The notes beneath the pieces are model-generated. The model was not told where the DNA came from. It saw only the letters and a list, made by a program, of their open reading frames with translations, and ran no database searches. A stretch of DNA of 64,000 nucleotides from an uncultured Bacteroidota bacterium. GTDB taxonomy: Bacteria > Bacteroidota > Bacteroidia > NS11-12g > UBA9320. A program made the translations under genes and the position numbers. The stretch covers positions 239,370 through 303,369 of the forward strand of contig CAKZLB010000016.1 of assembly GCA_937124965.1 (NCBI GenBank). Direction: 5' to 3'. This document shows positions 1-64,000 of this stretch, in pieces (the first letter of the stretch is position 1; each line of letters opens with the position of its first letter).

Positions 1-256
1 GATACTCTTCGCGTTTATCCATGTTTTTAAGTTCGTTATAGGCAGCAGCCAGCAGTCTATAAGCTTCAAACCTTTCCTCGGAATTCATATTTTCGCCGAC
101 ACAAGGTTCAAGTAGTGTTACGGCATCTTGAATTTTTCCACTTTCATATAATTTGTTCGCCTGATAAAGTGAATTGTCGCATTCTGTTTGTGCGTAAGAA
201 TAGCTTCCGATAAAAAGTATGCTAAATATGCCTATTAGGAGTTTTGTTATCTTCAT
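1..256 (-). CDS. TPR/beta-barrel outer-membrane protein, N-terminal part (cut by window edge)
   Basis: The first 85 codons are visible; the 3' part lies outside the window. The start is an ATG at 256-254, giving a signal peptide (MKITKLLIGIFSILF..., cleavage probably after AQ near residue 23) and then a TPR-like helical region with the motif YQANKLYESGKIQDAV. It closely parallels the start of the gene at 8474-9499, including two cysteines about 28 residues apart, so the missing part is inferred to be a beta-barrel. The start codon shares one base with the stop of the upstream gene (TAATG), so translation is probably coupled. It is the third gene of the NTPase-barrel-barrel operon. Function unknown; outer-membrane location is inferred. 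Confidence 0.75.
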   Translation of the reverse strand, partial: MKITKLLIGIFSILFIGSYSYAQTECDNSLYQANKLYESGKIQDAVTLLEPCVGENMNSEERFEAYRLLAAAYNELKNMDKREEY

Positions 257-1314
257 TATTTAACCACTTTATAGTTTAAGTATAGACTGTAACCAATACT
301 AGCTGAGTAATTATTCAAAACTATGTTATCGTCCAAGTAAAAGTATGAATAGAACAACTCATTGTATTGGTAACGCGTATCTTCATTTGTAATGTTTTGT
401 GAGGATCTAAAATAGTTTACCTGGGCAAATAGGAGGCCATTTTTGGTTGTGTAATTAACACCAACACCACCGGTTAAACCAAAATCCATTTTATTTCTTC
501 GATCAATAGAACTTACATTTTCTAACGAATATGATTCGTTGCTTGGATTGTTTTGTGCGAAAAAACTATTGTTACTAAATAAAAGTAAACCACCATAACC
601 ACCTAACTGAACAAATGGTTGAATACGGCTTTTGTGTGAAAAGGTGTACCGTGCACGTATAGGCACATGAAGGTAGGTCATGTTTTCTTCCATCCCAAGC
701 GACCAGTCTCCGAAAGAGTGATCGAGTTCAAATGCTTTCCTAGAAACCACCAAAGAAGTTTGAACTGAGAATGCTGAATTTATTTGGTATAGGGAGGAAA
801 TTCCAATTTGAAACTTACTCGATCCAGTGTACTTTTTTCCTTGATCACTGACTGTAAAAACATCATTCACTGTAGGAGCAGTAACGTTAGTCCCAAGAGA
901 TAATCCAACTCCGATACTAAATTTTGGAATTACCACAACATCATTGATTAATTGCACAAAATCGCTTGGCTCCTTTAAACTACTCGGTTTGTATTTTGGA
1001 TTAATTTCCATCATTTTGATAGCAGTTAGTCGCGCTTCTTCAACATCTTTGTTTGCTAATTGAGAAAGTGCAATTAAACGTAAACTCTTCCAACGAGTAT
1101 CTCTATCTGCCGAATCGGCGCAATAACTTAGATTTTTAATCACTTCGTTAAACTGTCCTAATTCATAAAGGCTTTTTGCTTCAATAATTTTTGAATCACA
1201 ATCTTGGCTATAGACCGTCGCTGGGTAAAATGAGGCGAATGATAGTAGGACCAGAGAGAAAGTTCTTAATAGCCAATGCAAATAGTTATTGTGTAATGAG
1301 TTCCTAATGTTCAT
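256..1314 (-). CDS. Outer-membrane beta-barrel protein with N-terminal TPR-like domain
   Basis: 352 residues. A signal peptide (about 1-36, ending VYSQ) is followed by a helical TPR-like segment (about 38-125, containing SLYELGQFNEVIKNL and a cysteine pair) and then an alternating, aromatic-rich C-terminal half (about 130-352) typical of PorT-like outer-membrane barrels. The terminal YKVVK matches its paralogue at 9496-10557, and the two are similar along their whole length. Its ATG overlaps the stop of the STAND NTPase gene (ATGA), so the two proteins are made together and probably work together. The TPR part should face the periplasm. No enzymatic motif is visible; the partner role is inferred from coupling only. 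Confidence 0.8.
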   Translation of the reverse strand: MNIRNSLHNNYLHWLLRTFSLVLLSFASFYPATVYSQDCDSKIIEAKSLYELGQFNEVIKNLSYCADSADRDTRWKSLRLIALSQLANKDVEEARLTAIKMMEINPKYKPSSLKEPSDFVQLINDVVVIPKFSIGVGLSLGTNVTAPTVNDVFTVSDQGKKYTGSSKFQIGISSLYQINSAFSVQTSLVVSRKAFELDHSFGDWSLGMEENMTYLHVPIRARYTFSHKSRIQPFVQLGGYGGLLLFSNNSFFAQNNPSNESYSLENVSSIDRRNKMDFGLTGGVGVNYTTKNGLLFAQVNYFRSSQNITNEDTRYQYNELFYSYFYLDDNIVLNNYSASIGYSLYLNYKVVK

Positions 1315-4300
1315 ATTGTTGGTACTGTTTTTCTGTAGGCTATGTCATGACCTACATATATACTCCATTCTTCTTGCGATAAGTTTCTTGATAATTTACT
1401 TTCTAAATATGAAATTATATCAGCTTGGTCAATCGGGAATTTGCGGATTGATTTATCTCTTCCACCTGAGAGTATTTCTTTACCATTTGAACTGAATGCG
1501 ATGTCTAGAACCCAATCGGTATTTTCATTATAAACCATAGGAGGCATATTCAAATCCGTAGTTTCATACAGCCGTACTTTTTTGTCAAGACATGCTGTTG
1601 CAAGTAGTGGTTTAGATGGGTGAAAACTTACTTGAGAAACTCCACTACCACGTGTATGACCAGAAATAGATTCTAAGCAATTGGGGTCGTCAACATGAAC
1701 CATACCGCAATACCCATTTCTAGTACCAAATGCCACCAAGGTGCGTGCTTTATTGGTACTGATTGAAGTAATGTCGCCTTTCCCAGGATCCAAAAATTCT
1801 ACTATCTCTCCATTGCTACTTAAATCTGCCTTATACACCTTTCCATCATTCCCCCCAATGAAAAGTATGTTTAGCTTGGTGAGGTAACACATACAAAGTG
1901 GTCTAAAGTTTAACTTAATTGTACGTACAATCTTACCAGTTTTTACATCAAGTATATTTACTGTACTATCTAGCGATCCAGATAAAATTTTACCATCTCC
2001 CCATTGCAAAGCAATAATCTCTTTACTGTGAACTTTGCTGAATGTTTTTATTGGTTGAATAAGAGATGTTGAATTATATACCAACACGTCGTAGTTATAA
2101 TTTGTAAATGCAAATTGATTCCCTTCATGATTGTAATAGACATTATCTAGAATACTCGAAAGAGGGGGTGATTTTGAAAGACTCTCCAACTTGTTGTCGT
2201 CAGAAACGACTATATATCCATCGTTGCTAACACTTACCACCTGATTATTTTGATTGGTCGAAATGGCATTTACGTAATCTGTGTGGTGTTTCGTCATATA
2301 TTCATTTGGGTCTTGATAGGCCCGTTTGGCAGCAACCAATGCTCCAAGCAACTCCATGTCGTTTGCTTTGCCGTTATACTCTCGATTCCATTTGTAACTC
2401 TGAATTGCAAGAAGAGCTTTTAGTTCCCGTTCGTCGCTGGAAGAAGCAGTCATTTTTGACTTGATCGCCAAGTTTTGAGCCAATGCAAGTAATCTCAACC
2501 TAGTGGCGTTTTGTTCAGAGGTTAGAGATATTTCCCGCAAACTATCCGCAATAATCTTTTGGCGTTCAGCTATCTGTCTATCATATTCTGCCCTACTTTT
2601 GGCTTCAATTGCAATGGCAGACTCTTTGTCAGCTAATGTTTTCTGCTTTTTAGCTTCTATGGCGCTCATTAACGCAAGACGTTTTTGGTTTTCAGCTTCC
2701 TTTTGCTGCTGCTGTGCCATTGCTTCTTGCTTTTTGGCTATAGCATAATTCTCTTCAGCGATACGTTTGTGTTTGTCTGCAAGATTTCGCTCTTCAATGG
2801 CACTTTGGGCATACATGTCTGAACTATTTCGTTCTTGAATTGCCCAAATAGACAACGCACTTAGAACTAACAAGACCAAAACTACAGAGACGTTCCTGAA
2901 TCTTCTTTTGCGCCTTTTGTCTGCATATATAAACTGCTTTTCCTGCTTACTTGCTTCAATAAAACGGATTGATGAATCAAATGAGTCGTTGTATTGCTCA
3001 GCCCATGCACTGTTTGGATTGTACTTTGAAATCCAATCAAGAGCTATTTGTAAATCAGGATCACGCCAAAGTCCAGCACGTTCCATTTCATATCCTTGAG
3101 CACTGTCGGTAATACGGGTATAAAGCACGGCCGACTCGGCTTCTTCGTCGACCCAATCACGCAGTCGATTCCATATTCGCATTAGACTCTCATGTGAAAT
3201 GTCAAGTATGCTATCGGCATTGAGTGGAGTTGTCGGAGGGGGCATTAAGAAACCTCGATCTCCACGTCTAAATATTTCAGCGACTTCGATTATATCTTTT
3301 ACAGGTTCACCACAAATTGCTGCAATTTTTTTTATTGATGTTGGTCTTCTTATGCCTCTATTGTCACTACTTTTAACGGTAACTGTTTGAAAAAGTATTT
3401 TAGCGATACGTCGTTGCTTGTCGTCTTTTAGCTCGCTATAAGCTTCCTCGGCATGATTTGACAGACCATTTTTCATTCCACCAGCCGAGTTGTAATGCGA
3501 TATGTCTAATGGTAGTCCTGTTTTTTCCTCTTTTTCCCATACCTCCCATGTTCTCATTAAAACATGTTGAAGAATAGGTAATTGATCAGGATCGTTTCCC
3601 ACTTCGTTTAAAAGTTGCTGCGACAATCTTGGAGAAATTGCAGCATCAGCGTATTCTATGGGGCCTGTAAAACTTGACTTTAACTGTTCGCGGCCCATTC
3701 TTGGGACTAGAAACTGACCATCGTTTATGGCTTCTGGCAAACCCATAAACTGGGCACAATCACCTAAAAAGTCAGATCTTAGGGTAATCATTACAAAAAT
3801 CGGTACGTCCTCTTGTTCTGATGCAGCTAATAAAAGCTGAACGAAATGGTTCGCACTTTCGTAAGATTTGTTATCTCCTTCGAGTTTGTGAAACCGAAAT
3901 AACTCTTCAAATTGGTCGACTAATATTAAGAGTTGGTTTCCTTTTTTTAATTGGGTTCTCAGAATTTGAATTAGGCCTAATTTGCTTTTCACTAGTAAGG
4001 CCTTGATTGAGTCAATACCTAAAGGAGAGCCGTTGTTTCTGTTGGATTCAAGACTAGATAGGCTTTCTGCTAGTTGATCAATTGGAGAGTTACCAGGTCT
4101 TAACGTGCATATCTCCCAATTTCCATCAGAGTTGATTAAGTCAGGTAATACGCCAGCTTTAACAAGCGAAGACTTACCACTACCGGAATTTCCAACAATG
4201 GAAACAAATCGATAGGTTTCTAGTTTTCGTAAAATTTCTGACGTGTGTGTTTCTCTTCCGAAAAATAGAGCGGACTCTTTTGCTTCAAATGGCCTAAGGC

Positions 4301-4328
4301 CTGGAAATGGATTATTGCGAGAACTCAC
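1311..4328 (-). CDS. STAND-type NTPase with membrane segment, helical stalk and WD40 propeller
   Basis: 1005 residues, GTG start at 4328. Visible domains: nSTAND1-type NTPase (signature FPGLRPFEAKESALFFGRE at about 8-26; Walker A GNSGSGKS at 46-53; Walker B LLILVDQFEELF at 133-144; the family motif HESLMRIWNRLRDW at about 379-392); one hydrophobic segment (about 479-497) preceded by KRRKRR, suggesting a cytoplasmic N-terminus; a charged, Gln/Glu/Lys/Ala-rich helical stretch (about 505-627); and WD40-like repeats (about 680-1005). STAND NTPases are signal-responsive molecular switches. If the single membrane segment is real, the stalk and propeller lie in the periplasm. The gene is coupled by ATGA to the barrel gene downstream and diverges from an adenylate cyclase 60 bp away. 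Ligand and output are unknown. Confidence 0.88.
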   Translation of the reverse strand: MSSRNNPFPGLRPFEAKESALFFGRETHTSEILRKLETYRFVSIVGNSGSGKSSLVKAGVLPDLINSDGNWEICTLRPGNSPIDQLAESLSSLESNRNNGSPLGIDSIKALLVKSKLGLIQILRTQLKKGNQLLILVDQFEELFRFHKLEGDNKSYESANHFVQLLLAASEQEDVPIFVMITLRSDFLGDCAQFMGLPEAINDGQFLVPRMGREQLKSSFTGPIEYADAAISPRLSQQLLNEVGNDPDQLPILQHVLMRTWEVWEKEEKTGLPLDISHYNSAGGMKNGLSNHAEEAYSELKDDKQRRIAKILFQTVTVKSSDNRGIRRPTSIKKIAAICGEPVKDIIEVAEIFRRGDRGFLMPPPTTPLNADSILDISHESLMRIWNRLRDWVDEEAESAVLYTRITDSAQGYEMERAGLWRDPDLQIALDWISKYNPNSAWAEQYNDSFDSSIRFIEASKQEKQFIYADKRRKRRFRNVSVVLVLLVLSALSIWAIQERNSSDMYAQSAIEERNLADKHKRIAEENYAIAKKQEAMAQQQQKEAENQKRLALMSAIEAKKQKTLADKESAIAIEAKSRAEYDRQIAERQKIIADSLREISLTSEQNATRLRLLALAQNLAIKSKMTASSSDERELKALLAIQSYKWNREYNGKANDMELLGALVAAKRAYQDPNEYMTKHHTDYVNAISTNQNNQVVSVSNDGYIVVSDDNKLESLSKSPPLSSILDNVYYNHEGNQFAFTNYNYDVLVYNSTSLIQPIKTFSKVHSKEIIALQWGDGKILSGSLDSTVNILDVKTGKIVRTIKLNFRPLCMCYLTKLNILFIGGNDGKVYKADLSSNGEIVEFLDPGKGDITSISTNKARTLVAFGTRNGYCGMVHVDDPNCLESISGHTRGSGVSQVSFHPSKPLLATACLDKKVRLYETTDLNMPPMVYNENTDWVLDIAFSSNGKEILSGGRDKSIRKFPIDQADIISYLESKLSRNLSQEEWSIYVGHDIAYRKTVPTI

Positions 4329-4388
4329 TTAACTAGTTATAGCTATAAATGGCTAATTTAGTGCAAATTTTTAGATTATTACAATAAT

Positions 4389-5864
4389 ATGAATATCTGG
4401 TTGTTGATTGCTTTAGGTGTTTCGCTTTTTGCGATAGTCGTACTTGTACGATATTCCTTGTTAAATAAAAAAATCAAAGAAGTGCTTTCGAAAATAGTAC
4501 TCGCCATGGATAGTCCTAGAGTGATGAAAGTTACATACACTGACGGGGGAAATCTTGGCAAGGTTGTAGACCAATTTAACAAACTTTCAAAAAAGTGTTT
4601 AGAATTACTGGATAGCAATCAAACGTTAGAAGATCATAAAAAAGAATCTGAAAAATTAACTGAAAAAGTGGATGAGTTTGAGAAATCAATGAACCAAACA
4701 ACGATGTTTACTGAGATTGGGAAAAAGATTACAGCTAACTTAAACATAAAAGAAATTATTAAAAATGTATATACCTACAGTAAATCCTCGATGAACGTTG
4801 ATGAAATGCAAGTTATGTTTATGAAAGCTGGAGAACCTATCCTAATTCATATCGACCATAATAATTTGGAGACAGAGGAACTTAACGCAGAAGGAATAAA
4901 AAAGAACCACTTAATGGCCTGGGTATTGAAAAATAAAAAGGAGGTAATGTTACAGGATGCTCCTTCGGATTACGCCCAATATGTCGATAAACCAGTTGTT
5001 TCAAAATCGAATAACAAAATCGGTTCCGTTATGTGTGTACCTATGAACATGCACAACGAAAGTATTGGGGCGATTGCAGTTTCAAGCACACAAACAGACG
5101 TTTACAACAAATATCATCTTGAATTTATTCGAACGTTAGGATCGTATTTGACAGTAGCACTTGATAATGCAAGCATTCATGATCAGCTGAACAACACAAA
5201 GCAAATCATTGAAGAAGAAAAAGGGAAATCTGAAAAGTTGCTTTTAAATATCTTACCTGAAGAAATTGCAGATGAATTGAAATTAAAAGGAGAAGCAGAA
5301 GCTAGATCATTCGAAAATGCGTCCATTTTATTCACAGATTTTAGAGACTTTACAAATGCATCGGAGAAAATGAGCGCCAAAGAACTTATCTCCGAACTAA
5401 ACGTATGTTTTATTGCTTTTGATGAGTTGTGCGAAAAGTATCAGGTAGAGAAAATCAAAACAATTGGAGATTCATTTATGGCGGCAGGAGGAATTCCAGT
5501 TGCATCCGAAGAGTCAACAAAGAATACAGTGTTACTCGCTTTAGATATGATTGCGTTTATTGACAAGAGAATTGCCGAACGAAAATCTGAAGGTAAAATA
5601 CCTTTTCAAATGCGGGTCGGTATTAATACAGGTTCTGTTGTTGCAGGTATTGTTGGGAAAAAGAAATTCCAGTACGACATTTGGGGTGATGCTGTTAATG
5701 TTGCTTCTCGTATGGAGAGTCACGGCGAAGTGGGTAAAGTCAATATTTCAAACCAAACGTATTCTGCGATTAAAGATGACACCGACTTTGTTTTTGAGCA
5801 CCGTGGTAAAATAGCGGCAAAAGGAAAAGGTGAAATAGATATGTATTTTGTGTCAAAAGTTTAA
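4389..5864 (+). CDS. Membrane-anchored GAF-domain class III adenylate cyclase
   Basis: 491 residues. An N-terminal membrane helix (about 3-25) is followed by a coiled linker, a GAF sensor domain (about 105-265), a second short helix (about 268-290) and a class III cyclase domain (about 300-490). The two metal aspartates are visible as D317 (ILFTDFRDF) and D361 (KTIGDS). K357 and D430 (QYDIWGD) are the adenine-recognition residues and N437/R441 (NVASR) the transition-state residues, so ATP rather than GTP is the expected substrate and cAMP the product. The catalytic set looks complete. It diverges from the STAND NTPase gene with only 60 bp between them. Two Crp/Fnr-family genes lie elsewhere in the window, but no link can be shown. 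Confidence 0.92.
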   Translation: MNIWLLIALGVSLFAIVVLVRYSLLNKKIKEVLSKIVLAMDSPRVMKVTYTDGGNLGKVVDQFNKLSKKCLELLDSNQTLEDHKKESEKLTEKVDEFEKSMNQTTMFTEIGKKITANLNIKEIIKNVYTYSKSSMNVDEMQVMFMKAGEPILIHIDHNNLETEELNAEGIKKNHLMAWVLKNKKEVMLQDAPSDYAQYVDKPVVSKSNNKIGSVMCVPMNMHNESIGAIAVSSTQTDVYNKYHLEFIRTLGSYLTVALDNASIHDQLNNTKQIIEEEKGKSEKLLLNILPEEIADELKLKGEAEARSFENASILFTDFRDFTNASEKMSAKELISELNVCFIAFDELCEKYQVEKIKTIGDSFMAAGGIPVASEESTKNTVLLALDMIAFIDKRIAERKSEGKIPFQMRVGINTGSVVAGIVGKKKFQYDIWGDAVNVASRMESHGEVGKVNISNQTYSAIKDDTDFVFEHRGKIAAKGKGEIDMYFVSKV

Positions 5865-6000
5865 GTGTTGACAGAACCGCTGACTATATTGAGAGGATGC
5901 GTAAAATGTGTTTGGATGTAAAGCAATAAGACTTGACAAAAAATTAGTCAACAGGTTAAAATGTAATTTTGAAATAAGTGGTTTTTTAGATAATAAACGA

Positions 6001-7197
6001 ATGAAGTTAAAATTTACGGTCATTGTTACCTTTTGTATATCCCTTCTCATGATTGGTTGTGGTGACGAAGTGACAATGAAGTCTAGGTCAAGCACTGTTT
6101 TTTACCACGAAACTGGTGGAGAGAAGCTTGAGAATGTAATATCTCTTAACGACGGAGGTTTTCTTTATTTTGGGAGTTCACTTAATCGAGGGTTTGCTAT
6201 GAGAGTAAGTGCTGATGGGACTAAGCTGTGGTACAAGATCGTTGAAGCAAGTGTTTCTGAAATATTTGAAGGAGCGGTTGAGCTACCTGGCGGCAAGTTT
6301 ATTTTGGTAGGCACAACAGAGGCAGATAGTGAAAGTTTAGATAAGGAGGCTGGCACGGTTGTTCAATTAAGTGGTTCAGGAGAAGTTGAATGGAATAAAG
6401 TGTATTCTGGCGATGATGATCAAAGTCTGAAAGCGGTTACAATCACTCCCGAAAATCATATTGTTGCAACTGGTTATGTTATACCTTCAGATGCTGATAC
6501 ATGGATATTGAAACTCAATATGGATGGAGCCGTGATTTGGTCTAGAGACTATACGATGTTAAGTCCATGGCACGATGTTGGGACGTCAATAATTGTTACA
6601 TCTAAGGGGAATTATGCGGTCTGTGGGATATCAAGTCCAAATTCAACCGCAGTTGGAAATGGAAATATGGATACCTATTTGCTGGCCGTAGATCCAAATA
6701 CTGCGGAAATTGCTTGGGGAAGACCTCATAGAAGTTTTCCAAATAGTGATTACAATTGGAGATACCCCAAAGTGGTTGAGGTAAGTAATGGTTTTATGTG
6801 GGCTAACTCAATATATGATCAAGATTCAATACTTTACATTCAACTGGTGAAAACGGATTTAGGTGGTGTTGCACAATTTGATAAGAGGTATTATGGACTT
6901 GGTTCCGCTGAGTTCGGAGGAATACAAAAAATCGGAAATGATGAAATTATTATCAACGGGAATTCTAGAGAAATATCATCTGCAGTAAAGACTGGAAACT
7001 CAATGGTTTTACGTATTAATGCTGCTGGAGAGGAGTTGTGGAGTGCGTATCATGGAGAAAACTCAAATCTTGAAACGTGCAAAGGGACAAGAGCGACACC
7101 AACAGGGTTTGTACATGCAGGGAACTCGCTAGACTCTAAAGGTGTTAATACAATGATGCTATATAGAACCGATAAAAACGGAAATTTGTTAGAGTAA
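6001..7197 (+). CDS. Lipoprotein with beta-propeller-like repeats
   Basis: 398 residues from the ATG at 6001. An in-frame upstream ATG exists at 5908, but the 6001 start places a clean lipoprotein signal (MKLKFTVIVTFCIS..., lipobox LMIGC) at the N-terminus. The rest carries repeats of about 50 residues of the type GGF..G......D..LLK.D..G...W, the pattern of quinoprotein-like or delta-60 propellers common in Bacteroidota surface lipoproteins. It ends in TDKNGNLLE. It precedes a paralogue by 36 bp, and both probably form a unit with the cyclase upstream or have their own promoter. Substrate unknown. Confidence 0.75.
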   Translation: MKLKFTVIVTFCISLLMIGCGDEVTMKSRSSTVFYHETGGEKLENVISLNDGGFLYFGSSLNRGFAMRVSADGTKLWYKIVEASVSEIFEGAVELPGGKFILVGTTEADSESLDKEAGTVVQLSGSGEVEWNKVYSGDDDQSLKAVTITPENHIVATGYVIPSDADTWILKLNMDGAVIWSRDYTMLSPWHDVGTSIIVTSKGNYAVCGISSPNSTAVGNGNMDTYLLAVDPNTAEIAWGRPHRSFPNSDYNWRYPKVVEVSNGFMWANSIYDQDSILYIQLVKTDLGGVAQFDKRYYGLGSAEFGGIQKIGNDEIIINGNSREISSAVKTGNSMVLRINAAGEELWSAYHGENSNLETCKGTRATPTGFVHAGNSLDSKGVNTMMLYRTDKNGNLLE

Positions 7198-7233
7198 CAA
7201 ATAAACCAGGATTGACGACATAATTAGGATATA

Positions 7234-8460
7234 ATGAATGCATTAAACAAAGGAATATTTATTTCAATCCTTTTATTCGCAATGTCTTGCGAGGAGGTTA
7301 CGGAAGTGAACAAGCACGACATAAAGCAAACTTATTTTTTTAAGTCGTATGGGAGTTCATATGAAAGTTTCGGTAGATATGTTGATGAAATAAACGGTGG
7401 AGACATTCTTATAGCGGGAGTTGGACGTAAAGGTACCGCTACTGATAATAATACGCTAAGTATAAGGCGTGTCGATTCTCATGGTAATACGGTTTGGGAG
7501 AAAGACATCGAGACCAACGAATATTATTTCTGTAATGGCATGCGAATGTCTAATGGAGATTATGTATTTAATAGTGTATATGAATCATCTGAAATTATTA
7601 GAATTAGCCCTGATGGCGAAGTGATTTACCATAGACCTATGCTTCAATCTATGAACAATAATTTGGGTTATGGAATTCCAATAGAAAATGAAAATGGCAA
7701 CTTGCTTGTTTCGTTTACAAACGGTTTTGGTTTAGGAGGGAATTCATCAAATTTTATCTACACTATTGATAAAGATGGAGCAGTAATAGGTAGCACAAAA
7801 TATAATGATGCTCAGTTTGGGGGCAAGATTACTGATTTTAAAGTGTTAGCTTTTAAAGAAAATGCCTATTGGCTAACTGGGACGCTATATGAGTCTCCAT
7901 TCACTGGCTGGGGTAATCCTCAAAAAACGTTTGTGGCTAAGTTTGAACAGGGTGCTCCTCAAAAAGTCTTTATTAAAGACGCTGGTAATTCAAAAGAGCG
8001 GGTATGCCGTGTAGGAGTTTTTTCTTCTGATGATGGAGCTGTAGTTGTTTCAAGTAAAACTTCAGAGCTTCATGATGGCTATCCATTACCTCAAACCTTT
8101 TTTGAAGTAACGAAACTAGACGAGAATCTGGAATTATTATGGGAGAAAAAAATTGAATTGGGGGTTTTGTCCATTGAGCCATTATCAATGAATGAAAATA
8201 GTGCAGGGGAATATGTTATTTCTGGACATTGTGCACTAGGAAACTCAAGTGGTCGTCAGGCTTTTGTTGTTAAACTAAATACTTCAGGTGAAATTACCTT
8301 TTCAAAAATATTTGACTTAGGGGAATCAATTGAAGTGCAATATGGAATGCAGACTATTTCAGGAGATTATTTGTTTACAGGAGAGTCGCCAGGATTTGGC
8401 AACACAATTGAACAAACAAATATCGTTCTGCTTAAAACCGATAAAAACGGGAACAGATAA
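7234..8460 (+). CDS. Lipoprotein with beta-propeller-like repeats, paralogue of the preceding gene
   Basis: 408 residues. The N-terminus is a lipoprotein signal with the cysteine in LLFAMSC (about residue 19). The body holds repeats of the form NGDY.F....GE..W and the C-terminus reads LLKTDKNGNR, nearly the same as the end of the 6001-7197 protein, so the two are tandem duplicates that have diverged. It is convergent with the barrel gene at 8474-9499, with only 13 bp between stop codons, so any terminator must lie inside coding sequence. No catalytic motif is visible; a structural or ligand-binding surface role is the most one can infer. Confidence 0.73.
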   Translation: MNALNKGIFISILLFAMSCEEVTEVNKHDIKQTYFFKSYGSSYESFGRYVDEINGGDILIAGVGRKGTATDNNTLSIRRVDSHGNTVWEKDIETNEYYFCNGMRMSNGDYVFNSVYESSEIIRISPDGEVIYHRPMLQSMNNNLGYGIPIENENGNLLVSFTNGFGLGGNSSNFIYTIDKDGAVIGSTKYNDAQFGGKITDFKVLAFKENAYWLTGTLYESPFTGWGNPQKTFVAKFEQGAPQKVFIKDAGNSKERVCRVGVFSSDDGAVVVSSKTSELHDGYPLPQTFFEVTKLDENLELLWEKKIELGVLSIEPLSMNENSAGEYVISGHCALGNSSGRQAFVVKLNTSGEITFSKIFDLGESIEVQYGMQTISGDYLFTGESPGFGNTIEQTNIVLLKTDKNGNR

Positions 8461-8473
8461 TTCTTGCTATCAG

Positions 8474-9499
8474 TTATTTACTGATTTTGTAAGCCACAGG
8501 TAAAGAGAAGGTTATGTTGAGTGTCATCAATTGTGGCTTAATATCATCGTTAATATATTTTGTTCGAAAGATAAATTCTGAATCAGTAACTCGTTTATCC
8601 TTTAGTACCGTTGTGTTTGTGTAGGCTGTGAATCCCCAGTCCAATTTTATTAGTGCACCACGGTCATTTACATTAAAAACTAGTCCCAGTTTTGCGCCTA
8701 CGTTTGGCATCAATTTGTTACGTTCTAAAGTGGCGTCTTTACTTTGTTGATCTATCGATTTCGGAGAAAGACGTTCTGTTTTAACATTGACCTTAGACAT
8801 ATTCAATATTCCGAGTCCAAAATCGATGCCACCGAAAGCACTCAAGTTTTTTTTGAGTGAGATATACCTCAATCCACCGAAAGCAACGTTATAAGTGTTC
8901 ATTAATTCATTATAGTTTTTCTTCCAGTTTCCTTTGTCAATCATTTCGTGTTTAATGCTTAGTCCTTGCACAGATAGGCCAAGGGTTAAGGAGGTCTTTT
9001 CAAACAGATTGTAATCTAAATTCAGACCGAATTGATACCCTACAGCAGGTAAGTATTTTTGGGTAAAGTCGACTGGAGAATAACTCTCGCTAATAATTGG
9101 ATTGTTAATGTTGCCGCCAATTTTAACACCAACTTGCAAAAGTGGTCTTATGGTGTATTGATTTATAGCACTAGTGATTTCTTTAGAATCGTTGTTTGGG
9201 GATTTTTGATAGTTAGGTGTTGTCTTTAACAACAACAATAAATATTTGTCACGTTCTTCGTTCTTCTTTAGGTCTGAGAATGCCGAAGCAAGTAATTTAT
9301 ACGCCTCAGAAATTTCTTCCTTACTCATTTCGTCGCTAATGCACGACTCAAGACGAGTGATTGCCTCCTGAATTTTACCAGTTTCGTATAGCTTGTTCGC
9401 TTGATATAGAGCATTTTTACAGTCGTTGTCACCATGTACGTTAAAAGCAAATGCAAAAAAACTAATACTGATGAGGATTATTTTTAGACGCTTCATCAT
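8474..9499 (-). CDS. TPR/beta-barrel outer-membrane protein (complete paralogue of the gene at the left edge)
   Basis: 341 residues. Signal peptide about 1-23; TPR-like N-terminal part with YQANKLYETGKIQEAITRL and a cysteine pair; a C-terminal half rich in alternating polar and hydrophobic residues, as in outer-membrane barrels. Two ATG codons are adjacent (9499 and 9496); the first overlaps the stop of the upstream gene as ATGA, indicating coupled translation. It gives the full-length form of the truncated gene at 1-256, so the two loci hold the same ordered pair of genes. No NTPase gene accompanies this copy. Function unknown. Confidence 0.78.
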   Translation of the reverse strand: MMKRLKIILISISFFAFAFNVHGDNDCKNALYQANKLYETGKIQEAITRLESCISDEMSKEEISEAYKLLASAFSDLKKNEERDKYLLLLLKTTPNYQKSPNNDSKEITSAINQYTIRPLLQVGVKIGGNINNPIISESYSPVDFTQKYLPAVGYQFGLNLDYNLFEKTSLTLGLSVQGLSIKHEMIDKGNWKKNYNELMNTYNVAFGGLRYISLKKNLSAFGGIDFGLGILNMSKVNVKTERLSPKSIDQQSKDATLERNKLMPNVGAKLGLVFNVNDRGALIKLDWGFTAYTNTTVLKDKRVTDSEFIFRTKYINDDIKPQLMTLNITFSLPVAYKISK

Positions 9500-10557
9500 T
9501 TAACGACTTTATAATTTAAATAAAAACTGTAACCAATGTTGAATGAATAGTTATGAAGTAGAATATTGTCATCTAAATAAAAATAAGAGTAAAACAACTG
9601 ATTGTAGTTATATCGTTCTGATTCATTCGTGATGTTTTGAAAAGATCTAAAAAAGTTTCCCTCAAAAAATATTTGTCCTTTTTGCAATTTATAAACGATA
9701 CCAGCGCCACCTGTTAATCCTAAATCAATTCTCTCCCTTCGGTCTAATGAGCTGACATTTTCAAGTGCGTATTCTTGATTACTTGGTGTGTGATTGGAAA
9801 AGAAGCTACTGTTTCCAAATATTAAATAACTGCCATAACCACCAAACTGTACGTAAGGTTTGATTTTAGAGGTTAAATCAAAGGTGTACCTTCCGTTGAT
9901 GGGCAGCGTTATATAGGTTAGTTCTTCAGTCATTGTTAAAGACCAATTCGTAAACGAATGATCCAATTCTAATTCCTTTCTAAGCGCAATGATGGAAACG
10001 TTTAAACCAATATGACTATTGAATTGGTAGAGTCCTGATATTCCACCTTGCAAAGAACCTTTACCCATATATTTTTTTGATTGGTCGGTAACCGAAAATG
10101 CGTTAATAACTGATGGTGTAGTTTGATTGGTTCCCGCGGCAAAACCAAAACCTAAACTTAGTTTTGGTATAACCTTGATACTTTTCAATAACGTCACAAA
10201 TTCCTTTGGGTCTTTTAGGGAGCTTGGCTTGTATCTCGGATTAATTTCCATAAACTTAATTGCCGTTTTTCGAGCTAACTCATTGTCTTTATTTGCCAAC
10301 TGGGCAAGGGCGATTAGCCTAAGGCTTTTCCATCTTATTGTTTCGTTGTTTAACGAGTCAGAGCAAGTTTTAAGAAGTTGTATGACCTTGTTAAATTGCC
10401 CAACTTCATAAAGGCCAGATGCTTGAGCAATTTTGTCCTCGCAATTTTGAGCAGAAATGGTAGGTATTCCCAAGGATAATGCCAAAGCTGAACAAGCAAT
10501 AAATCGTTTAAATATAGTTTTCAAATTGACGGAAACTTTTCTGTTATTTTTGAGCAT
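9496..10557 (-). CDS. Outer-membrane beta-barrel protein with TPR-like N-terminus (paralogue of 256-1314)
   Basis: 353 residues from the ATG at 10557; an in-frame GTG six bases upstream (10563) is an alternative start. Signal peptide about 1-37 (ending TISAQ), TPR-like part to about 125, and a barrel part ending FYLNYKVVK. It shares with the 256-1314 protein long similar blocks (RWKSLRLIALAQLANKD, INPRYKPSSLK, YNQLFYSYFYLDDNI), so one pair arose by duplication of the other. It is first in a two-gene unit coupled by ATGA to 8474-9499. The 226 bp upstream to dcd contain no gene I can see. Confidence 0.8.
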   Translation of the reverse strand: MLKNNRKVSVNLKTIFKRFIACSALALSLGIPTISAQNCEDKIAQASGLYEVGQFNKVIQLLKTCSDSLNNETIRWKSLRLIALAQLANKDNELARKTAIKFMEINPRYKPSSLKDPKEFVTLLKSIKVIPKLSLGFGFAAGTNQTTPSVINAFSVTDQSKKYMGKGSLQGGISGLYQFNSHIGLNVSIIALRKELELDHSFTNWSLTMTEELTYITLPINGRYTFDLTSKIKPYVQFGGYGSYLIFGNSSFFSNHTPSNQEYALENVSSLDRRERIDLGLTGGAGIVYKLQKGQIFFEGNFFRSFQNITNESERYNYNQLFYSYFYLDDNILLHNYSFNIGYSFYLNYKVVK

Positions 10558-10783
10558 TGTCACGGATAATTTAATCGGTCAAATAGAACTAAAAAGGCTT
10601 TTTATTAATACAATGATTCGTAAAGAGCCAGTAGTAAATTGACACAGTTTCGATTAGCCGCCAGAGAACGACAAGATAAGAGTTAGAAGCCACTAGTTTT
10701 GAAAACTTAATATGGCCAATTTAGGTAAATTTTTCCGATTGTTACAAATCCTTGACAATGCAATAAGCACTCAAGGTCTGGAA

Positions 10784-11320
10784 CTAGAATGTGTTCTTCC
10801 ACATCATACTTTCAACTGGCTTGATCGTTCGAGTGTTATACTTTGCATTCTTTTTCGTGTTGTACATAGTTGCAATTTCTCCCTCCACGTGGAAGTAAAT
10901 CAGTTGACCAATAGGCATTCCTCTATAAATACGCACAGGTTGAGCGCATGAGATCTCTAACGTCCAGGTATTGCAAAATCCAACATCTCCTTTGCCAGCA
11001 GTCGCATGAATGTCAATCCCCAATCGTCCTGTACTCGATTTTCCTTCTAAGAATGGAACATGAGCGTGGGTTTCTGTGTATTCTTCAGTTACTCCTAAAT
11101 AAAGAGTATTCGGTTGTAGAACAAAGCCCTCTTCTGGAATTTCAAAGTAACTGATTTTGTTGTGCTGCTTAGCATCCAAAACACGATTGTCGTAGGTGGC
11201 CAGCCATTTTCCCAAATGTACGTCATATGAATTGGTTCCCAAACAATCTGGTCGATACGGCTCAATTAGAATAGTTCCTTTCTCGATTTCTTCTAGAATT
11301 CTTTTATCACTTAAAATCAT
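10784..11320 (-). CDS. dcd: dCTP deaminase
   Basis: 178 residues. The enzyme deaminates dCTP to dUTP, supplying dUMP for thymidylate synthesis in the cytoplasm. Seen: the family N-terminus MILSDKRI, the substrate-loop motif GKSSTGRLG (93-101), the trimer-core stretch GDVGFCNTWTLE with the expected catalytic glutamate (E122), and the C-terminal tail with KYNTRT that closes over the nucleotide. Length is normal for the family. Whether it is mono- or bifunctional (with dUTPase activity) cannot be decided from motifs alone. It is divergent from the phosphopantetheinyl transferase gene, 130 bp away. Confidence 0.93.
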   Translation of the reverse strand: MILSDKRILEEIEKGTILIEPYRPDCLGTNSYDVHLGKWLATYDNRVLDAKQHNKISYFEIPEEGFVLQPNTLYLGVTEEYTETHAHVPFLEGKSSTGRLGIDIHATAGKGDVGFCNTWTLEISCAQPVRIYRGMPIGQLIYFHVEGEIATMYNTKKNAKYNTRTIKPVESMMWKNTF

Positions 11321-11450
11321 GCTGTGCTACTTGAACTTAATGCTACGAATTAATAAGTTTTAAAAGTAAAAACACCTATAAAGGGCAGAACATGTGCAAA
11401 ACAAAATGAAACTTGTGACGGCAATCGTCTATGTAATATCTTTGAAGCCG

Positions 11451-12062
11451 ATGCCAGTATTGAAGAAAATACAGACCAACGATTCTGAAGTGTGTGTTTG
11501 GAAGATAACCGAAGGACAAAGTGATTTTGAACTAAACCTTCAACCATCGGAATCTACTCAGGCTCAGCGAAACATCCAATGGTTGGCTGGACGGGCGGCA
11601 TTGAGTGCATTGCACGTAGATGTTTCAAGCATACAAAAAGATGAATTTGGGAAACCACATTTAGGTTCCAATTCACATCAGATCTCTTTAAGTCATTGTA
11701 AAAAGTATGCCGCTGCAATAAAGAGCAACTTGTCGGTAGGTATTGACATTGAAGAAATTACACCACGCATCGATCGAATTGCGAAGCGATTTGTCCATCC
11801 CAACGAATGGGCCTTTATCAATGAAAGTCAGCGACTGGAAATGCTTTACTTGTTGTGGAGTGGAAAGGAAGCTCTGTATAAACTTTACGGGAAAAAAGCG
11901 GTCGATTTTCAAAATCATATGATCGCTCAACCGTTCGAACTGAGGAAAAGTGGAATTTTTACAATGAAGTTTTTGAAGGATGTAAACGAGTCATTCATAA
12001 TTCAATACGAAATTTTCGACGGTCATACATTGGTGTGGGTGGAAGGGAAGGATGACGTTTGA
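11451..12062 (+). CDS. 4'-phosphopantetheinyl transferase superfamily protein
   Basis: 203 residues from the ATG at 11451, chosen because homologues usually begin MP.....I and the upstream in-frame ATGs (11394, 11406) would add a non-conserved extension. The family transfers phosphopantetheine from CoA to a serine of carrier proteins. Visible motifs: SLSH (79-82), the Mg-binding GIDIE (D99, E101) and WSGKEALYK (136-144, with E140). It could be the only or the main holo-ACP synthase of fatty-acid synthesis, or serve a secondary-metabolite carrier; no synthase genes are nearby. Its stop codon runs directly into a heptamer repeat array. Confidence 0.88.
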   Translation: MPVLKKIQTNDSEVCVWKITEGQSDFELNLQPSESTQAQRNIQWLAGRAALSALHVDVSSIQKDEFGKPHLGSNSHQISLSHCKKYAAAIKSNLSVGIDIEEITPRIDRIAKRFVHPNEWAFINESQRLEMLYLLWSGKEALYKLYGKKAVDFQNHMIAQPFELRKSGIFTMKFLKDVNESFIIQYEIFDGHTLVWVEGKDDV

Positions 12063-12146
12063 AGTCAGAAGTCAGAAGTTTGAAGTCAGAAGTCAGAAGT
12101 CAGAAGTTTGAAGTTTGAAGTCAGAAGTTGGAAGTCAGAAGTTTTA
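12063..12146 (+). repeat. Heptamer tandem array (AGTCAGA/AGTTTGA)
   Basis: Twelve consecutive 7-base units start right after the stop codon of the phosphopantetheinyl transferase gene. Seven read AGTCAGA, three AGTTTGA, one AGTTGGA and the last AGTTTTA. The period is exactly seven without slippage over 84 bases. Copy number may vary between strains, as expected for slipped-strand mispairing. No function can be assigned. Confidence 0.9.
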
Positions 12147-12176
12147 ATCCTGCCAAAAGGTCGGGAGATAAGTTGG

Positions 12177-12288
12177 ATTTCAGATTTCAGATATCAGATT
12201 TCAGATTCCACCATTTCTGATTTCAGATATTTGATTTTGATTTCCGAATTAGGGTTTCAGATTTTGATTTAGGATTTTTTGATTTCAG
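12177..12288 (+). repeat. Degenerate heptamer array (ATTTCAG type)
   Basis: A second array 30 bases after the first, with units such as ATTTCAG, ATATCAG, ATTTTG and ATTTCCG. The seven-base period is clear at the start and becomes irregular, with some 6- and 8-base units. The unit differs from that of the first array, so the two are not simple extensions of one another. Confidence 0.75.
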
Positions 12289-12302
12289 AACGTAGACTTC
12301 AT

Positions 12303-12360
12303 CAAAACGTCATTCAGAAAGAGTGACGACAGGAACGACTGAAGAATCTTTGACGTTTTG
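12303..12360. repeat. Palindromic REP-like element
   Basis: A perfect 10-base inverted repeat, CAAAACGTCA (12303-12312) and TGACGTTTTG (12351-12360), encloses CATTCAG...GACTGAAGAATC. Similar interspersed palindromes are familiar to me from Bacteroidota genomes, but the family name is not certain. With the two heptamer arrays it fills the gap between convergent genes and could also form a hairpin in RNA. Confidence 0.6.
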
Positions 12361-12471
12361 TGCTTGACCTAATTTACAGAAATAAATCTTGCTAATGCTA
12401 GCACGTCATTTTAAAACTAGTTATACGTCTCTAACAAAAGAGATGATTAGAAATAAATCTAGCAGAAGAAA

Positions 12472-14670
12472 CTACTTCGTCTCTTGCACGCGTTTTTCGT
12501 ACTCTTTCACGCCCTTGCGTAAGAATGTAGTGTACTTTGCAACATCAAGATTGTGTCCTCGCTTAGGTTGAAGCATATTCCCTTTATTATCTAATAGAAC
12601 ATAAAGTGGTTGGCTACTTTCGCCAAAAAAGCATGATTCAATATCTGCGTTCTTTTTATCCAAACGTTTTATTTGCTTACCAGTAGCTTTCGAATAATAC
12701 CACTCATCCTCAGGGAGTCGAATCGTTTTATCATCAGTATATAATGAAATCACGATGTAGTCGTCTTTTAACAATCGCAGTACACTATTGTCACTCCAAA
12801 CTCTAGCTTCCATTTCGCGACAGTTGACACATCCCCATCCAGTAAAATCTAGGAAAACGGGCTTGCCGGAAATACGTGCAGCTTCCATTCCTTCTTCATA
12901 GTCAAAATAGGCTTCAATGCCGTGAGGGGCATGTAGTTTGTCGCCATACTTTACCGTAGATTCTTTTGGATGGGGATTTTTTATTGTTCCAATAAGGTCA
13001 AAATCGTGTGTGCTCATAGGTGGTAAATAACCTGCAAGTTGATTTAATGGTGCTCCAACCAAACCAGGAATCAAGTACGCTACAAACGAAAATGTTAAAA
13101 TAGCCATAAGTAGTTTCGGAACAGAAACAAACTTAGTTTCGCTATCGTGAGCAAATTTTATTTTACCGAGAAGGTAAATGCCCATAAGTGTGAAAATCAC
13201 AATCCATAGAGCCAAGTATACTTCTCTATCTAGTATTCCCCAGTGGTATGTTTGGTCAGCAATGCTTAAGAACTTTAAACCAAACGCTAATTCTAAAAAG
13301 CCTAACACAACTTTTACTGTGTTTAACCAACCACCTGACTGAGGCAAATTGTTTAACCAATTAGGGAAAATTGCAAAAAGGCCAAATGGAATGGCAAAGG
13401 CCAGAGAATAACCAAGCATTCCAACCAATGGTTTAACAAATTGTCCTCCAGCTGATTCAACCAAAATACTTCCTACAATTGGACCAGTACACGAAAACGA
13501 TACAAGTACAATGGTGAAAGCCATAAAGAAGATACCTGTCAGTCCACCTTTATCTGCTTGTTTGTCAACCTTGTTTACAAGGCTACTTGGTAACGTAAGC
13601 TCAAAAGCACCAAAAAAGGATGCAGCAAAAACGACAAATATTAAGAAAAAGAAAACGTTAGGAAGCCAATGAGTTGATAAAAAATGGGCTGCATCTTCAC
13701 CAGCCGTTGCTGCTACCAAAGTACCGATAACAACATAAATGGCTACGATACTAAATGCATAAATTAATCCTGACCGAATTGCTTTTGCACGACTGCCATC
13801 TTTCATAAAAAATGAAACCGTCATAGGAATCATTGGGAAAACGCATGGAGTTAATAATGCTAAAAGACCGGATAAGAAAGCTAAGATAAAAAACCCCCAA
13901 TACGTGAAAGAGTCATCATCCGTTTGTCCTTCAAAAGTCTTTTCTACACAACCATCAGCGTCCGCTTCCGAGCGCTTTTGGTATGAAGAGTAGTCTACTT
14001 CATCAGCATTAACATATGCACCTTTATTGTCTAACTTTTCATCACAATCCAAACAGTTCATTAGCTGTTCAATTGCTTTATTATCTATCGTAGAAGATTC
14101 CTTAACCTCAGGAATTTCAGAACCAGAAGCACCTGGGTCTGTTTCTGGAGCAACTTGTTTCTCAGTTTTGTCTGGAACAGGTTCAGTTTGCTTGATTGGT
14201 TTACCTGAAACAGTCAGTTTTGGTAATGTAAACGCATATCCAAAATCTTTACACCGAGCGTCCGAACACATTTGATACCAGAACTCTCCAGTTATTGCTG
14301 GGTTTGGGCCAGTAATTTTTAGCTTTTGTTTAAAATCTGCCTTGCCAGCAAAATCTGAAACCATGCAGTTAAACAGGTCATCTTCATAAACATGTGGCTT
14401 GATGCCATCGTATATTGATCCTACAAATTCACAGTCAGTTAGTGTCAATTCATCTTCAAACCATGGTTTCTTTGGTCCAACTTGACAATCCCCTTCTACG
14501 GCATAAATATGCAGTCCATCAGGTATTGATGTTGTAAAGCTCAAAACAATAGTTTCACCAACTGTAGCTTTGGTTTTTGAGACATATATGGAAAAGTTTG
14601 CCGCGTCAAAATCTTGTGCGTTTACAACCAAACTTACCAGTAATAATGCAACCCCAACTATTTTTCTCAT
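12472..14670 (-). CDS. dsbD: Thiol:disulfide interchange protein DsbD
   Basis: 732 residues from the ATG at 14670; an in-frame ATG 36 bases upstream is less likely because the signal peptide (MRKIVGVALLLVSLVVNAQ) begins here. The protein carries electrons from cytoplasmic thioredoxin to periplasmic reductases. Parts: N-terminal periplasmic domain with YQMCSDARC (C135, C140); a linker; a membrane domain with about eight helices holding the redox cysteines in LTPCVFPM (C276) and FSCTGP (C394); and a C-terminal thioredoxin domain with FTGWGCVNCRE (C614, C617). All expected cysteines are present. Unusual: the linker before the membrane part has an extra CLDC pair (206-209). Confidence 0.93.
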   Translation of the reverse strand: MRKIVGVALLLVSLVVNAQDFDAANFSIYVSKTKATVGETIVLSFTTSIPDGLHIYAVEGDCQVGPKKPWFEDELTLTDCEFVGSIYDGIKPHVYEDDLFNCMVSDFAGKADFKQKLKITGPNPAITGEFWYQMCSDARCKDFGYAFTLPKLTVSGKPIKQTEPVPDKTEKQVAPETDPGASGSEIPEVKESSTIDNKAIEQLMNCLDCDEKLDNKGAYVNADEVDYSSYQKRSEADADGCVEKTFEGQTDDDSFTYWGFFILAFLSGLLALLTPCVFPMIPMTVSFFMKDGSRAKAIRSGLIYAFSIVAIYVVIGTLVAATAGEDAAHFLSTHWLPNVFFFLIFVVFAASFFGAFELTLPSSLVNKVDKQADKGGLTGIFFMAFTIVLVSFSCTGPIVGSILVESAGGQFVKPLVGMLGYSLAFAIPFGLFAIFPNWLNNLPQSGGWLNTVKVVLGFLELAFGLKFLSIADQTYHWGILDREVYLALWIVIFTLMGIYLLGKIKFAHDSETKFVSVPKLLMAILTFSFVAYLIPGLVGAPLNQLAGYLPPMSTHDFDLIGTIKNPHPKESTVKYGDKLHAPHGIEAYFDYEEGMEAARISGKPVFLDFTGWGCVNCREMEARVWSDNSVLRLLKDDYIVISLYTDDKTIRLPEDEWYYSKATGKQIKRLDKKNADIESCFFGESSQPLYVLLDNKGNMLQPKRGHNLDVAKYTTFLRKGVKEYEKRVQETK

Positions 14671-14916
14671 ATTCTTTTTGTATGTGATTTTGTCAATACT
14701 TGACAACTAACCTATTGAACTCAATAAAACTTCCGCCAAAGATGTGAAATTTATCTTAAATAAACAGACAGTTAACATATCAGACGAACAAATGATTGAA
14801 TAAGTTGTCGTGGTATTTTGAATATTCTTACAAGGCGCTATAGAACAAACTACACTTTGGTTTACCAAATTGTGTAAAAGTGTATAAATCTAACGTTAAC
14901 ACCTACTACAACCGTT

Positions 14917-14924
14917 TAATTTTG
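14917..14924 (+). promoter_or_regulatory. Bacteroidota -7 box (TAATTTTG)
   Basis: TAATTTTG fits the TAnnTTTG consensus exactly and ends 8 bases before the ATG of the glucosaminidase gene. It gives a very short leader for the operon at 14933-18452. No clear -33 TTTG was seen. Confidence 0.5.
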
Positions 14925-14932
14925 TTCAGATT

Positions 14933-16276
14933 ATGAAAAGTGTATTCAGTCTAGTTTTCCTTGTTGGCTTTCTCACCGTTTTTGGTCAAGAAAGAACAAC
15001 CAGAGATCAATACATTAAACAATACCAGAATTTAGCGATCCGAGAAATGCATCGTGCCGGCGTACCTGCGAGTATTACCATGGCGCAAGGCATCCTCGAA
15101 AGTAGTGATGGCAACAGCCGTCTTGCACGTTTGGCAAACAACCATTTCGGAATTAAATGTAAAAGTACATGGACTGGCAAAACCATTCAAGCAGACGACG
15201 ATGCACCTGATGAGTGCTTTAGAGCCTATGAGACCGCCGACGATTCGTACAAAGATCACTCAGATTTTTTACGTAACAATTGGAGATATCATGAACTGTT
15301 TGATTTAGATATTACCAACTATCGTGGCTGGGCTAAGGGTTTGCGCAAAGCAGGTTATGCAACCAATCAGAGCTACCATACGATTATTATTAATCTAATA
15401 GAAAAGCATGAGTTGTATAAACTGGACATCATGTCGCCAGAACCATTAATGTCAAAACCAGTGGTGCTGCAAAATGAGGTACCAATTGTATACGCAGAAA
15501 AGGATGAAACTTTGGAAACCATCGCAACTGAAAATGAACTATCCAATCGACAGATTTATAAATACAACGATTTGCCTGAGGGTGCTGAGATTTCTGAAGG
15601 AGATATTGTATACCTAAAACCAAAGCGAAGAAGAGGTTCGGAGAAGTATCACACCGTAAAGCCGAATGAGAACATGTATCAAATTTCGCAGCAGTACGGC
15701 ATTAAACTAAAACATTTGTATCGTAGGAATAGATTGGAAATGGGAGAGGAGCCGCTTGAAGGAACACAATTGTATATGCGTGGGAAGAGAAGCAAACAAG
15801 ATACGGTTCCAACAAAACCTACAGAACAAGTTGTTGCAGAAAAAACATTTGTAAATCCTCATTCGCAACCAATAGAAAAAGCTCCACCAATCGAAAAGGA
15901 AGATATCGTTTTACCACCGTATCATGTTGTGGAAAAAGGAGATAACATTTATCGAATAGCAGAAAAATATCACGTTTTTGAGGAAGATATATTAAAGTGG
16001 AATAAAATAAATGCGTTGCAACTCACTCTCGGTCAGAAGATTTATTTGACCGAAGAAACCGCACAAAAAGCCTTAGGCAATAAAACCGTGAAACCTATTA
16101 TAAAGGAAGTTGAAGAAACAAAAAGTTCACAACCGACCTACCACATCGTTACTAAAGGTGAAACAGTATACCGAATTACGCAGAAATACGGAATAACTGC
16201 CGAACAACTTACCGAATGGAACAAGTTGGTTGGTAATCAAATAAACATTGGACAAAAACTAAGGGTTTCTGAATGA
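14933..16276 (+). CDS. Secreted N-acetylglucosaminidase with LysM repeats
   Basis: 447 residues. Signal peptide about 1-18 (ending VFGQ), then a FlgJ/LytG-type glucosaminidase domain (about 25-165) with the presumed catalytic glutamate in AQGILESSDGNS (E56) and the conserved NNHFGIKC. The C-terminal half has LysM modules: a degenerate one (about 180-235) and three clear ones (about 240-285, 325-372, 400-446; for example YHVVEKGDNIYRIAEKY). It should cut glycan strands of peptidoglycan, with the LysMs holding it on the wall. It heads a coupled operon: its stop overlaps the next start as ATGA. Confidence 0.9.
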   Translation: MKSVFSLVFLVGFLTVFGQERTTRDQYIKQYQNLAIREMHRAGVPASITMAQGILESSDGNSRLARLANNHFGIKCKSTWTGKTIQADDDAPDECFRAYETADDSYKDHSDFLRNNWRYHELFDLDITNYRGWAKGLRKAGYATNQSYHTIIINLIEKHELYKLDIMSPEPLMSKPVVLQNEVPIVYAEKDETLETIATENELSNRQIYKYNDLPEGAEISEGDIVYLKPKRRRGSEKYHTVKPNENMYQISQQYGIKLKHLYRRNRLEMGEEPLEGTQLYMRGKRSKQDTVPTKPTEQVVAEKTFVNPHSQPIEKAPPIEKEDIVLPPYHVVEKGDNIYRIAEKYHVFEEDILKWNKINALQLTLGQKIYLTEETAQKALGNKTVKPIIKEVEETKSSQPTYHIVTKGETVYRITQKYGITAEQLTEWNKLVGNQINIGQKLRVSE

Positions 16277-17751
16277 GCCCTATTACAAACCTTTTAGTCT
16301 TAATTGGATATTTTGGCATTTTGATGCTGATTTCTTATGTCTCTGGTAAAAACAGTGATCAAGCATCGTTTTATCATGGCAATAGAAAGTCACCGTGGTT
16401 TCTTGTAGCATTTGGAATGATAGGCGCCTCATTGTCTGGTGTAACATTCATCTCAATACCTGGCTGGGTGCAAAATACGCACTTTGGCTACATGCAAACG
16501 GTCTTTGGCTACATGGTTGGTTACCTAATCATTTCGCAAGTCTTACTGCCTTTGTATTACCGATTAAACTTAACATCAATTTATACATACTTAGAGACCA
16601 GATACGGTCAAAGCGGTTATAAAACAGGTGCAGCCTATTTTCTAATATCACGTATTGTTGGAGCTTCGTTTCGGTTGTTTTTAGTTGCAACGGTTTTACA
16701 CATGGCGATTTTTGAGCCACTATTTACCTCGTTTGAGTTTCCTTATTGGGCAACTGTAGCCATAACGATATTGCTCATATTTACGTATACCACAAAGAGT
16801 GGGATTAAGACTGTGGTGTATACCGATGTTTTCCAGACTACATTTTTAATTTTAGCGGTAGTTCTCACTATTGTATTTATTGCAAGTAGCATGAACCTTG
16901 GCTTTGGTGATTTACTTGATAACCTCGTTAACGATCCAAATACTCAAATTTTTCATAATGATTGGAAGAGCAACAATTTCTTCTGGAAGCAATTTGTTGG
17001 TGGGGCATTTATAGCATTGGTTATGACTGGGCTCGATCAAGATATGATGCAGAAGAACCTAAGTATTAAAGATATTAGCGGAGCACAAAAGAATATTTAT
17101 GCTCAAATGGCGATGTTCCTTGTGGTCAATGTTGTGTTCTTGTCACTTGGAGCGTTGTTATATCAATATCAAGAATTTATTGGAATTGGAGCAGTTGAGA
17201 AATCAGATCAGCTTTTCCCAACAATAGCCTTAGAACATGCGACACCATTTATTGGCTTGTTTTTTATTTTAGGCCTAGTTGCGGCAGCGTATTCTAGCGC
17301 GGATAGCGCACTTACAGCATTAACGACGAGTTTTTGTGTAGACTTTCTTGGCTTTGAATCCAAACGCCCTACGGATGTTAAAATACGGCGGATGGTGCAT
17401 TTAGGTTTTGCGTTTATACTGTTTATAACCATTTTAATATTTAATTTGATAAACAATGAAGCGGTAATCAAACAATTATTTACTGCGGCAGGTTTTACGT
17501 ATGGCCCATTGTTAGGGTTGTTCTTTTTTGGGATATTAACTAAATGGAGGGTTTACGATAAAAGAATTCCGGCGATTACCATACTATCAATCGCTGTTAC
17601 GTGGTTATACTATACCTTTTCGCCTGATTGGATTGAAGGGTATAAACCAGGATTTGAATTAATAGTAATAAATGGAGGAATCACTTTTTTATTACTTGCA
17701 TTGAATAAAAAACAGATAGAAGAAACAGAAATATTAGACAACACATTATGA
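16273..17751 (+). CDS. Sodium/solute symporter (SSS family)
   Basis: 492 residues with about 13 hydrophobic segments, the layout of the SSS family. The N-terminus (LIGYFGILMLISYVSG) and the GMIGASLSGVTFISIPGWV stretch are typical, as are SSADSALTALTTSF in the eighth or ninth helix, where sodium-binding Ser/Thr residues sit. The substrate cannot be told from sequence; family members carry sugars, proline, pantothenate, acetate or sialic acid. It starts inside the stop of the glucosaminidase gene and ends inside the start of the LOG-like gene (both ATGA), so the three are translated together. Uptake of a wall-derived sugar would suit the context, but that is inference. Confidence 0.88.
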   Translation: MSPITNLLVLIGYFGILMLISYVSGKNSDQASFYHGNRKSPWFLVAFGMIGASLSGVTFISIPGWVQNTHFGYMQTVFGYMVGYLIISQVLLPLYYRLNLTSIYTYLETRYGQSGYKTGAAYFLISRIVGASFRLFLVATVLHMAIFEPLFTSFEFPYWATVAITILLIFTYTTKSGIKTVVYTDVFQTTFLILAVVLTIVFIASSMNLGFGDLLDNLVNDPNTQIFHNDWKSNNFFWKQFVGGAFIALVMTGLDQDMMQKNLSIKDISGAQKNIYAQMAMFLVVNVVFLSLGALLYQYQEFIGIGAVEKSDQLFPTIALEHATPFIGLFFILGLVAAAYSSADSALTALTTSFCVDFLGFESKRPTDVKIRRMVHLGFAFILFITILIFNLINNEAVIKQLFTAAGFTYGPLLGLFFFGILTKWRVYDKRIPAITILSIAVTWLYYTFSPDWIEGYKPGFELIVINGGITFLLLALNKKQIEETEILDNTL

Positions 17752-18452
17752 GTGAAGAAAGAATTAAAAAAGCGTTTGAAATAAAGCAATGGCCAGAAAT
17801 CAAAAGTTCTGATAGCTGGAATATATTTAAGGTAATGGCCGAATTCGTGGAAGGATACGATACGCTAGCTAAAATTGGACCTTGTGTGTCTGTTTTTGGT
17901 TCGGCGCGAACCAAGCCAGGAACTAAGTATTATGAAATGGCTACCGAAATTGGGCAGAAGTTAGCATCAGTAGGTTTAGGAGTAATTACAGGAGGTGGTC
18001 CAGGAATTATGGAAGCTGGTAACCTTGGGGCAAGTAAAGAAAAAGGAGCTTCGGTAGGATTAAACATTGAACTACCATTTGAGCAGTCTGCAAACCCATA
18101 TATCGATCAAGATAAGTTGATAAATTTTCACTTCTTCTTTGTGCGAAAAGTAATGTTTATGAAATACGCTCAAGGCTTTATTGTATTACCAGGCGGATTT
18201 GGAACATTAGACGAATTGTTTGAGGCATTAACGCTAGTGCAGACACAAAAAACTGCGAAATTTCCAATAATTTTAGTGGGTACAGATTTTTGGAGCGGAT
18301 TGTTGGATTGGATAAAAGATACGATGTTGGAAAAAGAAGCCAATGTAAGTCCAGAGGATCTATACCTCTTTAAATTGGTCGACACTGCGGATGAAGCGGT
18401 AAATGAAATCATCGACTTCTACAGCAAATACAGTATGAGTTTGAACTTCTAA
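17748..18452 (+). CDS. LOG-like (TIGR00730) nucleotide 5'-monophosphate phosphoribohydrolase
   Basis: 234 residues, a Rossmann-fold protein of the lysine-decarboxylase-like/LOG family. Motifs: VSVFGSAR (48-54), TGGGPGIMEA (81-90) and PGGFGTLDE (148-156), the latter with the acidic residue used in catalysis, plus R133/K134. Plant LOG enzymes release cytokinin bases from their ribotides; bacterial members hydrolyse AMP or related nucleotides, and many are uncharacterised. The protein is longer at the N-terminus than minimal LOG enzymes, which is common in Bacteroidota. It is the last gene of the coupled operon, 34 bp before mnmE. Confidence 0.88.
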   Translation: MSEERIKKAFEIKQWPEIKSSDSWNIFKVMAEFVEGYDTLAKIGPCVSVFGSARTKPGTKYYEMATEIGQKLASVGLGVITGGGPGIMEAGNLGASKEKGASVGLNIELPFEQSANPYIDQDKLINFHFFFVRKVMFMKYAQGFIVLPGGFGTLDELFEALTLVQTQKTAKFPIILVGTDFWSGLLDWIKDTMLEKEANVSPEDLYLFKLVDTADEAVNEIIDFYSKYSMSLNF

Positions 18453-18467
18453 TCGAGAAGCGTATTG

Positions 18468-18475
18468 TACTTTTG
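18468..18475 (+). promoter_or_regulatory. Bacteroidota -7 box (TACTTTTG)
   Basis: TACTTTTG matches TAnnTTTG and lies 11 bases before the ATG of mnmE, in the 34-base gap after the LOG-like gene. A TTTG about 24 bases upstream (18440-18443) may be the -33 element. It would allow mnmE to be expressed separately from the operon. Confidence 0.45.
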
Positions 18476-18486
18476 TACACTACCAT

Positions 18487-19833
18487 ATGCTCAATTTACA
18501 TGACACCATAGTTGCACCAGCAACACCTGCTGGAGTTTCTGCGATATCTATAGTTCGACTTTCTGGGTTGGATTCAATTGCTATTATGGAAAGCTGCTTT
18601 TCTAAAAAGCTTTTCGATAAAGATGGGTACACTATTCATTATGGATTTGTTAAGGATGGTGAGACAAAAATTGACGAAGTATTGGTTAGTTTATTTCGAA
18701 ATCCAAACTCCTACACGGGAGAAGATTCTATAGAAATATCGTGTCATGGTTCACCGTACATTGTAAAACGTGTGATCGAAACACTTATCAAGAGTGGAGC
18801 GAGAATGGCGGACCCTGGAGAATTTACCTTACGTGCATTCTTAAATCAAAAATTAGATTTGGCCCAAGCGGAGGCAGTCGCGGACATGATACACTCCAAT
18901 AGTGAAGCAAGTTTACAACTAGCGATTAGCCAGATTCGTGGAGGATTTAGCGATGATATTAAATACTTACGACAAGAATTAATAGACTTCGCCGCATTAA
19001 TTGAATTAGAGAATGATTTCGGTGAGGAAGACGTTGAATTTGCGAATCGACTTCAATTACGTGAATTAATAGATAAACTATTAACCCAAATAGAAAAGTT
19101 GAGGACTTCTTTTATCTCTGGAAACGTATTGAAACACGGAATTAATACCGTGATCGCTGGAAAGCCAAATGCAGGCAAAAGCACTTTACTCAATGCATTG
19201 TTAAACGAAGAGCGTGCAATTGTTTCTGATATTGCTGGAACAACTCGAGACACTATTGAAGAACTCTTCACCTTAAAGGGGGTGCAGTTTCGATTAATTG
19301 ACACAGCAGGGCTGCGTGAAAGTGAAGATGCGATTGAGCAGATTGGAGTTGGCAAAGCAAAAACAGAAATGAACAAAGCCGAATTGTTGATTTACCTGTT
19401 TGATGTAAAAACCACCACTCCTCAGGAGTTAGAATTAGAACTTGAGTCGCTCCCAATCACTAAAAATCGTGTGATTGCAGCCAATAAAAGTGACGAAATT
19501 ACCATTGACAGAAAGGACTGGCCGGAAGGAGTTCTGTTTATTTCAGCCAAGCAAAAGAACATAGACAGCTTAATAACCGCTTTAGAAAAACTCGTCGAAA
19601 CCTATGAATTTGGCAACGAAACTATGGTTACCAATGCACGTCATGCCGATGCATTAGCCAAGAGTTCAGAATCGTTACAAGCGGTCTTAGAAGGACTGGA
19701 GTTTGGCATCACCAGCGACTTAGTTGCGTTGGATATTCGCACGTCTTTACACTATCTTGGTCTCATTACCGGGGAAGTTACCAACGACGAAGTACTGGAT
19801 TCGATATTTGGGAGGTTTTGTATTGGGAAGTAG
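18487..19833 (+). CDS. mnmE: tRNA uridine-5-carboxymethylaminomethyl modification GTPase MnmE
   Basis: 448 residues. With MnmG it forms the cmnm5U34 modification on wobble uridines of several tRNAs. Seen: the N-terminal formyl-THF-binding domain (HDTIVAPATPAG), a helical domain, the inserted G domain (P-loop GKPNAGKS at 225-232, DTAG at 272-275, NKSD at 333-336) and the invariant C-terminal CIGK, whose cysteine is catalytic. Length is normal. mnmG is not in the window. It has its own promoter-like box just upstream. Confidence 0.97.
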   Translation: MLNLHDTIVAPATPAGVSAISIVRLSGLDSIAIMESCFSKKLFDKDGYTIHYGFVKDGETKIDEVLVSLFRNPNSYTGEDSIEISCHGSPYIVKRVIETLIKSGARMADPGEFTLRAFLNQKLDLAQAEAVADMIHSNSEASLQLAISQIRGGFSDDIKYLRQELIDFAALIELENDFGEEDVEFANRLQLRELIDKLLTQIEKLRTSFISGNVLKHGINTVIAGKPNAGKSTLLNALLNEERAIVSDIAGTTRDTIEELFTLKGVQFRLIDTAGLRESEDAIEQIGVGKAKTEMNKAELLIYLFDVKTTTPQELELELESLPITKNRVIAANKSDEITIDRKDWPEGVLFISAKQKNIDSLITALEKLVETYEFGNETMVTNARHADALAKSSESLQAVLEGLEFGITSDLVALDIRTSLHYLGLITGEVTNDEVLDSIFGRFCIGK

Positions 19834-19941
19834 TTAACTATTAAACACCCACTATAATTAAGCTAACAGGTGAGTTGCATTTTTTGGAAGAACTAAATCA
19901 AAAATTGGATAATACTGCACTACTAAATTATCACTGTATGC

Positions 19942-19949
19942 ATAATTTT
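19942..19949 (+). promoter_or_regulatory. Bacteroidota -7 box (TAATTTTG)
   Basis: TAATTTTG matches TAnnTTTG about 100 bases before the ATG of the large secreted protein at 20049. It is the only good match in the 215-base gap after mnmE. Confidence 0.4.
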
Positions 19950-20048
19950 GCTTGAGATTTTCCTAAATTTACCCCTCCATCGAGTTAATGCAACAGAAAC
20001 ATCCAAACAGCCATTCGACAGGTGGGAAGTAGTTTAACATCATCGAAT

Positions 20049-23000
20049 ATGAGTTCTTACAGATATTCCACTAAATGGTTGAAAGTGTTTAGACGTTTCA
20101 CCCAATTTGTCAATGAATTAGTTTTAGAAAAAATTCGGATAATCATGCTTCTTTTGATGTCTGTCTCCACAACTATCACAAAGGCTCAAGTCGTTGAAAA
20201 TGTAATCGCCACAGAACAGCCCATTTCCGAAGTTGTTTCGTATGAAAACAATCTGATACTATGTGGTAGTTTTACTGAAATTGGTCGTCCTGGGCATGGG
20301 TTCTACAAGTTAACCAAAGATTCATTTTTGTGGATTGATGATAAAGATTTTAATATTCATGGAACTGACGTTAAGGTTGTTAAAGACGGTGTAGGTGGTT
20401 TTTTTGCAATTGGAAATATTGAAACAATAAATGGTTATAACGTTAACGATATTTTAGTTCATGTTAATGTTGACGGTATTCCTGACCCAAAGTTTAATCA
20501 TGAGTACGGTTATGAAGACAGGAGAGTTTCACCATTTGATTCAAGTGATGGTGTTTTTACCTCAATCAAACAATATGGTGACACGCTCTTCCTTGCTGGA
20601 AAAATATCTAATGTGGATAGTGTAAAGGTGTCAGGACTAATAGCATTTAGAATTTCCACTGGAGAACTCATAGACTGGAATCCAGAGTTTATTTATGATA
20701 ACATCGATTTTGAATCTGCTGGCAACCTGTTAATATGCACAAGCTTTGCGAATGAATACCATGAGAATTTTCAAGAGAATATGTTCAATTTTGACATGAA
20801 GACATTGGAGTTCAGACGTGGTATTTCAACTAATGATTGGTTTTTTAATTCAGTTAAATTTGATTCTCAAGCCATGTATTTTGCAGGAGAACATCTTGAA
20901 ATGCAAAGCCCTAATAAATATGGTTGGGTTGAACGTGGAATATCAGTATTTAGCAAGTTTGATCATCAAATGCCTATTAGGTCACCAAAAACAAATGGGT
21001 TTGTAATTGATTTGGTGAGTGACAATACAGGAGGGTACTATGCTGCTGGGTCATTTACAAGAATTGATCAACATTATATTTCAAACTTGGCTAGGGTCGA
21101 CTCAAGAGGATATGTAGACACTTCTTTTAACCTTCAAATCATTGGTCAAGTTGAAAAGCTTTTAATTTTAAATAGCATTTTATATATCGGAGGAAGAATT
21201 TCCTCTGCAGGTGGAAAATCCGTTAAGGATATTTGCGCCTACGATCTCAATACTAAATCATTTGTAGACCCAGGGTTCACTATGGAGGTCAGCAGAGGAC
21301 TGAGTGATTTAGTTGAAATGATATCTTATGCGGACAGCTTTATAATTATTTCAGGGTTGTCTAAATTTAATAAAGTAACCGTTGAAGAAGGTTGTGTTTT
21401 AATTAATACTATTTCTCGAAATCGAGTGTACTTTCCTCCAAATGGAATATATTATATGAAACTTAATGGAGACGATCTATTGTTCGCTTCTGGTAAACCT
21501 CAAGGTAGTAATAGTAGTAGTCTTCATAGGAATTCAATTTACAGATACAACTTAAAAAGTAGAACATTTGATACCACGGGTTGGGAAGGTTTAGGTGTCT
21601 CTTATGGTTTAATTACTGGTATTGAAATCACAGATTCGAACATTTTTGTTGGAGGAAGTTTTTCAGTGGTAAAGAATGGAGTTACGTATTCAAATCTTAT
21701 TAAATTCAATCGATATACTGAAGAACTAATGGACTGGAAACACTATGATTTTAAACAAATTAGTTTAGAAAGAGTCAAGTGTTTTAAAGTGGTTAATGAT
21801 TCTATATGGTTTGTTAGCCAAGACAACATAAAAGTAGTAGACGTTAAAACAGGAGGGGTTTCTAAATCAACGCACAATTTTGACATTGGTTTAACAGGAA
21901 TCACCTCATTTGGGAATAAAGTTTATTTGTTTGGAAGATTTCGTTTCTTGGATTTCACGGCTTCAACAGTAATTAGAACCAATTTGGATGGGACAAGTGT
22001 AAATAAAAAGTTTCATCACAGTGAAGGCATTTCCGATTTGGCGGTCACCGAAGATTACATCTATATTTTAGGTGAAAATACTAGAGAGCTATTAAAAGTC
22101 AGCCGCAAAGATTATACAACAACGTCATTGATTACATTTTTAGGTGCATCTTTCAAGGCTCAACAGATAATTATTCAGGACACGGTGGCATATATATCAG
22201 GTTATTTCAACACCTTACAAACACCCGATCGCACGCAACATAGTAGAGATGGATTGTTGGCATATGATATTAAAAATGAAAAGGTTTTACCCGCTGATGC
22301 CGCGATATTTAATCGCTTTTCGACCGTTGCAGTTGTTGCTGTCGACTCGGTGCTTACAGTACAAGGGGGAGAATTGGTTAATATGAATAAAACACCATAT
22401 ATGGCTTGGTACGATGAAAAAGCGGACTCATTTATTTCAAACCCATTGGACCTACTTGGAACCGATGCTAAAGCACGCGTTTATGGTGATAGCTTGTATA
22501 TTCTGAATGGGAATGTCTTAAATAAACAGGGTGAGCGGGAGCGTCAAATTGTAAGTATATATGATTTGAAACGAAAGCAACTCATGTCTCCTATTTTGAC
22601 CCCCGACCCTTATCAGGTTAGGTTTTATGACATGCTTAAATGGGAAAATTATTTGATTATTTGTGGCGCCTTAGGACAAATGGAAAGTAATGTAATAATA
22701 TATGATTTGACCAAAGGGAAGTTATTGACCAACGTGCCAGTTATTAAGTATGCGCATTGTCTTTGGGTCAAGGATTCAATCCTATATGTTGGTGGCGAAC
22801 TCATTAACGTTAACTCCAAAAACAATTCGGGACTAGTTAAAATTAACCTTAGAACAATGGAACTGATACCTTTCCCAGCCTCATTTAAAGGACGTACATA
22901 TATTACGCGTATTCGAGAAGTAGGTGATCGAATTTGTTTGATGAGCTCCGAAGAAAAAGGGATTACTTACATGGGGTATAATTCAGTTCCCTATTTGTTC

Positions 23001-25385
23001 ATTGACCATGAAACTGGTTTGGCTTATGACGAACCAACCCTTGTAGACAAACCTGTTAACGATATTTTTGTTCTGAATGATAAGATAGTTTTCTGCAATG
23101 ACGAGCATTCAAAGGCTTTTGATTTTAACAACTATCTCCCATGGACATCGTTTAACGAACTTCAAGTCAAATGCTCTGGAATGTATAAAAAGGGTGAAAA
23201 GGTATATGCATACGGTCAATCTAAATATACCACAGATCTAAGCTACGGCCATATTGCGGCGTTAACATTTGACTCCTCGTTTTGGACAACTCATGTAAGT
23301 AGCTTTTCACCTAAATCCATGAGCCAAACAGGAGAAGTCCAAATGGTGATTAGAGGAAACGGCTTAGTATCGGGAACAACGGTCAAATTACTCCGTCAGT
23401 CAGATACTATTGTACCAATTTCTGGTTCATATGAATATACGACTGGCGGTGATAAAATCAAGGTGGCCTTCAACAATATGAGCCAACAAGTAGGGAAGTA
23501 CGACTTGCTTATTGACGTACCTAATGATACGGTAATTGCATTGGCTGACACCGTTAAAATTGATTCCTTTTACAATAATGGACTTAGTGTAAATTGGGTA
23601 GGATTCGATACTGTTAGACCATCAACTTGGTATTTCTCTAAATTGTTAATTGCTAATAATTCAAATGCTGATCTAAAAAATGTCCCAGTAATGATCGTTG
23701 TACCAGAAAATGTTTCTTTTCGGTTGGTTGAAGGACTGGTGATAAACAATGAGTTAGTATATTTTGACTCTTCTAAGAACCTTGCAATCGACAGCCTTTT
23801 TGGCAAGCCTTACAAAGGACGCGTTTTTAGTTACGTAGTTCCTAGGATCCCGGCAGAAGCCAATGCCAAAATTGCCATATCACTAAAATTCAAGGTGAGA
23901 ACAAAGGTCGATTTACACGTCGTTGTGCAAAGCCCTTTGCTGGATTCTAGTGATATTGGTAATGCCTATGCAAGATTACATAATATCGTAGATACAAAAT
24001 GTGTGAGAAGTATAATTAGGGATTTTAATACATCTGTGTTAAACAGATCCGAGGTTACTAAGCAAGGAGGTTCTGCACTTTACAGCTTCCAAGATGTGCT
24101 AAAAAATATCAAAGAATTATGCTCGTCAAATGGTCAAAGCCCATTGGTAGCTATGCATACATTGTTAAACAATGATACTCGTACACTTAATGGATATATT
24201 GGGTCTGCGCACAATATTGATGCCTATAGCCATCGTCAAGCTTTTAATTTTATTGAATCTAACCCAAGGCAAATCGTTGTAGTTGAGTCAATTGATCCGA
24301 ATATCAAACTAGGATTAAGTGGTTATGGTAATAAAAACTATGTCAAAAGCATCCCCTCAGATTTGTATTATGAAGTACATTTTGAGAATGACTCATCAGC
24401 CACAGCTTCTGTTCAAAAATTAGTTATAACGGACTCTTTGGATAAGAATAGTTTTGACCTTTCTAGTATTGAATTCAATAACTTTTCCCTTGGCGACTAT
24501 TATTTTCAATTTGAGTCTGGACAAAAACAGATTAATCAAACCTTCGACTTAATTAAAGAATACAATGTTTTAATTTGGGTGCAAGCTTCTTTAAATGCAG
24601 TATCAGGAGTAGTTACATGGAAATTTCAAGCGTTGGATCCTACGACGTTTAGTGTTGACCATCTAAATCCCACAAGTGGCTTTTTGCCACCAAATAGTGA
24701 CCTAAACAATGGAAAAGGTTTTGTTGGTTTTACAGCAAAACGAAAACAATTTGCAGGATCTATTAAAAATAAGGCGTCAATTATTTTTGATAATAATGAA
24801 GCGATTGAGACACCGTTTTGGCATATAAATGAAGATGTCGATAAACCGAGCAGTTTTGTGTTACCACTTCCCCTTGAATTTAAAGGGTACAATTTTAACG
24901 TTTCCTGGACCGGTTGGGATTCTACTTCGGCTGTTAGTTCTTATGATATTTATTATTCCGTTGATAGCACATTATTTTTACCGTGGTTAATAAAAACAAT
25001 GGATACCTCTCACGTTTTTAATGGACGTGATTTAACGCATTACTACTTTTATAGTATTGCAACGGATGCGGTTGGAAATAAAGAGACAAAAGATACTTAT
25101 CATGAGGCGAAGACATTTTTAGGATTGCCGAATACAAATGGTGTTAACAACGGACAAATTAAGTTATATCCCAATCCAAATGATGGTAAGTTCTTTTTAG
25201 AAACTAGTTTGATAAACCCTTATCGATTGATGATTATTAATTCGACAGGACAAATTGTAGGGAACTATGATGATGTGAATTCAGATAAATTGGTTCTAAA
25301 TTTAACTGTTTCGGGATTGTATTACGTTGTTGTAGAGGACGTAAATGGTAATCGATATACATCTAAGTTAGTTGTTTCCAATTAG
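20049..25385 (+). CDS. Large T9SS-secreted protein with propeller-like repeats and type A sorting domain
   Basis: 1778 residues from the ATG at 20049; a GTG at 20022 is also in frame. The n-region of the signal peptide is unusually long (hydrophobic core IIMLLLMSVSTTIT, ending TKAQ near residue 47), so an internal ATG just before the core is possible. Residues to about 1090 hold many repeats of the form ...L.IGG.F......R...., resembling delta-60 or WD-like propellers. From about 1090 come IPT/Ig-like and DUF11-like segments (SIDPNIKLGLSGYGNK), then a fibronectin-like stretch (SWTGWDSTSAVSSYDIYY). The last about 75 residues are a type A T9SS sorting domain (LYPNPNDGKF, then SGLYYVVVED). It is expected on the cell surface or outside. 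Role unknown. Confidence 0.85.
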   Translation: MSSYRYSTKWLKVFRRFTQFVNELVLEKIRIIMLLLMSVSTTITKAQVVENVIATEQPISEVVSYENNLILCGSFTEIGRPGHGFYKLTKDSFLWIDDKDFNIHGTDVKVVKDGVGGFFAIGNIETINGYNVNDILVHVNVDGIPDPKFNHEYGYEDRRVSPFDSSDGVFTSIKQYGDTLFLAGKISNVDSVKVSGLIAFRISTGELIDWNPEFIYDNIDFESAGNLLICTSFANEYHENFQENMFNFDMKTLEFRRGISTNDWFFNSVKFDSQAMYFAGEHLEMQSPNKYGWVERGISVFSKFDHQMPIRSPKTNGFVIDLVSDNTGGYYAAGSFTRIDQHYISNLARVDSRGYVDTSFNLQIIGQVEKLLILNSILYIGGRISSAGGKSVKDICAYDLNTKSFVDPGFTMEVSRGLSDLVEMISYADSFIIISGLSKFNKVTVEEGCVLINTISRNRVYFPPNGIYYMKLNGDDLLFASGKPQGSNSSSLHRNSIYRYNLKSRTFDTTGWEGLGVSYGLITGIEITDSNIFVGGSFSVVKNGVTYSNLIKFNRYTEELMDWKHYDFKQISLERVKCFKVVNDSIWFVSQDNIKVVDVKTGGVSKSTHNFDIGLTGITSFGNKVYLFGRFRFLDFTASTVIRTNLDGTSVNKKFHHSEGISDLAVTEDYIYILGENTRELLKVSRKDYTTTSLITFLGASFKAQQIIIQDTVAYISGYFNTLQTPDRTQHSRDGLLAYDIKNEKVLPADAAIFNRFSTVAVVAVDSVLTVQGGELVNMNKTPYMAWYDEKADSFISNPLDLLGTDAKARVYGDSLYILNGNVLNKQGERERQIVSIYDLKRKQLMSPILTPDPYQVRFYDMLKWENYLIICGALGQMESNVIIYDLTKGKLLTNVPVIKYAHCLWVKDSILYVGGELINVNSKNNSGLVKINLRTMELIPFPASFKGRTYITRIREVGDRICLMSSEEKGITYMGYNSVPYLFIDHETGLAYDEPTLVDKPVNDIFVLNDKIVFCNDEHSKAFDFNNYLPWTSFNELQVKCSGMYKKGEKVYAYGQSKYTTDLSYGHIAALTFDSSFWTTHVSSFSPKSMSQTGEVQMVIRGNGLVSGTTVKLLRQSDTIVPISGSYEYTTGGDKIKVAFNNMSQQVGKYDLLIDVPNDTVIALADTVKIDSFYNNGLSVNWVGFDTVRPSTWYFSKLLIANNSNADLKNVPVMIVVPENVSFRLVEGLVINNELVYFDSSKNLAIDSLFGKPYKGRVFSYVVPRIPAEANAKIAISLKFKVRTKVDLHVVVQSPLLDSSDIGNAYARLHNIVDTKCVRSIIRDFNTSVLNRSEVTKQGGSALYSFQDVLKNIKELCSSNGQSPLVAMHTLLNNDTRTLNGYIGSAHNIDAYSHRQAFNFIESNPRQIVVVESIDPNIKLGLSGYGNKNYVKSIPSDLYYEVHFENDSSATASVQKLVITDSLDKNSFDLSSIEFNNFSLGDYYFQFESGQKQINQTFDLIKEYNVLIWVQASLNAVSGVVTWKFQALDPTTFSVDHLNPTSGFLPPNSDLNNGKGFVGFTAKRKQFAGSIKNKASIIFDNNEAIETPFWHINEDVDKPSSFVLPLPLEFKGYNFNVSWTGWDSTSAVSSYDIYYSVDSTLFLPWLIKTMDTSHVFNGRDLTHYYFYSIATDAVGNKETKDTYHEAKTFLGLPNTNGVNNGQIKLYPNPNDGKFFLETSLINPYRLMIINSTGQIVGNYDDVNSDKLVLNLTVSGLYYVVVEDVNGNRYTSKLVVSN

Positions 25386-25598
25386 GGTAGTCAAGACTTG
25401 ATGAATGCCGCATAGTGATTAGTGCTCAAGTTGTAATACATACAAGAGCACTGCACGCGATATTAACTGCGCTAAAAATGATTCGTCAAATTTTTATTCA
25501 TCAATCAAAAAAAGGGTTTAAAAAAGTGATTTTTAATATCTAAATCAACGAATTTAATTTTTTGGATACAGATAATCACATAACTCGTGACAGTTTTT

Positions 25599-26081
25599 CT
25601 AATAATCTTCCGAGTATTTGCCGATTTCTTTGTTGCTTCCCGTGCGTACTGTTTTGAGATAAAAGACCTTTGCATCATCTATCTTTTGACTATATAGCGT
25701 TGTGAACTGAGACCCTTTCATCGCTGCCCATTCCTCTGGGAAATACGGCTGAAATATATTTCAGCTTACAGCTACTCTAGCATCTAAATTGATATATTTT
25801 GAGGGAATATCATCAAAAGATGTGACACCAATTTCGTCAACAATTATTATCGAATAAGGAACATCGCTGACTTTAGAAGTTACTTGATTTTCCTCCTTTA
25901 ATGGCGATTTATATGTTTCCGAATTATTGTCATCCGTATAATCAGCACCAGTCGGGGCATAGATGAGTTGAGCATTTTCAATGCCTTTAATTGAATCGTA
26001 AGTATGCATAAATTCCTGTTGGATTTCGCCGCAAGAAGCTAGAAACATAGTTAATAGTAAAATTTGAAGTGTTTTAATCAT
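25599..26081 (-). pseudogene. Lipoprotein gene interrupted by one nonsense codon (paralogue of 29155-29637)
   Basis: A lipoprotein signal (MIKTLQILLLTMFLASC) opens a frame that stops at a TGA (25763-25761). Reading through, the same frame continues with NIFQPYFPEEWAAMKGSQF and ends KEIGKYSEDY at 25599. Full length is 160 codons, exactly that of the intact paralogue at 29155-29637, where the stop position is an arginine (SRNIFQ). So a single change, most simply CGA to TGA, breaks the gene; there is no frameshift. A truncated 106-residue lipoprotein could still be made. Confidence 0.88.
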
Positions 26082-26528
26082 ATCCTTAAAATAGTGGTCT
26101 AAGTTATAGGTAAATACCGAATCACCTTTTGTTTAAGAAGAAGAGGTGACGCATAATGTCAAACCTTTTGATTGTGCTTCGGCAGTATTTTTACAAAAAA
26201 AAACAAGGACCTTCCCTCATTAACCTTCAGCAGCCACTTCGAAAAATCAAGAATCACACATTGTAGTTATATTATGTCTTAAACACAAAATCCAAAAATA
26301 GTCTAGAGAATATTTGCGTTTTATAAGGCTTATAATTTTCATAATAGTTTTTAGAAGTATTGTACGAGGCAATAAATCAAAACTTTTTCATTCTATATCA
26401 TTCGTTTTCTTTTTGTCCCCTAAATCTTCTTAGTTATTTCTTAGTTTGATGTTGAAACACCTGTAAACACTGGGATAATAGGTTCTGTATTGGAAAGTAA
26501 GCAACACGACCCATCCTTAATCAAATAG
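26082..26528. other. 447-bp intergenic stretch, no gene seen
   Basis: Strongly AT-rich with several homopolymer runs (for example ten A at about 26195). No convincing reading frame, RNA gene, repeat or terminator was found. It holds the upstream region of the broken lipoprotein gene and the 3' flank of the FG-GAP protein gene. Confidence 0.6.
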
Positions 26529-27884
26529 TCACTTAAGTATAGTAATTAATTTGGTTGTTACCAGATTATCATGAAGCACGGATAGTTTATAAATTCCAGA
26601 AGGCAAATGACTTACATATATTTTCGTTGTGTTTTTTGCTGCTTCCACATCAAATTTCATTTGCTGCCCTTGCATATTAAAGATTGCTATCTGTTCTCTG
26701 ACCTCACGTCTGTCTACAAAGGCAACAGTTAAAACATCCTTGACTGGATTTGGATAAACGCTTAGTCTATTTTGAGGTGTTAGAATAATTGCTCCAATTT
26801 CTGTTGTGTCGTTTTCATACCAAAAAACGTTCGCTCCATCAGATATTGAGATGACGTCTATGTCTTGGTCACCATCTATATCGGTCGCATAAACGGCGGA
26901 TGCTTCTTTTGCATTATTGTTGATTATCTTTTGTTCAGAAAACAACTCGTTCCCTTTATTCTCATACCAAGCAACCTTATCATCAAACTTAGAAGCGGAT
27001 AGTACATCAATGTCGCCGTCACCGTCTAAATCAGTGGCATAAACGGAGTTGGGATGGTCTGCACTCGTTGTAATTAACATAGGAGGGGAGAAAATACCCG
27101 AGCCATTATTCTTGTACCACACAATAGAATCATCTTTACACGCCGTAAGTATGTCTAGCGCGCTATCTCCGTCTATGTCAATCATATGGATCGACGTTGT
27201 ATGGGTTGCACTGTTATGAATTAAGTACGGTTCGGAAAAGCCATCGTTACCCAAATTTTCATACCATCTGAGTTCGCCGCCCCACAAGGTAGCGGAGAGC
27301 ACGTCTACGTCGCCATCACCGTCCAAATCTCCGGCTCGCACTAAAGGATAATCGTCATAACTTTTCCTCTGAAAAATCATTTTTCTAGTGGAGAAAGTGC
27401 CGCTACCGTTGTTTTCAAACCAAAAAATCTTTTGATCATTTTCTGCGGTTGCAAGCACGTCCATATCGCCATCACCATCTAAGTCTTGAGCATACACCGA
27501 CCAAAACCAATCCCATTCGATTTCTATCATTACTTTCTCCGTAGAAAAGCCACCTTTTCCATCATTTTCACACCATACGACCCGGTAACTATGGCAAAGT
27601 ATAACGTCCAAATCGTTGTCGCCATCTAAATCAGCCGCGAACGCCGAAGCTTGTTTTTCAGATTGGTCGCCAATTGTATGTTTCTCAAAACGGCCACTAC
27701 CTAAATTCTTATACCACCGGTTAGGTAATAGGATGTCCATGTCTTCATCTCCATCTAAATCAAATGCATTTACATTTTGTTCCTTTGAAAAATGGCTAGT
27801 TCCAATTGCTTTTTTATCCGAAAACTGCGCTTGGGATGTTATCGCTGTTATAAGTATGGTTATGACTGTGATGCTTATTTTCAT
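26529..27884 (-). CDS. Secreted FG-GAP/VCBS seven-repeat propeller protein with T9SS sorting domain
   Basis: 451 residues. Signal peptide about 1-19 (ending TSQAQ). Seven repeats of about 47 residues each carry a calcium-loop motif of the type DLDGDGDMDVL (others read DLDGDEDMDIL, DIDGDSALDIL, DIDGDQDIDVI) and a W(Y/F)EN strand; seven such units suggest a closed beta-propeller like integrin alpha chains. The last about 75 residues are a type A T9SS sorting domain (LSVYPNPVKDVL; LPSGIYKLSV). Expected to be secreted or surface bound; ligand unknown. Confidence 0.9.
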   Translation of the reverse strand: MKISITVITILITAITSQAQFSDKKAIGTSHFSKEQNVNAFDLDGDEDMDILLPNRWYKNLGSGRFEKHTIGDQSEKQASAFAADLDGDNDLDVILCHSYRVVWCENDGKGGFSTEKVMIEIEWDWFWSVYAQDLDGDGDMDVLATAENDQKIFWFENNGSGTFSTRKMIFQRKSYDDYPLVRAGDLDGDGDVDVLSATLWGGELRWYENLGNDGFSEPYLIHNSATHTTSIHMIDIDGDSALDILTACKDDSIVWYKNNGSGIFSPPMLITTSADHPNSVYATDLDGDGDIDVLSASKFDDKVAWYENKGNELFSEQKIINNNAKEASAVYATDIDGDQDIDVISISDGANVFWYENDTTEIGAIILTPQNRLSVYPNPVKDVLTVAFVDRREVREQIAIFNMQGQQMKFDVEAAKNTTKIYVSHLPSGIYKLSVLHDNLVTTKLITILK

Positions 27885-28338
27885 GTCGCTTTATCTTTTG
27901 AATGGAGCGTCGAGACGCGAAATTTAAACTTTTCAAATCAAAAAAAATGATCCGTGTCAAATTATGTTTCTGACCAAACGACCATTTTTGTTCAAGCACA
28001 TTGTTTTTAACACCTGTTTGTATTTATCAAGACGTATACAACTTATATGTTGCTAACAACGATACTTTTTCCAGAAAATGGCCAGAGTTTGGTATGACCA
28101 AATTTGCTGAAAAAATACGATTTGACATGTCTCACTATTTATGAGTGTCCACAAATAAAGAGCCATATATATCAGACAAACCGATTGTTTTTAGATAAAG
28201 TCGTAAACGTAAGATTCCTAGTTTGGACGAAATAAGTGGAATACAACGTAGTCATGCAAATATTAAGGAGACAAATTCTTTATGGAATACGAAATCGCTT
28301 CTTTTTAGTCTAGTGTTAAACGTTAAGGCAAAACCCAA
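27885..28338. other. 454-bp intergenic stretch, no gene seen
   Basis: The sequence lies between two minus-strand genes. It is AT-rich and I see no credible coding frame, RNA gene or repeat. It should contain the promoter of the FG-GAP gene, but no exact TAnnTTTG box was recognised. Confidence 0.6.
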
Positions 28339-29067
28339 TTACTTAAAAGTTATCTTGTTATCGGAATCCCAAACAGCTTCAAGATTTTCCTCTTCTATTT
28401 GCCCTTCTTTACTAAAACTTCCTGAGCCGTCATTATTTATTTCAAAATTCCAAGAGAGATGCTGCGAAGACGATCCAAATCTAATGGACGAATCCGTTCT
28501 GTCCCAATACTCACCACCAGAACTAAAATCAAAGTCCAAAGACCCCGAGGACTTATCTCGTAATTGAGAAACGGCATAATTAAATAATAAACCCTTCTTT
28601 TCTACAAAATCATACTCTTCATTACGGTAGTAAAAGATGGAGTCTGTATTTGTGCTATCTACATACGTTCCGATATAATGGTCATTTGAAATATTAATTC
28701 TTCTTCTGTAAGAGTTCCTACTGTAATCTGTGCTACTAGAATCCCAAATTTTATTTACCTGCTGATACTGATCTGTAACCGCAAACAAACTATCAATATA
28801 AAATTCGAATGATTCTTTAGTTGAGTTAAAGTTGGCCTGCAATGTTTTTACTTTATCATTATCTTGAGGGTCGTATTGGAAATCTGGTAAGACTAACGTC
28901 GAGGTGTTCCCAAATAATACAGGAAAATCAACCGGAAGTAATTCGGGTACTTCCGTCTTTATTTCGGGCGTTGGTTCATCGTCTTTACAACCGAAAGTGC
29001 AAAGAATTATGCATAAAGCTAATACTTGAAAAATTGATTTTTTGGGGATTATTACTTGAAATGCCAT
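28339..29067 (-). CDS. Lipoprotein of unknown function
   Basis: 242 residues from the ATG at 29067; an in-frame ATG two codons upstream is also possible. The N-terminus is a lipoprotein signal with lipobox CTFGC (cysteine near residue 27) followed by an acidic tether (KDDEPTPE), typical of exported Bacteroidota lipoproteins. The rest is rich in Ser, Asp and aromatic residues, with many Y/F-N-S pairs, suggesting a beta-rich fold; no known domain was recognised. It neighbours two copies of another lipoprotein family. Confidence 0.7.
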   Translation of the reverse strand: MAFQVIIPKKSIFQVLALCIILCTFGCKDDEPTPEIKTEVPELLPVDFPVLFGNTSTLVLPDFQYDPQDNDKVKTLQANFNSTKESFEFYIDSLFAVTDQYQQVNKIWDSSSTDYSRNSYRRRINISNDHYIGTYVDSTNTDSIFYYRNEEYDFVEKKGLLFNYAVSQLRDKSSGSLDFDFSSGGEYWDRTDSSIRFGSSSQHLSWNFEINNDGSGSFSKEGQIEEENLEAVWDSDNKITFK

Positions 29068-29154
29068 ATCCAAATCTAAAAAAAAAACGTAAAGTGTAAA
29101 AAAAATGCATATTGTGTTGATAGTTTTAGACCAAAATAACTCGCTTGCACGACC

Positions 29155-29637
29155 CTAATAATCCTCCGAGTATTTGCCGATTTCTTTGTTGGTTCCAGTG
29201 TGAACTGTTTTGAGGTAAAATATCGCTGCATCATTATCATTTTGAATGTATAATGTGCTGAACTGAGAACCTTTCATAGCCGCCCATTCGTCTGGGAAAT
29301 AGGACTGAAATATATTCCGACTTACTTCAATCGTCGCATCCATATTGATGAATTTTGCTGGAATATCCTCAAACGATGTCATGCCAATTTCGTCAGAAAG
29401 TATTATGGAATGTAAAGCTTCACTAACTCTAGGTATTAATTTCTTGTCTTTCTGTAGTCTAAATTTTAACACTTCAAGATTTGAACCATCTTCGATATCG
29501 GCACCGGTCGGAGTATATATGAGTTGAGCGGTGTTAATGCCTTCTGTTGACGTATAAGTATGTATAAACTCTTCTTGAGTTTTAGCACAAGATGAAAAAA
29601 TTGCGGTCAGTATTATTAGTTGGAAGATTTTGGCCAT
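29155..29637 (-). CDS. Small lipoprotein, intact paralogue of the broken gene at 25599-26081
   Basis: 160 residues from the ATG at 29637 (an in-frame ATG at 29691 would precede the signal peptide by 18 residues and is unlikely). Signal MAKIFQLIILTAIFSSC with the lipid-bearing cysteine at 17. The mature part contains HTYTSTEGINTAQLIYTPTG and ends FYLKTV...KEIGKYSEDY. Family not recognised. It shares length and most residues with the pseudogene about 3 kb away, so the two are recent duplicates on either side of the FG-GAP and lipoprotein genes. Confidence 0.78.
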   Translation of the reverse strand: MAKIFQLIILTAIFSSCAKTQEEFIHTYTSTEGINTAQLIYTPTGADIEDGSNLEVLKFRLQKDKKLIPRVSEALHSIILSDEIGMTSFEDIPAKFINMDATIEVSRNIFQSYFPDEWAAMKGSQFSTLYIQNDNDAAIFYLKTVHTGTNKEIGKYSEDY

Positions 29638-29818
29638 TATATAAATATTAGGTGACCAAGATATAGGTTTTGATTTGTTTTGTCTCTCCATAATTAAACA
29701 TTAATTTGCATGGGGCTTGTGTGGTTAATAGGTGCAATCATGCTAAAGTAACCCTTAATCGGGTATCGATAAGTAGCTTAAACCCTACGTATTCGTTTTG
29801 TTAACTTAAAAATCAGTT

Positions 29819-30439
29819 ATGAAAAAGGTCATTTTTGTTACACTCTTGGTAAGTTGTCTCTCGACACTATTTTCACAAACTATAAAGCCACAACCTTCTT
29901 TGAAAAAGGTGCGATTTGGGTTTGGAATAGGAGTAAACGTGTCCAATCTAGCCTATGATGAAAAACTGCCAGAATTTGCCACCATAGAGCAAGGAGCTGG
30001 ATATAGAGTCAGTGGACTAGCGCATTATGAGGTGTCTAACTGGCTATCTTTATCGCCGAAGGCAGCCATTTCTTTCCACCATAGTAAGGTGATTTTTAGA
30101 GGTGCTAAACAGAACAAAATCGAATACCAGATAATGCCCGTTGCTTTTGAATTTATGTTTCATGCCGTTTTGAAAAAAGAAAGTCAAAAACTAAGTCCGT
30201 ATTTAATAGTTGGACCAAACATACGAGTGCCATTAAGTCCAGAGCCAAGTGATACGATTAGTTATTCTACAAATTCGGACATAGCGATCGATGTTGGCAT
30301 TGGGCTGGACAAGGCATTTGAGTATTTTTATTTTGCTCCTGAACTCAGGTATTCCTATGGACTATTAAACTTAAGTCAAAATCCAGAAGTACCCAATTTA
30401 CGTCTTCACAGTATTGCAGTTGTGTTTACCTTTAGATAG
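29819..30439 (+). CDS. PorT-like outer-membrane beta-barrel protein
   Basis: 206 residues. Signal peptide about 1-20 (ending LFSQ), then alternating strands such as VRFGFGIGVNVSNL and YFYFAPELRYSYGL. The pattern and size fit the PorT family; PorT/SprT is a component needed for T9SS secretion and gliding. The window's T9SS cargo shows the organism must have such a protein, but other PorT-like barrels exist in the same genomes, so the exact role is uncertain. It stands alone, without other T9SS machinery genes. Confidence 0.65.
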   Translation: MKKVIFVTLLVSCLSTLFSQTIKPQPSLKKVRFGFGIGVNVSNLAYDEKLPEFATIEQGAGYRVSGLAHYEVSNWLSLSPKAAISFHHSKVIFRGAKQNKIEYQIMPVAFEFMFHAVLKKESQKLSPYLIVGPNIRVPLSPEPSDTISYSTNSDIAIDVGIGLDKAFEYFYFAPELRYSYGLLNLSQNPEVPNLRLHSIAVVFTFR

Positions 30440-30635
30440 TTAATTGGTATCGTTACCCGTTGTTAAGATAATCTTACCGGATATGCAAAACCGTACCAAC
30501 AGCTATATCAACCTATAGACCAATGAGGTCAGGGCTATTTGTGTTTTTTTTGACATGAATTGTATAGTGGGGGGACAAGTATTGCAGAACAATAAAAATT
30601 ACCGACTATTGAACCTCATATAAAAACAGAACTCA

Positions 30636-31988
30636 ATGTCGAATAACTTAACAGTACACCCTAAGGGTCTCTACGTTCTCTTCTTTACCGAGATGTGGGA
30701 ACGATTCTCGTATTACGGAATGCGAGCAATATTTGTCTTGTATCTGGCGGCAAAGGCAACTGGAGTGAACCCTGGAGTTGGTTGGGAAAAAGCGGACGCA
30801 TTAGCCCTGTATGGCTGGTACACCATGATGGTTTATGTACTTGCTGTTCCTGGTGGAATTATTGCTGATCGGTTGTTGGGCCAGAAGAAAACAGTGATGT
30901 TGGGTGGTATACTTTTATGTATCGGTCACTTTATACTCGCGTTAGACAGTTTGCAGGCATTTTATGTTGGATGTGTTTTTATTGTTTTAGGTGTTGGTGC
31001 TCTGAAACCAAATATTTCATCGATGGTTGGTTCATTGTATAAAAGGAATGATCCGAACAGAACAAAAGGGTTCACGTTGTTTTATATCGGGATAAACATT
31101 GGAGCATTTTCTGCACCTTTATTGGTTGGATATGTCGGAGAAACAATTAATTGGCATTATGGTTTTGGACTTGCAGGAATTGGGATGCTTCTTGGCCAAG
31201 CGGTATATATTTGGGGCCAAAAATATTTGAAAGGTATTGGAGAATTTGTGCCGAAACAACTGGATGCTCAGTCTGGAAGAATAGCGAAAGTCCCGTTAAC
31301 AAAGATTGAAAAAGATCGAATGATAGTTCTGGGACTCACGTTTTTAATCGCAATTGTCTTTTGGGGAGCCTATGAGCAAGCTGGCGGTTTAATGAATCTC
31401 TTTACCAAAGAGTCGATAAATAGGTCCGTAGGAAGTTTCACTGTCCCAACAAGTTGGTTTCAAGCGCTACATGCCTTTTACGTAATCTTAATTGGTGTAC
31501 CAGTGGCTTTTATCTGGAATCAGTTACGTAAAAAAGGCAAGCCAAATTCTACAATTTTTAAAATGGGAGTAGGAACTATTGTCACAGGCTTAGGGTTTGT
31601 TTTCTTGGCAAAAGCTGCCTATGACGCATCGACGTTAACTTCGGGACAAGCATCAATGCTTTGGGTTCTTGCAGCATATCTGTTGCACGTAATTGGTGAA
31701 TTAAGCATTTCTCCCGTTATCCTGAATTTTATAACAAAGTTGGCACCGATTAAATATGTATCTATGATGATGGGCTTGTATTTCTGCGCGAGTGGATTGG
31801 GCAACAAACTGGCTGGTGTACTCGGCGAAGCAGCATTTGAAGACTCCAGTCCGTTTGCCATTTTTGTAGGAATTACAGTTTTTTGTGTTGTGTTCGGCAC
31901 CCTCCTAATCGTGTTAGTGAAAAAACTCAATGCGCTTACACACGGAGCAGATGTAGAGATTGAGTCTGATCCGGTTGAGGCTGCTTAA
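30636..31988 (+). CDS. Proton-dependent oligopeptide transporter (POT/PTR family)
   Basis: 450 residues with about 12 to 14 membrane helices. The N-terminal family signature ExxERFxYYG is visible (EMWERFSYYGMRAIF, about 19-33), as are GGIIADRLLGQKKTV and FYIGINIGAFSAPLLVG, the PTR2 motif. Such carriers bring di- and tripeptides into the cell using the proton gradient. Monocistronic as far as can be seen, with long flanks on both sides. Specificity is not readable from sequence. Confidence 0.92.
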   Translation: MSNNLTVHPKGLYVLFFTEMWERFSYYGMRAIFVLYLAAKATGVNPGVGWEKADALALYGWYTMMVYVLAVPGGIIADRLLGQKKTVMLGGILLCIGHFILALDSLQAFYVGCVFIVLGVGALKPNISSMVGSLYKRNDPNRTKGFTLFYIGINIGAFSAPLLVGYVGETINWHYGFGLAGIGMLLGQAVYIWGQKYLKGIGEFVPKQLDAQSGRIAKVPLTKIEKDRMIVLGLTFLIAIVFWGAYEQAGGLMNLFTKESINRSVGSFTVPTSWFQALHAFYVILIGVPVAFIWNQLRKKGKPNSTIFKMGVGTIVTGLGFVFLAKAAYDASTLTSGQASMLWVLAAYLLHVIGELSISPVILNFITKLAPIKYVSMMMGLYFCASGLGNKLAGVLGEAAFEDSSPFAIFVGITVFCVVFGTLLIVLVKKLNALTHGADVEIESDPVEAA

Positions 31989-32468
31989 GAAACAAACATT
32001 ACTAGTGCAATTATTCATACAATACAAACTCGGACAAGTATGTTAGCGTTGTGAGAATTGTGGTCTTACATTACTAGTTGTTCTATTTGCCACGAGATAC
32101 CACTTCATCTACTAATACTCCGGTATAATAAGTTGTTGTTTGTTTGGAAGTTAGTTATGTAAATGACCTCTTCGTTTTTCAATAGAGTCTGTTTAGACAA
32201 TATTTTTTTCGCTTACTGGAATAGGTGACATTTATTTGAAATGCAGCATTTGATGGTTGGTCAACACTAATCAGGGATATACAGCTTTGCACTATTGTTC
32301 CTGCAAAATAAACATAAGTAAAGAATGTGCAATACACTCTATAGTGCTAGCAATATTACAACCCTGTAGTTGGTTCGGAACGACTAAATGAGCTATTTAA
32401 TTTCTATGTTTTGAGGTATTTTATTGTATTATTGTTTGCACGAAAACAAACAGAAAACCACTTTGAAT
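31989..32468. other. 480-bp intergenic stretch, no gene seen
   Basis: It lies between two plus-strand genes. No frame with coding character, RNA gene or repeat was found. The last part before the ATG at 32469 is AT-rich and contains TTGTATTATTGTTTGCAC, a near match to a Bacteroidota -7 box. Confidence 0.55.
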
Positions 32469-34679
32469 ATGAAAAAACTAACTGCATTGAAATGGGCACT
32501 AACTCTCTTGGTTGTCTCAATATATAGCTTGGATACGTCTGCACAATGGAAGGAGATTTCACATCCCTTCACATGGTCTGAATTTCTAGGGTTACAAACT
32601 TTTGGAGAGGATACAGTCATTGTATCAACTTTTGCAATTTCAACATCTAAACAGTCGGTTTCAAAAACAGTTGACGGAGGAAACAATTGGTCAGAAATTG
32701 TTGATGGGGCTAGTGTTTTTAGTTTTTGTAATTCGAAAAGGGGAATCTATTTAAAATCAGATAAAGTTTTTCAAACAACAAATAGTGGGAATACATGGAA
32801 AGAAATGCGCGGTTTTGCGTCACTCCAAAATGGAATACAAATAGATGACACTTCTGTCATTGTTCAATATAAGGACGGTGGGAAAGATCAGTTGATTTTG
32901 ACAACCGATAATGGGGCTAAATGGACAAAACTAAATTTACCTTACGATAAAATAAACGGGGACAAGCCAATCATATATGATATCCAAGTAAAAAACATTA
33001 ACGAAATTTATATAATTGGTGAAGACTCCAAGTCCAACTATAATCATATTTATGCTACTAATGATAAGGGGAAGTCTTGGTCAGATAATAATACAAACAA
33101 GAAATACAACTTACAAAATGGTTTTGCACATATTAAAGTAGTTCAAGACTCAATTTATATGGTCACTGGACAAGGAGAAATAGAGATTTCAAAGGATTAT
33201 GGCAAAACATGGAACAAAACAAGTTTCTTTTCTAAAGGTGGTTTTTATAGCGCAAACCTTTTAGATTATTACAATGATAAATTTATTATGGCAAGCTGTA
33301 CTCTTTCCTGGGATTCAAGTAAAGTATTCGCTGTTACTAAAGATTTAGGAAAGAACTGGGAATGGTTGTCAGTATCAAATAGTACATCACAATATGATTA
33401 CGTTGAAAAAATTGCCATGTTTGATTCAACTGTCGGTTATGCTATTTCAGATATGGGTCTGTTTAAATTTAAGAAAACACCATGTTCGAATTCTATAATA
33501 AATTTCGAACTAGGGGTGGATACATTTGGGTGCTCAAAACTAGTACTTGATTTAGAGAACAATACGGAATTAATTGGCTATAAATGGAGTACCGGCGATA
33601 CAACTCCGACGTTAAATATTGATAAATCCGGCTCATATTCCGTTGAGGTTTTTGACAAACAAATGTGTTCAGCAATAGACACTATTAGTGTCAATATCGT
33701 TGAATTGCCAGTAGTTACGCTAAATGATACAACGGTTTGTGGTGATTCAATAAACTTATTTCCAGGAGTTCACCATAGTTATTTATGGAGTGACGGTTCA
33801 ATTGAAGAGCAATTACACGTTGATTCCTCTGGAGTTTTTTGGGTTGAGGTGGTCGATACATTTGGTTGTAGTTCTATGGATACGGTATCCGTTGAGATAA
33901 TTAAACCAATGCACCTATCATTAGGAGAGGATAAAATATTAAACAAACCATTTACGCTTAGTATTGAGGCAAAAGTTCAGGCGGATACATATAAATGGAA
34001 TAACGGAGATACAACAAAATCCATAACTGTAACCGATTGGGGTAATTACAGTGTTGAGGTTAAAAATAAATGTGAAACTAAAAGCGATACAATTGCTATT
34101 GGTTATTGTGAAGCTGCTTACTACTTTTTTAAAGATACGAGTAGTTTATATAGTGTAACAATAGTCGATACAAGTAAAGGGGCAAATCTAAACTATATAT
34201 GGTCTTTCGGTGATGGTGATACTTCACATAGTACTAACCCTTCTCATGATTATAAAAACTTTGGGAAATACGAAGTTTGTTTAAACGTGATGAATTCTAA
34301 TTGCTCTGATATTATTTGTGACTCAATTGGTTTAGACTCAACTGGAAAACTTTATAAAAAAACGGGATTTAGGATTAATGTGATTGATGAATCAAAACTT
34401 GGAATAACACCCTTTAGTTATAAGTTAAGTGACAATTTAAAGTACTATCCGAATCCAAATAATGGACATTTCTTTATTAGGTCGGATGATATTGTTTTTA
34501 ACAAAGATATAAGACTTAAAATATTCAATACTTTGGGTGAGGTTATTCAACATGAACACAGTTTGGCCCATGAATCAACAATAGAGGTAAAAATGAAAAC
34601 AGTAGTTCCAGGGATATATTTTATAGAAATTAGTCAACCTCATTATAAGTCTCTAACCATGAAGCTTATAGTTGATTAA
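32469..34679 (+). CDS. T9SS-secreted protein with BNR-like repeats and a PKD domain
   Basis: 736 residues from the ATG at 32469; the longer frame begins 15 codons upstream without a signal sequence. Signal peptide about 1-25 (ending TSAQ). Residues to about 345 carry BNR/Ycf48-like motifs (TTNSGNTWKEM, TNDKGKSWSDN, SKDYGKTWNKT, TKDLGKNWEWL), as in sialidase-type propellers. Then come Ig-like repeats (YKWSTGDTTPTL, YLWSDGS, YKWNNGDTTKSI), a PKD domain (YIWSFGDGDTSHSTNPSHDY) and a type A sorting domain (KYYPNPNNGHFFI). The BNR repeats alone do not show enzyme activity; an adhesive or binding surface protein is more likely. Confidence 0.85.
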   Translation: MKKLTALKWALTLLVVSIYSLDTSAQWKEISHPFTWSEFLGLQTFGEDTVIVSTFAISTSKQSVSKTVDGGNNWSEIVDGASVFSFCNSKRGIYLKSDKVFQTTNSGNTWKEMRGFASLQNGIQIDDTSVIVQYKDGGKDQLILTTDNGAKWTKLNLPYDKINGDKPIIYDIQVKNINEIYIIGEDSKSNYNHIYATNDKGKSWSDNNTNKKYNLQNGFAHIKVVQDSIYMVTGQGEIEISKDYGKTWNKTSFFSKGGFYSANLLDYYNDKFIMASCTLSWDSSKVFAVTKDLGKNWEWLSVSNSTSQYDYVEKIAMFDSTVGYAISDMGLFKFKKTPCSNSIINFELGVDTFGCSKLVLDLENNTELIGYKWSTGDTTPTLNIDKSGSYSVEVFDKQMCSAIDTISVNIVELPVVTLNDTTVCGDSINLFPGVHHSYLWSDGSIEEQLHVDSSGVFWVEVVDTFGCSSMDTVSVEIIKPMHLSLGEDKILNKPFTLSIEAKVQADTYKWNNGDTTKSITVTDWGNYSVEVKNKCETKSDTIAIGYCEAAYYFFKDTSSLYSVTIVDTSKGANLNYIWSFGDGDTSHSTNPSHDYKNFGKYEVCLNVMNSNCSDIICDSIGLDSTGKLYKKTGFRINVIDESKLGITPFSYKLSDNLKYYPNPNNGHFFIRSDDIVFNKDIRLKIFNTLGEVIQHEHSLAHESTIEVKMKTVVPGIYFIEISQPHYKSLTMKLIVD

Positions 34680-34897
34680 ACAAGTGCTTCTGAGAAATTA
34701 AGGGTTTATTTAGCGATCAAACTACTATCCGACAACATTAGATATGAAATGTGAGGCAGTTACTTGCCAATCTATCGCATTAGTACTCGATTTAGCCTGG
34801 ATTATGTAAGAATTTCTATTGCATGTTTCTGGTTTATAATTCAATTTAGTAGTTCATATAACTCATTGAATGTGTTTGACCGAAGCAAAAACGAGGT

Positions 34898-34927
34898 AAA
34901 AAAAAAGACCGCAAGTGCGGCCTTTTA
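34898..34927 (-). terminator. Rho-independent terminator of the TM2-domain gene
   Basis: On the minus strand AAAAGGCCGCACTTGCGGTC is followed by nine T. The stem pairs GCGG with CCGC around a short loop and extends through AAAAG/CTTTT with one mismatch. It lies 19 bases after the stop of the gene at 34946-35317. The A run on the other side means it may also work for the plus-strand gene ending at 34679. Confidence 0.75.
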
Positions 34928-34945
34928 AATTCTTTTAGGAGACGA

Positions 34946-35317
34946 TTATAGAGTTGTATCGTATGGTCCATTTTTTGGTTCTAGGTCGCCAGTGATTATC
35001 ATGATGAGATCAATCAATGACCAGATTCCTAATCCACCTAATGTCAACAGTTGAATAATTCCAATTCCAGTGTACCCTAAATAAAATCTGTGGATACCTA
35101 AACCTCCAACAAACAACGCAAGCAACAGCGCAACTAACTGGCTTTTTTCTCCCGAAGTGGGTGTTGGTGCAGGTGTCGCAACTTCATCTAGAGTTTGTTC
35201 GATTTCAATGGTAGTTAGGTCACTTGATTTTTGTTTTACCGGAAAGGCTGCAAAGCTTTGTGAGGTAAGTAACACAAGTGTTAAAAGCAGTGTACCTAAT
35301 TTTAAATTTAGTTTCAT
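34946..35317 (-). CDS. TM2-domain membrane protein with signal peptide
   Basis: 123 residues. Signal peptide about 1-23 (ending SFA), a polar linker rich in Thr and Pro, then a TM2 domain (about 62-112): two helices joined by the conserved turn GGLGIHRFYLGYTGIG, with IWSLIDLIMI in the second helix. TM2 proteins are small and widespread; their function in bacteria is not settled. It is divergent from the gene at 35353, 35 bp away, and followed by a strong terminator. Confidence 0.88.
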   Translation of the reverse strand: MKLNLKLGTLLLTLVLLTSQSFAAFPVKQKSSDLTTIEIEQTLDEVATPAPTPTSGEKSQLVALLLALFVGGLGIHRFYLGYTGIGIIQLLTLGGLGIWSLIDLIMIITGDLEPKNGPYDTTL

Positions 35318-35352
35318 AATATTGTTCTAATTTTAGAACGCTAAGTTATCAA

Positions 35353-36219
35353 ATGAGACCTATCTATCCAATACTTATATTCAGTTTTATTTTTTTTTCA
35401 ATAAATCTGCATGCCCAAACCATTGAGACATTCGATTTTATGGGGTCAATAAATGCTGGTGGTTCGGGGTCTTTTTCCTACAGGTTGCAGTTCGATATAA
35501 AAAATGGTCAAGTCACAGGATATTCTATAACAGACTATCTTGGTTCCGATGAAACAAAAACTTCTATAAAAGGTACCTATGACTACTCCTCTAAAGTGTT
35601 GAAATACTCCGAAGTAACTCTAGAGTATACGAAATCTACCTACGAATCTGATTTGTGTTACATATTTGGGGAATGTACTTTAGGTTCCAAAGGGAAAACG
35701 GCAACATTAAATGGCTCGTTTGTCGGAAAATATGTAAACAATGATACGTGTGCAAATGGCACGATGTCACTTATGAGTACTGATTATTTAATTAAAAAAG
35801 CGAAAAAAATACAGAAAGTTGTTTCCAAACTGGAAAAACAAAACAAGGATACATTAACTGATTTTGAGACGATTAAGTATGAAAATACGACATTAAAAAG
35901 TGATGAGTCAATTACCTTTGATTGGAGTAGCAATGTGTTAAAACTACATCTTTGGGATCAAGGACTCGAGGATGGAGATCAAATAAATGTTTTGGTTAAT
36001 GGAAAGCTTGTATTGATTAACTACACCATTCGTAAAACAGAAAAAATTCTTCCAGTCACTCTTAAAGAAGGGGAGAATGTAATTGAAATTAAAGCATTGA
36101 ATGAAGGAAAGACTTTCCCCAACACAGTTTCAGTTTCGCTTCAAGACGGTAACAAAAAATATAAACTTGTTACATATTTAGTCAAAAATTCTTCAGCTAA
36201 GATTGTGGTGAATCGGTGA
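35353..36219 (+). CDS. Secreted protein of unknown function
   Basis: 288 residues. Signal peptide about 1-22 (ending LHAQ). The N-terminal half (GSINAGGSGSFSYRLQFDI) looks like a beta-sandwich; the middle has a Lys-rich helix (about 145-165); the C-terminal part (WDQGLEDGDQINVLVNGK, then LKEGENVIEIKALNEGK) resembles a carbohydrate-binding-like or Ig-like module found at the end of secreted Bacteroidota proteins. No T9SS sorting domain. No name can be given. Confidence 0.7.
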   Translation: MRPIYPILIFSFIFFSINLHAQTIETFDFMGSINAGGSGSFSYRLQFDIKNGQVTGYSITDYLGSDETKTSIKGTYDYSSKVLKYSEVTLEYTKSTYESDLCYIFGECTLGSKGKTATLNGSFVGKYVNNDTCANGTMSLMSTDYLIKKAKKIQKVVSKLEKQNKDTLTDFETIKYENTTLKSDESITFDWSSNVLKLHLWDQGLEDGDQINVLVNGKLVLINYTIRKTEKILPVTLKEGENVIEIKALNEGKTFPNTVSVSLQDGNKKYKLVTYLVKNSSAKIVVNR

Positions 36220-36360
36220 CTTGTTCCTCCTTCAACTATGTAAGTTTACCCCTGTAAAGGGTAATATTTCTGCCTAAACTCACCGTAATCGTTCAAGTGT
36301 TGCATTTGGCCAACGTACCAGACTAACTTAGATTAACCGAAGAGAAGTATCACCATTATA

Positions 36361-37058
36361 TTACCCACTGTAAAATCCAAGGGCAAGGTAAAACCCAAAT
36401 ATATTATTGTTATTTTGGAATCGACTATCGCATTCTACTGGATTCGATAAATTGACATCTCGTTCAATTTCATAAACGTTGGTCTTGAATAGACCAAAAG
36501 TATAGTAAAAGGTAAGTGTACCTAAGGCTCCATCACCATCATCTAAGAATATTTTGAGTTCCGGCCCCGTGTTTACCAAAAATCTGAGGTCATATTTTTC
36601 CCAATCAGGCTTGTCGCCACCAGATGGGTATAGCCTAGTAAGAATTTATTGTCTACCAAATTCAGTTCTCAAACCGAATGCAACTCCACCACCATCTTCG
36701 ACAAACATGCCTCCAATACCTAATGCTACTCCACCTTGTTTTAGTTTTACCTGACGAGTAACGTCTTAACCAAAAGCGTCGATACTGTTTGCAAACCTTT
36801 TTTGAGCCCTAATGCCATATTCAGTTTGAAACCATCCTCCTCCCAATCCTACGCCAAAAGTTACTGTTAAACCATCAACATATGAAAAGGATTTCATTTC
36901 CTTATTCAACCATGGTCGGGATGAGTTGTAATTATCAACAAACTGATTTAATCCTTGAACTTTCGCAAAGTTTGAGCCTTAACAATAAGTAAAAAAAGCT
37001 TGCCCAAACTGAGAGTTTAAAACTGTGAGACCACTGTAAAAATAAAGAACCACCTCAT
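36361..37058 (-). pseudogene. Decayed outer-membrane beta-barrel protein gene
   Basis: From 37010 down to 36361 one minus-strand frame reads like a barrel protein (GSNFAKVQGLNQFVDNYNSS, LTVTFGVGLGGGWFQTEYG, FGFYLALGFYSG end) but is cut by three TAA codons at 36981-36979, 36768-36766 and 36648-36646. A signal-peptide-like start (ATG at 37058, MRWFFIFTVVSQF) lies in another frame, so a small indel near 37020 also broke the gene. The last 72 codons are uninterrupted. No intact paralogue is in the window. The 140 bp before it (36220-36360) hold nothing recognised. Confidence 0.82.
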
Positions 37059-37183
37059 TGAGTTGTAATTTCTGATTTGATCAAATATCCACAAGTTTAC
37101 TTTTGAAAGTAATTTGAATCCCGTGCAACTTTTCTTTAGGTTATCTTGCTAATTATTAATTGCACAAATATTTGAAAAATTGC

Positions 37184-38239
37184 ATGATGAACAACGTTAT
37201 CATTTACGGAGCATACGGTTACACAGGTAGATTAATTGTTGAACGAGCAGTAGAATTGGGTTGGACACCAACATTGGCTGGACGAAATTTGTCGTTGGTC
37301 AAAACCTTAGCAGAAAAATACAATCTCCCATTTGTGAGTTTTGAATTTGATGACAAGAGGTCTTGGGACAATGCTTTAAAAGACAAGGATTTACTGCTCA
37401 ACTGCGCAGGGCCCTTTTCGATAACGATTCGAGATATTCTTCCAGCATGTATTCGTAATAACACCCACTATTGTGATATTACTGGAGAAATTGAGGTCTT
37501 TGAATATATCCAAGGAAACGATCAAAAAGCAAAAGATGCTGGTATTGTGATGCTTCCAGGTGTTGGCTTTGACGTGGTTCCAACAGACTGTCTTTCGCTT
37601 TTTTTGAAAGAACAATTACCTACGGCAACACATTTAGAGTTAGCGTTTGAGTCCAATTCAGGTTTGTCGCGTGGAACTGCTTTTTCGGTATTAAACCGTT
37701 TTCATAAAGGCAGCGCCATTCGTGAAAATCGTGTAATTAAAGAAATGGCAGCAGCTTCCTCCAATAAGCTTTTGCCGTTTAATGGAAAGATGAAAAACGC
37801 TGTCGGAATAGCATGGGGTGATGTTTTTACGTCGTTTTACACCACCGGAATTCCCAATATTCAAGTGTATACAGCAATGCCTGAAAAAACAATGAACATC
37901 ATGCGCAAAGCTGGTAAATGGTCGTGGCTCATTAAAACCAAATTGGTGCAAAAGATGGGTCGACGAATAATCAACAAACGGATCAAAGGTCCAGGTGCAG
38001 AAAAGCGAGATTCGTTAATGGCACATCTTTATGGCAAAGTGTGGGATGACAATGGAAACGTTGTAGAGGCTAGTCTTAATACCCTAGAATCTTATAAGCT
38101 TACGTCAATTACGGCCTTAATTTGTGCGGAGAAAATACTGAAAGGGGAGGCAAGTGCTGGTTATAATACTCCGGCGGGGGCATTTGGTAGCGAATTAATC
38201 ATGGAAGTAGAAGGAAGTACACGGCAACTTTTAGATTAA
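37184..38239 (+). CDS. Saccharopine dehydrogenase-like NAD(P)-binding oxidoreductase
   Basis: 351 residues from the ATG at 37184; a TTG 24 bases upstream is in frame, and a second ATG follows directly at 37187. The N-terminal Rossmann motif GAYGYTGRL is that of the saccharopine dehydrogenase/trans-acting enoyl reductase group, and LLNCAGPFS and HYCDITGE are also typical. Family members reduce varied substrates, and the lysine-pathway enzyme itself is a poor match in length. Probably monocistronic. Substrate unknown. Confidence 0.82.
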   Translation: MMNNVIIYGAYGYTGRLIVERAVELGWTPTLAGRNLSLVKTLAEKYNLPFVSFEFDDKRSWDNALKDKDLLLNCAGPFSITIRDILPACIRNNTHYCDITGEIEVFEYIQGNDQKAKDAGIVMLPGVGFDVVPTDCLSLFLKEQLPTATHLELAFESNSGLSRGTAFSVLNRFHKGSAIRENRVIKEMAAASSNKLLPFNGKMKNAVGIAWGDVFTSFYTTGIPNIQVYTAMPEKTMNIMRKAGKWSWLIKTKLVQKMGRRIINKRIKGPGAEKRDSLMAHLYGKVWDDNGNVVEASLNTLESYKLTSITALICAEKILKGEASAGYNTPAGAFGSELIMEVEGSTRQLLD

Positions 38240-38305
38240 GCACTAGCACTAGTACACAAATTTTACAACTTTTTAAGACCTGCGTTTGTTAAGCTGATAA
38301 AGTAA

Positions 38306-38893
38306 ATGAAAACAATCACCATAATAATTGTAATACTTGCCGTGGTATTTTTTGCGATTCAGTTCATTAGCATGAGAGCAACTAACAAAACTGAAGGACA
38401 TGCATATTCAGTTTTGAAAGAGTTTGACGAATTTGAAATACGCAAATATGAACCAGCCATGTTCTCCTACACCGTTATGAAATCTGACAGCTATAAAAGC
38501 ACATCCAGTAAAGGCTTTCGTGCTTTAGCGGGTTATATATTTGGTGGGAATGATAAGAGTCAAAAAATAGCCATGACTTCTCCTGTAACAATGACGATGT
38601 CTGATTCCATAACGATGAAGTTCAAAATTCCAGATGGTATGGAAATGGAAGACTTGCCCAAACCCACCGATGATAACGTTCGATTTATCACAGAGCCTGA
38701 AAAGACAGTGGCTGCAATTCGTTTCGGAGGTACATCTAACGATGAGAAAATTGAGAAGTACACTCAAAAACTGAAAGATTTACTCGAAAAGGAAGGGATT
38801 GAGTACACTGGAGATTTTAGCTATCTCGGGTATAATCCGCCGTTTGAAGTATTAAACCGAAGAAACGAAATTGTAGTGGAGGTGATTTACTGA
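38306..38893 (+). CDS. SOUL-family haem-binding-like protein
   Basis: 195 residues. One N-terminal hydrophobic segment (about 3-22) anchors or exports the protein, followed by a SOUL domain: EFEIRKYEPAMFSYTV, GFRALAGYIFGGN, KIAMTSPVTM and the C-terminal YNPPFEVLNRRNE. Eukaryotic SOUL/p22HBP proteins bind haem; bacterial ones are little studied. It lies 66 bp after the oxidoreductase gene and may be co-transcribed. No relation to the haem-uptake-like operon at 55.4 kb is visible other than the theme. Confidence 0.88.
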   Translation: MKTITIIIVILAVVFFAIQFISMRATNKTEGHAYSVLKEFDEFEIRKYEPAMFSYTVMKSDSYKSTSSKGFRALAGYIFGGNDKSQKIAMTSPVTMTMSDSITMKFKIPDGMEMEDLPKPTDDNVRFITEPEKTVAAIRFGGTSNDEKIEKYTQKLKDLLEKEGIEYTGDFSYLGYNPPFEVLNRRNEIVVEVIY

Positions 38894-38983
38894 AGATACA
38901 TTATACACGAATCTGAACATTATCAGATAAGTATTCAGGGAGAACATTCAATTTGCTTAAAGAGGGGTTAACAGTATAAATTA

Positions 38984-41900
38984 CTAATAAATCACTTGAA
39001 TAAAACCGTGGCGTAAAAAATCTTGGCCATTAATATCCTTTCCAGAGATTAGATAAGGATATAAGCCCATAGGAACTCTTTTATTTTTTACCATCCCATC
39101 CCAACGGTAGTTATTTGGTGTTGATTCCCATAAAATATGACCGTTACGATTATAGATGTAAACCTCAGGGTCAATTAATCCGCGCATATATGGCTCAAAC
39201 GTGTCATTGACTAAATCTCCATTTGGCGACATTGCATTTGGTACAAACACAAGAACTACTTCTTTGATAAACACACTTTTAGTCGTTATAGATTTACAGC
39301 CAATATCATTGGCAACCGTCAAGGTTACTTTAAAAGACCCTGTATCTAGAAATTCAAAGGTCGGATCTCTTTCGTCAGAATATCCTTGCATAAAATCCCA
39401 ATCTGATTTGGTGAAAAATTTTGATTCGTTTGTAAATGTTACAAGAGCATTAGCAAAGTCAGGATCTTGAGGGCTAAAGGAGAAATTTGCTTCTGGGTGT
39501 TCTTTGATTTCTAACTTTTTGTCAAAGGTAACAGAGTCGACACAGTCATTCATGTCGGTAATGGTTAGACTCAATGCATAAGACCCAGCTTTTTGGTATC
39601 GATGAGTTGGATTGGTCACTGCTGAAGTATTTCCATCACCAAAATTCCACAGATATGTGCTTGGCTCATTACTAATTGATAAGTCAGTAAATGCAACTGG
39701 TAGCGTTGTGCATGTTGGGTTTTTATCAATATTGAAGGACACCTCTGGTAAATCATAAACGGTTACTGTAACCTCCGCAGTTACCATGTCGCTGCAACCG
39801 TCAGACAGTTCTACAGAATAGGTTTTAGTCGAATCAGCAACAAAAGAATGTTTAAAAGCGGTTCCAAGGTCGTTATCCCAAATAATCTGTCTGGTCGATG
39901 CACGGCCACCATTTACGATTGCTTCAATCGTTGCTGTACCTCCTTTACATAAGGCAGTATCAGGAGTTACTTCGACTTTCAGTGGTGCTCGTGTTATAAT
40001 ATTCTTGCTTGAAATTCCATTTTTTGGCGTGCAACCATCAGAAACGGTAAGCTCAACGATTTCACTTGATCGCATGACTGTTTTGTATTGGCTGGTTGTT
40101 TCCAAAGAAGGTGTCCATGAGTATTTATAATCACCTGTTTTTCCTCCAGTTACTGTGCTGTTTAATAAAATTTCTTCACCATAACACGCGGTATCTTGTG
40201 CGATAATTGTCACATTAAGTGAATCGAGGACTTGAAGGTTAATGGTGGCCTGTGGTTGATATGCGGAACAATCATCCGATAATTGAACAGAATATATAGT
40301 ATCTTTTAGGGCTGATGCAACTTTGGACGACAGCGATGTTGGACCTTTTCCCCAATCATACAAATACTGTTTTCCTGTTAGGCCACCAGTTGCATATCCA
40401 TTGAGTACAATTGAAGTTCCATAACAAATAGTTGTGTCATTGCTAACCTGAAGTTGTAAAGAGTCGCCAACTGTGATCGAATAAAAAGCAGTGTCATCAG
40501 GAGTGGTACAACCGTCAGTGAATTGAATCCAGTAGTCGTGTTTCCCAGGAGTAAGATTTGGTGTTTCGAATAGAAGTGAACTGCTTTGTGTCAACAAGCC
40601 GCTTGAAACTCTAAATAGGTAGTCAGAGGTTCCTCCTGATGGGTTTAGTTGAAGGGTTGCTGTTGTTCCTTCACAGATAGTTGTGTCTTTAGATTGAGTG
40701 AACGTGATTGGCTGCCTAACCTTGATGACCACAGAATCATAGATATATTCTTTCATGCACTCATCCCCAAACGTGATGTAAATCGTTGTGTCAACGGTTG
40801 CAACAAATTCAATTGAATTTTTACCTTTAACTCCGTTCCAAAAGTATGCATAATCCGAAGTATCTCCTCCAGAACCAAGAGCGGTAAGTATAACGTTTTG
40901 ATTATGGCATACGGTCCTATCTTTTGGCTTAATCAAGATTAAACTGTCTTTAAACGTCTCAAACTTGGCTTTAAAACCAGTCCCTACAACATATGGATCA
41001 GAGAAGTGTGTAATAGTCACAGCACCATTGTACAAAGTTTGTGTTTGTCCGTTAAATGGTATTTTTTGACCAGTAAATCCACCTAAAAGGACGCCATTGG
41101 TGTTAAATCCGTCATAGACATAAATGGAGTCGTATTTGTCTTCGTAATCGAGTTCAGAAAAGGTGAGATGAGCACTATCACTCGTGCCAAAGTCAATGGT
41201 AATTGTGTCTCGTAATAATCCTTGATAATTCCCTTCACCGTTGTGATCATAAATAAAACCATTACAAGCATGAATGGTAGACCATGTTCCTTTTGGCAAC
41301 AAATAGCCATTACATATGTCTTGGTTAGAATCGATTACGATATAGTCTTTGATAAGTGCTGTGTCGTATTGATTATTGTAACAACTTTCCGCTATCAGTG
41401 ATATTGTATATGCACCTTGATTTGAATACTGATGCGATGGATTTCGCTGATGTGAGGTATCTCCGTCACCAAAATCCCAAACAAAAGATATTGCATTCGT
41501 GGATTTGTTTTTAAACTCCACCATTTCAACTTCGCTACAGTATGATGTGTCTGCCTCAAATTTTGCTAACACTAAAGAACTGTCATACGCGTCTCCAACT
41601 CCTACGGCATACCAAGCATTAGTAGTAGCTTCAACTTCTAAACTACAATCTCCAAATAAATCCGCCGCCGACTGGATGGCGTAATACCGTGCTTCTTCAT
41701 AGTCGGAAGAGGTTGTTAAATACACCGTCAAGTTGCGATAGGCTATTTGCTGTGCTTTACGTATTCCAAGACTGTCAACGGCGTATGTGTCGCCATTATC
41801 GTTTTTGCCAGTTGCTCCATTTGTAAGCAAGTAGAACCAAAAGTTTTGGACGCCACTATTGGTATGAACCCCTCCATTATCGCCAGTTCCACTATACCAA

Positions 41901-43231
41901 TATTGACCTTTATATGTACCTGGGTCTCTATGTGTTTTCGGATTTGCCATGTTTCGGATTCCGTTTCCACTAGACATAATATCTTCCCCCATCCGCCAAG
42001 AAAACTGTGTGCTGTCTGCATAATATTCAATAGCGTTTCCAAAAATGTCACTGAAAGATTCGTTTAGAGCGCCACTTTCAAACCGATAAATTAGTCCTGC
42101 GCTATTTGTTGTTACTGCATGGCTTATTTCATGTCCGCAAATGTCAACACTGGTTAACGGAGTAACAGATGTACCGTTGCCATCGCCATACGTCATGACA
42201 ACACCATTCCAAAAGGCATTTGCATAATTTTTACGGTAATGAACAAAGCTTCTAATTTTAGCACCGTTATTATCGAAGCTGTTTCTATTAAAGTACTCCT
42301 TAAAATAGTCGTAAGTCATTTCTGCACCGAAATGCGCGTCTCCAGCAATCTCGTCAAAAAGTACATTGTAATTGTTCCAGTAATTGTCAGAATCAACAAA
42401 GTCTACAGCCGAGCCATAGTTAGTGCCTTGATTCATGTCATACGTCTCAATTCCTCCACCGCGTCCAACCTCTCTTAGCCTAAAACTATTGGGAGATACG
42501 CTGTCTGTGGTTATCGTTTTTACCCCTCTATACTTTGTATTCGCACTACCTTTTACATCTGTATCGTGAATTAGGTTTTCTTCTGCCCAGAAATCTCCAG
42601 TTTGAGCATTAATGAAAATATTTTTTCTGGTTAATGGTTCTTCTGAGTTTATCTCAAAAGCAAAACATAAGGTTAGCGGGTTTTGAAAGTCTAAATTATT
42701 AGGCACATACACCAACTCGCCAGTGGGGTAATACGTTGCTGTTGAGTCTTCTTTCCAACGTTTTAACATATCTTCCTCTTCAGGAAACTCCCATTTAAAA
42801 GTTTTTGCTTCACTGGCAATTTTAGCCGTTGTAAATGCGGTTTCTTTTTCTATTAATGGAATGTTTGCTAATTCTGGGAGCCGCAGAATACCGTTGATAG
42901 AATGCAAGTTCCCATTTCTGAAATGTGCGACTATGTTACTTCCTAAAACACGATGTTCTTGGAACAGGTGGTTATAGCGTATGTGAATCATTCCAAGAGT
43001 GTCAGACAACTCTTGAGTTGAAACAAACCTATGTTCTTTGGTTAATTTGAAATCTGATAAGAGGTAGTATTGAATATTTTCTGGTGTAATTGAAAGATTT
43101 TCAAGTTGAGTTTTGTGAAATTTTATTGAATTTTTATTCTTTTCAAATCGCTGAGCGTTTGAAACTAAAGATAAACAAATGATGCAGGTTAGTAGGAAAG
43201 TTTTCGAGTAACTCTGATTGGAAAAATGCAT
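38984..43231 (-). CDS. Secreted M4 (thermolysin-like) metalloprotease with PKD, CUB and type B T9SS domain
   Basis: 1415 residues. Signal peptide about 1-26; propeptide of FTP/PepSY type to about 220; catalytic M4 domain with zinc ligands HEISH (367-371) and the glutamate of NESFSD (E391). Then a PKD domain (FVWDFGDGDTSHQRNPSHQY), a CUB-like domain (about 650-790, LDYEDKYDSIYVYDG), a run of SprB-like repeats each with TI(C)YG and GG motifs, two more PKD-like domains and a type B/CHU_C sorting domain (FVPNAMSPNGDLVNDTF; IYNRNGHILWES; RWDG). The catalytic residues are complete, so it should be an active extracellular protease exported by the T9SS. Confidence 0.93.
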   Translation of the reverse strand: MHFSNQSYSKTFLLTCIICLSLVSNAQRFEKNKNSIKFHKTQLENLSITPENIQYYLLSDFKLTKEHRFVSTQELSDTLGMIHIRYNHLFQEHRVLGSNIVAHFRNGNLHSINGILRLPELANIPLIEKETAFTTAKIASEAKTFKWEFPEEEDMLKRWKEDSTATYYPTGELVYVPNNLDFQNPLTLCFAFEINSEEPLTRKNIFINAQTGDFWAEENLIHDTDVKGSANTKYRGVKTITTDSVSPNSFRLREVGRGGGIETYDMNQGTNYGSAVDFVDSDNYWNNYNVLFDEIAGDAHFGAEMTYDYFKEYFNRNSFDNNGAKIRSFVHYRKNYANAFWNGVVMTYGDGNGTSVTPLTSVDICGHEISHAVTTNSAGLIYRFESGALNESFSDIFGNAIEYYADSTQFSWRMGEDIMSSGNGIRNMANPKTHRDPGTYKGQYWYSGTGDNGGVHTNSGVQNFWFYLLTNGATGKNDNGDTYAVDSLGIRKAQQIAYRNLTVYLTTSSDYEEARYYAIQSAADLFGDCSLEVEATTNAWYAVGVGDAYDSSLVLAKFEADTSYCSEVEMVEFKNKSTNAISFVWDFGDGDTSHQRNPSHQYSNQGAYTISLIAESCYNNQYDTALIKDYIVIDSNQDICNGYLLPKGTWSTIHACNGFIYDHNGEGNYQGLLRDTITIDFGTSDSAHLTFSELDYEDKYDSIYVYDGFNTNGVLLGGFTGQKIPFNGQTQTLYNGAVTITHFSDPYVVGTGFKAKFETFKDSLILIKPKDRTVCHNQNVILTALGSGGDTSDYAYFWNGVKGKNSIEFVATVDTTIYITFGDECMKEYIYDSVVIKVRQPITFTQSKDTTICEGTTATLQLNPSGGTSDYLFRVSSGLLTQSSSLLFETPNLTPGKHDYWIQFTDGCTTPDDTAFYSITVGDSLQLQVSNDTTICYGTSIVLNGYATGGLTGKQYLYDWGKGPTSLSSKVASALKDTIYSVQLSDDCSAYQPQATINLQVLDSLNVTIIAQDTACYGEEILLNSTVTGGKTGDYKYSWTPSLETTSQYKTVMRSSEIVELTVSDGCTPKNGISSKNIITRAPLKVEVTPDTALCKGGTATIEAIVNGGRASTRQIIWDNDLGTAFKHSFVADSTKTYSVELSDGCSDMVTAEVTVTVYDLPEVSFNIDKNPTCTTLPVAFTDLSISNEPSTYLWNFGDGNTSAVTNPTHRYQKAGSYALSLTITDMNDCVDSVTFDKKLEIKEHPEANFSFSPQDPDFANALVTFTNESKFFTKSDWDFMQGYSDERDPTFEFLDTGSFKVTLTVANDIGCKSITTKSVFIKEVVLVFVPNAMSPNGDLVNDTFEPYMRGLIDPEVYIYNRNGHILWESTPNNYRWDGMVKNKRVPMGLYPYLISGKDINGQDFLRHGFIQVIY

Positions 43232-43427
43232 GCGTTTCGAAGATATGATTTTTCAGCACACAAAATGACCAATCGCGTAATTTCTGACATTGACTTGAGT
43301 TGAACGAATGATCGGTCTGGATAATTTTTTGAGCTAATAATGAAGGGGGTTAAGTCTGATATAATTTCAAATTGTTTGATAAAGCAGATTAAGATTGATA
43401 TTTGTTGTAATAGTCAAACCAGTTAAA

Positions 43428-44075
43428 ATGAAAAACCTGACACTCTTAATTATTGGAATTCTGTTAGTTTTTTGCGGTTCAAGTTGTAACGACGACATGC
43501 TTCCATGTTATGAAGTAAATGGGGTAATTAATCGTTCGTATGCCATCAATAATGCACGAATATCGTCCCTTGATAAGATGGATTCGCTTGTGTATGAAAG
43601 AGACCAAGGCGGAAGTAAGGACACAATTACCTTCGTTCGGTTTCTAAAGAAAGCAGACTTTATGGTTTTTGACAATTGTCCTGATGATATTGTCAAAAAG
43701 GAACGTATATCTTATAGATTCAAGACTGAGGATGGTGAAGAGTTGGTTTTAGAGTTAGTCGAATCTTTTGGATTTACAGACTTAATAGTGTTTGTTAAAG
43801 ACCAAGTGCTTCACACTGGTTTTCAGCACACAGATTCAAATATTGTGACACCTGATTTTACATTTAAGGAGTGTGCTGAATTGTTAAATGTTCTTGATGG
43901 TCGAAATCAAGGAACTTACAGTGAAAAAGTGCACCAACATACTGGAGGACTGTCCTTTAATGCAAATACACCTGATTATGATTCAAAGGCATTTTTTAAC
44001 TTAGATCAAGGTTTAGTTAATATCAGCTTGTATAGAGAAACTACATCATCAATTACATACCAACTAATCTTTTAA
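43428..44075 (+). CDS. Lipoprotein of unknown function
   Basis: 215 residues from the ATG at 43428, chosen because the lipoprotein signal (MKNLTLLIIGILLVFCGSSC) starts there; a longer in-frame start at 43395 is unlikely. The mature part is acidic after the cysteine (NDDMLPCYEVNG). No domain recognised. Next to it on the same strand, 108 bp away, is another lipoprotein with the same tether style, so both may be expressed together. Confidence 0.68.
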   Translation: MKNLTLLIIGILLVFCGSSCNDDMLPCYEVNGVINRSYAINNARISSLDKMDSLVYERDQGGSKDTITFVRFLKKADFMVFDNCPDDIVKKERISYRFKTEDGEELVLELVESFGFTDLIVFVKDQVLHTGFQHTDSNIVTPDFTFKECAELLNVLDGRNQGTYSEKVHQHTGGLSFNANTPDYDSKAFFNLDQGLVNISLYRETTSSITYQLIF

Positions 44076-44183
44076 AGTCAAATACTGTTTGGCGACTTTG
44101 ATTCACCTAACCGTGTTTTGATCCAAATTTTCGTTCATGATCATAAAAAAGAGACAACTTTATTTTCATTACCTTTGGTAAAC

Positions 44184-44726
44184 ATGAAAAAACTATTAAT
44201 AGCGCTGTTCATTTTTTCGATATTCCAAATTGCATGTGAAGATGACGACAGAAAAAAAGCAACAATGTATGACGAATGTTGTCATGAATTGTTTTCGGAT
44301 ACTTCCAACTTTAAACTGTTTTTGCCTACCGCATATTCACCTGATGGCGATTTTTTAAACGATGACTACAAAGTGTTTGTGAGAGATTCGTCCCAAAACG
44401 TGAGGTCAATTACAGCGTTAAAAGCGACTAACTACAAAGGGAATGAAGTTTATTCGAAAGATACAATGTCTACCTTAGACGGGATTCAAAATGTATGGGA
44501 TTTTAAGGGTAAAAATGACGAGTTAGTTCTTGGAACGGTAAAAGTAGAATTTACTGTAACCACATTGGATAGTCAAACCTACACCGTAAAATACTCATTG
44601 TGCAGTTATACGTGCCAGTCACTCAATGATAATAATGTTACAATAGATTTTGATAAGTGTTGGTATGAAGATCAGATAAATTTTAACACATGGTTTACTC
44701 ACCCTACAAACGAACCTCGATGTTAA
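44184..44726 (+). CDS. Lipoprotein resembling a type B T9SS (CHU_C) domain
   Basis: 180 residues from the ATG at 44184. Lipoprotein signal with the cysteine in FQIACEDDD. The mature part (about 45-140) looks like the gliding-motility-associated C-terminal domain: LFLPTAYSPDGDFLNDDYKV parallels FVPNAMSPNGDLVNDTF in the protease at 38984, and VWDFKGKND parallels RWDGMVKN. Here the domain is not at the end of a large cargo but makes up most of a small lipoprotein and is followed by a cysteine-containing tail. Function unknown. Confidence 0.7.
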   Translation: MKKLLIALFIFSIFQIACEDDDRKKATMYDECCHELFSDTSNFKLFLPTAYSPDGDFLNDDYKVFVRDSSQNVRSITALKATNYKGNEVYSKDTMSTLDGIQNVWDFKGKNDELVLGTVKVEFTVTTLDSQTYTVKYSLCSYTCQSLNDNNVTIDFDKCWYEDQINFNTWFTHPTNEPRC

Positions 44727-44792
44727 AACAATCACTTTAAACTTTTTGACCTTGCTGTTGTTTGGTTAAGCAAAGACAACCTTAAGCAAGAA

Positions 44793-45860
44793 ATGAAAAC
44801 GATAGACAAGTCAAAACCAGTGTTGGTTACAGGAGCAACAGGCTATGTTGCTGGTTGGTTAATCAAAAAGTTATTGGAAGATGGATTAACTGTGCATGCA
44901 GCAGTTCGAAATCCCGATAATCAAGCAAAACTGAAGCATTTGAATGAGATCGCTTCTAATTCCACTGGAAGTATAAAGTATTTTAAATCCGACTTATTAA
45001 AAGAAGGGTCATACAAAGAGGCAATGACAGGCTGTGAATTGGTCTATCATACAGCTTCACCGTTTACGAGCAATTTTAAAGACCCACAAAAGGAATTAAT
45101 TGACCCCGCATTAAATGGTACTGCGAACGTTTTAAATTCTGTAAACGAAGTCGAATCTGTAAAAAGAGTGGTTGTGACGAGTAGTTGCGCAGCGATTTAT
45201 TCAGATGCTGTAGATTGTGCAAACGGACCAAATGGCATGCTAACAGAAGAGATGTGGAATACAACAGCCTCCTTGGACTATCAACCATATTCATATTCTA
45301 AAACGTTAGCCGAAAAAAAAGCATGGGAAATGGAGAAGGCCCAATCACGGTGGGATTTGGTTACCATTAACCCAAGTTTTGTGATGGGACCAATGCTTAA
45401 CCCAACTGAAACTACTTCTGAAAGTTTCAGTGTATTAAAGCAGGTAGGAGATGGAACGATGAAAATGGGTGTACCGTTAATGGGAGTTGGAGTAGTAGAC
45501 GTTCGAGATGTAGCAGATGCGCATTATCAAGCTGGTTTTAATCCGAAGGCCTCTGGCAGATACATTACATCTGGACATAATTCAAACTTTTTAGAGATGG
45601 CGACATCCCTTGAACCCAAGTTTGGAGATAAATTTCCTATTCCGAAAAGAGCACTGCCAAAGTGGTTGTTGATGATTGTAGGACCTTTTGTAAATAAGAC
45701 GTTTACTCGTGAGTTTATCAGAAAGAACCTGAACGTAGAGTGGAAGGCGGATAACTCCAAAGTCAAAAATGAACTTGGTATATCATTCTTGCCGTTACAA
45801 AAAACTATGGAAGATGGCTTTCAAGTGCTGGTCGACAACGGAGTGCTGAAAGCGAAATAG
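44793..45860 (+). CDS. NAD-dependent epimerase/dehydratase (extended SDR, dihydroflavonol-reductase-like)
   Basis: 355 residues. The N-terminal nucleotide motif is VTGATGYVAG (12-21), followed by AAVRN, which suggests NADP preference. The active-site YxxxK is in YSYSKTLAEK, with the upstream VTSSCAA giving the serine. The NPSFVMGP stretch is that of the dihydroflavonol 4-reductase/cinnamoyl-CoA reductase subgroup, which in bacteria reduces aldehydes or ketones of mostly unknown identity. Complete in length. It probably has its own promoter in the 66 bp upstream. Confidence 0.88.
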   Translation: MKTIDKSKPVLVTGATGYVAGWLIKKLLEDGLTVHAAVRNPDNQAKLKHLNEIASNSTGSIKYFKSDLLKEGSYKEAMTGCELVYHTASPFTSNFKDPQKELIDPALNGTANVLNSVNEVESVKRVVVTSSCAAIYSDAVDCANGPNGMLTEEMWNTTASLDYQPYSYSKTLAEKKAWEMEKAQSRWDLVTINPSFVMGPMLNPTETTSESFSVLKQVGDGTMKMGVPLMGVGVVDVRDVADAHYQAGFNPKASGRYITSGHNSNFLEMATSLEPKFGDKFPIPKRALPKWLLMIVGPFVNKTFTREFIRKNLNVEWKADNSKVKNELGISFLPLQKTMEDGFQVLVDNGVLKAK

Positions 45861-45903
45861 GAATCTCGGATTACAGGCTTATTTTTGAGAGATAAAGGTT
45901 AAA

Positions 45904-46665
45904 ATGCTTAAAAATAAGATAGTAGTTCTAATCGTTGTATGGCTTGGGTTGCATTCGTGTACCTCACCAAATCAACCTAAAAACATAACACCTCAAGGAC
46001 AGGTACACCTGAGTTTTGGTAACCCATTTCACAATACCTATTCAAACCTTGTTATAGAATTAGACAATGATGAAGCCAATTGGATTCATCATTATAAGGA
46101 GGATATAGGCGACAATTTTGCTGTATTTGAGTTTGATGATGTTGAGAATAAAAACATCGATACAACTCGTGATAACACGAGGTTCAAACGGCGGGTTGCT
46201 ATTCCGACAGTGTCCCAAGGGTCGTACAAAATTCGTGTCAATCGAGGTCATAGAAGCGATTCGGCATCTATTTATTACCTTGACGATATGTACGTTTTAA
46301 AAGCACATTCTGAAGAGATTACCTTTAAACAGGATACCATTTTGAAAGTACTCCCAAACAATGTATGGTTGTTTTTTCGGTATCAGGATGATAAAGACAC
46401 TGGTCAGATTGATGATTTTGAACGCATGATTTTCACCGTTGGATGTGTTCCAAATAAAATGCGTCCAGGAAATTATGGTCATTTTGTTGTTGGTGGCGAT
46501 TCATTGCCAATAAACCGTGAAGATCATCAAAGTAAAATACTTGTGAAGACCTATGCATATAGTGGCGAATTATCGGAATTGAGTAGAATGCAGAAGAGCT
46601 TTAACACGTGGCACGACCATACCGTCCGAGCATATATGAGTCGCTGGGACGGTGTGGTGCCATAA
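45904..46665 (+). CDS. Lipoprotein of unknown function
   Basis: 253 residues. Signal with lipobox LHSC (cysteine near residue 19). The mature part reads like a beta-sandwich (QVHLSFGNPFHNTYSNLVIE, RVAIPTVSQGSYKIRVNRG) followed by a second domain with FFRYQDDKDTG. No family recognised. It starts 43 bp after the epimerase gene on the same strand, so co-transcription is possible, and it converges with yiaA. Confidence 0.68.
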   Translation: MLKNKIVVLIVVWLGLHSCTSPNQPKNITPQGQVHLSFGNPFHNTYSNLVIELDNDEANWIHHYKEDIGDNFAVFEFDDVENKNIDTTRDNTRFKRRVAIPTVSQGSYKIRVNRGHRSDSASIYYLDDMYVLKAHSEEITFKQDTILKVLPNNVWLFFRYQDDKDTGQIDDFERMIFTVGCVPNKMRPGNYGHFVVGGDSLPINREDHQSKILVKTYAYSGELSELSRMQKSFNTWHDHTVRAYMSRWDGVVP

Positions 46666-46677
46666 GCCATGAATTTC

Positions 46678-46701
46678 TTTATTGGTTTATTTTTCAATAA
46701 A
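46678..46701. terminator. Possible AT-rich hairpin between convergent genes
   Basis: TTTATTG (46678-46684) and CAATAAA (46695-46701) can pair around a 10-base loop rich in T. It sits in the 51 bp between the stops of the lipoprotein gene and yiaA and may end transcription from either side. The stem is weak. Confidence 0.3.
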
Positions 46702-46716
46702 CATAAATCCGTATAA

Positions 46717-47175
46717 CTATTTTTCTTCTTGGTCGATCCAGACCAAATCTCTTATGTTTTTCTGAACGGCTACAGAAGCAAAAAGACTAAGGATGAATGA
46801 CATTCCATAAAAACCTTTTTCACTCAAGAGCAAGTCGGCATTCCACAATCCAATAATCAACAATACGATTGATGCAATAGTGGTAAACCAGGATATCCCA
46901 TAGTAAACAGCTGTTACAGGTATACCTTCCATTTTGTCCCGAACAGCTTTTTGAACAGATATCACCGAGAATAACCCAAAAAGCAAAATAGTAAAATAAT
47001 ACCCTTTTTCATTTAGTTCCATTTCAGCGTTCCATAATCCGATGCAATAACTGACCATTCCAACTAATAGTGCAAACCACGCTGCTCCAACAAAAGCATC
47101 TGAAGGTCGTAAAATATTTTTTTCTTTAGTCTTACTCTTTTCGTTTGATGCGGTAAATTCTTGTACTTCTATCAT
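46717..47175 (-). CDS. yiaA: YiaA/YiaB-type inner-membrane protein
   Basis: 152 residues with four membrane helices arranged as two similar hairpins, the YiaAB two-helix repeat. Matches to E. coli YiaA as I know it are clear: [16 protein letters not shown] in the first half and [25 protein letters not shown] in the second. The protein's function is unknown in E. coli too. An N-terminal extension of about 30 residues is polar. It lies next to the inverted-repeat elements that bracket the Crp/Fnr gene. Confidence 0.9.
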
Positions 47176-47260
47176 TTTGTTATTTTTTGTTCACGGCAAA
47201 GAACAGGTCAAAAAAATGTTGAATCAATGAACCTCGGTTAACTAATGACAGCGTTGTTTT

Positions 47261-47343
47261 TAACCTGAGTTCGATTCTTCTTTATAGGTTTAGAATTTCA
47301 TAAAAGTCAATAGACAAGGCGGTTTTGTGAAGATTTAGCGGGT
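47261..47343 (+). repeat. Left part of inverted-repeat element, copy 1
   Basis: 83 bases beginning TAACCTGAGTTCGATT that match the left end of the complete element at 48202-48284 with only two mismatches, in the same orientation. The match resumes after a nested insertion (AATCAATCAAATCCAAC, 47519-47535) and ends 8 bases from the stop of the Crp gene. The right half of this copy is missing. Confidence 0.88.
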
Positions 47344-47346
47344 TGA

Positions 47347-47516
47347 ACCCAAATTATGCATTAGTAAATCTATTACGAGAGAAAATCCCTGCAAAATCAA
47401 ACGTTGCTCTGGCTTTTTCTCATTCACCATAGTGGTAACTATGCTAAAATCGACAAAAGCCTTGATTTTATGGGGCTTTTAACTCTCACTACGAAGTACT
47501 AATACACAATTCGGGT
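47347..47516. mobile_element. Nested miniature inverted-repeat element
   Basis: 170 bases with terminal inverted repeats ACCCAAATTATGCATTAGTA and ACCCGAATTGTGTATTAGTA (right end read on the other strand; 17 of 20 identical). It interrupts copy 1 of the surrounding element; copy 2 (GGGCTAAATCAATC at about 48282) shows the uninterrupted site, and TTGA/TTAA at the junctions may be a degenerate target duplication. Inside, AAAATCAA...GGCTTTT pairs with AAAAGCCTTGATTTT. It has no coding capacity, so it must have been moved by a transposase elsewhere. Confidence 0.75.
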
Positions 47517-47543
47517 TTAATCAATCAAATCCAACTCAAGTTT

Positions 47544-48164
47544 TTAGATTTTCGCTCGAATTCTACTCAACGCTTGCGGAGTAATCCCAATATACGAGGA
47601 AAGGTATTTTTGAGGAATTTGTTGAATAAGGTGTGGCTGTTCTTCGAAAAGTGCGAGGTAACGTTCTGTTGGACTCTTAAGCATAAAATCGTTTTCACGT
47701 TTCGATAAATATAGAAATAGTCTTTCCGAAAATATTCGTCCTAACGCCTGACCGCAAGAGGTTTCGGCATATAGTTTAAAGAGATCATCACGGGTTATGT
47801 ACACAAACTCGCAGGCAGTTAATGCTTCTATTGCAAACTCCGAAGGTTGATTTGTTAGAAAAGACGTATAGGCACTAACAAAAGATTCAGGAAAGGCAAA
47901 ATTTACAGTTATGTCTTTTTCATTCGTTTCATGGTGAAGTCGCACAATCCCATTATTGATGAAAAACAGTCTATTTTCAATCTCTCCTTGACGCGTAAGT
48001 ATCTCAGACTTTTTACAACTCAAATTCATGAAACGATTTTTAATGGTGAGCCAATCTTCCTCAGAAATGGTTAGTTGCTCTGCTAAATTACACTTCAGTT
48101 TCTCCACTTCGTGAATGTACTGTAAAACTGATAAAAATGCTGATTTGAATGTGTTCAAATACAT
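47544..48164 (-). CDS. Crp/Fnr-family transcriptional regulator
   Basis: 206 residues. The cyclic-nucleotide-binding-type jelly roll (about 40-150; RQGEIENRLFFINNGIVRL) is followed by the dimer helix and a short winged-helix domain whose recognition part is PQKYLSSYIGITPQALSRIR. The classic cAMP-binding RxS phosphate motif is not evident, so the ligand may differ. Length is normal for the Bacteroidota group. The gene lies exactly between copy 1 (similarity ends 9 bases downstream) and copy 2 (starts 38 bases upstream) of an inverted-repeat element. Confidence 0.85.
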   Translation of the reverse strand: MYLNTFKSAFLSVLQYIHEVEKLKCNLAEQLTISEEDWLTIKNRFMNLSCKKSEILTRQGEIENRLFFINNGIVRLHHETNEKDITVNFAFPESFVSAYTSFLTNQPSEFAIEALTACEFVYITRDDLFKLYAETSCGQALGRIFSERLFLYLSKRENDFMLKSPTERYLALFEEQPHLIQQIPQKYLSSYIGITPQALSRIRAKI

Positions 48165-48201
48165 GTTTGTGTACCATTTACTTTCTGGTGTTACTTTGTA
48201 T

Positions 48202-48414
48202 TAACCTGAGTTCGATTCTACTTTATAGGTTTAGAATTTCATAAAAGTCAATAGACAAGACGGTTTTGTGAAGATTTAGCGGGCTAAATCAATCAAATCC
48301 AACGAAGGATATTGGGTTTTATGGAACAACATATACTTATTTCACTAGGAAAAATAGTCGACAATCACTATTTCCTAACGTTCTAAACCATAAATAATAA
48401 TCGAACTCAGGTTA
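48202..48414. mobile_element. Miniature inverted-repeat element, copy 2 (complete)
   Basis: 213 bases bounded by a perfect 16-base inverted repeat, TAACCTGAGTTCGATT (48202-48217) and its complement (48399-48414); the similarity extends inward to TTTAT(a/g)GGTTTAGAA. No transposase is encoded. The ends look like those of a Bacteroidota insertion sequence, but I cannot name the family. ATT on both sides might be a 3-base target duplication if the element is taken as 48203-48413. It fills most of the 278-bp gap between the Crp gene and the divergent gene at 48443. Confidence 0.85.
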
Positions 48415-48442
48415 TTAATCTTCTTAATCGAATAACGAACCT

Positions 48443-49762
48443 ATGAGACACGTTTTATGCTGTTTAATTATTAGCCTTACTTTTATCAATACGAAGGCTA
48501 AAGAAATCAATGGTCTCGATAGTCTGTTCCACAACGCAGATGTTGTAGTTAGTGGTCATATAACATCAGTGCTTGGAGGCTTTTCTCATGATCTCGGTAC
48601 GGAGTATGTTTGGGTTGAGATTGAAGTCGATAGTGTATTCAAACAAAATTTTTACATAGAAACGAAACCACTGAAATTTACTTGGATTGTGAGTAATTTA
48701 CGTTGTGACAGTATTCCAATGCTTTCGTGTGTCACTAAGTATGAAGGTAAACCTTGGATCTTTTTTCTAAATCAATCTCACATTTATGGAGGGGCTGAAC
48801 TCCCGGAAAGTCAAATACTGCCAACGGGTTCCAACAACATCCAATTTGTGTCGCAGTTACGGCAAAACAGCATTTTGCAAATCAATGTTTATGAGACAGC
48901 AAATCAATGCGGCAATTCTTGTGGATTTTGTCATGCAGTTGAAAAGCGAAAATGGAATAAAGTAAAAAGGCAACTTGAAACGAATAAAAACAACATAGCT
49001 GGAATGATTCATCATCGCTGCATCAAATGGCTTTTACCGGATCGAATGATTCAATCGTCTCTTCCTTCATGGATGGGAGTGCGCTACAGGTTTCAAACAG
49101 ACGACTGGACGCAAGATGCCGTGGCAACCTACCAAGTTGGGATGTACAAACATTATTACCTCTTTTCTCGTGAGCGTCACGACATTGTTGCATTAACAGA
49201 TTTTCAACTTAGCACAATTGAGGATTCGATTATCTGGAAGTTTACGAAAGAAGACTTACGAACGAAACTATCTACCAACGCATGGATCAGTGAGTATGGA
49301 AAACCCATTGAGATATCAGACAAATTAGCAAAAATGATTTCGTTGTATGAATGGGATTTCCAGCTTTATCGTGATTATCAAACGATGCCAGAGTATGAAC
49401 AATACGCCACAGGCTATATCGACACGCTGGTAAAACACGAAAAGGTTTATAGCTTGTGCATCATGGCATTGCATAATATCCCCGAAGTTGCGGTATATGG
49501 TTTGGCAGAAATAAGAGCATTGAACGATAAACGTGCAATTCCTTTTATGATGGATATGGCTAAAACGTATATGGGTTTATATGCTAATGGGACTTTATCA
49601 AGTCATCAGGAAATTGTGGCTGCAGAACTAATTCGCACTCTTGACGGGTTGTTAGGTACCAAAACCCTTGAAAAATTCTATCCATACGGACTGTCAACCT
49701 CCGTTCTTAGTATGTCAATTATGTATCCAATTTGGCAAAGTCGTTTTGTAGATAAAGAATAA
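48443..49762 (+). CDS. Secreted protein of unknown function
   Basis: 439 residues. Signal peptide about 1-20 (ending NTKAK). The N-terminal part (about 25-170) has a beta-rich layout with VEIEVDSVFKQ and a cysteine cluster (NQCGNSCGFCHAVEK), reminiscent of metal- or disulfide-binding loops; the CGFCH motif is also c-type-haem-like (CxxCH), but only one such motif is present and it could be coincidental. The C-terminal half is helical. No family recognised. Its start lies 28 bp after an inverted-repeat element, which must supply or displace its promoter. Confidence 0.68.
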   Translation: MRHVLCCLIISLTFINTKAKEINGLDSLFHNADVVVSGHITSVLGGFSHDLGTEYVWVEIEVDSVFKQNFYIETKPLKFTWIVSNLRCDSIPMLSCVTKYEGKPWIFFLNQSHIYGGAELPESQILPTGSNNIQFVSQLRQNSILQINVYETANQCGNSCGFCHAVEKRKWNKVKRQLETNKNNIAGMIHHRCIKWLLPDRMIQSSLPSWMGVRYRFQTDDWTQDAVATYQVGMYKHYYLFSRERHDIVALTDFQLSTIEDSIIWKFTKEDLRTKLSTNAWISEYGKPIEISDKLAKMISLYEWDFQLYRDYQTMPEYEQYATGYIDTLVKHEKVYSLCIMALHNIPEVAVYGLAEIRALNDKRAIPFMMDMAKTYMGLYANGTLSSHQEIVAAELIRTLDGLLGTKTLEKFYPYGLSTSVLSMSIMYPIWQSRFVDKE

Positions 49763-49807
49763 GCGACAACAAAGTGATTTGTATTTTTTTGTAATTTGGT
49801 ATTCGCT

Positions 49808-50545
49808 ATGGATCAAAACACACAAACCGAAAACACACTTTCTGAGTTTACAACGAATGGTTTTTCAGAAAACCCTTTGCCAACAATTGCTATGGCTACT
49901 GTTGCGGGTATGTCTTTAATGTTTATCACCATATCATTAAATGCGTCAATAATTACTACAATGGTCGGGTTGTTTGCGGGTATTTTACTGGTCTATGGAT
50001 TCAAAGTGGCGTCAATTACGTACACGTTAACGGATGAGGGTGTACGACAACGTATTCGTAAATTTTTACCCTATAAAATCAATAAAAAAGAAAGTGTACG
50101 CTTTATCGCATGGAGTGATATTTCATCGTTTAAGAATGATTGGGACCGAAATAGGAGTGGGGCAGATTATGAGTTCCTTAAGATTTATTTAACTAAATCG
50201 CCAAAGGAGATTTGGATTACCAATCAGAGTGATGTTCAAGGGTTTAATCACTTTAAGGAGTCATTTATGCAATCGGTCGAAGTGGGTAAATCAAAACCAG
50301 TATCTCAAGCAAATAGCGCCAATACAGTAAAGCAAAACACATCTCACATTAAACAACGAAAAAGTTTTTATGATACGTGGTTTGCAAAATTCTTAACCAT
50401 TTTTTTTGGCCTTTGGGTGATCGCAATTTTCATATTTGCAGAAATAAACGGAATACGGTTTAGTACGCAACTTAAATTTCAGGCCGTAATGGTGCCGGGT
50501 ACCGTCTACATGTTTTATCGTGTTTTCATTAAAAAGAAAAATTAA
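49808..50545 (+). CDS. Membrane protein of unknown function
   Basis: 245 residues from the ATG at 49808 (a TTG at 49796 is in frame). Two N-terminal helices (about 27-70), a soluble segment (about 75-160) with the look of a bacterial PH-like domain (LTDEGVRQRI...WSDISSFKND...YEFLKIYLTKSPKE), and two C-terminal helices. Similar small proteins with a PH-like insert are common and mostly unnamed. It is convergent with the 50542 gene, the stop codons overlapping by four bases. Confidence 0.7.
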   Translation: MDQNTQTENTLSEFTTNGFSENPLPTIAMATVAGMSLMFITISLNASIITTMVGLFAGILLVYGFKVASITYTLTDEGVRQRIRKFLPYKINKKESVRFIAWSDISSFKNDWDRNRSGADYEFLKIYLTKSPKEIWITNQSDVQGFNHFKESFMQSVEVGKSKPVSQANSANTVKQNTSHIKQRKSFYDTWFAKFLTIFFGLWVIAIFIFAEINGIRFSTQLKFQAVMVPGTVYMFYRVFIKKKN

Positions 50546-53500
50546 TATAAGGGTAACAAACTAGTTGTCTCTTCTCTCACTTGCTCGCCATTTACATAAT
50601 GGTACTGTTTGATGTTTATCTTTTGAGTAACATAACCTATTTGGTCAACATCTGGAAAGTTGTAAGCGTCAACAGCACCTGCACGACAGAACTTTTCGTA
50701 ATACGGTACAGCTTCTAAATCGCCTTCGACCCACATACCATTTTTTAAACCGTTTTCATCAAAACTTCCCATTTTTTCTAATCTTCCGTTAGGGTCATAA
50801 TACTTCCAAAGACCGAAAGGTTTATTGTTTTTGAGATGTCCTTCGATGCGTATTTCACCGTTGTTGTGGTATTCTTTTATAGGACCAGATCCGTTAGAGA
50901 TTAGTTGCTCACCAGCTTCATTAAAGAAGCTCAAGTAGTGGAGGTTTTCAAACGACACCTGCATTTCTTGATCGCATTTAAATCTATACTCATTATATTT
51001 TACAAGTCCTGTAAGCAACTTTTTGCCATTTGGGTACCACATCTTCACCTTCCCATAATACTTAATGGAATCTTTTGTAATTGGATTAATGTGCCAGCCG
51101 GTGTCGTACGAAATCTCTTTGTATAATTGTCCGTTTAAGTCCCAATACTTCCATGTTCCTACTTTTTGTCGTCTCTCAATCCGACCTTCAGAGGCCATTT
51201 GACCGTTTTTATAGAAATACTGGTAATCGGCTGTTTGATTTGATTTAAATTCGATAATTTTCGTTTCATCAAGCAATTGACTTCCATTTGAATGACTACC
51301 ATACGTCGACATCGGCCAACGTCCACTTTGTCCTGTAACGGGCTGCAAAACCCAGCCAGAATAACTCACGCTATCAGATAGTTCATAGTTTACTTTTGCT
51401 TTCAAAATACCTTCTTTAAAATAATAAGAGGCAGTGTCTACTAAGTAGCCATGGTGCAGTTGCGCTTTTACAGAAACAGGACAGGTAAGGTTCCCTCTAA
51501 AATATTCTCCATGAGGATACCCTTTGATAAATTGAACCGATTGTCCAACGACTTCAGGTGCAACAAAACTTTGAAATAAGCCATGTAATGTGTCCATTAC
51601 AAAAGTTGTTTTGTAGGCAATCTGATCATTGTAACGCTTATCACTTCCATAGTATCCAAGGTGCATTTCTAAACCATGTTGCTTGCCTTTATAATATTCC
51701 ATAAAGGTTCTATAATTTTTGTACAAACCATGACGTTGTCCCCTTACATAATATCCTTTATATCCGGATTCATCATTGCCCTCACCATTTTTTAGACCGT
51801 TAACGTACTCTGCCACGTATGAATAACCTTGTTCAATTTTATCAGGTATTCCGTCTGAATATTCTAACTCGTTTTCATCGTAAATGTATTCCCTGTATGA
51901 GACAATTTTCAATGAGGTGTCTTTAAACACAATGCCATTTATCTTATATCTATTGACCTTTACCTTAGCTTTATGATTGAAGTGTTTTTTGTATTTATAT
52001 CGACCTTTAAGTACTACATCACCACTATAATTTTGGTTAAAACCATATAAAACATGCGTTAACGTATCCTTTAATTCGTTTATAATATCTGGCTCAATGG
52101 CGTCTAGGTAAGAACTTTTTTTAAGGTAATGGTCTTTGTCGTAAGTCGGCTTTTTAAATATATAAGAATGTTCAATGGCAGTGATATGGTTTTTATCAAA
52201 TTCAGTGAGTGTAATGCGTATTGAATCTTCTGATGCAAATCGAATCTTTTTTGTTGCAACGAGTGTTTTCGGTACATCTTTATACCACGTACTTTCAAAT
52301 ATTTTATCAGTATGTAAAAGGTTGTAACCGACGGTCTTATTTTTTTTGTAAAACGACTTTTTACAAAGAATTAAACCGCGTTTGTTTTTGTGTTTTTCTG
52401 ATAAGTAGTACGGAGAAGCGACATATCGCGTGGTATCTCCATTTTTATCAAAGTCCACCGATAGTAATCTTCCTGAGCCCTGATAAGATATCCAAGTAGA
52501 AACTATTTTACTGGATTTAGGGTCGTATTCTTTTGTGATTAAAAATTCTGAATTGGAAGAGTCTAGTTGCATAGATTTTAACAACCGCCCTTTCTTGTCA
52601 AACTCTTTTATTGGTTCTACTAACGTATCTTTTCTCAGGTCATAGGAAATTCTCAACTGCCCATTGCTGTAAAATTCTTCATAGGCAGATTTGTTTCCAT
52701 AATAGTAATCTTTTATAAAAGATTGAAAATGAGCCCATCTTGGAGTCGCTTTGTGTCTAACCACAATTTTAGATTCGTCAGTATAGAAATCATAATGGTC
52801 AAATTTGACTTTATAAAACTTCCTAGAAATAGAACCATCATCATCATACTGAACAGTAGTGTTGCCACCAAAAGAATCTAGTTTACTGACCGTTTTGCTA
52901 ATTCGACCATTATCAAAGCTTTTTTTAGCAATGTTGTCTTTAAATGAGTCACTTTCCCAATGCCGAATGTTCCCCTTCTTGTCGTATTGTTTATAGTCTA
53001 TTGACGACCCTTGGTCATAGGTTGTTGTCGAGTATATTTGACTAGGCTTCTTTGTGTAATACTGTTTAAATATGCCAACAGCTTCGTCGTTTTTATACTG
53101 CCCAATTCTCCTGAGTTCTCCTTTGTAAAACCGTGCATAGTTACCGTGGAGTAAACCTTCAGAATAATTTATTTGTACTTTGTGATTTTTTCGTATTCGG
53201 TTCCACTCTCCAGACTTTAGGTCACTTTTGTAATACCCAGTTTGTAATACTTGTTGCCCTTTTCCAAAGTCGTACCACGTTGCTTGCCCCTCTTTTTTAT
53301 TATTTACGATACTAAATGTTGCAGCAACCAACGTCGTGTCTTCATGAGTATATATAGGTTGACGTGTTTCTTTGTCGTACTTTAATTCTCGCTTTTCGTA
53401 ATAGATGATGTAATCACCATTGTCTAAGTTAAATGGATTGAAAGGTAATAAAAGTTCGTCGGTAGAGTAACTTTCCCAAAGGCCTTTTTTTATGGCCTTT

Positions 53501-53667
53501 TTTGTTAAACGACGACTGTAGGAATAATATCCTTCTGGTTCTATGGGTAACCGTACAGGATACACCTTATAAAGTTTCCCATTAAACTCGGTGGTTGAAA
53601 TTTTAATTTGAGAAAAAGATGTTACACTCAGAAGTGATAACAAAACTAGGGTCAGAAATCGTGGCAT
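50542..53667 (-). CDS. Giant secreted protein with MORN-variant (YwqK-like) repeats
   Basis: 1041 residues. Signal peptide about 1-19 (ending TSFSQ). Throughout are repeats of about 23 residues of the form (G).(W).(Y)...G.L...G.Y.....G.W..Y, for example KKEGQATWYDFGKGQQVLQTG, GLLHGNYARFYKGELRRIGQ, YHNNGEIRIEGHLKNNKPFG and KYYDPNGRLEKMGSFDENG. This is the MORN-variant repeat of YwqK-like proteins, which some databases list as toxin-antitoxin components; a protein this large is more likely structural or surface associated. No T9SS sorting domain was seen. A single long exported beta-hairpin ladder is the expected fold. Confidence 0.78.
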   Translation of the reverse strand: MPRFLTLVLLSLLSVTSFSQIKISTTEFNGKLYKVYPVRLPIEPEGYYSYSRRLTKKAIKKGLWESYSTDELLLPFNPFNLDNGDYIIYYEKRELKYDKETRQPIYTHEDTTLVAATFSIVNNKKEGQATWYDFGKGQQVLQTGYYKSDLKSGEWNRIRKNHKVQINYSEGLLHGNYARFYKGELRRIGQYKNDEAVGIFKQYYTKKPSQIYSTTTYDQGSSIDYKQYDKKGNIRHWESDSFKDNIAKKSFDNGRISKTVSKLDSFGGNTTVQYDDDGSISRKFYKVKFDHYDFYTDESKIVVRHKATPRWAHFQSFIKDYYYGNKSAYEEFYSNGQLRISYDLRKDTLVEPIKEFDKKGRLLKSMQLDSSNSEFLITKEYDPKSSKIVSTWISYQGSGRLLSVDFDKNGDTTRYVASPYYLSEKHKNKRGLILCKKSFYKKNKTVGYNLLHTDKIFESTWYKDVPKTLVATKKIRFASEDSIRITLTEFDKNHITAIEHSYIFKKPTYDKDHYLKKSSYLDAIEPDIINELKDTLTHVLYGFNQNYSGDVVLKGRYKYKKHFNHKAKVKVNRYKINGIVFKDTSLKIVSYREYIYDENELEYSDGIPDKIEQGYSYVAEYVNGLKNGEGNDESGYKGYYVRGQRHGLYKNYRTFMEYYKGKQHGLEMHLGYYGSDKRYNDQIAYKTTFVMDTLHGLFQSFVAPEVVGQSVQFIKGYPHGEYFRGNLTCPVSVKAQLHHGYLVDTASYYFKEGILKAKVNYELSDSVSYSGWVLQPVTGQSGRWPMSTYGSHSNGSQLLDETKIIEFKSNQTADYQYFYKNGQMASEGRIERRQKVGTWKYWDLNGQLYKEISYDTGWHINPITKDSIKYYGKVKMWYPNGKKLLTGLVKYNEYRFKCDQEMQVSFENLHYLSFFNEAGEQLISNGSGPIKEYHNNGEIRIEGHLKNNKPFGLWKYYDPNGRLEKMGSFDENGLKNGMWVEGDLEAVPYYEKFCRAGAVDAYNFPDVDQIGYVTQKINIKQYHYVNGEQVREETTSLLPLY

Positions 53668-53889
53668 GAAATACAGTATATGATGATTGAACGAGGGAAA
53701 TTAGAAATAAATTGCCTTCATCAAAAACAGGAATTTACAAACGGCTTATCGATTTGATTTTTTTAAACGTAATTTTCTACTGAGGTAGATTGTGAGTAGT
53801 AGTAGCATGTTAATAATAGTTATAAAGCGTCGCTTTTTTATTGCGATACCTTGTAGTAGTTCCTCGAATATACCATTTTTGTTGGAGAA

Positions 53890-54423
53890 ATGGAAGAACT
53901 TGTTCATGACACATTCACTGGTTTAGTCTTTAATATAGATGGTTCAGTATGGGGAATAGGCGTTGCAATACCGACCGATATTTCCAATAAATACATTCAA
54001 CAAAAAGTGAAACGCGTAGTGTGTACTCTCAAAAAATCTGAGACCTATCAATGTGCTTTAATGCCAAATGGGAACAATCAATATTTCATTAATATCAACA
54101 AGGAACTTCAGAAAAAGCTATCAATCAAAGAGGGGGATGAAGTACATGTAAAAATCAAACCAGATACAAGTAAATACGGTTTGCCGTTGCCTGAAGAGCT
54201 TGAAGCGATTTTTGAGATTGACGAAGATGGTAGCCATTTTTTTCATCAACTAACACCAGGAAAACAAAGGACCTTGCTTCATTTAGTTGGTAAGCCAAAG
54301 TCTGCCGACATTCGAATAAAAAAAGCAATGGTAATTGTGGAGTACTTAAAGGAAGTTCAAGGAAAACTTGATTTTAAGGAGTTAAATGCTGCCTTTAAAC
54401 GAGCCAACGAAAAGCAATATTAG
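53890..54423 (+). CDS. YdeI/OmpD-associated family protein with DUF1905 domain
   Basis: 177 residues. The N-terminal half (about 5-95) is a DUF1905 small barrel (FTGLVFNIDGSVWGIGVAIP, INKELQKKLSIKEGDEVHVK); the C-terminal half is the YdeI/OmpD-associated helical part (LTPGKQRTLLHLVGKPKSADIRIKKA). Family members are soluble, and their name comes from a genetic link to bacteriocin or porin phenotypes in enterobacteria; the molecular function is not known. Its stop overlaps that of the AraC gene on the other strand by four bases. Confidence 0.85.
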   Translation: MEELVHDTFTGLVFNIDGSVWGIGVAIPTDISNKYIQQKVKRVVCTLKKSETYQCALMPNGNNQYFININKELQKKLSIKEGDEVHVKIKPDTSKYGLPLPEELEAIFEIDEDGSHFFHQLTPGKQRTLLHLVGKPKSADIRIKKAMVIVEYLKEVQGKLDFKELNAAFKRANEKQY

Positions 54424-55298
54424 CGTTTCTCTAACATGAATTTTTTGGGAGTATTCCCAAATTTCTTGCGAAATGCTTCTATGAAATGACTTGACGATTT
54501 GTAACCAATTTGATCAGCAATTTCTGCCACTTGCCATTGTCCTTCACCTAATAATTTTTTAGAATAATTTAACCGATATTCTTGCAGGTATTTAAACGGA
54601 GGCAGACCATAAACATTCTTAAACCCAATTTTTAGATTGTATTCATTCATGCCAATTTCTTTGGCTAATTCCGACAAACTTGGGGCATTGTCTAGTTGGT
54701 CAATTAAAATGTTTCTCGCATTTTTTATCCGTTGCACATTGTCTTTTTCTTTTAAGAATGGACATGCTTCGTACAAATGACTTTCTTCAACGTCAAAAGT
54801 GAAACTTAAAAGTTCTAAAATTTTTCCACGATAGTAAACTGACTTCAGCGCGTTTGGTTCAATTGATGGGTCAATCAAGTTGTCGAGCAAAACATCGGTT
54901 GAGAAATTGATGTCTTTTACCGAATATTCACGAACACCAAATCCTTCAAATCCAAGTTGTACCATGCTTTTACGATCATCAATCAATATCTTATGGATGT
55001 CTTCAGGGGGCATAGATACATAGACCATCTTACATGTTTGTGCATGAAGAGTCACCGGTAAATTTCTTCCCTGATCATAAATAGTAAAATAACTACCTTC
55101 TGGAAGTGGTCGCTCGTAATGTTGGCTAAACTTGAATATCGGTGTGCCTTGTTTACAAAAGAACAAATGAACTTGGTGGCTGTTAAGCTCCATTTGGTAG
55201 TTCAATGGTTCTTGCTGACAATCGAAAGTTGTCATCGAAGAATGGCTCGACTTTAGTCTTTCATTTATGTCACTTTTTTCGATATTGTTGGTAGGCAT
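54420..55298 (-). CDS. AraC-family transcriptional regulator
   Basis: 292 residues. The last 100 residues are a two-HTH AraC domain: LSELAKEIGMNEYNLKIGFKN in the first HTH and VAEIADQIGYKSSSHFIEAF followed by RKKFGNTPKKF in the second, which is the family signature. The N-terminal part is a ligand- or partner-sensing region of the type found in siderophore- and haem-responsive Bacteroidota regulators. It diverges from the HmuY-like/TonB operon, 165 bp apart, so control of that operon is likely but unproven. Confidence 0.88.
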   Translation of the reverse strand: MPTNNIEKSDINERLKSSHSSMTTFDCQQEPLNYQMELNSHQVHLFFCKQGTPIFKFSQHYERPLPEGSYFTIYDQGRNLPVTLHAQTCKMVYVSMPPEDIHKILIDDRKSMVQLGFEGFGVREYSVKDINFSTDVLLDNLIDPSIEPNALKSVYYRGKILELLSFTFDVEESHLYEACPFLKEKDNVQRIKNARNILIDQLDNAPSLSELAKEIGMNEYNLKIGFKNVYGLPPFKYLQEYRLNYSKKLLGEGQWQVAEIADQIGYKSSSHFIEAFRKKFGNTPKKFMLEKR

Positions 55299-55425
55299 AA
55301 TCAGTCTAAATAAGTGTAGAGTTTTGTTGTTACTGGGTTGTGGGTGTTTTTGTTTGATGAAATCTCTTCAACTTTTAGCGATATTATTTTTCCATCAGTC
55401 GACAAAAATAACTATTTAATGCCTT

Positions 55426-55433
55426 CAAATTTG
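55426..55433 (+). promoter_or_regulatory. Possible -7 box (CAAATTTG) of the haem-uptake-like operon
   Basis: CAAATTTG differs from TAnnTTTG at one position and lies 30 bases before the ATG at 55464. It is palindromic, so it could instead be read as an operator. No other better match is in the divergent gap. Confidence 0.3.
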
Positions 55434-55463
55434 CACCACAACAAAAGGAATAATAACTCGTAT

Positions 55464-56681
55464 ATGAAACGAATAAGTGTTTTGACAATAATTGCTTTAG
55501 TGTTTAGCACAAGCATATTGGCGCAAGAATCAATGGACTCTGTTACAACTAAAGGAAGTACAGAAGATGTTTATTACAATTTTAATACAGGTAAAAAGGT
55601 AGCAGTAGATCAAGATAATTGGGATTTAGCCTTTGAAAACTTAGGGTTTACCGCTTCTGTTTTAATCAATGATCAGAAGGGTGTAATGCTGTACACAGCT
55701 CCATACGATGTTGAAGAGTGGACTCAATTCGACACTGCTGGATATATGTCCTGGAAAGAAACAATCAATTCATCGTCGTCTTGGTCGAGCGGAGCTTTCA
55801 ATCAAGATTTGCAAAGTGAAACCGACCTTGGTTGGGGAACGTACAACGTTCAAACACATGTGATTTCAGGTGATAGTGTTTACATGCTAAAGTTAGCTGA
55901 TGGCTCTTTCAAGAAAATGTACATCAAAGACTTAACTGGTGGAACATATACGTTTGTGTACGCAAACATTGATGGTTCGTCAGAAATGACTGCAATGGTT
56001 ACCAAGAAAGATATGAATGGACAAAATTTTGGGTACTACTCAGTAGAGGATCAAAAGGTTGTTCCACGTGAACCAGACACCAAAGAATGGGATGTGGTCT
56101 TCACACAATACGTTATTCCAGTGCCAACAGGTCCAGGAAGTTTCCAAAACTATCCAGTAAGTGGGGTGAAAATCAACAAGGCAATGGAAGTCGCTCAACG
56201 AGATGGAATAGATGTAATGAGTGACGACACAACAAACTTAACTTGGACTACAAATATTTCAGAAATTGGTTCTGATTGGAAAACATGGGATGGTACTCAA
56301 TATGTTTATGCACAAGACAGAGCATACTTTGTTCGATTAACAAATGGTGCCGTTTGGAAAATGTATTTCACGAAATATGAAGGAGGGCCATTAGGGACTT
56401 ATCACTTTGTAAAGGAAAAAATTGCAAGTGGTGTAAACGTTCAAAATGTTTTAAACGCATCATCTTCAATTTATCCTAACCCTTCTAACGGAGGAGCAGT
56501 GACCGTAAGTCTTTCAAACCAATTTGAATTAAAAGGAATCACCGTTTTGTCAAGTGCAATGAACACCGTTGCAACAAGTACAAGCAACACAATTAATACT
56601 GCAGAATTGGCTTCAGGGATGTACTTCGTTCAAATCGAAACAAACCAAGGAACAGCAATCAAAAAGCTCTTAATCGACTAA
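55464..56681 (+). CDS. T9SS-secreted HmuY-like protein
   Basis: 405 residues from the ATG at 55464; the longer open frame before it has no signal sequence. Signal peptide about 1-21 (ending SILAQ). Two HmuY-like segments follow: YYNFNTGKKVAVDQDNWDLA (about 36-55) and YYSVEDQKVV...KEWDVVF (about 195-220), each with the WD.AF pattern and strands such as VYMLKLADGSFKKMYIK. HmuY proteins bind haem and pass it to a TonB-dependent receptor. The end is a type A T9SS sorting domain (SSIYPNPSNGG; LASGMYFVQI), so this one should be released or anchored through the T9SS rather than as a lipoprotein. It precedes the receptor gene by 3 bp. Confidence 0.8.
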   Translation: MKRISVLTIIALVFSTSILAQESMDSVTTKGSTEDVYYNFNTGKKVAVDQDNWDLAFENLGFTASVLINDQKGVMLYTAPYDVEEWTQFDTAGYMSWKETINSSSSWSSGAFNQDLQSETDLGWGTYNVQTHVISGDSVYMLKLADGSFKKMYIKDLTGGTYTFVYANIDGSSEMTAMVTKKDMNGQNFGYYSVEDQKVVPREPDTKEWDVVFTQYVIPVPTGPGSFQNYPVSGVKINKAMEVAQRDGIDVMSDDTTNLTWTTNISEIGSDWKTWDGTQYVYAQDRAYFVRLTNGAVWKMYFTKYEGGPLGTYHFVKEKIASGVNVQNVLNASSSIYPNPSNGGAVTVSLSNQFELKGITVLSSAMNTVATSTSNTINTAELASGMYFVQIETNQGTAIKKLLID

Positions 56682-56684
56682 GAT

Positions 56685-58910
56685 TTGAGATTTATAACGC
56701 ATATACTAAGCATCTTGGTTTTGAGCAATCTTGCAATAGCTCAAAACCAAGTTACACTTGAATTGACATCGGCTACAAACGCTGATGCAGTCGAATATGC
56801 GGAGGTTTTGGTGTCGAAAAGTAAAGGTTTTGCCCCAAACCAAATTATTACATATGCCGTTACCAACGAGTTTGGAAAAGCAAAAATCAATGTTGCCAAC
56901 GGTTTGTATTATGTAAAGATTGTTGCAGTTGGTTTTGATGAGCGTGTACAGGAAATTCGAGTAAATGAATCTTCTACCTACCCCATTGTATTAACGCCTA
57001 GCGATGAAATGCTGGGACACACTGTTGTGACAGTGCAATCGCGACCAACATCTTCTACGAAGTCCGTCGAGAAAGTATTGGTGCTTACCAAAAAGGAACT
57101 TGACAGTCGATCAGTTTTTAATCTAAAAGACGCATTGGTTCAACAAATGAACGTTCAGATTAGCAATGACAATGCAACTGGAAGTTCGGTAAGTCTAATG
57201 GGTGTTTCAGGACAAAACGTAAAAATCTTAATAGATGGAGTTCCAGTAATCGGTCGGTTAGATGGAAACATTGATTTATCGCAAATCAACATTAATGATA
57301 TTGAACGAATTGAAGTCATTGAAGGACCTGTATCAACAGCATATGGTAGCAATGCATTGGCAGGAGTGATTAACGTCATTACTAAGAAAAAGACGTCCAC
57401 TTCTGGTGAAATTGTTGTTGACGGGTATCATGAAACAAACGGACAAGATAATATTTCACTTGTTGCAGGAAAGCAGATAAAAAAATACAATGTTCGTGTA
57501 GGTGGTTCACGCAACTTTTTTGCTGGATGGAATCCTATTGATGAGGGTCGCTATGATTTGTGGAAACCTAAAGAACAATATAACGGGCGATTTCAGATTA
57601 GTCGAAGTGGAGAGAAAACACAAATTCTTTTAAAATCTGAGATTTTTAAGGAACTGTTAATTAACAAAGGCAAACCGTTACCATCGTATTATGAAACGGC
57701 ATTTGACGAAGAGTTTTCAACGTTACGCTTTGATCAAAAACTGCAAGTTGATCGTCAGATAGATACCAACAAACGATTTTCTGGTTTCCTAGCGTACAAC
57801 TACTACAGTCGTGTTAGAAACAAATTTTTCAAAGATTTGGTGACACTCGATTCACGTCAAGTGCTTACAGATGGTGGCGACGACACAACAGCATTCAACG
57901 CAATCATGGCCAGAGGAACGTACAATTACTTTTCTCTAAAGAATTCGTTCAACTATCAACTCGGATATGATATCATAAGCCAAAGTGGTTTTGGATCGAG
58001 AATTGAGGACGGACAAAAAACAATTTCAGATTTTGCATTATTCGCAACGTCAGTAATTACCATCAAAAACAAAATTGAGTTAAAACCAGGTGTTCGTGTG
58101 GCTTATAATACAAGCTATCAAGCTCCGATTGCTCCAACGTTATCAGCCCGTTACAAACATAAAGATTATGTGTATCGTTTTAGTTACGGAAGAGGGTTTA
58201 GAGCTCCAGATATCAAAGAATTGTATCTGTTTTTTGTAGACGTTAATCATAACGTTTTAGGCAATAAAGATTTAGAAGCAGAGCGTTCACACAATTTTCA
58301 AATGAGTGCTTCTGGGTTTCATAGAGTAAAAGGGTTATTAATTAGACCTTCTGCATCCCTGTTTTATAACAACATCACCGATAAAATTACACTCGCTGGT
58401 ATTCAAGGAATTCAATACACTTATGTGAATTTAGATCAGTTTCAAAGTGCTGGAGGTAACATTCGTTTAGGAGTTGCAGGAAACAGAACTAAAGTGAATT
58501 TGGGATACTCTGCCACTTTTGTGTCCTCCATTTCAAACCAGGAAAACGGAAGTGAAAGTTCGTTTAATTATAGTGAGTTTAATGGTAACATCTCGCGAAC
58601 ATTTGGGAAGACTACACTTAACTATTTTGTGAAATACAATGGCGCTCGAACCATTTTTAATCTGAATTCTGAGACTGGTGAAGTGACAGAAAGCGTAATT
58701 GACAATTATATACTAAGCGACTTTCAAGTAAGTCGACATTTCAAGGATAAACGAATCCAGCTAAACCTTGGAATAAAAAACCTGTTTAACGTGACAAGCG
58801 TAAACAACGAATTGCAAGCTGGAAGCGTGCATACATCAGCCCCAGCTGATTTGGCTATTGGTACTGGTAGAAGTTATTTTGTAAAGGCAATTGTAAGAAT
58901 CACGAAATGA
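56685..58910 (+). CDS. TonB-dependent receptor (haem/iron-type)
   Basis: 741 residues with a TTG start only 3 bp after the previous stop; no ATG gives the signal peptide (MRFITHILSILVLSNLAIAQ), so TTG is well supported. A carboxypeptidase-regulatory-like domain (about 22-105) precedes the plug (about 120-235; IERIEVIEGPVSTAYGSNAL, AGVINVITKK), and the rest is the 22-strand barrel ending in a strand with SYFVKAIVRITK. It should import an iron compound, most simply haem, given the HmuY-like neighbours on both sides. A TonB box was not identified with certainty. Confidence 0.93.
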   Translation: MRFITHILSILVLSNLAIAQNQVTLELTSATNADAVEYAEVLVSKSKGFAPNQIITYAVTNEFGKAKINVANGLYYVKIVAVGFDERVQEIRVNESSTYPIVLTPSDEMLGHTVVTVQSRPTSSTKSVEKVLVLTKKELDSRSVFNLKDALVQQMNVQISNDNATGSSVSLMGVSGQNVKILIDGVPVIGRLDGNIDLSQININDIERIEVIEGPVSTAYGSNALAGVINVITKKKTSTSGEIVVDGYHETNGQDNISLVAGKQIKKYNVRVGGSRNFFAGWNPIDEGRYDLWKPKEQYNGRFQISRSGEKTQILLKSEIFKELLINKGKPLPSYYETAFDEEFSTLRFDQKLQVDRQIDTNKRFSGFLAYNYYSRVRNKFFKDLVTLDSRQVLTDGGDDTTAFNAIMARGTYNYFSLKNSFNYQLGYDIISQSGFGSRIEDGQKTISDFALFATSVITIKNKIELKPGVRVAYNTSYQAPIAPTLSARYKHKDYVYRFSYGRGFRAPDIKELYLFFVDVNHNVLGNKDLEAERSHNFQMSASGFHRVKGLLIRPSASLFYNNITDKITLAGIQGIQYTYVNLDQFQSAGGNIRLGVAGNRTKVNLGYSATFVSSISNQENGSESSFNYSEFNGNISRTFGKTTLNYFVKYNGARTIFNLNSETGEVTESVIDNYILSDFQVSRHFKDKRIQLNLGIKNLFNVTSVNNELQAGSVHTSAPADLAIGTGRSYFVKAIVRITK

Positions 58911-59869
58911 GAATAAACGGAATCCTCATACTATTATTTAGCTTTTCATTGGTTGGGTGTTTTGAAAAAGACGAACCCATACAGCCTTTTCCAAGAGGAG
59001 AGGTAGATGATTTTTCGGTTCAAATGGGACCAAAGTATTCCGACCAAGTGTTTTATAGCTTTGCAGAAAACACAGCAATAAGAAGTAACAAACGCACAGC
59101 ATGGGATATATCGTTTTCATGTGAAGATAATAACAACACCATTTACCTAAATTCAGGAAACAACATGTACGCAGCCTTAGTTGAGGCTAAGAACCTTTCT
59201 GATGTTGCCGATACGTCTGGGATGAGTTTTTCGTGGGATTGGGCAAATGGACGTGACGATAGCACGGCTCTGAATAACTGGAATATTGGTGATAAGGTAG
59301 CCGTTATCAATTTAGGGTACGATTTAGACAATCAACATCAGGGTTTTATTAAAGCAATTTTTGAGACCAACGGTGATAGTTTGAAAATACGTTATTCGTA
59401 TTTAGGAGAAGCCACAGAAAAAACTGGTGTTTTAGTAAAAGATCAATCGGTAAATAGGGTGTACTTTTCTTTTGTAGAGAATGCAGTAATCGATATCGAA
59501 CCACCGAAAGAGCTATATGATCTAGTTTTTCGACAGTATATCTTTTATTTTGTTGAAGAAGACTTGCCGTACAGTGTTGTAGGGGCGTTGTATAACCCGC
59601 ATTCAACTCGAGTGTTATCAGTCAATGACAAAGAATTTGGCGAAATCACGTTAAAAGACACGACAAATTATGAGTTTGCACCAAACCATGATGAAGTAGG
59701 TTATGACTGGAAAGACTTCAATATTGATGAAGGCTTTTACGTCGTGTATCCAGAAATGAATTGGATTATTCAAACCTCTTCAGGCTTTTATTACAAGTTC
59801 CACTTCGTAGATTTCTATAACGATTCGGGGGAACGTGGATATCCGCGGGTTGAATTTAAGTTGTTGTAG
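58907..59869 (+). CDS. HmuY-like lipoprotein
   Basis: 320 residues. Start overlaps the receptor stop (ATGA). Lipoprotein signal with lipobox LVGC (cysteine at 18). Two HmuY-like parts: VFYSFAENTAIRSNKRTAWD (about 48-67) and VYFSFVENAVIDIEPPKELYD (about 183-203), each with the pattern YF.F..N..........(W/Y)D, then FYYKFHFVDFYNDSGERGY near the end. It would sit on the outer membrane beside the receptor. Together with 55464 it gives one secreted and one anchored form. Haem binding is inferred from family resemblance, not from readable ligands. Confidence 0.8.
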   Translation: MRINGILILLFSFSLVGCFEKDEPIQPFPRGEVDDFSVQMGPKYSDQVFYSFAENTAIRSNKRTAWDISFSCEDNNNTIYLNSGNNMYAALVEAKNLSDVADTSGMSFSWDWANGRDDSTALNNWNIGDKVAVINLGYDLDNQHQGFIKAIFETNGDSLKIRYSYLGEATEKTGVLVKDQSVNRVYFSFVENAVIDIEPPKELYDLVFRQYIFYFVEEDLPYSVVGALYNPHSTRVLSVNDKEFGEITLKDTTNYEFAPNHDEVGYDWKDFNIDEGFYVVYPEMNWIIQTSSGFYYKFHFVDFYNDSGERGYPRVEFKLL

Positions 59870-60051
59870 GAGTCAAGGCACATCAACTGGAAGATTTTTA
59901 AATTACAAATCAATCAAAGAGGGATAATATTTGTTTCTGTAAAAGATGTGTTAGACCACAACATACAGGGATGTAATAAAGTACAAGCAATCTTCAAACA
60001 AGATCATATTTCGCTTTTCAGAATTGCAGAAGCAGAAATAGTAAAACACTC

Positions 60052-60239
60052 CCTCACACCCCAATTCCTACGTAAGCTATCTCGTTTATGTCCGTCGAAA
60101 GGTAGGATATTCTCAACAGCTTGATACATCTTCGAAAGTGTTGGTTTATTTTTGGGAAAATAAGAACAAACAACAACCGCAAACCGAACAATAACAATGT
60201 TGCATAACACCCTAGATAGAGCGGTTAATAGATTGTTTT
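60052..60239 (+). repeat. Long direct repeat, copy A
   Basis: 188 bases matching copy B (61970-62151) at about 90% by eye, in the same orientation, with one gap near the right end. It starts CCTCACACCCCAATTCCTAC and ends GGTTAATAGATTGTTTT; a stretch TGCATAACACCCTAGATAG near the end resembles the motif after the other genes here. The minus strand carries a short frame (PKNKPTLSKM...ENILP..GHKRDSLRRN) that is also partly kept in copy B, but no gene is evident. The 180 bp before it, back to 59870, contain nothing recognised. Confidence 0.85.
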
Positions 60240-60263
60240 ATTGGTAGTAGCATATTGAAAGAA

Positions 60264-61253
60264 ATGAATCAGAAAAGCGAAATTGAAATGTATCAAACCC
60301 CGGACGGCCATACAGAAGTACAGGTGACTTTTGATGAGGATACAGTTTGGCTTAATCAAGAACAATTAGGACAATTGTTTGGTCGGGACAGAACAGTTGT
60401 TGGACGGCATATTAAGAATATTTTCAAAGAAGGTGAATTAGATGAAACCGAGGTATGTGCAGATTTTGCACATACCACTGAACATGGTGCCATTAAAGGC
60501 AAAACTCAGTCAAAGACAACTAAATACTATAATCTCGATGTAATTATATCTGTTGGCTACAGAGTCAGATCCATAAGAGGAACACAATTTCGACAGTGGG
60601 CAAGTATTAGACTAAAAGATTATTTGATTCAAGGGTATTCGATTAATGAAAAACGATTAGAGCAAAAAAATCAAGAGCTCAAAGTGCTGAAATCTGGTTT
60701 GCAAATAATTGGAAGAGCTATTGAAGAAACAGTTCAAGAAGAAGGAGCTGAATGGCTCACTTTGTTTGCAAAAGGACTCAATCTCTTGGATGATTATGAT
60801 CATGAGAGACTAGACTCTAGGGGTCTTTCGTTAAAGCCTGCCAAATACCCCTCAAAAGAAGAATATCAATCCTTGATAAATCAAATGAAACTAGAATTTG
60901 ATTCTGATGTGTTCGGGCTTATGAAAGACCACAGCTTCGAAAGTGCGATTACTCAGGTTTCAAAAGGGTTTAATGAGGTAGATTTTTATCCGAGTATTGA
61001 AGAAAAAGCCGCAACTCTTTTATATCTTATAATTAAGAATCATGCTTTTGCAGATGGAAACAAGAGAATAGCAGCGGCCTGCTTTCTTCTATTTCTTGAA
61101 AATAATAAAGCCCTTATGAATAATGACGGAACCACCATAATCAGCAATGAAGCTTTAGCTAGTATTACTCTATTCGCGGCCGCAAGTAAACCAGAAGAAA
61201 TGGATGTAGTTAAAAGCTTAATAGTGAGCATACTTAACAGAAATAAAAAATAG
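60264..61253 (+). CDS. RhuM-family protein with C-terminal Fic/Doc-type domain
   Basis: 329 residues from the ATG at 60264; a TTG 9 bases upstream is also in frame. The first 130 residues are the RhuM (virulence protein) domain with VWLNQEQLGQLFGRDRTVVG and YYNLDVIISVGYRVRS. Residues about 190-329 form a Doc/Fic-like fold with HAFADGNKR (260-268), the HxFxDxNK(R) core used for AMP or phosphate transfer. Such fusions are found beside toxin systems and integrated elements; target and activity are unknown. No separate antitoxin gene is adjacent. It lies between two long direct repeats, as part of the accessory cassette region. Confidence 0.87.
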   Translation: MNQKSEIEMYQTPDGHTEVQVTFDEDTVWLNQEQLGQLFGRDRTVVGRHIKNIFKEGELDETEVCADFAHTTEHGAIKGKTQSKTTKYYNLDVIISVGYRVRSIRGTQFRQWASIRLKDYLIQGYSINEKRLEQKNQELKVLKSGLQIIGRAIEETVQEEGAEWLTLFAKGLNLLDDYDHERLDSRGLSLKPAKYPSKEEYQSLINQMKLEFDSDVFGLMKDHSFESAITQVSKGFNEVDFYPSIEEKAATLLYLIIKNHAFADGNKRIAAACFLLFLENNKALMNNDGTTIISNEALASITLFAAASKPEEMDVVKSLIVSILNRNKK

Positions 61254-61331
61254 AAACGTGCTACAACAACACTTTTGCACAATCCAATTTTGGTCACTGC
61301 GGATGGCTAGAACGTTAGCGCAAATTAAATA
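61254..61331 (+). other. Cassette-like junction between RhuM-Fic and lipocalin genes
   Basis: 78 bases that start AACGTGCTACAAC right after the stop of the RhuM-Fic gene and end GTTAGCGCA (61314-61322) just before the next ATG. GTTAGCGCA is the exact reverse complement of TGCGCTAAC (61797-61805), which follows the next gene. CCAATTTTGG in the middle is self-complementary. The layout resembles an integron attC site, but the boxes do not fit the attC consensus exactly, so the call is tentative. Confidence 0.35.
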
Positions 61332-61790
61332 ATGAAAATCCTTAAGAATATTTTTACTCTTTTTTGCCTTTCAATCATTTCCATGTCATGCGTGATATTA
61401 TACAAGGAGAATGAAAAAATACAGAGGTCCGACTTGACGGGTATTTGGATTGTGACGGATAATAATGACACAAAAAAGTTTAATGACACATGGGAGTTTA
61501 AAGAAAATGGAATTTACAATGAATTGAAGTTGATAGGTGCCGAAGGATCAGAAGTTGGTGACGGATCACTTGTGGCCGACGAAAATGGAACTTGGAAATT
61601 GAGTGGAGATACACTCACGATTATTGTAACCGGAGAGTACACAGACGGAAAACCATATTTATATGAAGAGCCAGTAACATGGTCTTTTCAAGTTTCTAAA
61701 AAAGACAATGTATTGAAATTTAACGTTTTGACTATGAGTCATAAAACGAATCCCACAACATTGACCCTTAAACTTACCAGAAAACAATAA
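61332..61790 (+). CDS. Lipocalin-like lipoprotein
   Basis: 152 residues. Lipoprotein signal with the cysteine at 20 (IISMSC). The mature part starts with LTGIWIVTDNN, the lipocalin-like N-terminal motif (GxW), and continues with strands (WEFKENGIYNELKL, GTWKLSGDTLTIIV, VTWSFQVSKK, TLTLKLTRKQ) that fit the eight-stranded lipocalin-like fold common in Bacteroidota. It probably binds a small hydrophobic ligand. It is flanked by the inverted 9-mers GTTAGCGCA and TGCGCTAAC, as if it were a single movable cassette. Confidence 0.78.
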   Translation: MKILKNIFTLFCLSIISMSCVILYKENEKIQRSDLTGIWIVTDNNDTKKFNDTWEFKENGIYNELKLIGAEGSEVGDGSLVADENGTWKLSGDTLTIIVTGEYTDGKPYLYEEPVTWSFQVSKKDNVLKFNVLTMSHKTNPTTLTLKLTRKQ

Positions 61791-61969
61791 AAAACATGCG
61801 CTAACATTTGTTATAAAAACGGGAAAAATCAATGGCAACACGGCAAATTACTTATAGCGAGTGGATGGCTGCCAGTAAGGCTTTTACTTCGCAGTCAGCT
61901 TTGGTTTGGATGGATAAGTAAGAATCTCTGAAAGACCTATTTTTTTACCCGAGATTGTGGTGTGCAATT

Positions 61970-62151
61970 CCTCACACCCAAATTCCTCCGTAAGCTATCT
62001 CGTTTATGTCCAACGGAAGGAAGGATATTCTCAACAACTTGTTACATCTTCGAAAGTGTTGCTTTGTTTTTGGGAAAATAAGAACAAACAACAGCCTCAA
62101 ACCGAACAATAACGCATAACACCCTAGATAGAGCGGTTAATAGATTGTTTT
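61970..62151 (+). repeat. Long direct repeat, copy B
   Basis: 182 bases matching copy A at 60052-60239. It lacks six bases of copy A near CGCATAACACCC. Between the lipocalin gene and this repeat (61791-61969) lies a stretch with TTACTTATAGCGAGTGG and TAAGGCTTTTACTTCGCAG, which I recall as repeated in other Bacteroidota. After the repeat comes the broken antitoxin gene. Confidence 0.85.
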
Positions 62152-62217
62152 GTTTGGGTGGATTATAGTTATGCAGCAGTAAATACTCCTCAAGATTAGA
62201 ATCTATTCGCAAAATTG

Positions 62218-62225
62218 TAACTTTG
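62218..62225 (+). promoter_or_regulatory. Bacteroidota -7 box (TAACTTTG)
   Basis: TAACTTTG fits TAnnTTTG exactly and ends only 4 bases before the ATG of the antitoxin gene (62230). Transcription would then start near that ATG, leaving almost no leader; this agrees better with a start at the TTG at 62275 if the gene is still expressed. Confidence 0.45.
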
Positions 62226-62229
62226 AGAA

Positions 62230-62463
62230 ATGCATATAAGTATTCAAAATAAGAAGATTGAATTAATTCAGTAGTTGTCAACTCTGAATGATGAATCCAT
62301 TATCGAAAAATTCATGAAGTTACGAGAAAATGAGACAACTGATTGGTGGGAAGAAATTTCTAAAGAAGAACAAGCATCTATCGAAAAAGGAATTCAAAAC
62401 GCTAATTTAGGGAAACTAAATTCTCATTCCAAAGCACGAAATTTATATGAAAAGTGGCTATAA
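62230..62463 (+). pseudogene. Antitoxin of a type II toxin-antitoxin pair, in-frame amber
   Basis: From the ATG at 62230 the frame reads MHISIQNKKIELIQ, then TAG at codon 15 (62272-62274), then LSTLNDESIIEKFMKLREN and the antitoxin signature TDWWEEISKEEQASIEKG, ending YEKWL. Family members normally have a tryptophan there (QWLS), so TGG to TAG is the likely change. A TTG right after the amber (62275) could restart a 62-residue protein that keeps the toxin-binding C-terminus. The stop overlaps the toxin start by 17 bases. Confidence 0.8.
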
Positions 62464-62749
62464 CATTCTGTGGATTAATGATGCTTTATCGGAATTAAAA
62501 AACACAATTGATTATATAGAGAAACACGCGACTGAAAAAGAATTAAAAAAAATCACAAAAGAATTAGATTAGACCATTGAACTAATTTCTAAAAACCCAA
62601 AGTTATATAAGGTTTCTAATAAGAAGGCAAAAGTTCGAAGAGCTGTAGTGTCAAAATTCAATAATTTATATTACCAAGACAGTAAGGAATCCGTTGAAAT
62701 ATTATCCTTCTTTTCAAACCGACAATATCCAGACAAAACAAAAATTTAA
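62447..62749 (+). pseudogene. RelE/ParE-family toxin with in-frame amber
   Basis: The ATG at 62447 opens MKSGYNILWINDALSELKN, typical of Bacteroidota RelE/ParE toxins. Codon 42 is TAG (62570-62572); the same frame continues TIELISKNPKLYKVSNKKAK and ends with the family C-terminus FFSNRQYPDKTKI, a total of 100 codons. The usual residue at the stop is probably lysine. No frameshift. The toxin is thus most likely dead, which would relax selection on the antitoxin, itself carrying an amber codon. Confidence 0.85.
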
Positions 62750-62835
62750 TAAAAAACCGCTGCATAACAGGTGTATAGCTCAAAGCCTCAATTTGGTCAG
62801 CAACGCCTCATATCCGATACCATTAACAAACATTA

Positions 62836-63525
62836 ATGATAAAACTATTCATTATATTATCAATATTTCTTTGTTTGCAGTCTTGCCAACCGAAAAATAA
62901 AACCGAACCAATTCAAAGCTCTACGGATAGCTATATGCAAAAGGATTCCTTAAAAACTAAAAAATCAGTTGCTAAGGTAGGTCAAGATGTAACTGTACAC
63001 AGGGATTCAGTTAATGAATTTTTAGATAATCCTTTTGACTTTTACCAATTTAAAAAGATTAAAAGGATGTCTAATAGTGGAGATGGCAGACAAAAAGACT
63101 ACTTTTTGACACCGAACAAAAAAGGGATGTATTATAGATACTTCCTTTTTTCACGACGTCAAGGATTTTTAGGAACAAACAGGGATAGGATATTACGAAA
63201 AGAAGATGGACTAGAAATCACGGTTTATAAGGAGCTTGGTAAATACCGATATGAGTTTATTGATCCTACTGAAGTGCTAATTGAAGTAAAAGCGAAATTC
63301 AATGATTTTGACTTGCCAGAACTCGCTTTTGTTGGATTAGACTCAATTTCAATAATAGGAAAATTTGGTGCTCCTGATTTATTTAAAAGAAATTGTTTAG
63401 CATATCAGCACAATAACAAAGCATTGATTCTTAAATTAAATAACAAGAAAGTGAAATGGTTGAAATATGTCGTTTTGAAAAAGGAATTGGATATCAATAT
63501 TAATGAGGGTCTATTTGAAGAATAA
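62836..63525 (+). CDS. Lipoprotein of unknown function
   Basis: 229 residues. Lipoprotein signal with the cysteine in CLQSC (residue 17), then a long polar tether (QPKNKTEPIQSSTDSYMQKD). The C-terminal part has a mixed alpha/beta look (LAFVGLDSISIIGKFGAPDL, KALILKLNNKKVKWLKYV) recalling small lipoproteins with a SmpA/OmlA-like fold, but this is only a guess. A cassette-like junction precedes and follows it. Confidence 0.7.
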   Translation: MIKLFIILSIFLCLQSCQPKNKTEPIQSSTDSYMQKDSLKTKKSVAKVGQDVTVHRDSVNEFLDNPFDFYQFKKIKRMSNSGDGRQKDYFLTPNKKGMYYRYFLFSRRQGFLGTNRDRILRKEDGLEITVYKELGKYRYEFIDPTEVLIEVKAKFNDFDLPELAFVGLDSISIIGKFGAPDLFKRNCLAYQHNNKALILKLNNKKVKWLKYVVLKKELDININEGLFEE

Positions 63526-63671
63526 AAAACGTTTGGTAACATCGGTTAGAAAACGCTGGCGGACTGCTTAAAAATGAAAATATTGCAACTAAACAACAAT
63601 TGGTATGGTAGACAAAGTTTCGGCCTCAGAATCCAGCACTTTGTAAAGTACAACCAGTGTAACAAATCATC

Positions 63672-64000
63672 ATGAACTTCGAACAGATTAAAGAACGAAC
63701 AAGACCATTAGTCAACAAAGTGTCTCCTGTGTCGGAGATGTCATTAGATCTGATATGTGACTTAATTGAAATTGAGGTTTATGAAAAAGGAGATCTATTT
63801 ATTAATAGAGGGAAAAGAAACAACAAGGAATACTTTGTTTACGAAGGTGTCTGCCGGAGTTATTTGCTTAGTCCGGAAGGTGAGGAAGTAACGATATCTT
63901 ATTTTCTTGAAGGTAGTGTACTTTCTCCGAATAAAACGAGAACAGCTAATCATATATCTCACCTGAACTTTCAAGCGCTTGCAAAACTAACTGTTGCAAG
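63672..64000 (+). CDS. Crp/Fnr-family transcriptional regulator, N-terminal part (cut by window edge)
   Basis: The ATG at 63672 opens 109 visible codons: MNFEQIKERTRPLVNKV, then a cNMP-binding jelly roll (YEKGDLFINRGKRNNKEYFV, YEGVCRSYLLSPEGEEVTI). The DNA-binding part lies beyond the window. It belongs to the same broad family as the regulator at 47544 but is not a close copy. The 146 bp before it hold the AAAACGTTTGGTAAC junction after the lipoprotein gene. Confidence 0.82.
   Translation, partial: MNFEQIKERTRPLVNKVSPVSEMSLDLICDLIEIEVYEKGDLFINRGKRNNKEYFVYEGVCRSYLLSPEGEEVTISYFLEGSVLSPNKTRTANHISHLNFQALAKLTVA

What the first reader, a model, noticed from the sequence alone, without database searches (positions are those of the whole stretch)
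1..4328. Possible envelope-spanning STAND NTPase module with coupled outer-membrane barrels
The NTPase has one membrane segment with a basic stretch before it, followed by a helical region of about 120 residues and a WD40 propeller. A helix of that length would reach roughly 18 nm, near the depth of the periplasm. The next two genes, translationally coupled (ATGA, then TAATG), encode barrels with periplasmic TPR-like heads. This suggests a cytoplasmic switch that contacts the outer membrane through its propeller and a TPR head. STAND proteins are known as signal switches; the trans-envelope reading is my inference.
Basis: partly seen in the sequence, partly recalled or inferred. Interest (0 to 1): 0.7.

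Follow-up and report, generated by a model that had tools for sequence, protein, structure and literature searches.

The report
Envelope-spanning NTPase switch with barrels
In Bacteroidota a predicted NTPase switch protein, with one predicted membrane anchor and a rod segment whose length changes in steps of seven residues, is encoded next to predicted outer-membrane barrel proteins that share one small head domain, so the two would likely carry signals from the cell surface to the inside.

Summary
The 1005-aa protein is an nSTAND1 NTPase with one hydrophobic segment at 479-497 (8 K/R before, 1 after), a predicted helical rod and WD40 propeller; its operon partners are predicted 8-stranded barrels with a TPR-like head. 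New: (1) of the 80 best-matching relatives in a genome scan, 78 have a TPR-headed barrel within three genes; the others are a contig end and a fragment without detected head. (2) The same head sits on two barrel folds, a small OmpA/OmpW-like one and a TonB-receptor type with plug, so the head rather than the barrel is what the NTPase keeps. (3) The rod carries Ala at nearly every seventh residue and its length differs by whole heptads in 202 of 204 proteins: a register-locked rod of about 17-25 nm if straight. I propose a STAND switch: a surface event is likely passed by the TPR head to the propeller and along the rod to the cytoplasmic NTPase. Against: barrels also occur without the NTPase nearby, four rod-type NTPases (three genomes, one plasmid) have no head beside them, and topology and contact are predictions only.

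The parts
1311..4328 (-). nSTAND1-TM-rod-WD40 NTPase, 1005 aa
   Evidence: PF20703 E 5.7e-92; P-loop and DQFEE columns invariant in 83 sequences
3081..4310 (-). nSTAND1 NTPase domain, residues 7-416 (predicted cytoplasmic)
2838..2918 (-). basic stretch 471-478 and hydrophobic segment 479-497
   Evidence: hydropathy 2.41, K/R 8 before and 1 after
2451..2837 (-). heptad-alanine rod, residues 498-626
   Evidence: Ala at seventh positions, length steps of 7; helix 528-626 in AF2
1434..2273 (-). predicted WD40 propeller, residues 686-965
256..1314 (-). barrel A, 352 aa: signal-peptide-like helix, TPR-like head, barrel
   Evidence: PF13568 E 9e-15; AF2 pLDDT 83; fold matches
931..1203 (-). TPR-like head of barrel A, residues 38-128, with the two near-invariant cysteines
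1..256 (-). barrel B, first 85 of 338 aa, rest outside the window
   Evidence: L015:10610-11626
4389..5864 (+). class III nucleotide cyclase with GAF, divergent neighbour found beside the NTPase in relatives of this clade
   Evidence: PF00211 E 6e-58; within three ORFs of the NTPase in 11 of 36 stretches
5908..7197 (+). lipoprotein A of the second cassette (start probably internal)
   Evidence: homologues beside barrel pairs
7234..8460 (+). lipoprotein B of the second cassette
8474..9499 (-). barrel B paralogue, no NTPase beside it
9496..10563 (-). barrel A paralogue, 59% identical to barrel A, no NTPase beside it

Best explanation
The cluster likely encodes an envelope-spanning signal switch: a predicted inner-membrane nSTAND1 NTPase whose heptad rod is predicted to cross the periplasm and would bring its WD40 propeller under the TPR head of an outer-membrane barrel. 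Shown by sequence: domain order, one hydrophobic segment with K/R-rich N-terminal side, the heptad rod and its length steps, conserved adjacency to TPR-headed barrels, and one head on two barrel types. Predicted: periplasmic propeller, helix along the whole rod, head below the outer membrane. Inferred: head and propeller bind; a surface event at the barrel and its lipoproteins (in some relatives also a giant T9SS-type protein) changes that contact; the change passes through the rod and lets the cytoplasmic NTPase switch, as ligands of the WD40 part do for APAF-1; the output is made in trans by the neighbouring enzyme, a class III cyclase in this clade, a TIR-like/DUF4062 protein in others.
For: Adjacency: 78 of the 80 relatives kept out of 571; of the 78, 76 immediate neighbours, 77 same strand, median gap 5 bases in the 75 that are both. 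Four of the 80 have contig lengths already met; without them 74 of 76. Co-occurrence in a phylum draw of 395: head in 8 of 14 genomes with the NTPase (own genome included) and in 24 of 381 without (one search scored only two candidates a genome). Of 32 NTPase genomes 24 have heads. Barrel swap with the head retained. Rod steps of 7: 83 of 83; 202 of 204, with 41 length changes by parsimony on one FastTree tree. K/R bias 78 of 79. Head TPR-like by sequence and fold. Head distances follow the propeller more than the head's own barrel (partial r 0.40 against 0.19, 46 loci).
Against: No complex was modelled. Head genes without a linked NTPase: 4 of 6 in this genome, all 6 in G009, both in G600, all 3 in G694, plus G001 and G007. 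In G011 the barrels are convergent with the NTPase. A Persicobacter plasmid relative has the heptad rod (four heptads shorter, in register) and a transporter neighbour but no head in the 14.9 kb fetched. G071 has a long helix-like stretch after its segment, outside the register, and no head. The K/R bias is also in comparators with short linkers, so it marks the family, not this group. Propellers hold more cysteine (1.03 per 100) than the NTPase part (0.66), no sign of a periplasmic place. Head-propeller correlation does not clearly exceed head-lipoprotein (0.32), head-transporter (0.34) or barrel-propeller (0.31). The barrel swap is one event, so longer rods in that clade are one observation.
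Confidence: 0.57

Rival explanations
1. The rod and propeller transmit force or energy outward: the NTPase works on the barrel like TonB or TolA, opening or moving it, rather than sensing it.
For: TonB-receptor type partners with a plug; inner-membrane force transducers that reach the outer membrane exist (TonB/TolA; PMC12204202, start of abstract only).
Against: STAND NTPases are known as switches, not motors (recalled); small 8-stranded barrels have no plug to pull. I did not search for ExbB/D- or TolQ/R-like genes.
Confidence: 0.13
2. An envelope-guarding conflict system: the barrel and its surface partners are bait for phage or toxins, and the NTPase triggers a TIR-like or cyclic-nucleotide suicide response.
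For: nSTAND1 is described in conflict systems (PMC8195603, passages); DUF4062 proteins are NADases in phage defence (PMC13174449, abstract and passages); the cyclase scores against Pycsar cyclase models (E 5.8e-12).
Against: The NTPase has only a weak PADLOC match (5.7e-4, over 26 residues); of two TIR-like proteins tested one has none and one a weak one (6.5e-4); in many of the rod-type TIR rows printed the residues look degenerate, by eye; lipoproteins and a T9SS-type surface protein fit adhesion or nutrient sensing as well.
Confidence: 0.15
3. Only co-regulation: NTPase and barrels share an operon but never touch, and the propeller stays in the cytoplasm.
For: Barrel pairs without the NTPase nearby, rod-type NTPases without a head nearby; no direct contact data.
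Against: Head kept across a barrel swap, tight adjacency, K/R bias.
Confidence: 0.12

Closest known systems
TonB-dependent transducer / anti-sigma cell-surface signalling (FecA-FecR, FoxA-FoxR)
   Same: Outer-membrane barrel with an extra N-terminal periplasmic domain that meets the C-terminal part of a membrane-bound regulator (PMC11637429, abstract and outline).
   Different: Here the head is TPR-like, the regulator is a STAND NTPase with rod and propeller, no sigma/anti-sigma pair was noticed next door, and the barrel is usually a small one.
STAND NTPases with WD40 sensors (APAF-1; bacterial nSTAND1 proteins)
   Same: P-loop STAND domain with a C-terminal WD40 part; relatives in Caballeronia, Streptomyces and Nostoc also have one hydrophobic segment after it.
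   Different: Those three have a short linker after the segment, by eye; here a heptad rod of about periplasm length and an outer-membrane partner next door.
TonB/TolA periplasm-spanning helices
   Same: Inner-membrane anchor, long extended part, contact with outer-membrane proteins (recalled).
   Different: No TonB or TolA model among the 25 Pfam families shown for the NTPase; NTP-dependent switch rather than proton-driven motor (inferred).

Membership tests
nSTAND1 NTPase (PF20703) | match over the curated cut-off | tested here: met
   309.7 bits, cut-off 27.1
nSTAND1 NTPase (PF20703) | intact P-loop and acidic Walker B | tested here: met
   G46, G51 K52 S53 and D138 Q F E E142 invariant in 83 sequences; motif names recalled
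nSTAND1 NTPase (PF20703) | nucleotide-dependent switching | not testable with these tools
   needs a biochemical assay
OMP_b-brl_2 outer-membrane barrels (PF13568) | match over the curated cut-off | tested here: met
   barrel A 55.6 bits, cut-off 27; barrel B 20.6 and its paralogue 22.9 are below it
TPR domain | paired helices alike in sequence and fold to TPR | tested here: met
TonB-dependent transducer cell-surface signalling | STN signalling domain on the receptor | tested here: not met
   no STN match in barrel A, barrel B or the TonB-type relative L035:4487-7156
TonB-dependent transducer cell-surface signalling | sigma / anti-sigma pair next door | tested here: inconclusive
   none noticed among the ORFs listed, of which only some were run against Pfam; relatives were not scanned for it
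known anti-phage defence systems (PADLOC) | strong model match of the NTPase | tested here: inconclusive
   best 5.7e-4 over 26 residues

The most novel reading that the evidence does not exclude
A new class of bacterial surface receptor: a STAND NTPase, the switch type of apoptosomes and plant immune receptors, that reads the outer surface directly by a heptad-ruled rod and a propeller docked on TPR-headed outer-membrane barrels, with interchangeable barrels outside and interchangeable outputs (cyclase or TIR-like/DUF4062) inside.
Probability: 0.43. Interest if true: 0.9.

Novelty: new variant of a known kind. Interest (0 to 1): 0.76.

Why it matters
Cytoplasmic STAND sensors are well known; one that reaches across the envelope would give this switch type a direct view of the outer surface. 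It would be a periplasm-crossing route beside TonB/TolA, two-component systems and anti-sigma signalling, and the heptad steps make the rod a natural ruler that can be tested by adding or removing residues. Carriers with strain names, each with the head beside the NTPase, include Marivirga atlantica, Chryseolinea lacunae, Flammeovirga sp. SJP92, Fulvivirga kasyanovii and Sediminibacterium goheungense.

Tried and rejected
First genome-contig scan with the single protein found no relative; the scan with alignment A1 did. P/G-free run length as a rod measure was too crude, because single glycines break it, and a regex for the post-rod motif was noisy and missed many proteins; anchored alignment replaced both. 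Longer rods in the TonB-receptor type looked like a geometric fit, but the type is one clade (support 0.48), so it is one event. Cysteine counts gave no support for a periplasmic propeller. Mirror-tree: head-propeller exceeds head-barrel in 99% of 300 bootstraps, barrel-propeller in 85%, head-lipoprotein in 81%: weak. A cNMP-binding transporter as receiver of the cyclase product was considered for this genome; G000 has no homologue at 1e-10, and 1 of 7 cyclase-clade genomes has one, weak. Literature: 'nSTAND1' is in 2 of the held papers, and the passages seen do not describe an outer-membrane link; the listings showed no description of this operon; listings are partial and most subscription papers are not held.

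Rows dropped: A1 holds the window protein and 82 of the 119 other listed homologues. In one search the anchors were kept by 114 of 120 listed proteins, 68 of 79 named-set proteins (one of the 80 has a split NTPase frame and was left out) and 25 of 30 locus proteins. Before the tree P0087 (a longer chimera), L049 and L050 (no rod) were set aside; L035 and L036 (171) were kept and are the 2 of 204 that miss. Five plasmid comparators were fetched of 100 records; four were read, the fifth (L184) has only a 545-aa frame. Mirror-tree loci: 64, 46 (those with all genes). TIR rows: 25 of the named set and 9 others printed of 56 aligned.

Full report
What is there. The minus-strand operon at the left edge of the window encodes an nSTAND1 NTPase (1311-4328, 1005 aa; PF20703 E 5.7e-92) followed by two outer-membrane-type barrels; the second runs off the window and was read from the genome contig. 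ATGA and TAATG overlaps are as described. One hydrophobic segment, 479-497, follows KRRKRRFR. AF2 with 83 sequences gives mean pLDDT 88.8, a helix 528-626 and a propeller 686-965; 491-570 is at or below 55.

Conservation. The NTPase occurs at E 1e-60 in 14 of 395 phylum genomes and 20 of 395 class genomes, own genome included (two candidates scored a genome). In 36 stretches with the NTPase, 24 have a head within four ORFs; head seeds came from this set, so it is partly circular. The scan of named genomes is the better test: the best 80 of 571 relatives have a TPR-headed barrel within three genes in 78. L166 ends 54 bases after the NTPase; L112 has a 226-aa barrel-like gene without a detected head. 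Four of the 80 have contig lengths met before (40821, 88859, 48490, 85368). The 80 are the top of a similarity ranking, so more distant nSTAND1 proteins are not represented.

One head, two barrels. In 17 of 97 loci of the tree set the head is fused to a TonB-receptor-type protein of about 850-895 aa (one, L167, is cut by a contig end) instead of the small barrel; a plug was shown by Pfam in the one tested, the others follow by similarity and length. The swap is a single change on the NTPase tree (clade support 0.48). That the NTPase keeps the head while the barrel changes is the strongest comparative hint that the head is its contact.

The rod. In 83 aligned proteins alanine is in over 60% at 13 of the 14 seventh positions from 496 to 587 (503 is the exception), and the stretch A496 to A617 has 115, 122, 129, 136 or 143 residues (3, 30, 37, 11 and 2 proteins), always a multiple of seven apart. 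On a wider set, which contains these, 202 of 204 anchored proteins obey this, with 41 length changes by parsimony on one tree. Position a is Ala in 90%; position d is mostly Gln, Glu, Ala or Asn, so this is no classic leucine core. DNA repeats of 21 bases could supply such steps, but the register would still have to be kept. Relative to the window protein (129 residues, about 19 nm) the set spans about 115-164 residues, 17-25 nm as a straight helix.

Controls and exceptions. NTPases of five genomes of one family (f20) show no such rod, by eye, and no head in the genome; G071 (a long helix-like stretch out of register) and G576 also lack heads. Of the 25 other NTPase genomes, 24 have a head somewhere; the missing one is 60% complete with the NTPase at a contig end. 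In three of the 24 (G009, G694, G600) no head lies beside the NTPase. Caballeronia, Streptomyces and Nostoc relatives have a short linker. Persicobacter, a Bacteroidota plasmid, has a rod in register, four heptads shorter, and a transporter neighbour but no head within 6 kb: the rod can exist without a linked head. Heads without the NTPase occur in 24 of 381 genomes, a part of them weak matches.

The rest of the system. A class III cyclase lies within three ORFs of the NTPase in 11 of the 36 stretches (own, L033, L034, L087-L094), and lipoprotein pairs accompany several barrel pairs. In the 80 named loci, within four ORFs: an MFS-like transporter in 63, a TIR-like gene upstream in 52, a lipoprotein-sized gene with a signal-like cysteine next to the barrel in 58, the TonB type in 11, the cyclase in 2; transporter, TIR, small barrel and lipoprotein together in 41; a further frame over 1000 aa downstream in 34. 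Contig ends lower these counts. HEAT and cNMP-binding domains were shown in single transporters. Two giants from other loci read whole (3393 and 5125 aa) end in a T9SS sorting domain, and the first 1600 residues of one hold PKD-like repeats. This points to the cell surface as the sensed side. The transporter was not found in this genome.

How it likely works. Surface event, barrel and lipoprotein, TPR head, propeller, rod, NTPase, neighbouring enzyme. Each arrow is inferred. The nearest functional analogue is cell-surface signalling by FecA/FecR-type pairs (PMC11637429, abstract and outline), of which this is not a member: no STN domain was found. Disulfide-linked outer-membrane partners in Bacteroidota gliding (PMC12635249, abstract and outline) are a reminder that cysteines in such heads could also bond to a partner.

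Verdict. Observation confirmed; interpretation supported by comparative evidence; topology and contact need the bench.

Noticed in passing
window 5908-10563 and L015:8095-12684: Tandem duplication of a cassette of two lipoproteins convergent with two TPR-headed barrels; only one copy has the NTPase.
   Followed up: partly
L016:15165-19129 (contig C5): A third barrel pair follows a SUMF1-type lipoprotein that matches GldJ/GldK models below their cut-offs.
   Followed up: partly
L040:4695-7847, L046:10573-13608 and others: Large MFS-like membrane proteins with HEAT repeats, one with a cNMP-binding domain, near the NTPase in 63 of 80 named loci; function unknown.
   Followed up: partly
L186:1316-11497, L187:1538-16915: Giant proteins with a T9SS sorting tail follow the lipoprotein in two loci (PKD-like repeats found in the first).
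   Followed up: partly
window 4389-5864: Class III cyclase with GAF beside the NTPase in 11 of 36 stretches; it scores against Pycsar cyclase models.
   Followed up: partly
L185:2807-9006: Persicobacter plasmid: transporter and rod-type NTPase beside genes annotated as a contractile injection system, no TPR-headed barrel.
   Followed up: partly
window 50542-53667: 1041-aa protein with a signal-peptide-like start and many repeats that resemble MORN/YwqK type by eye.
   Followed up: no
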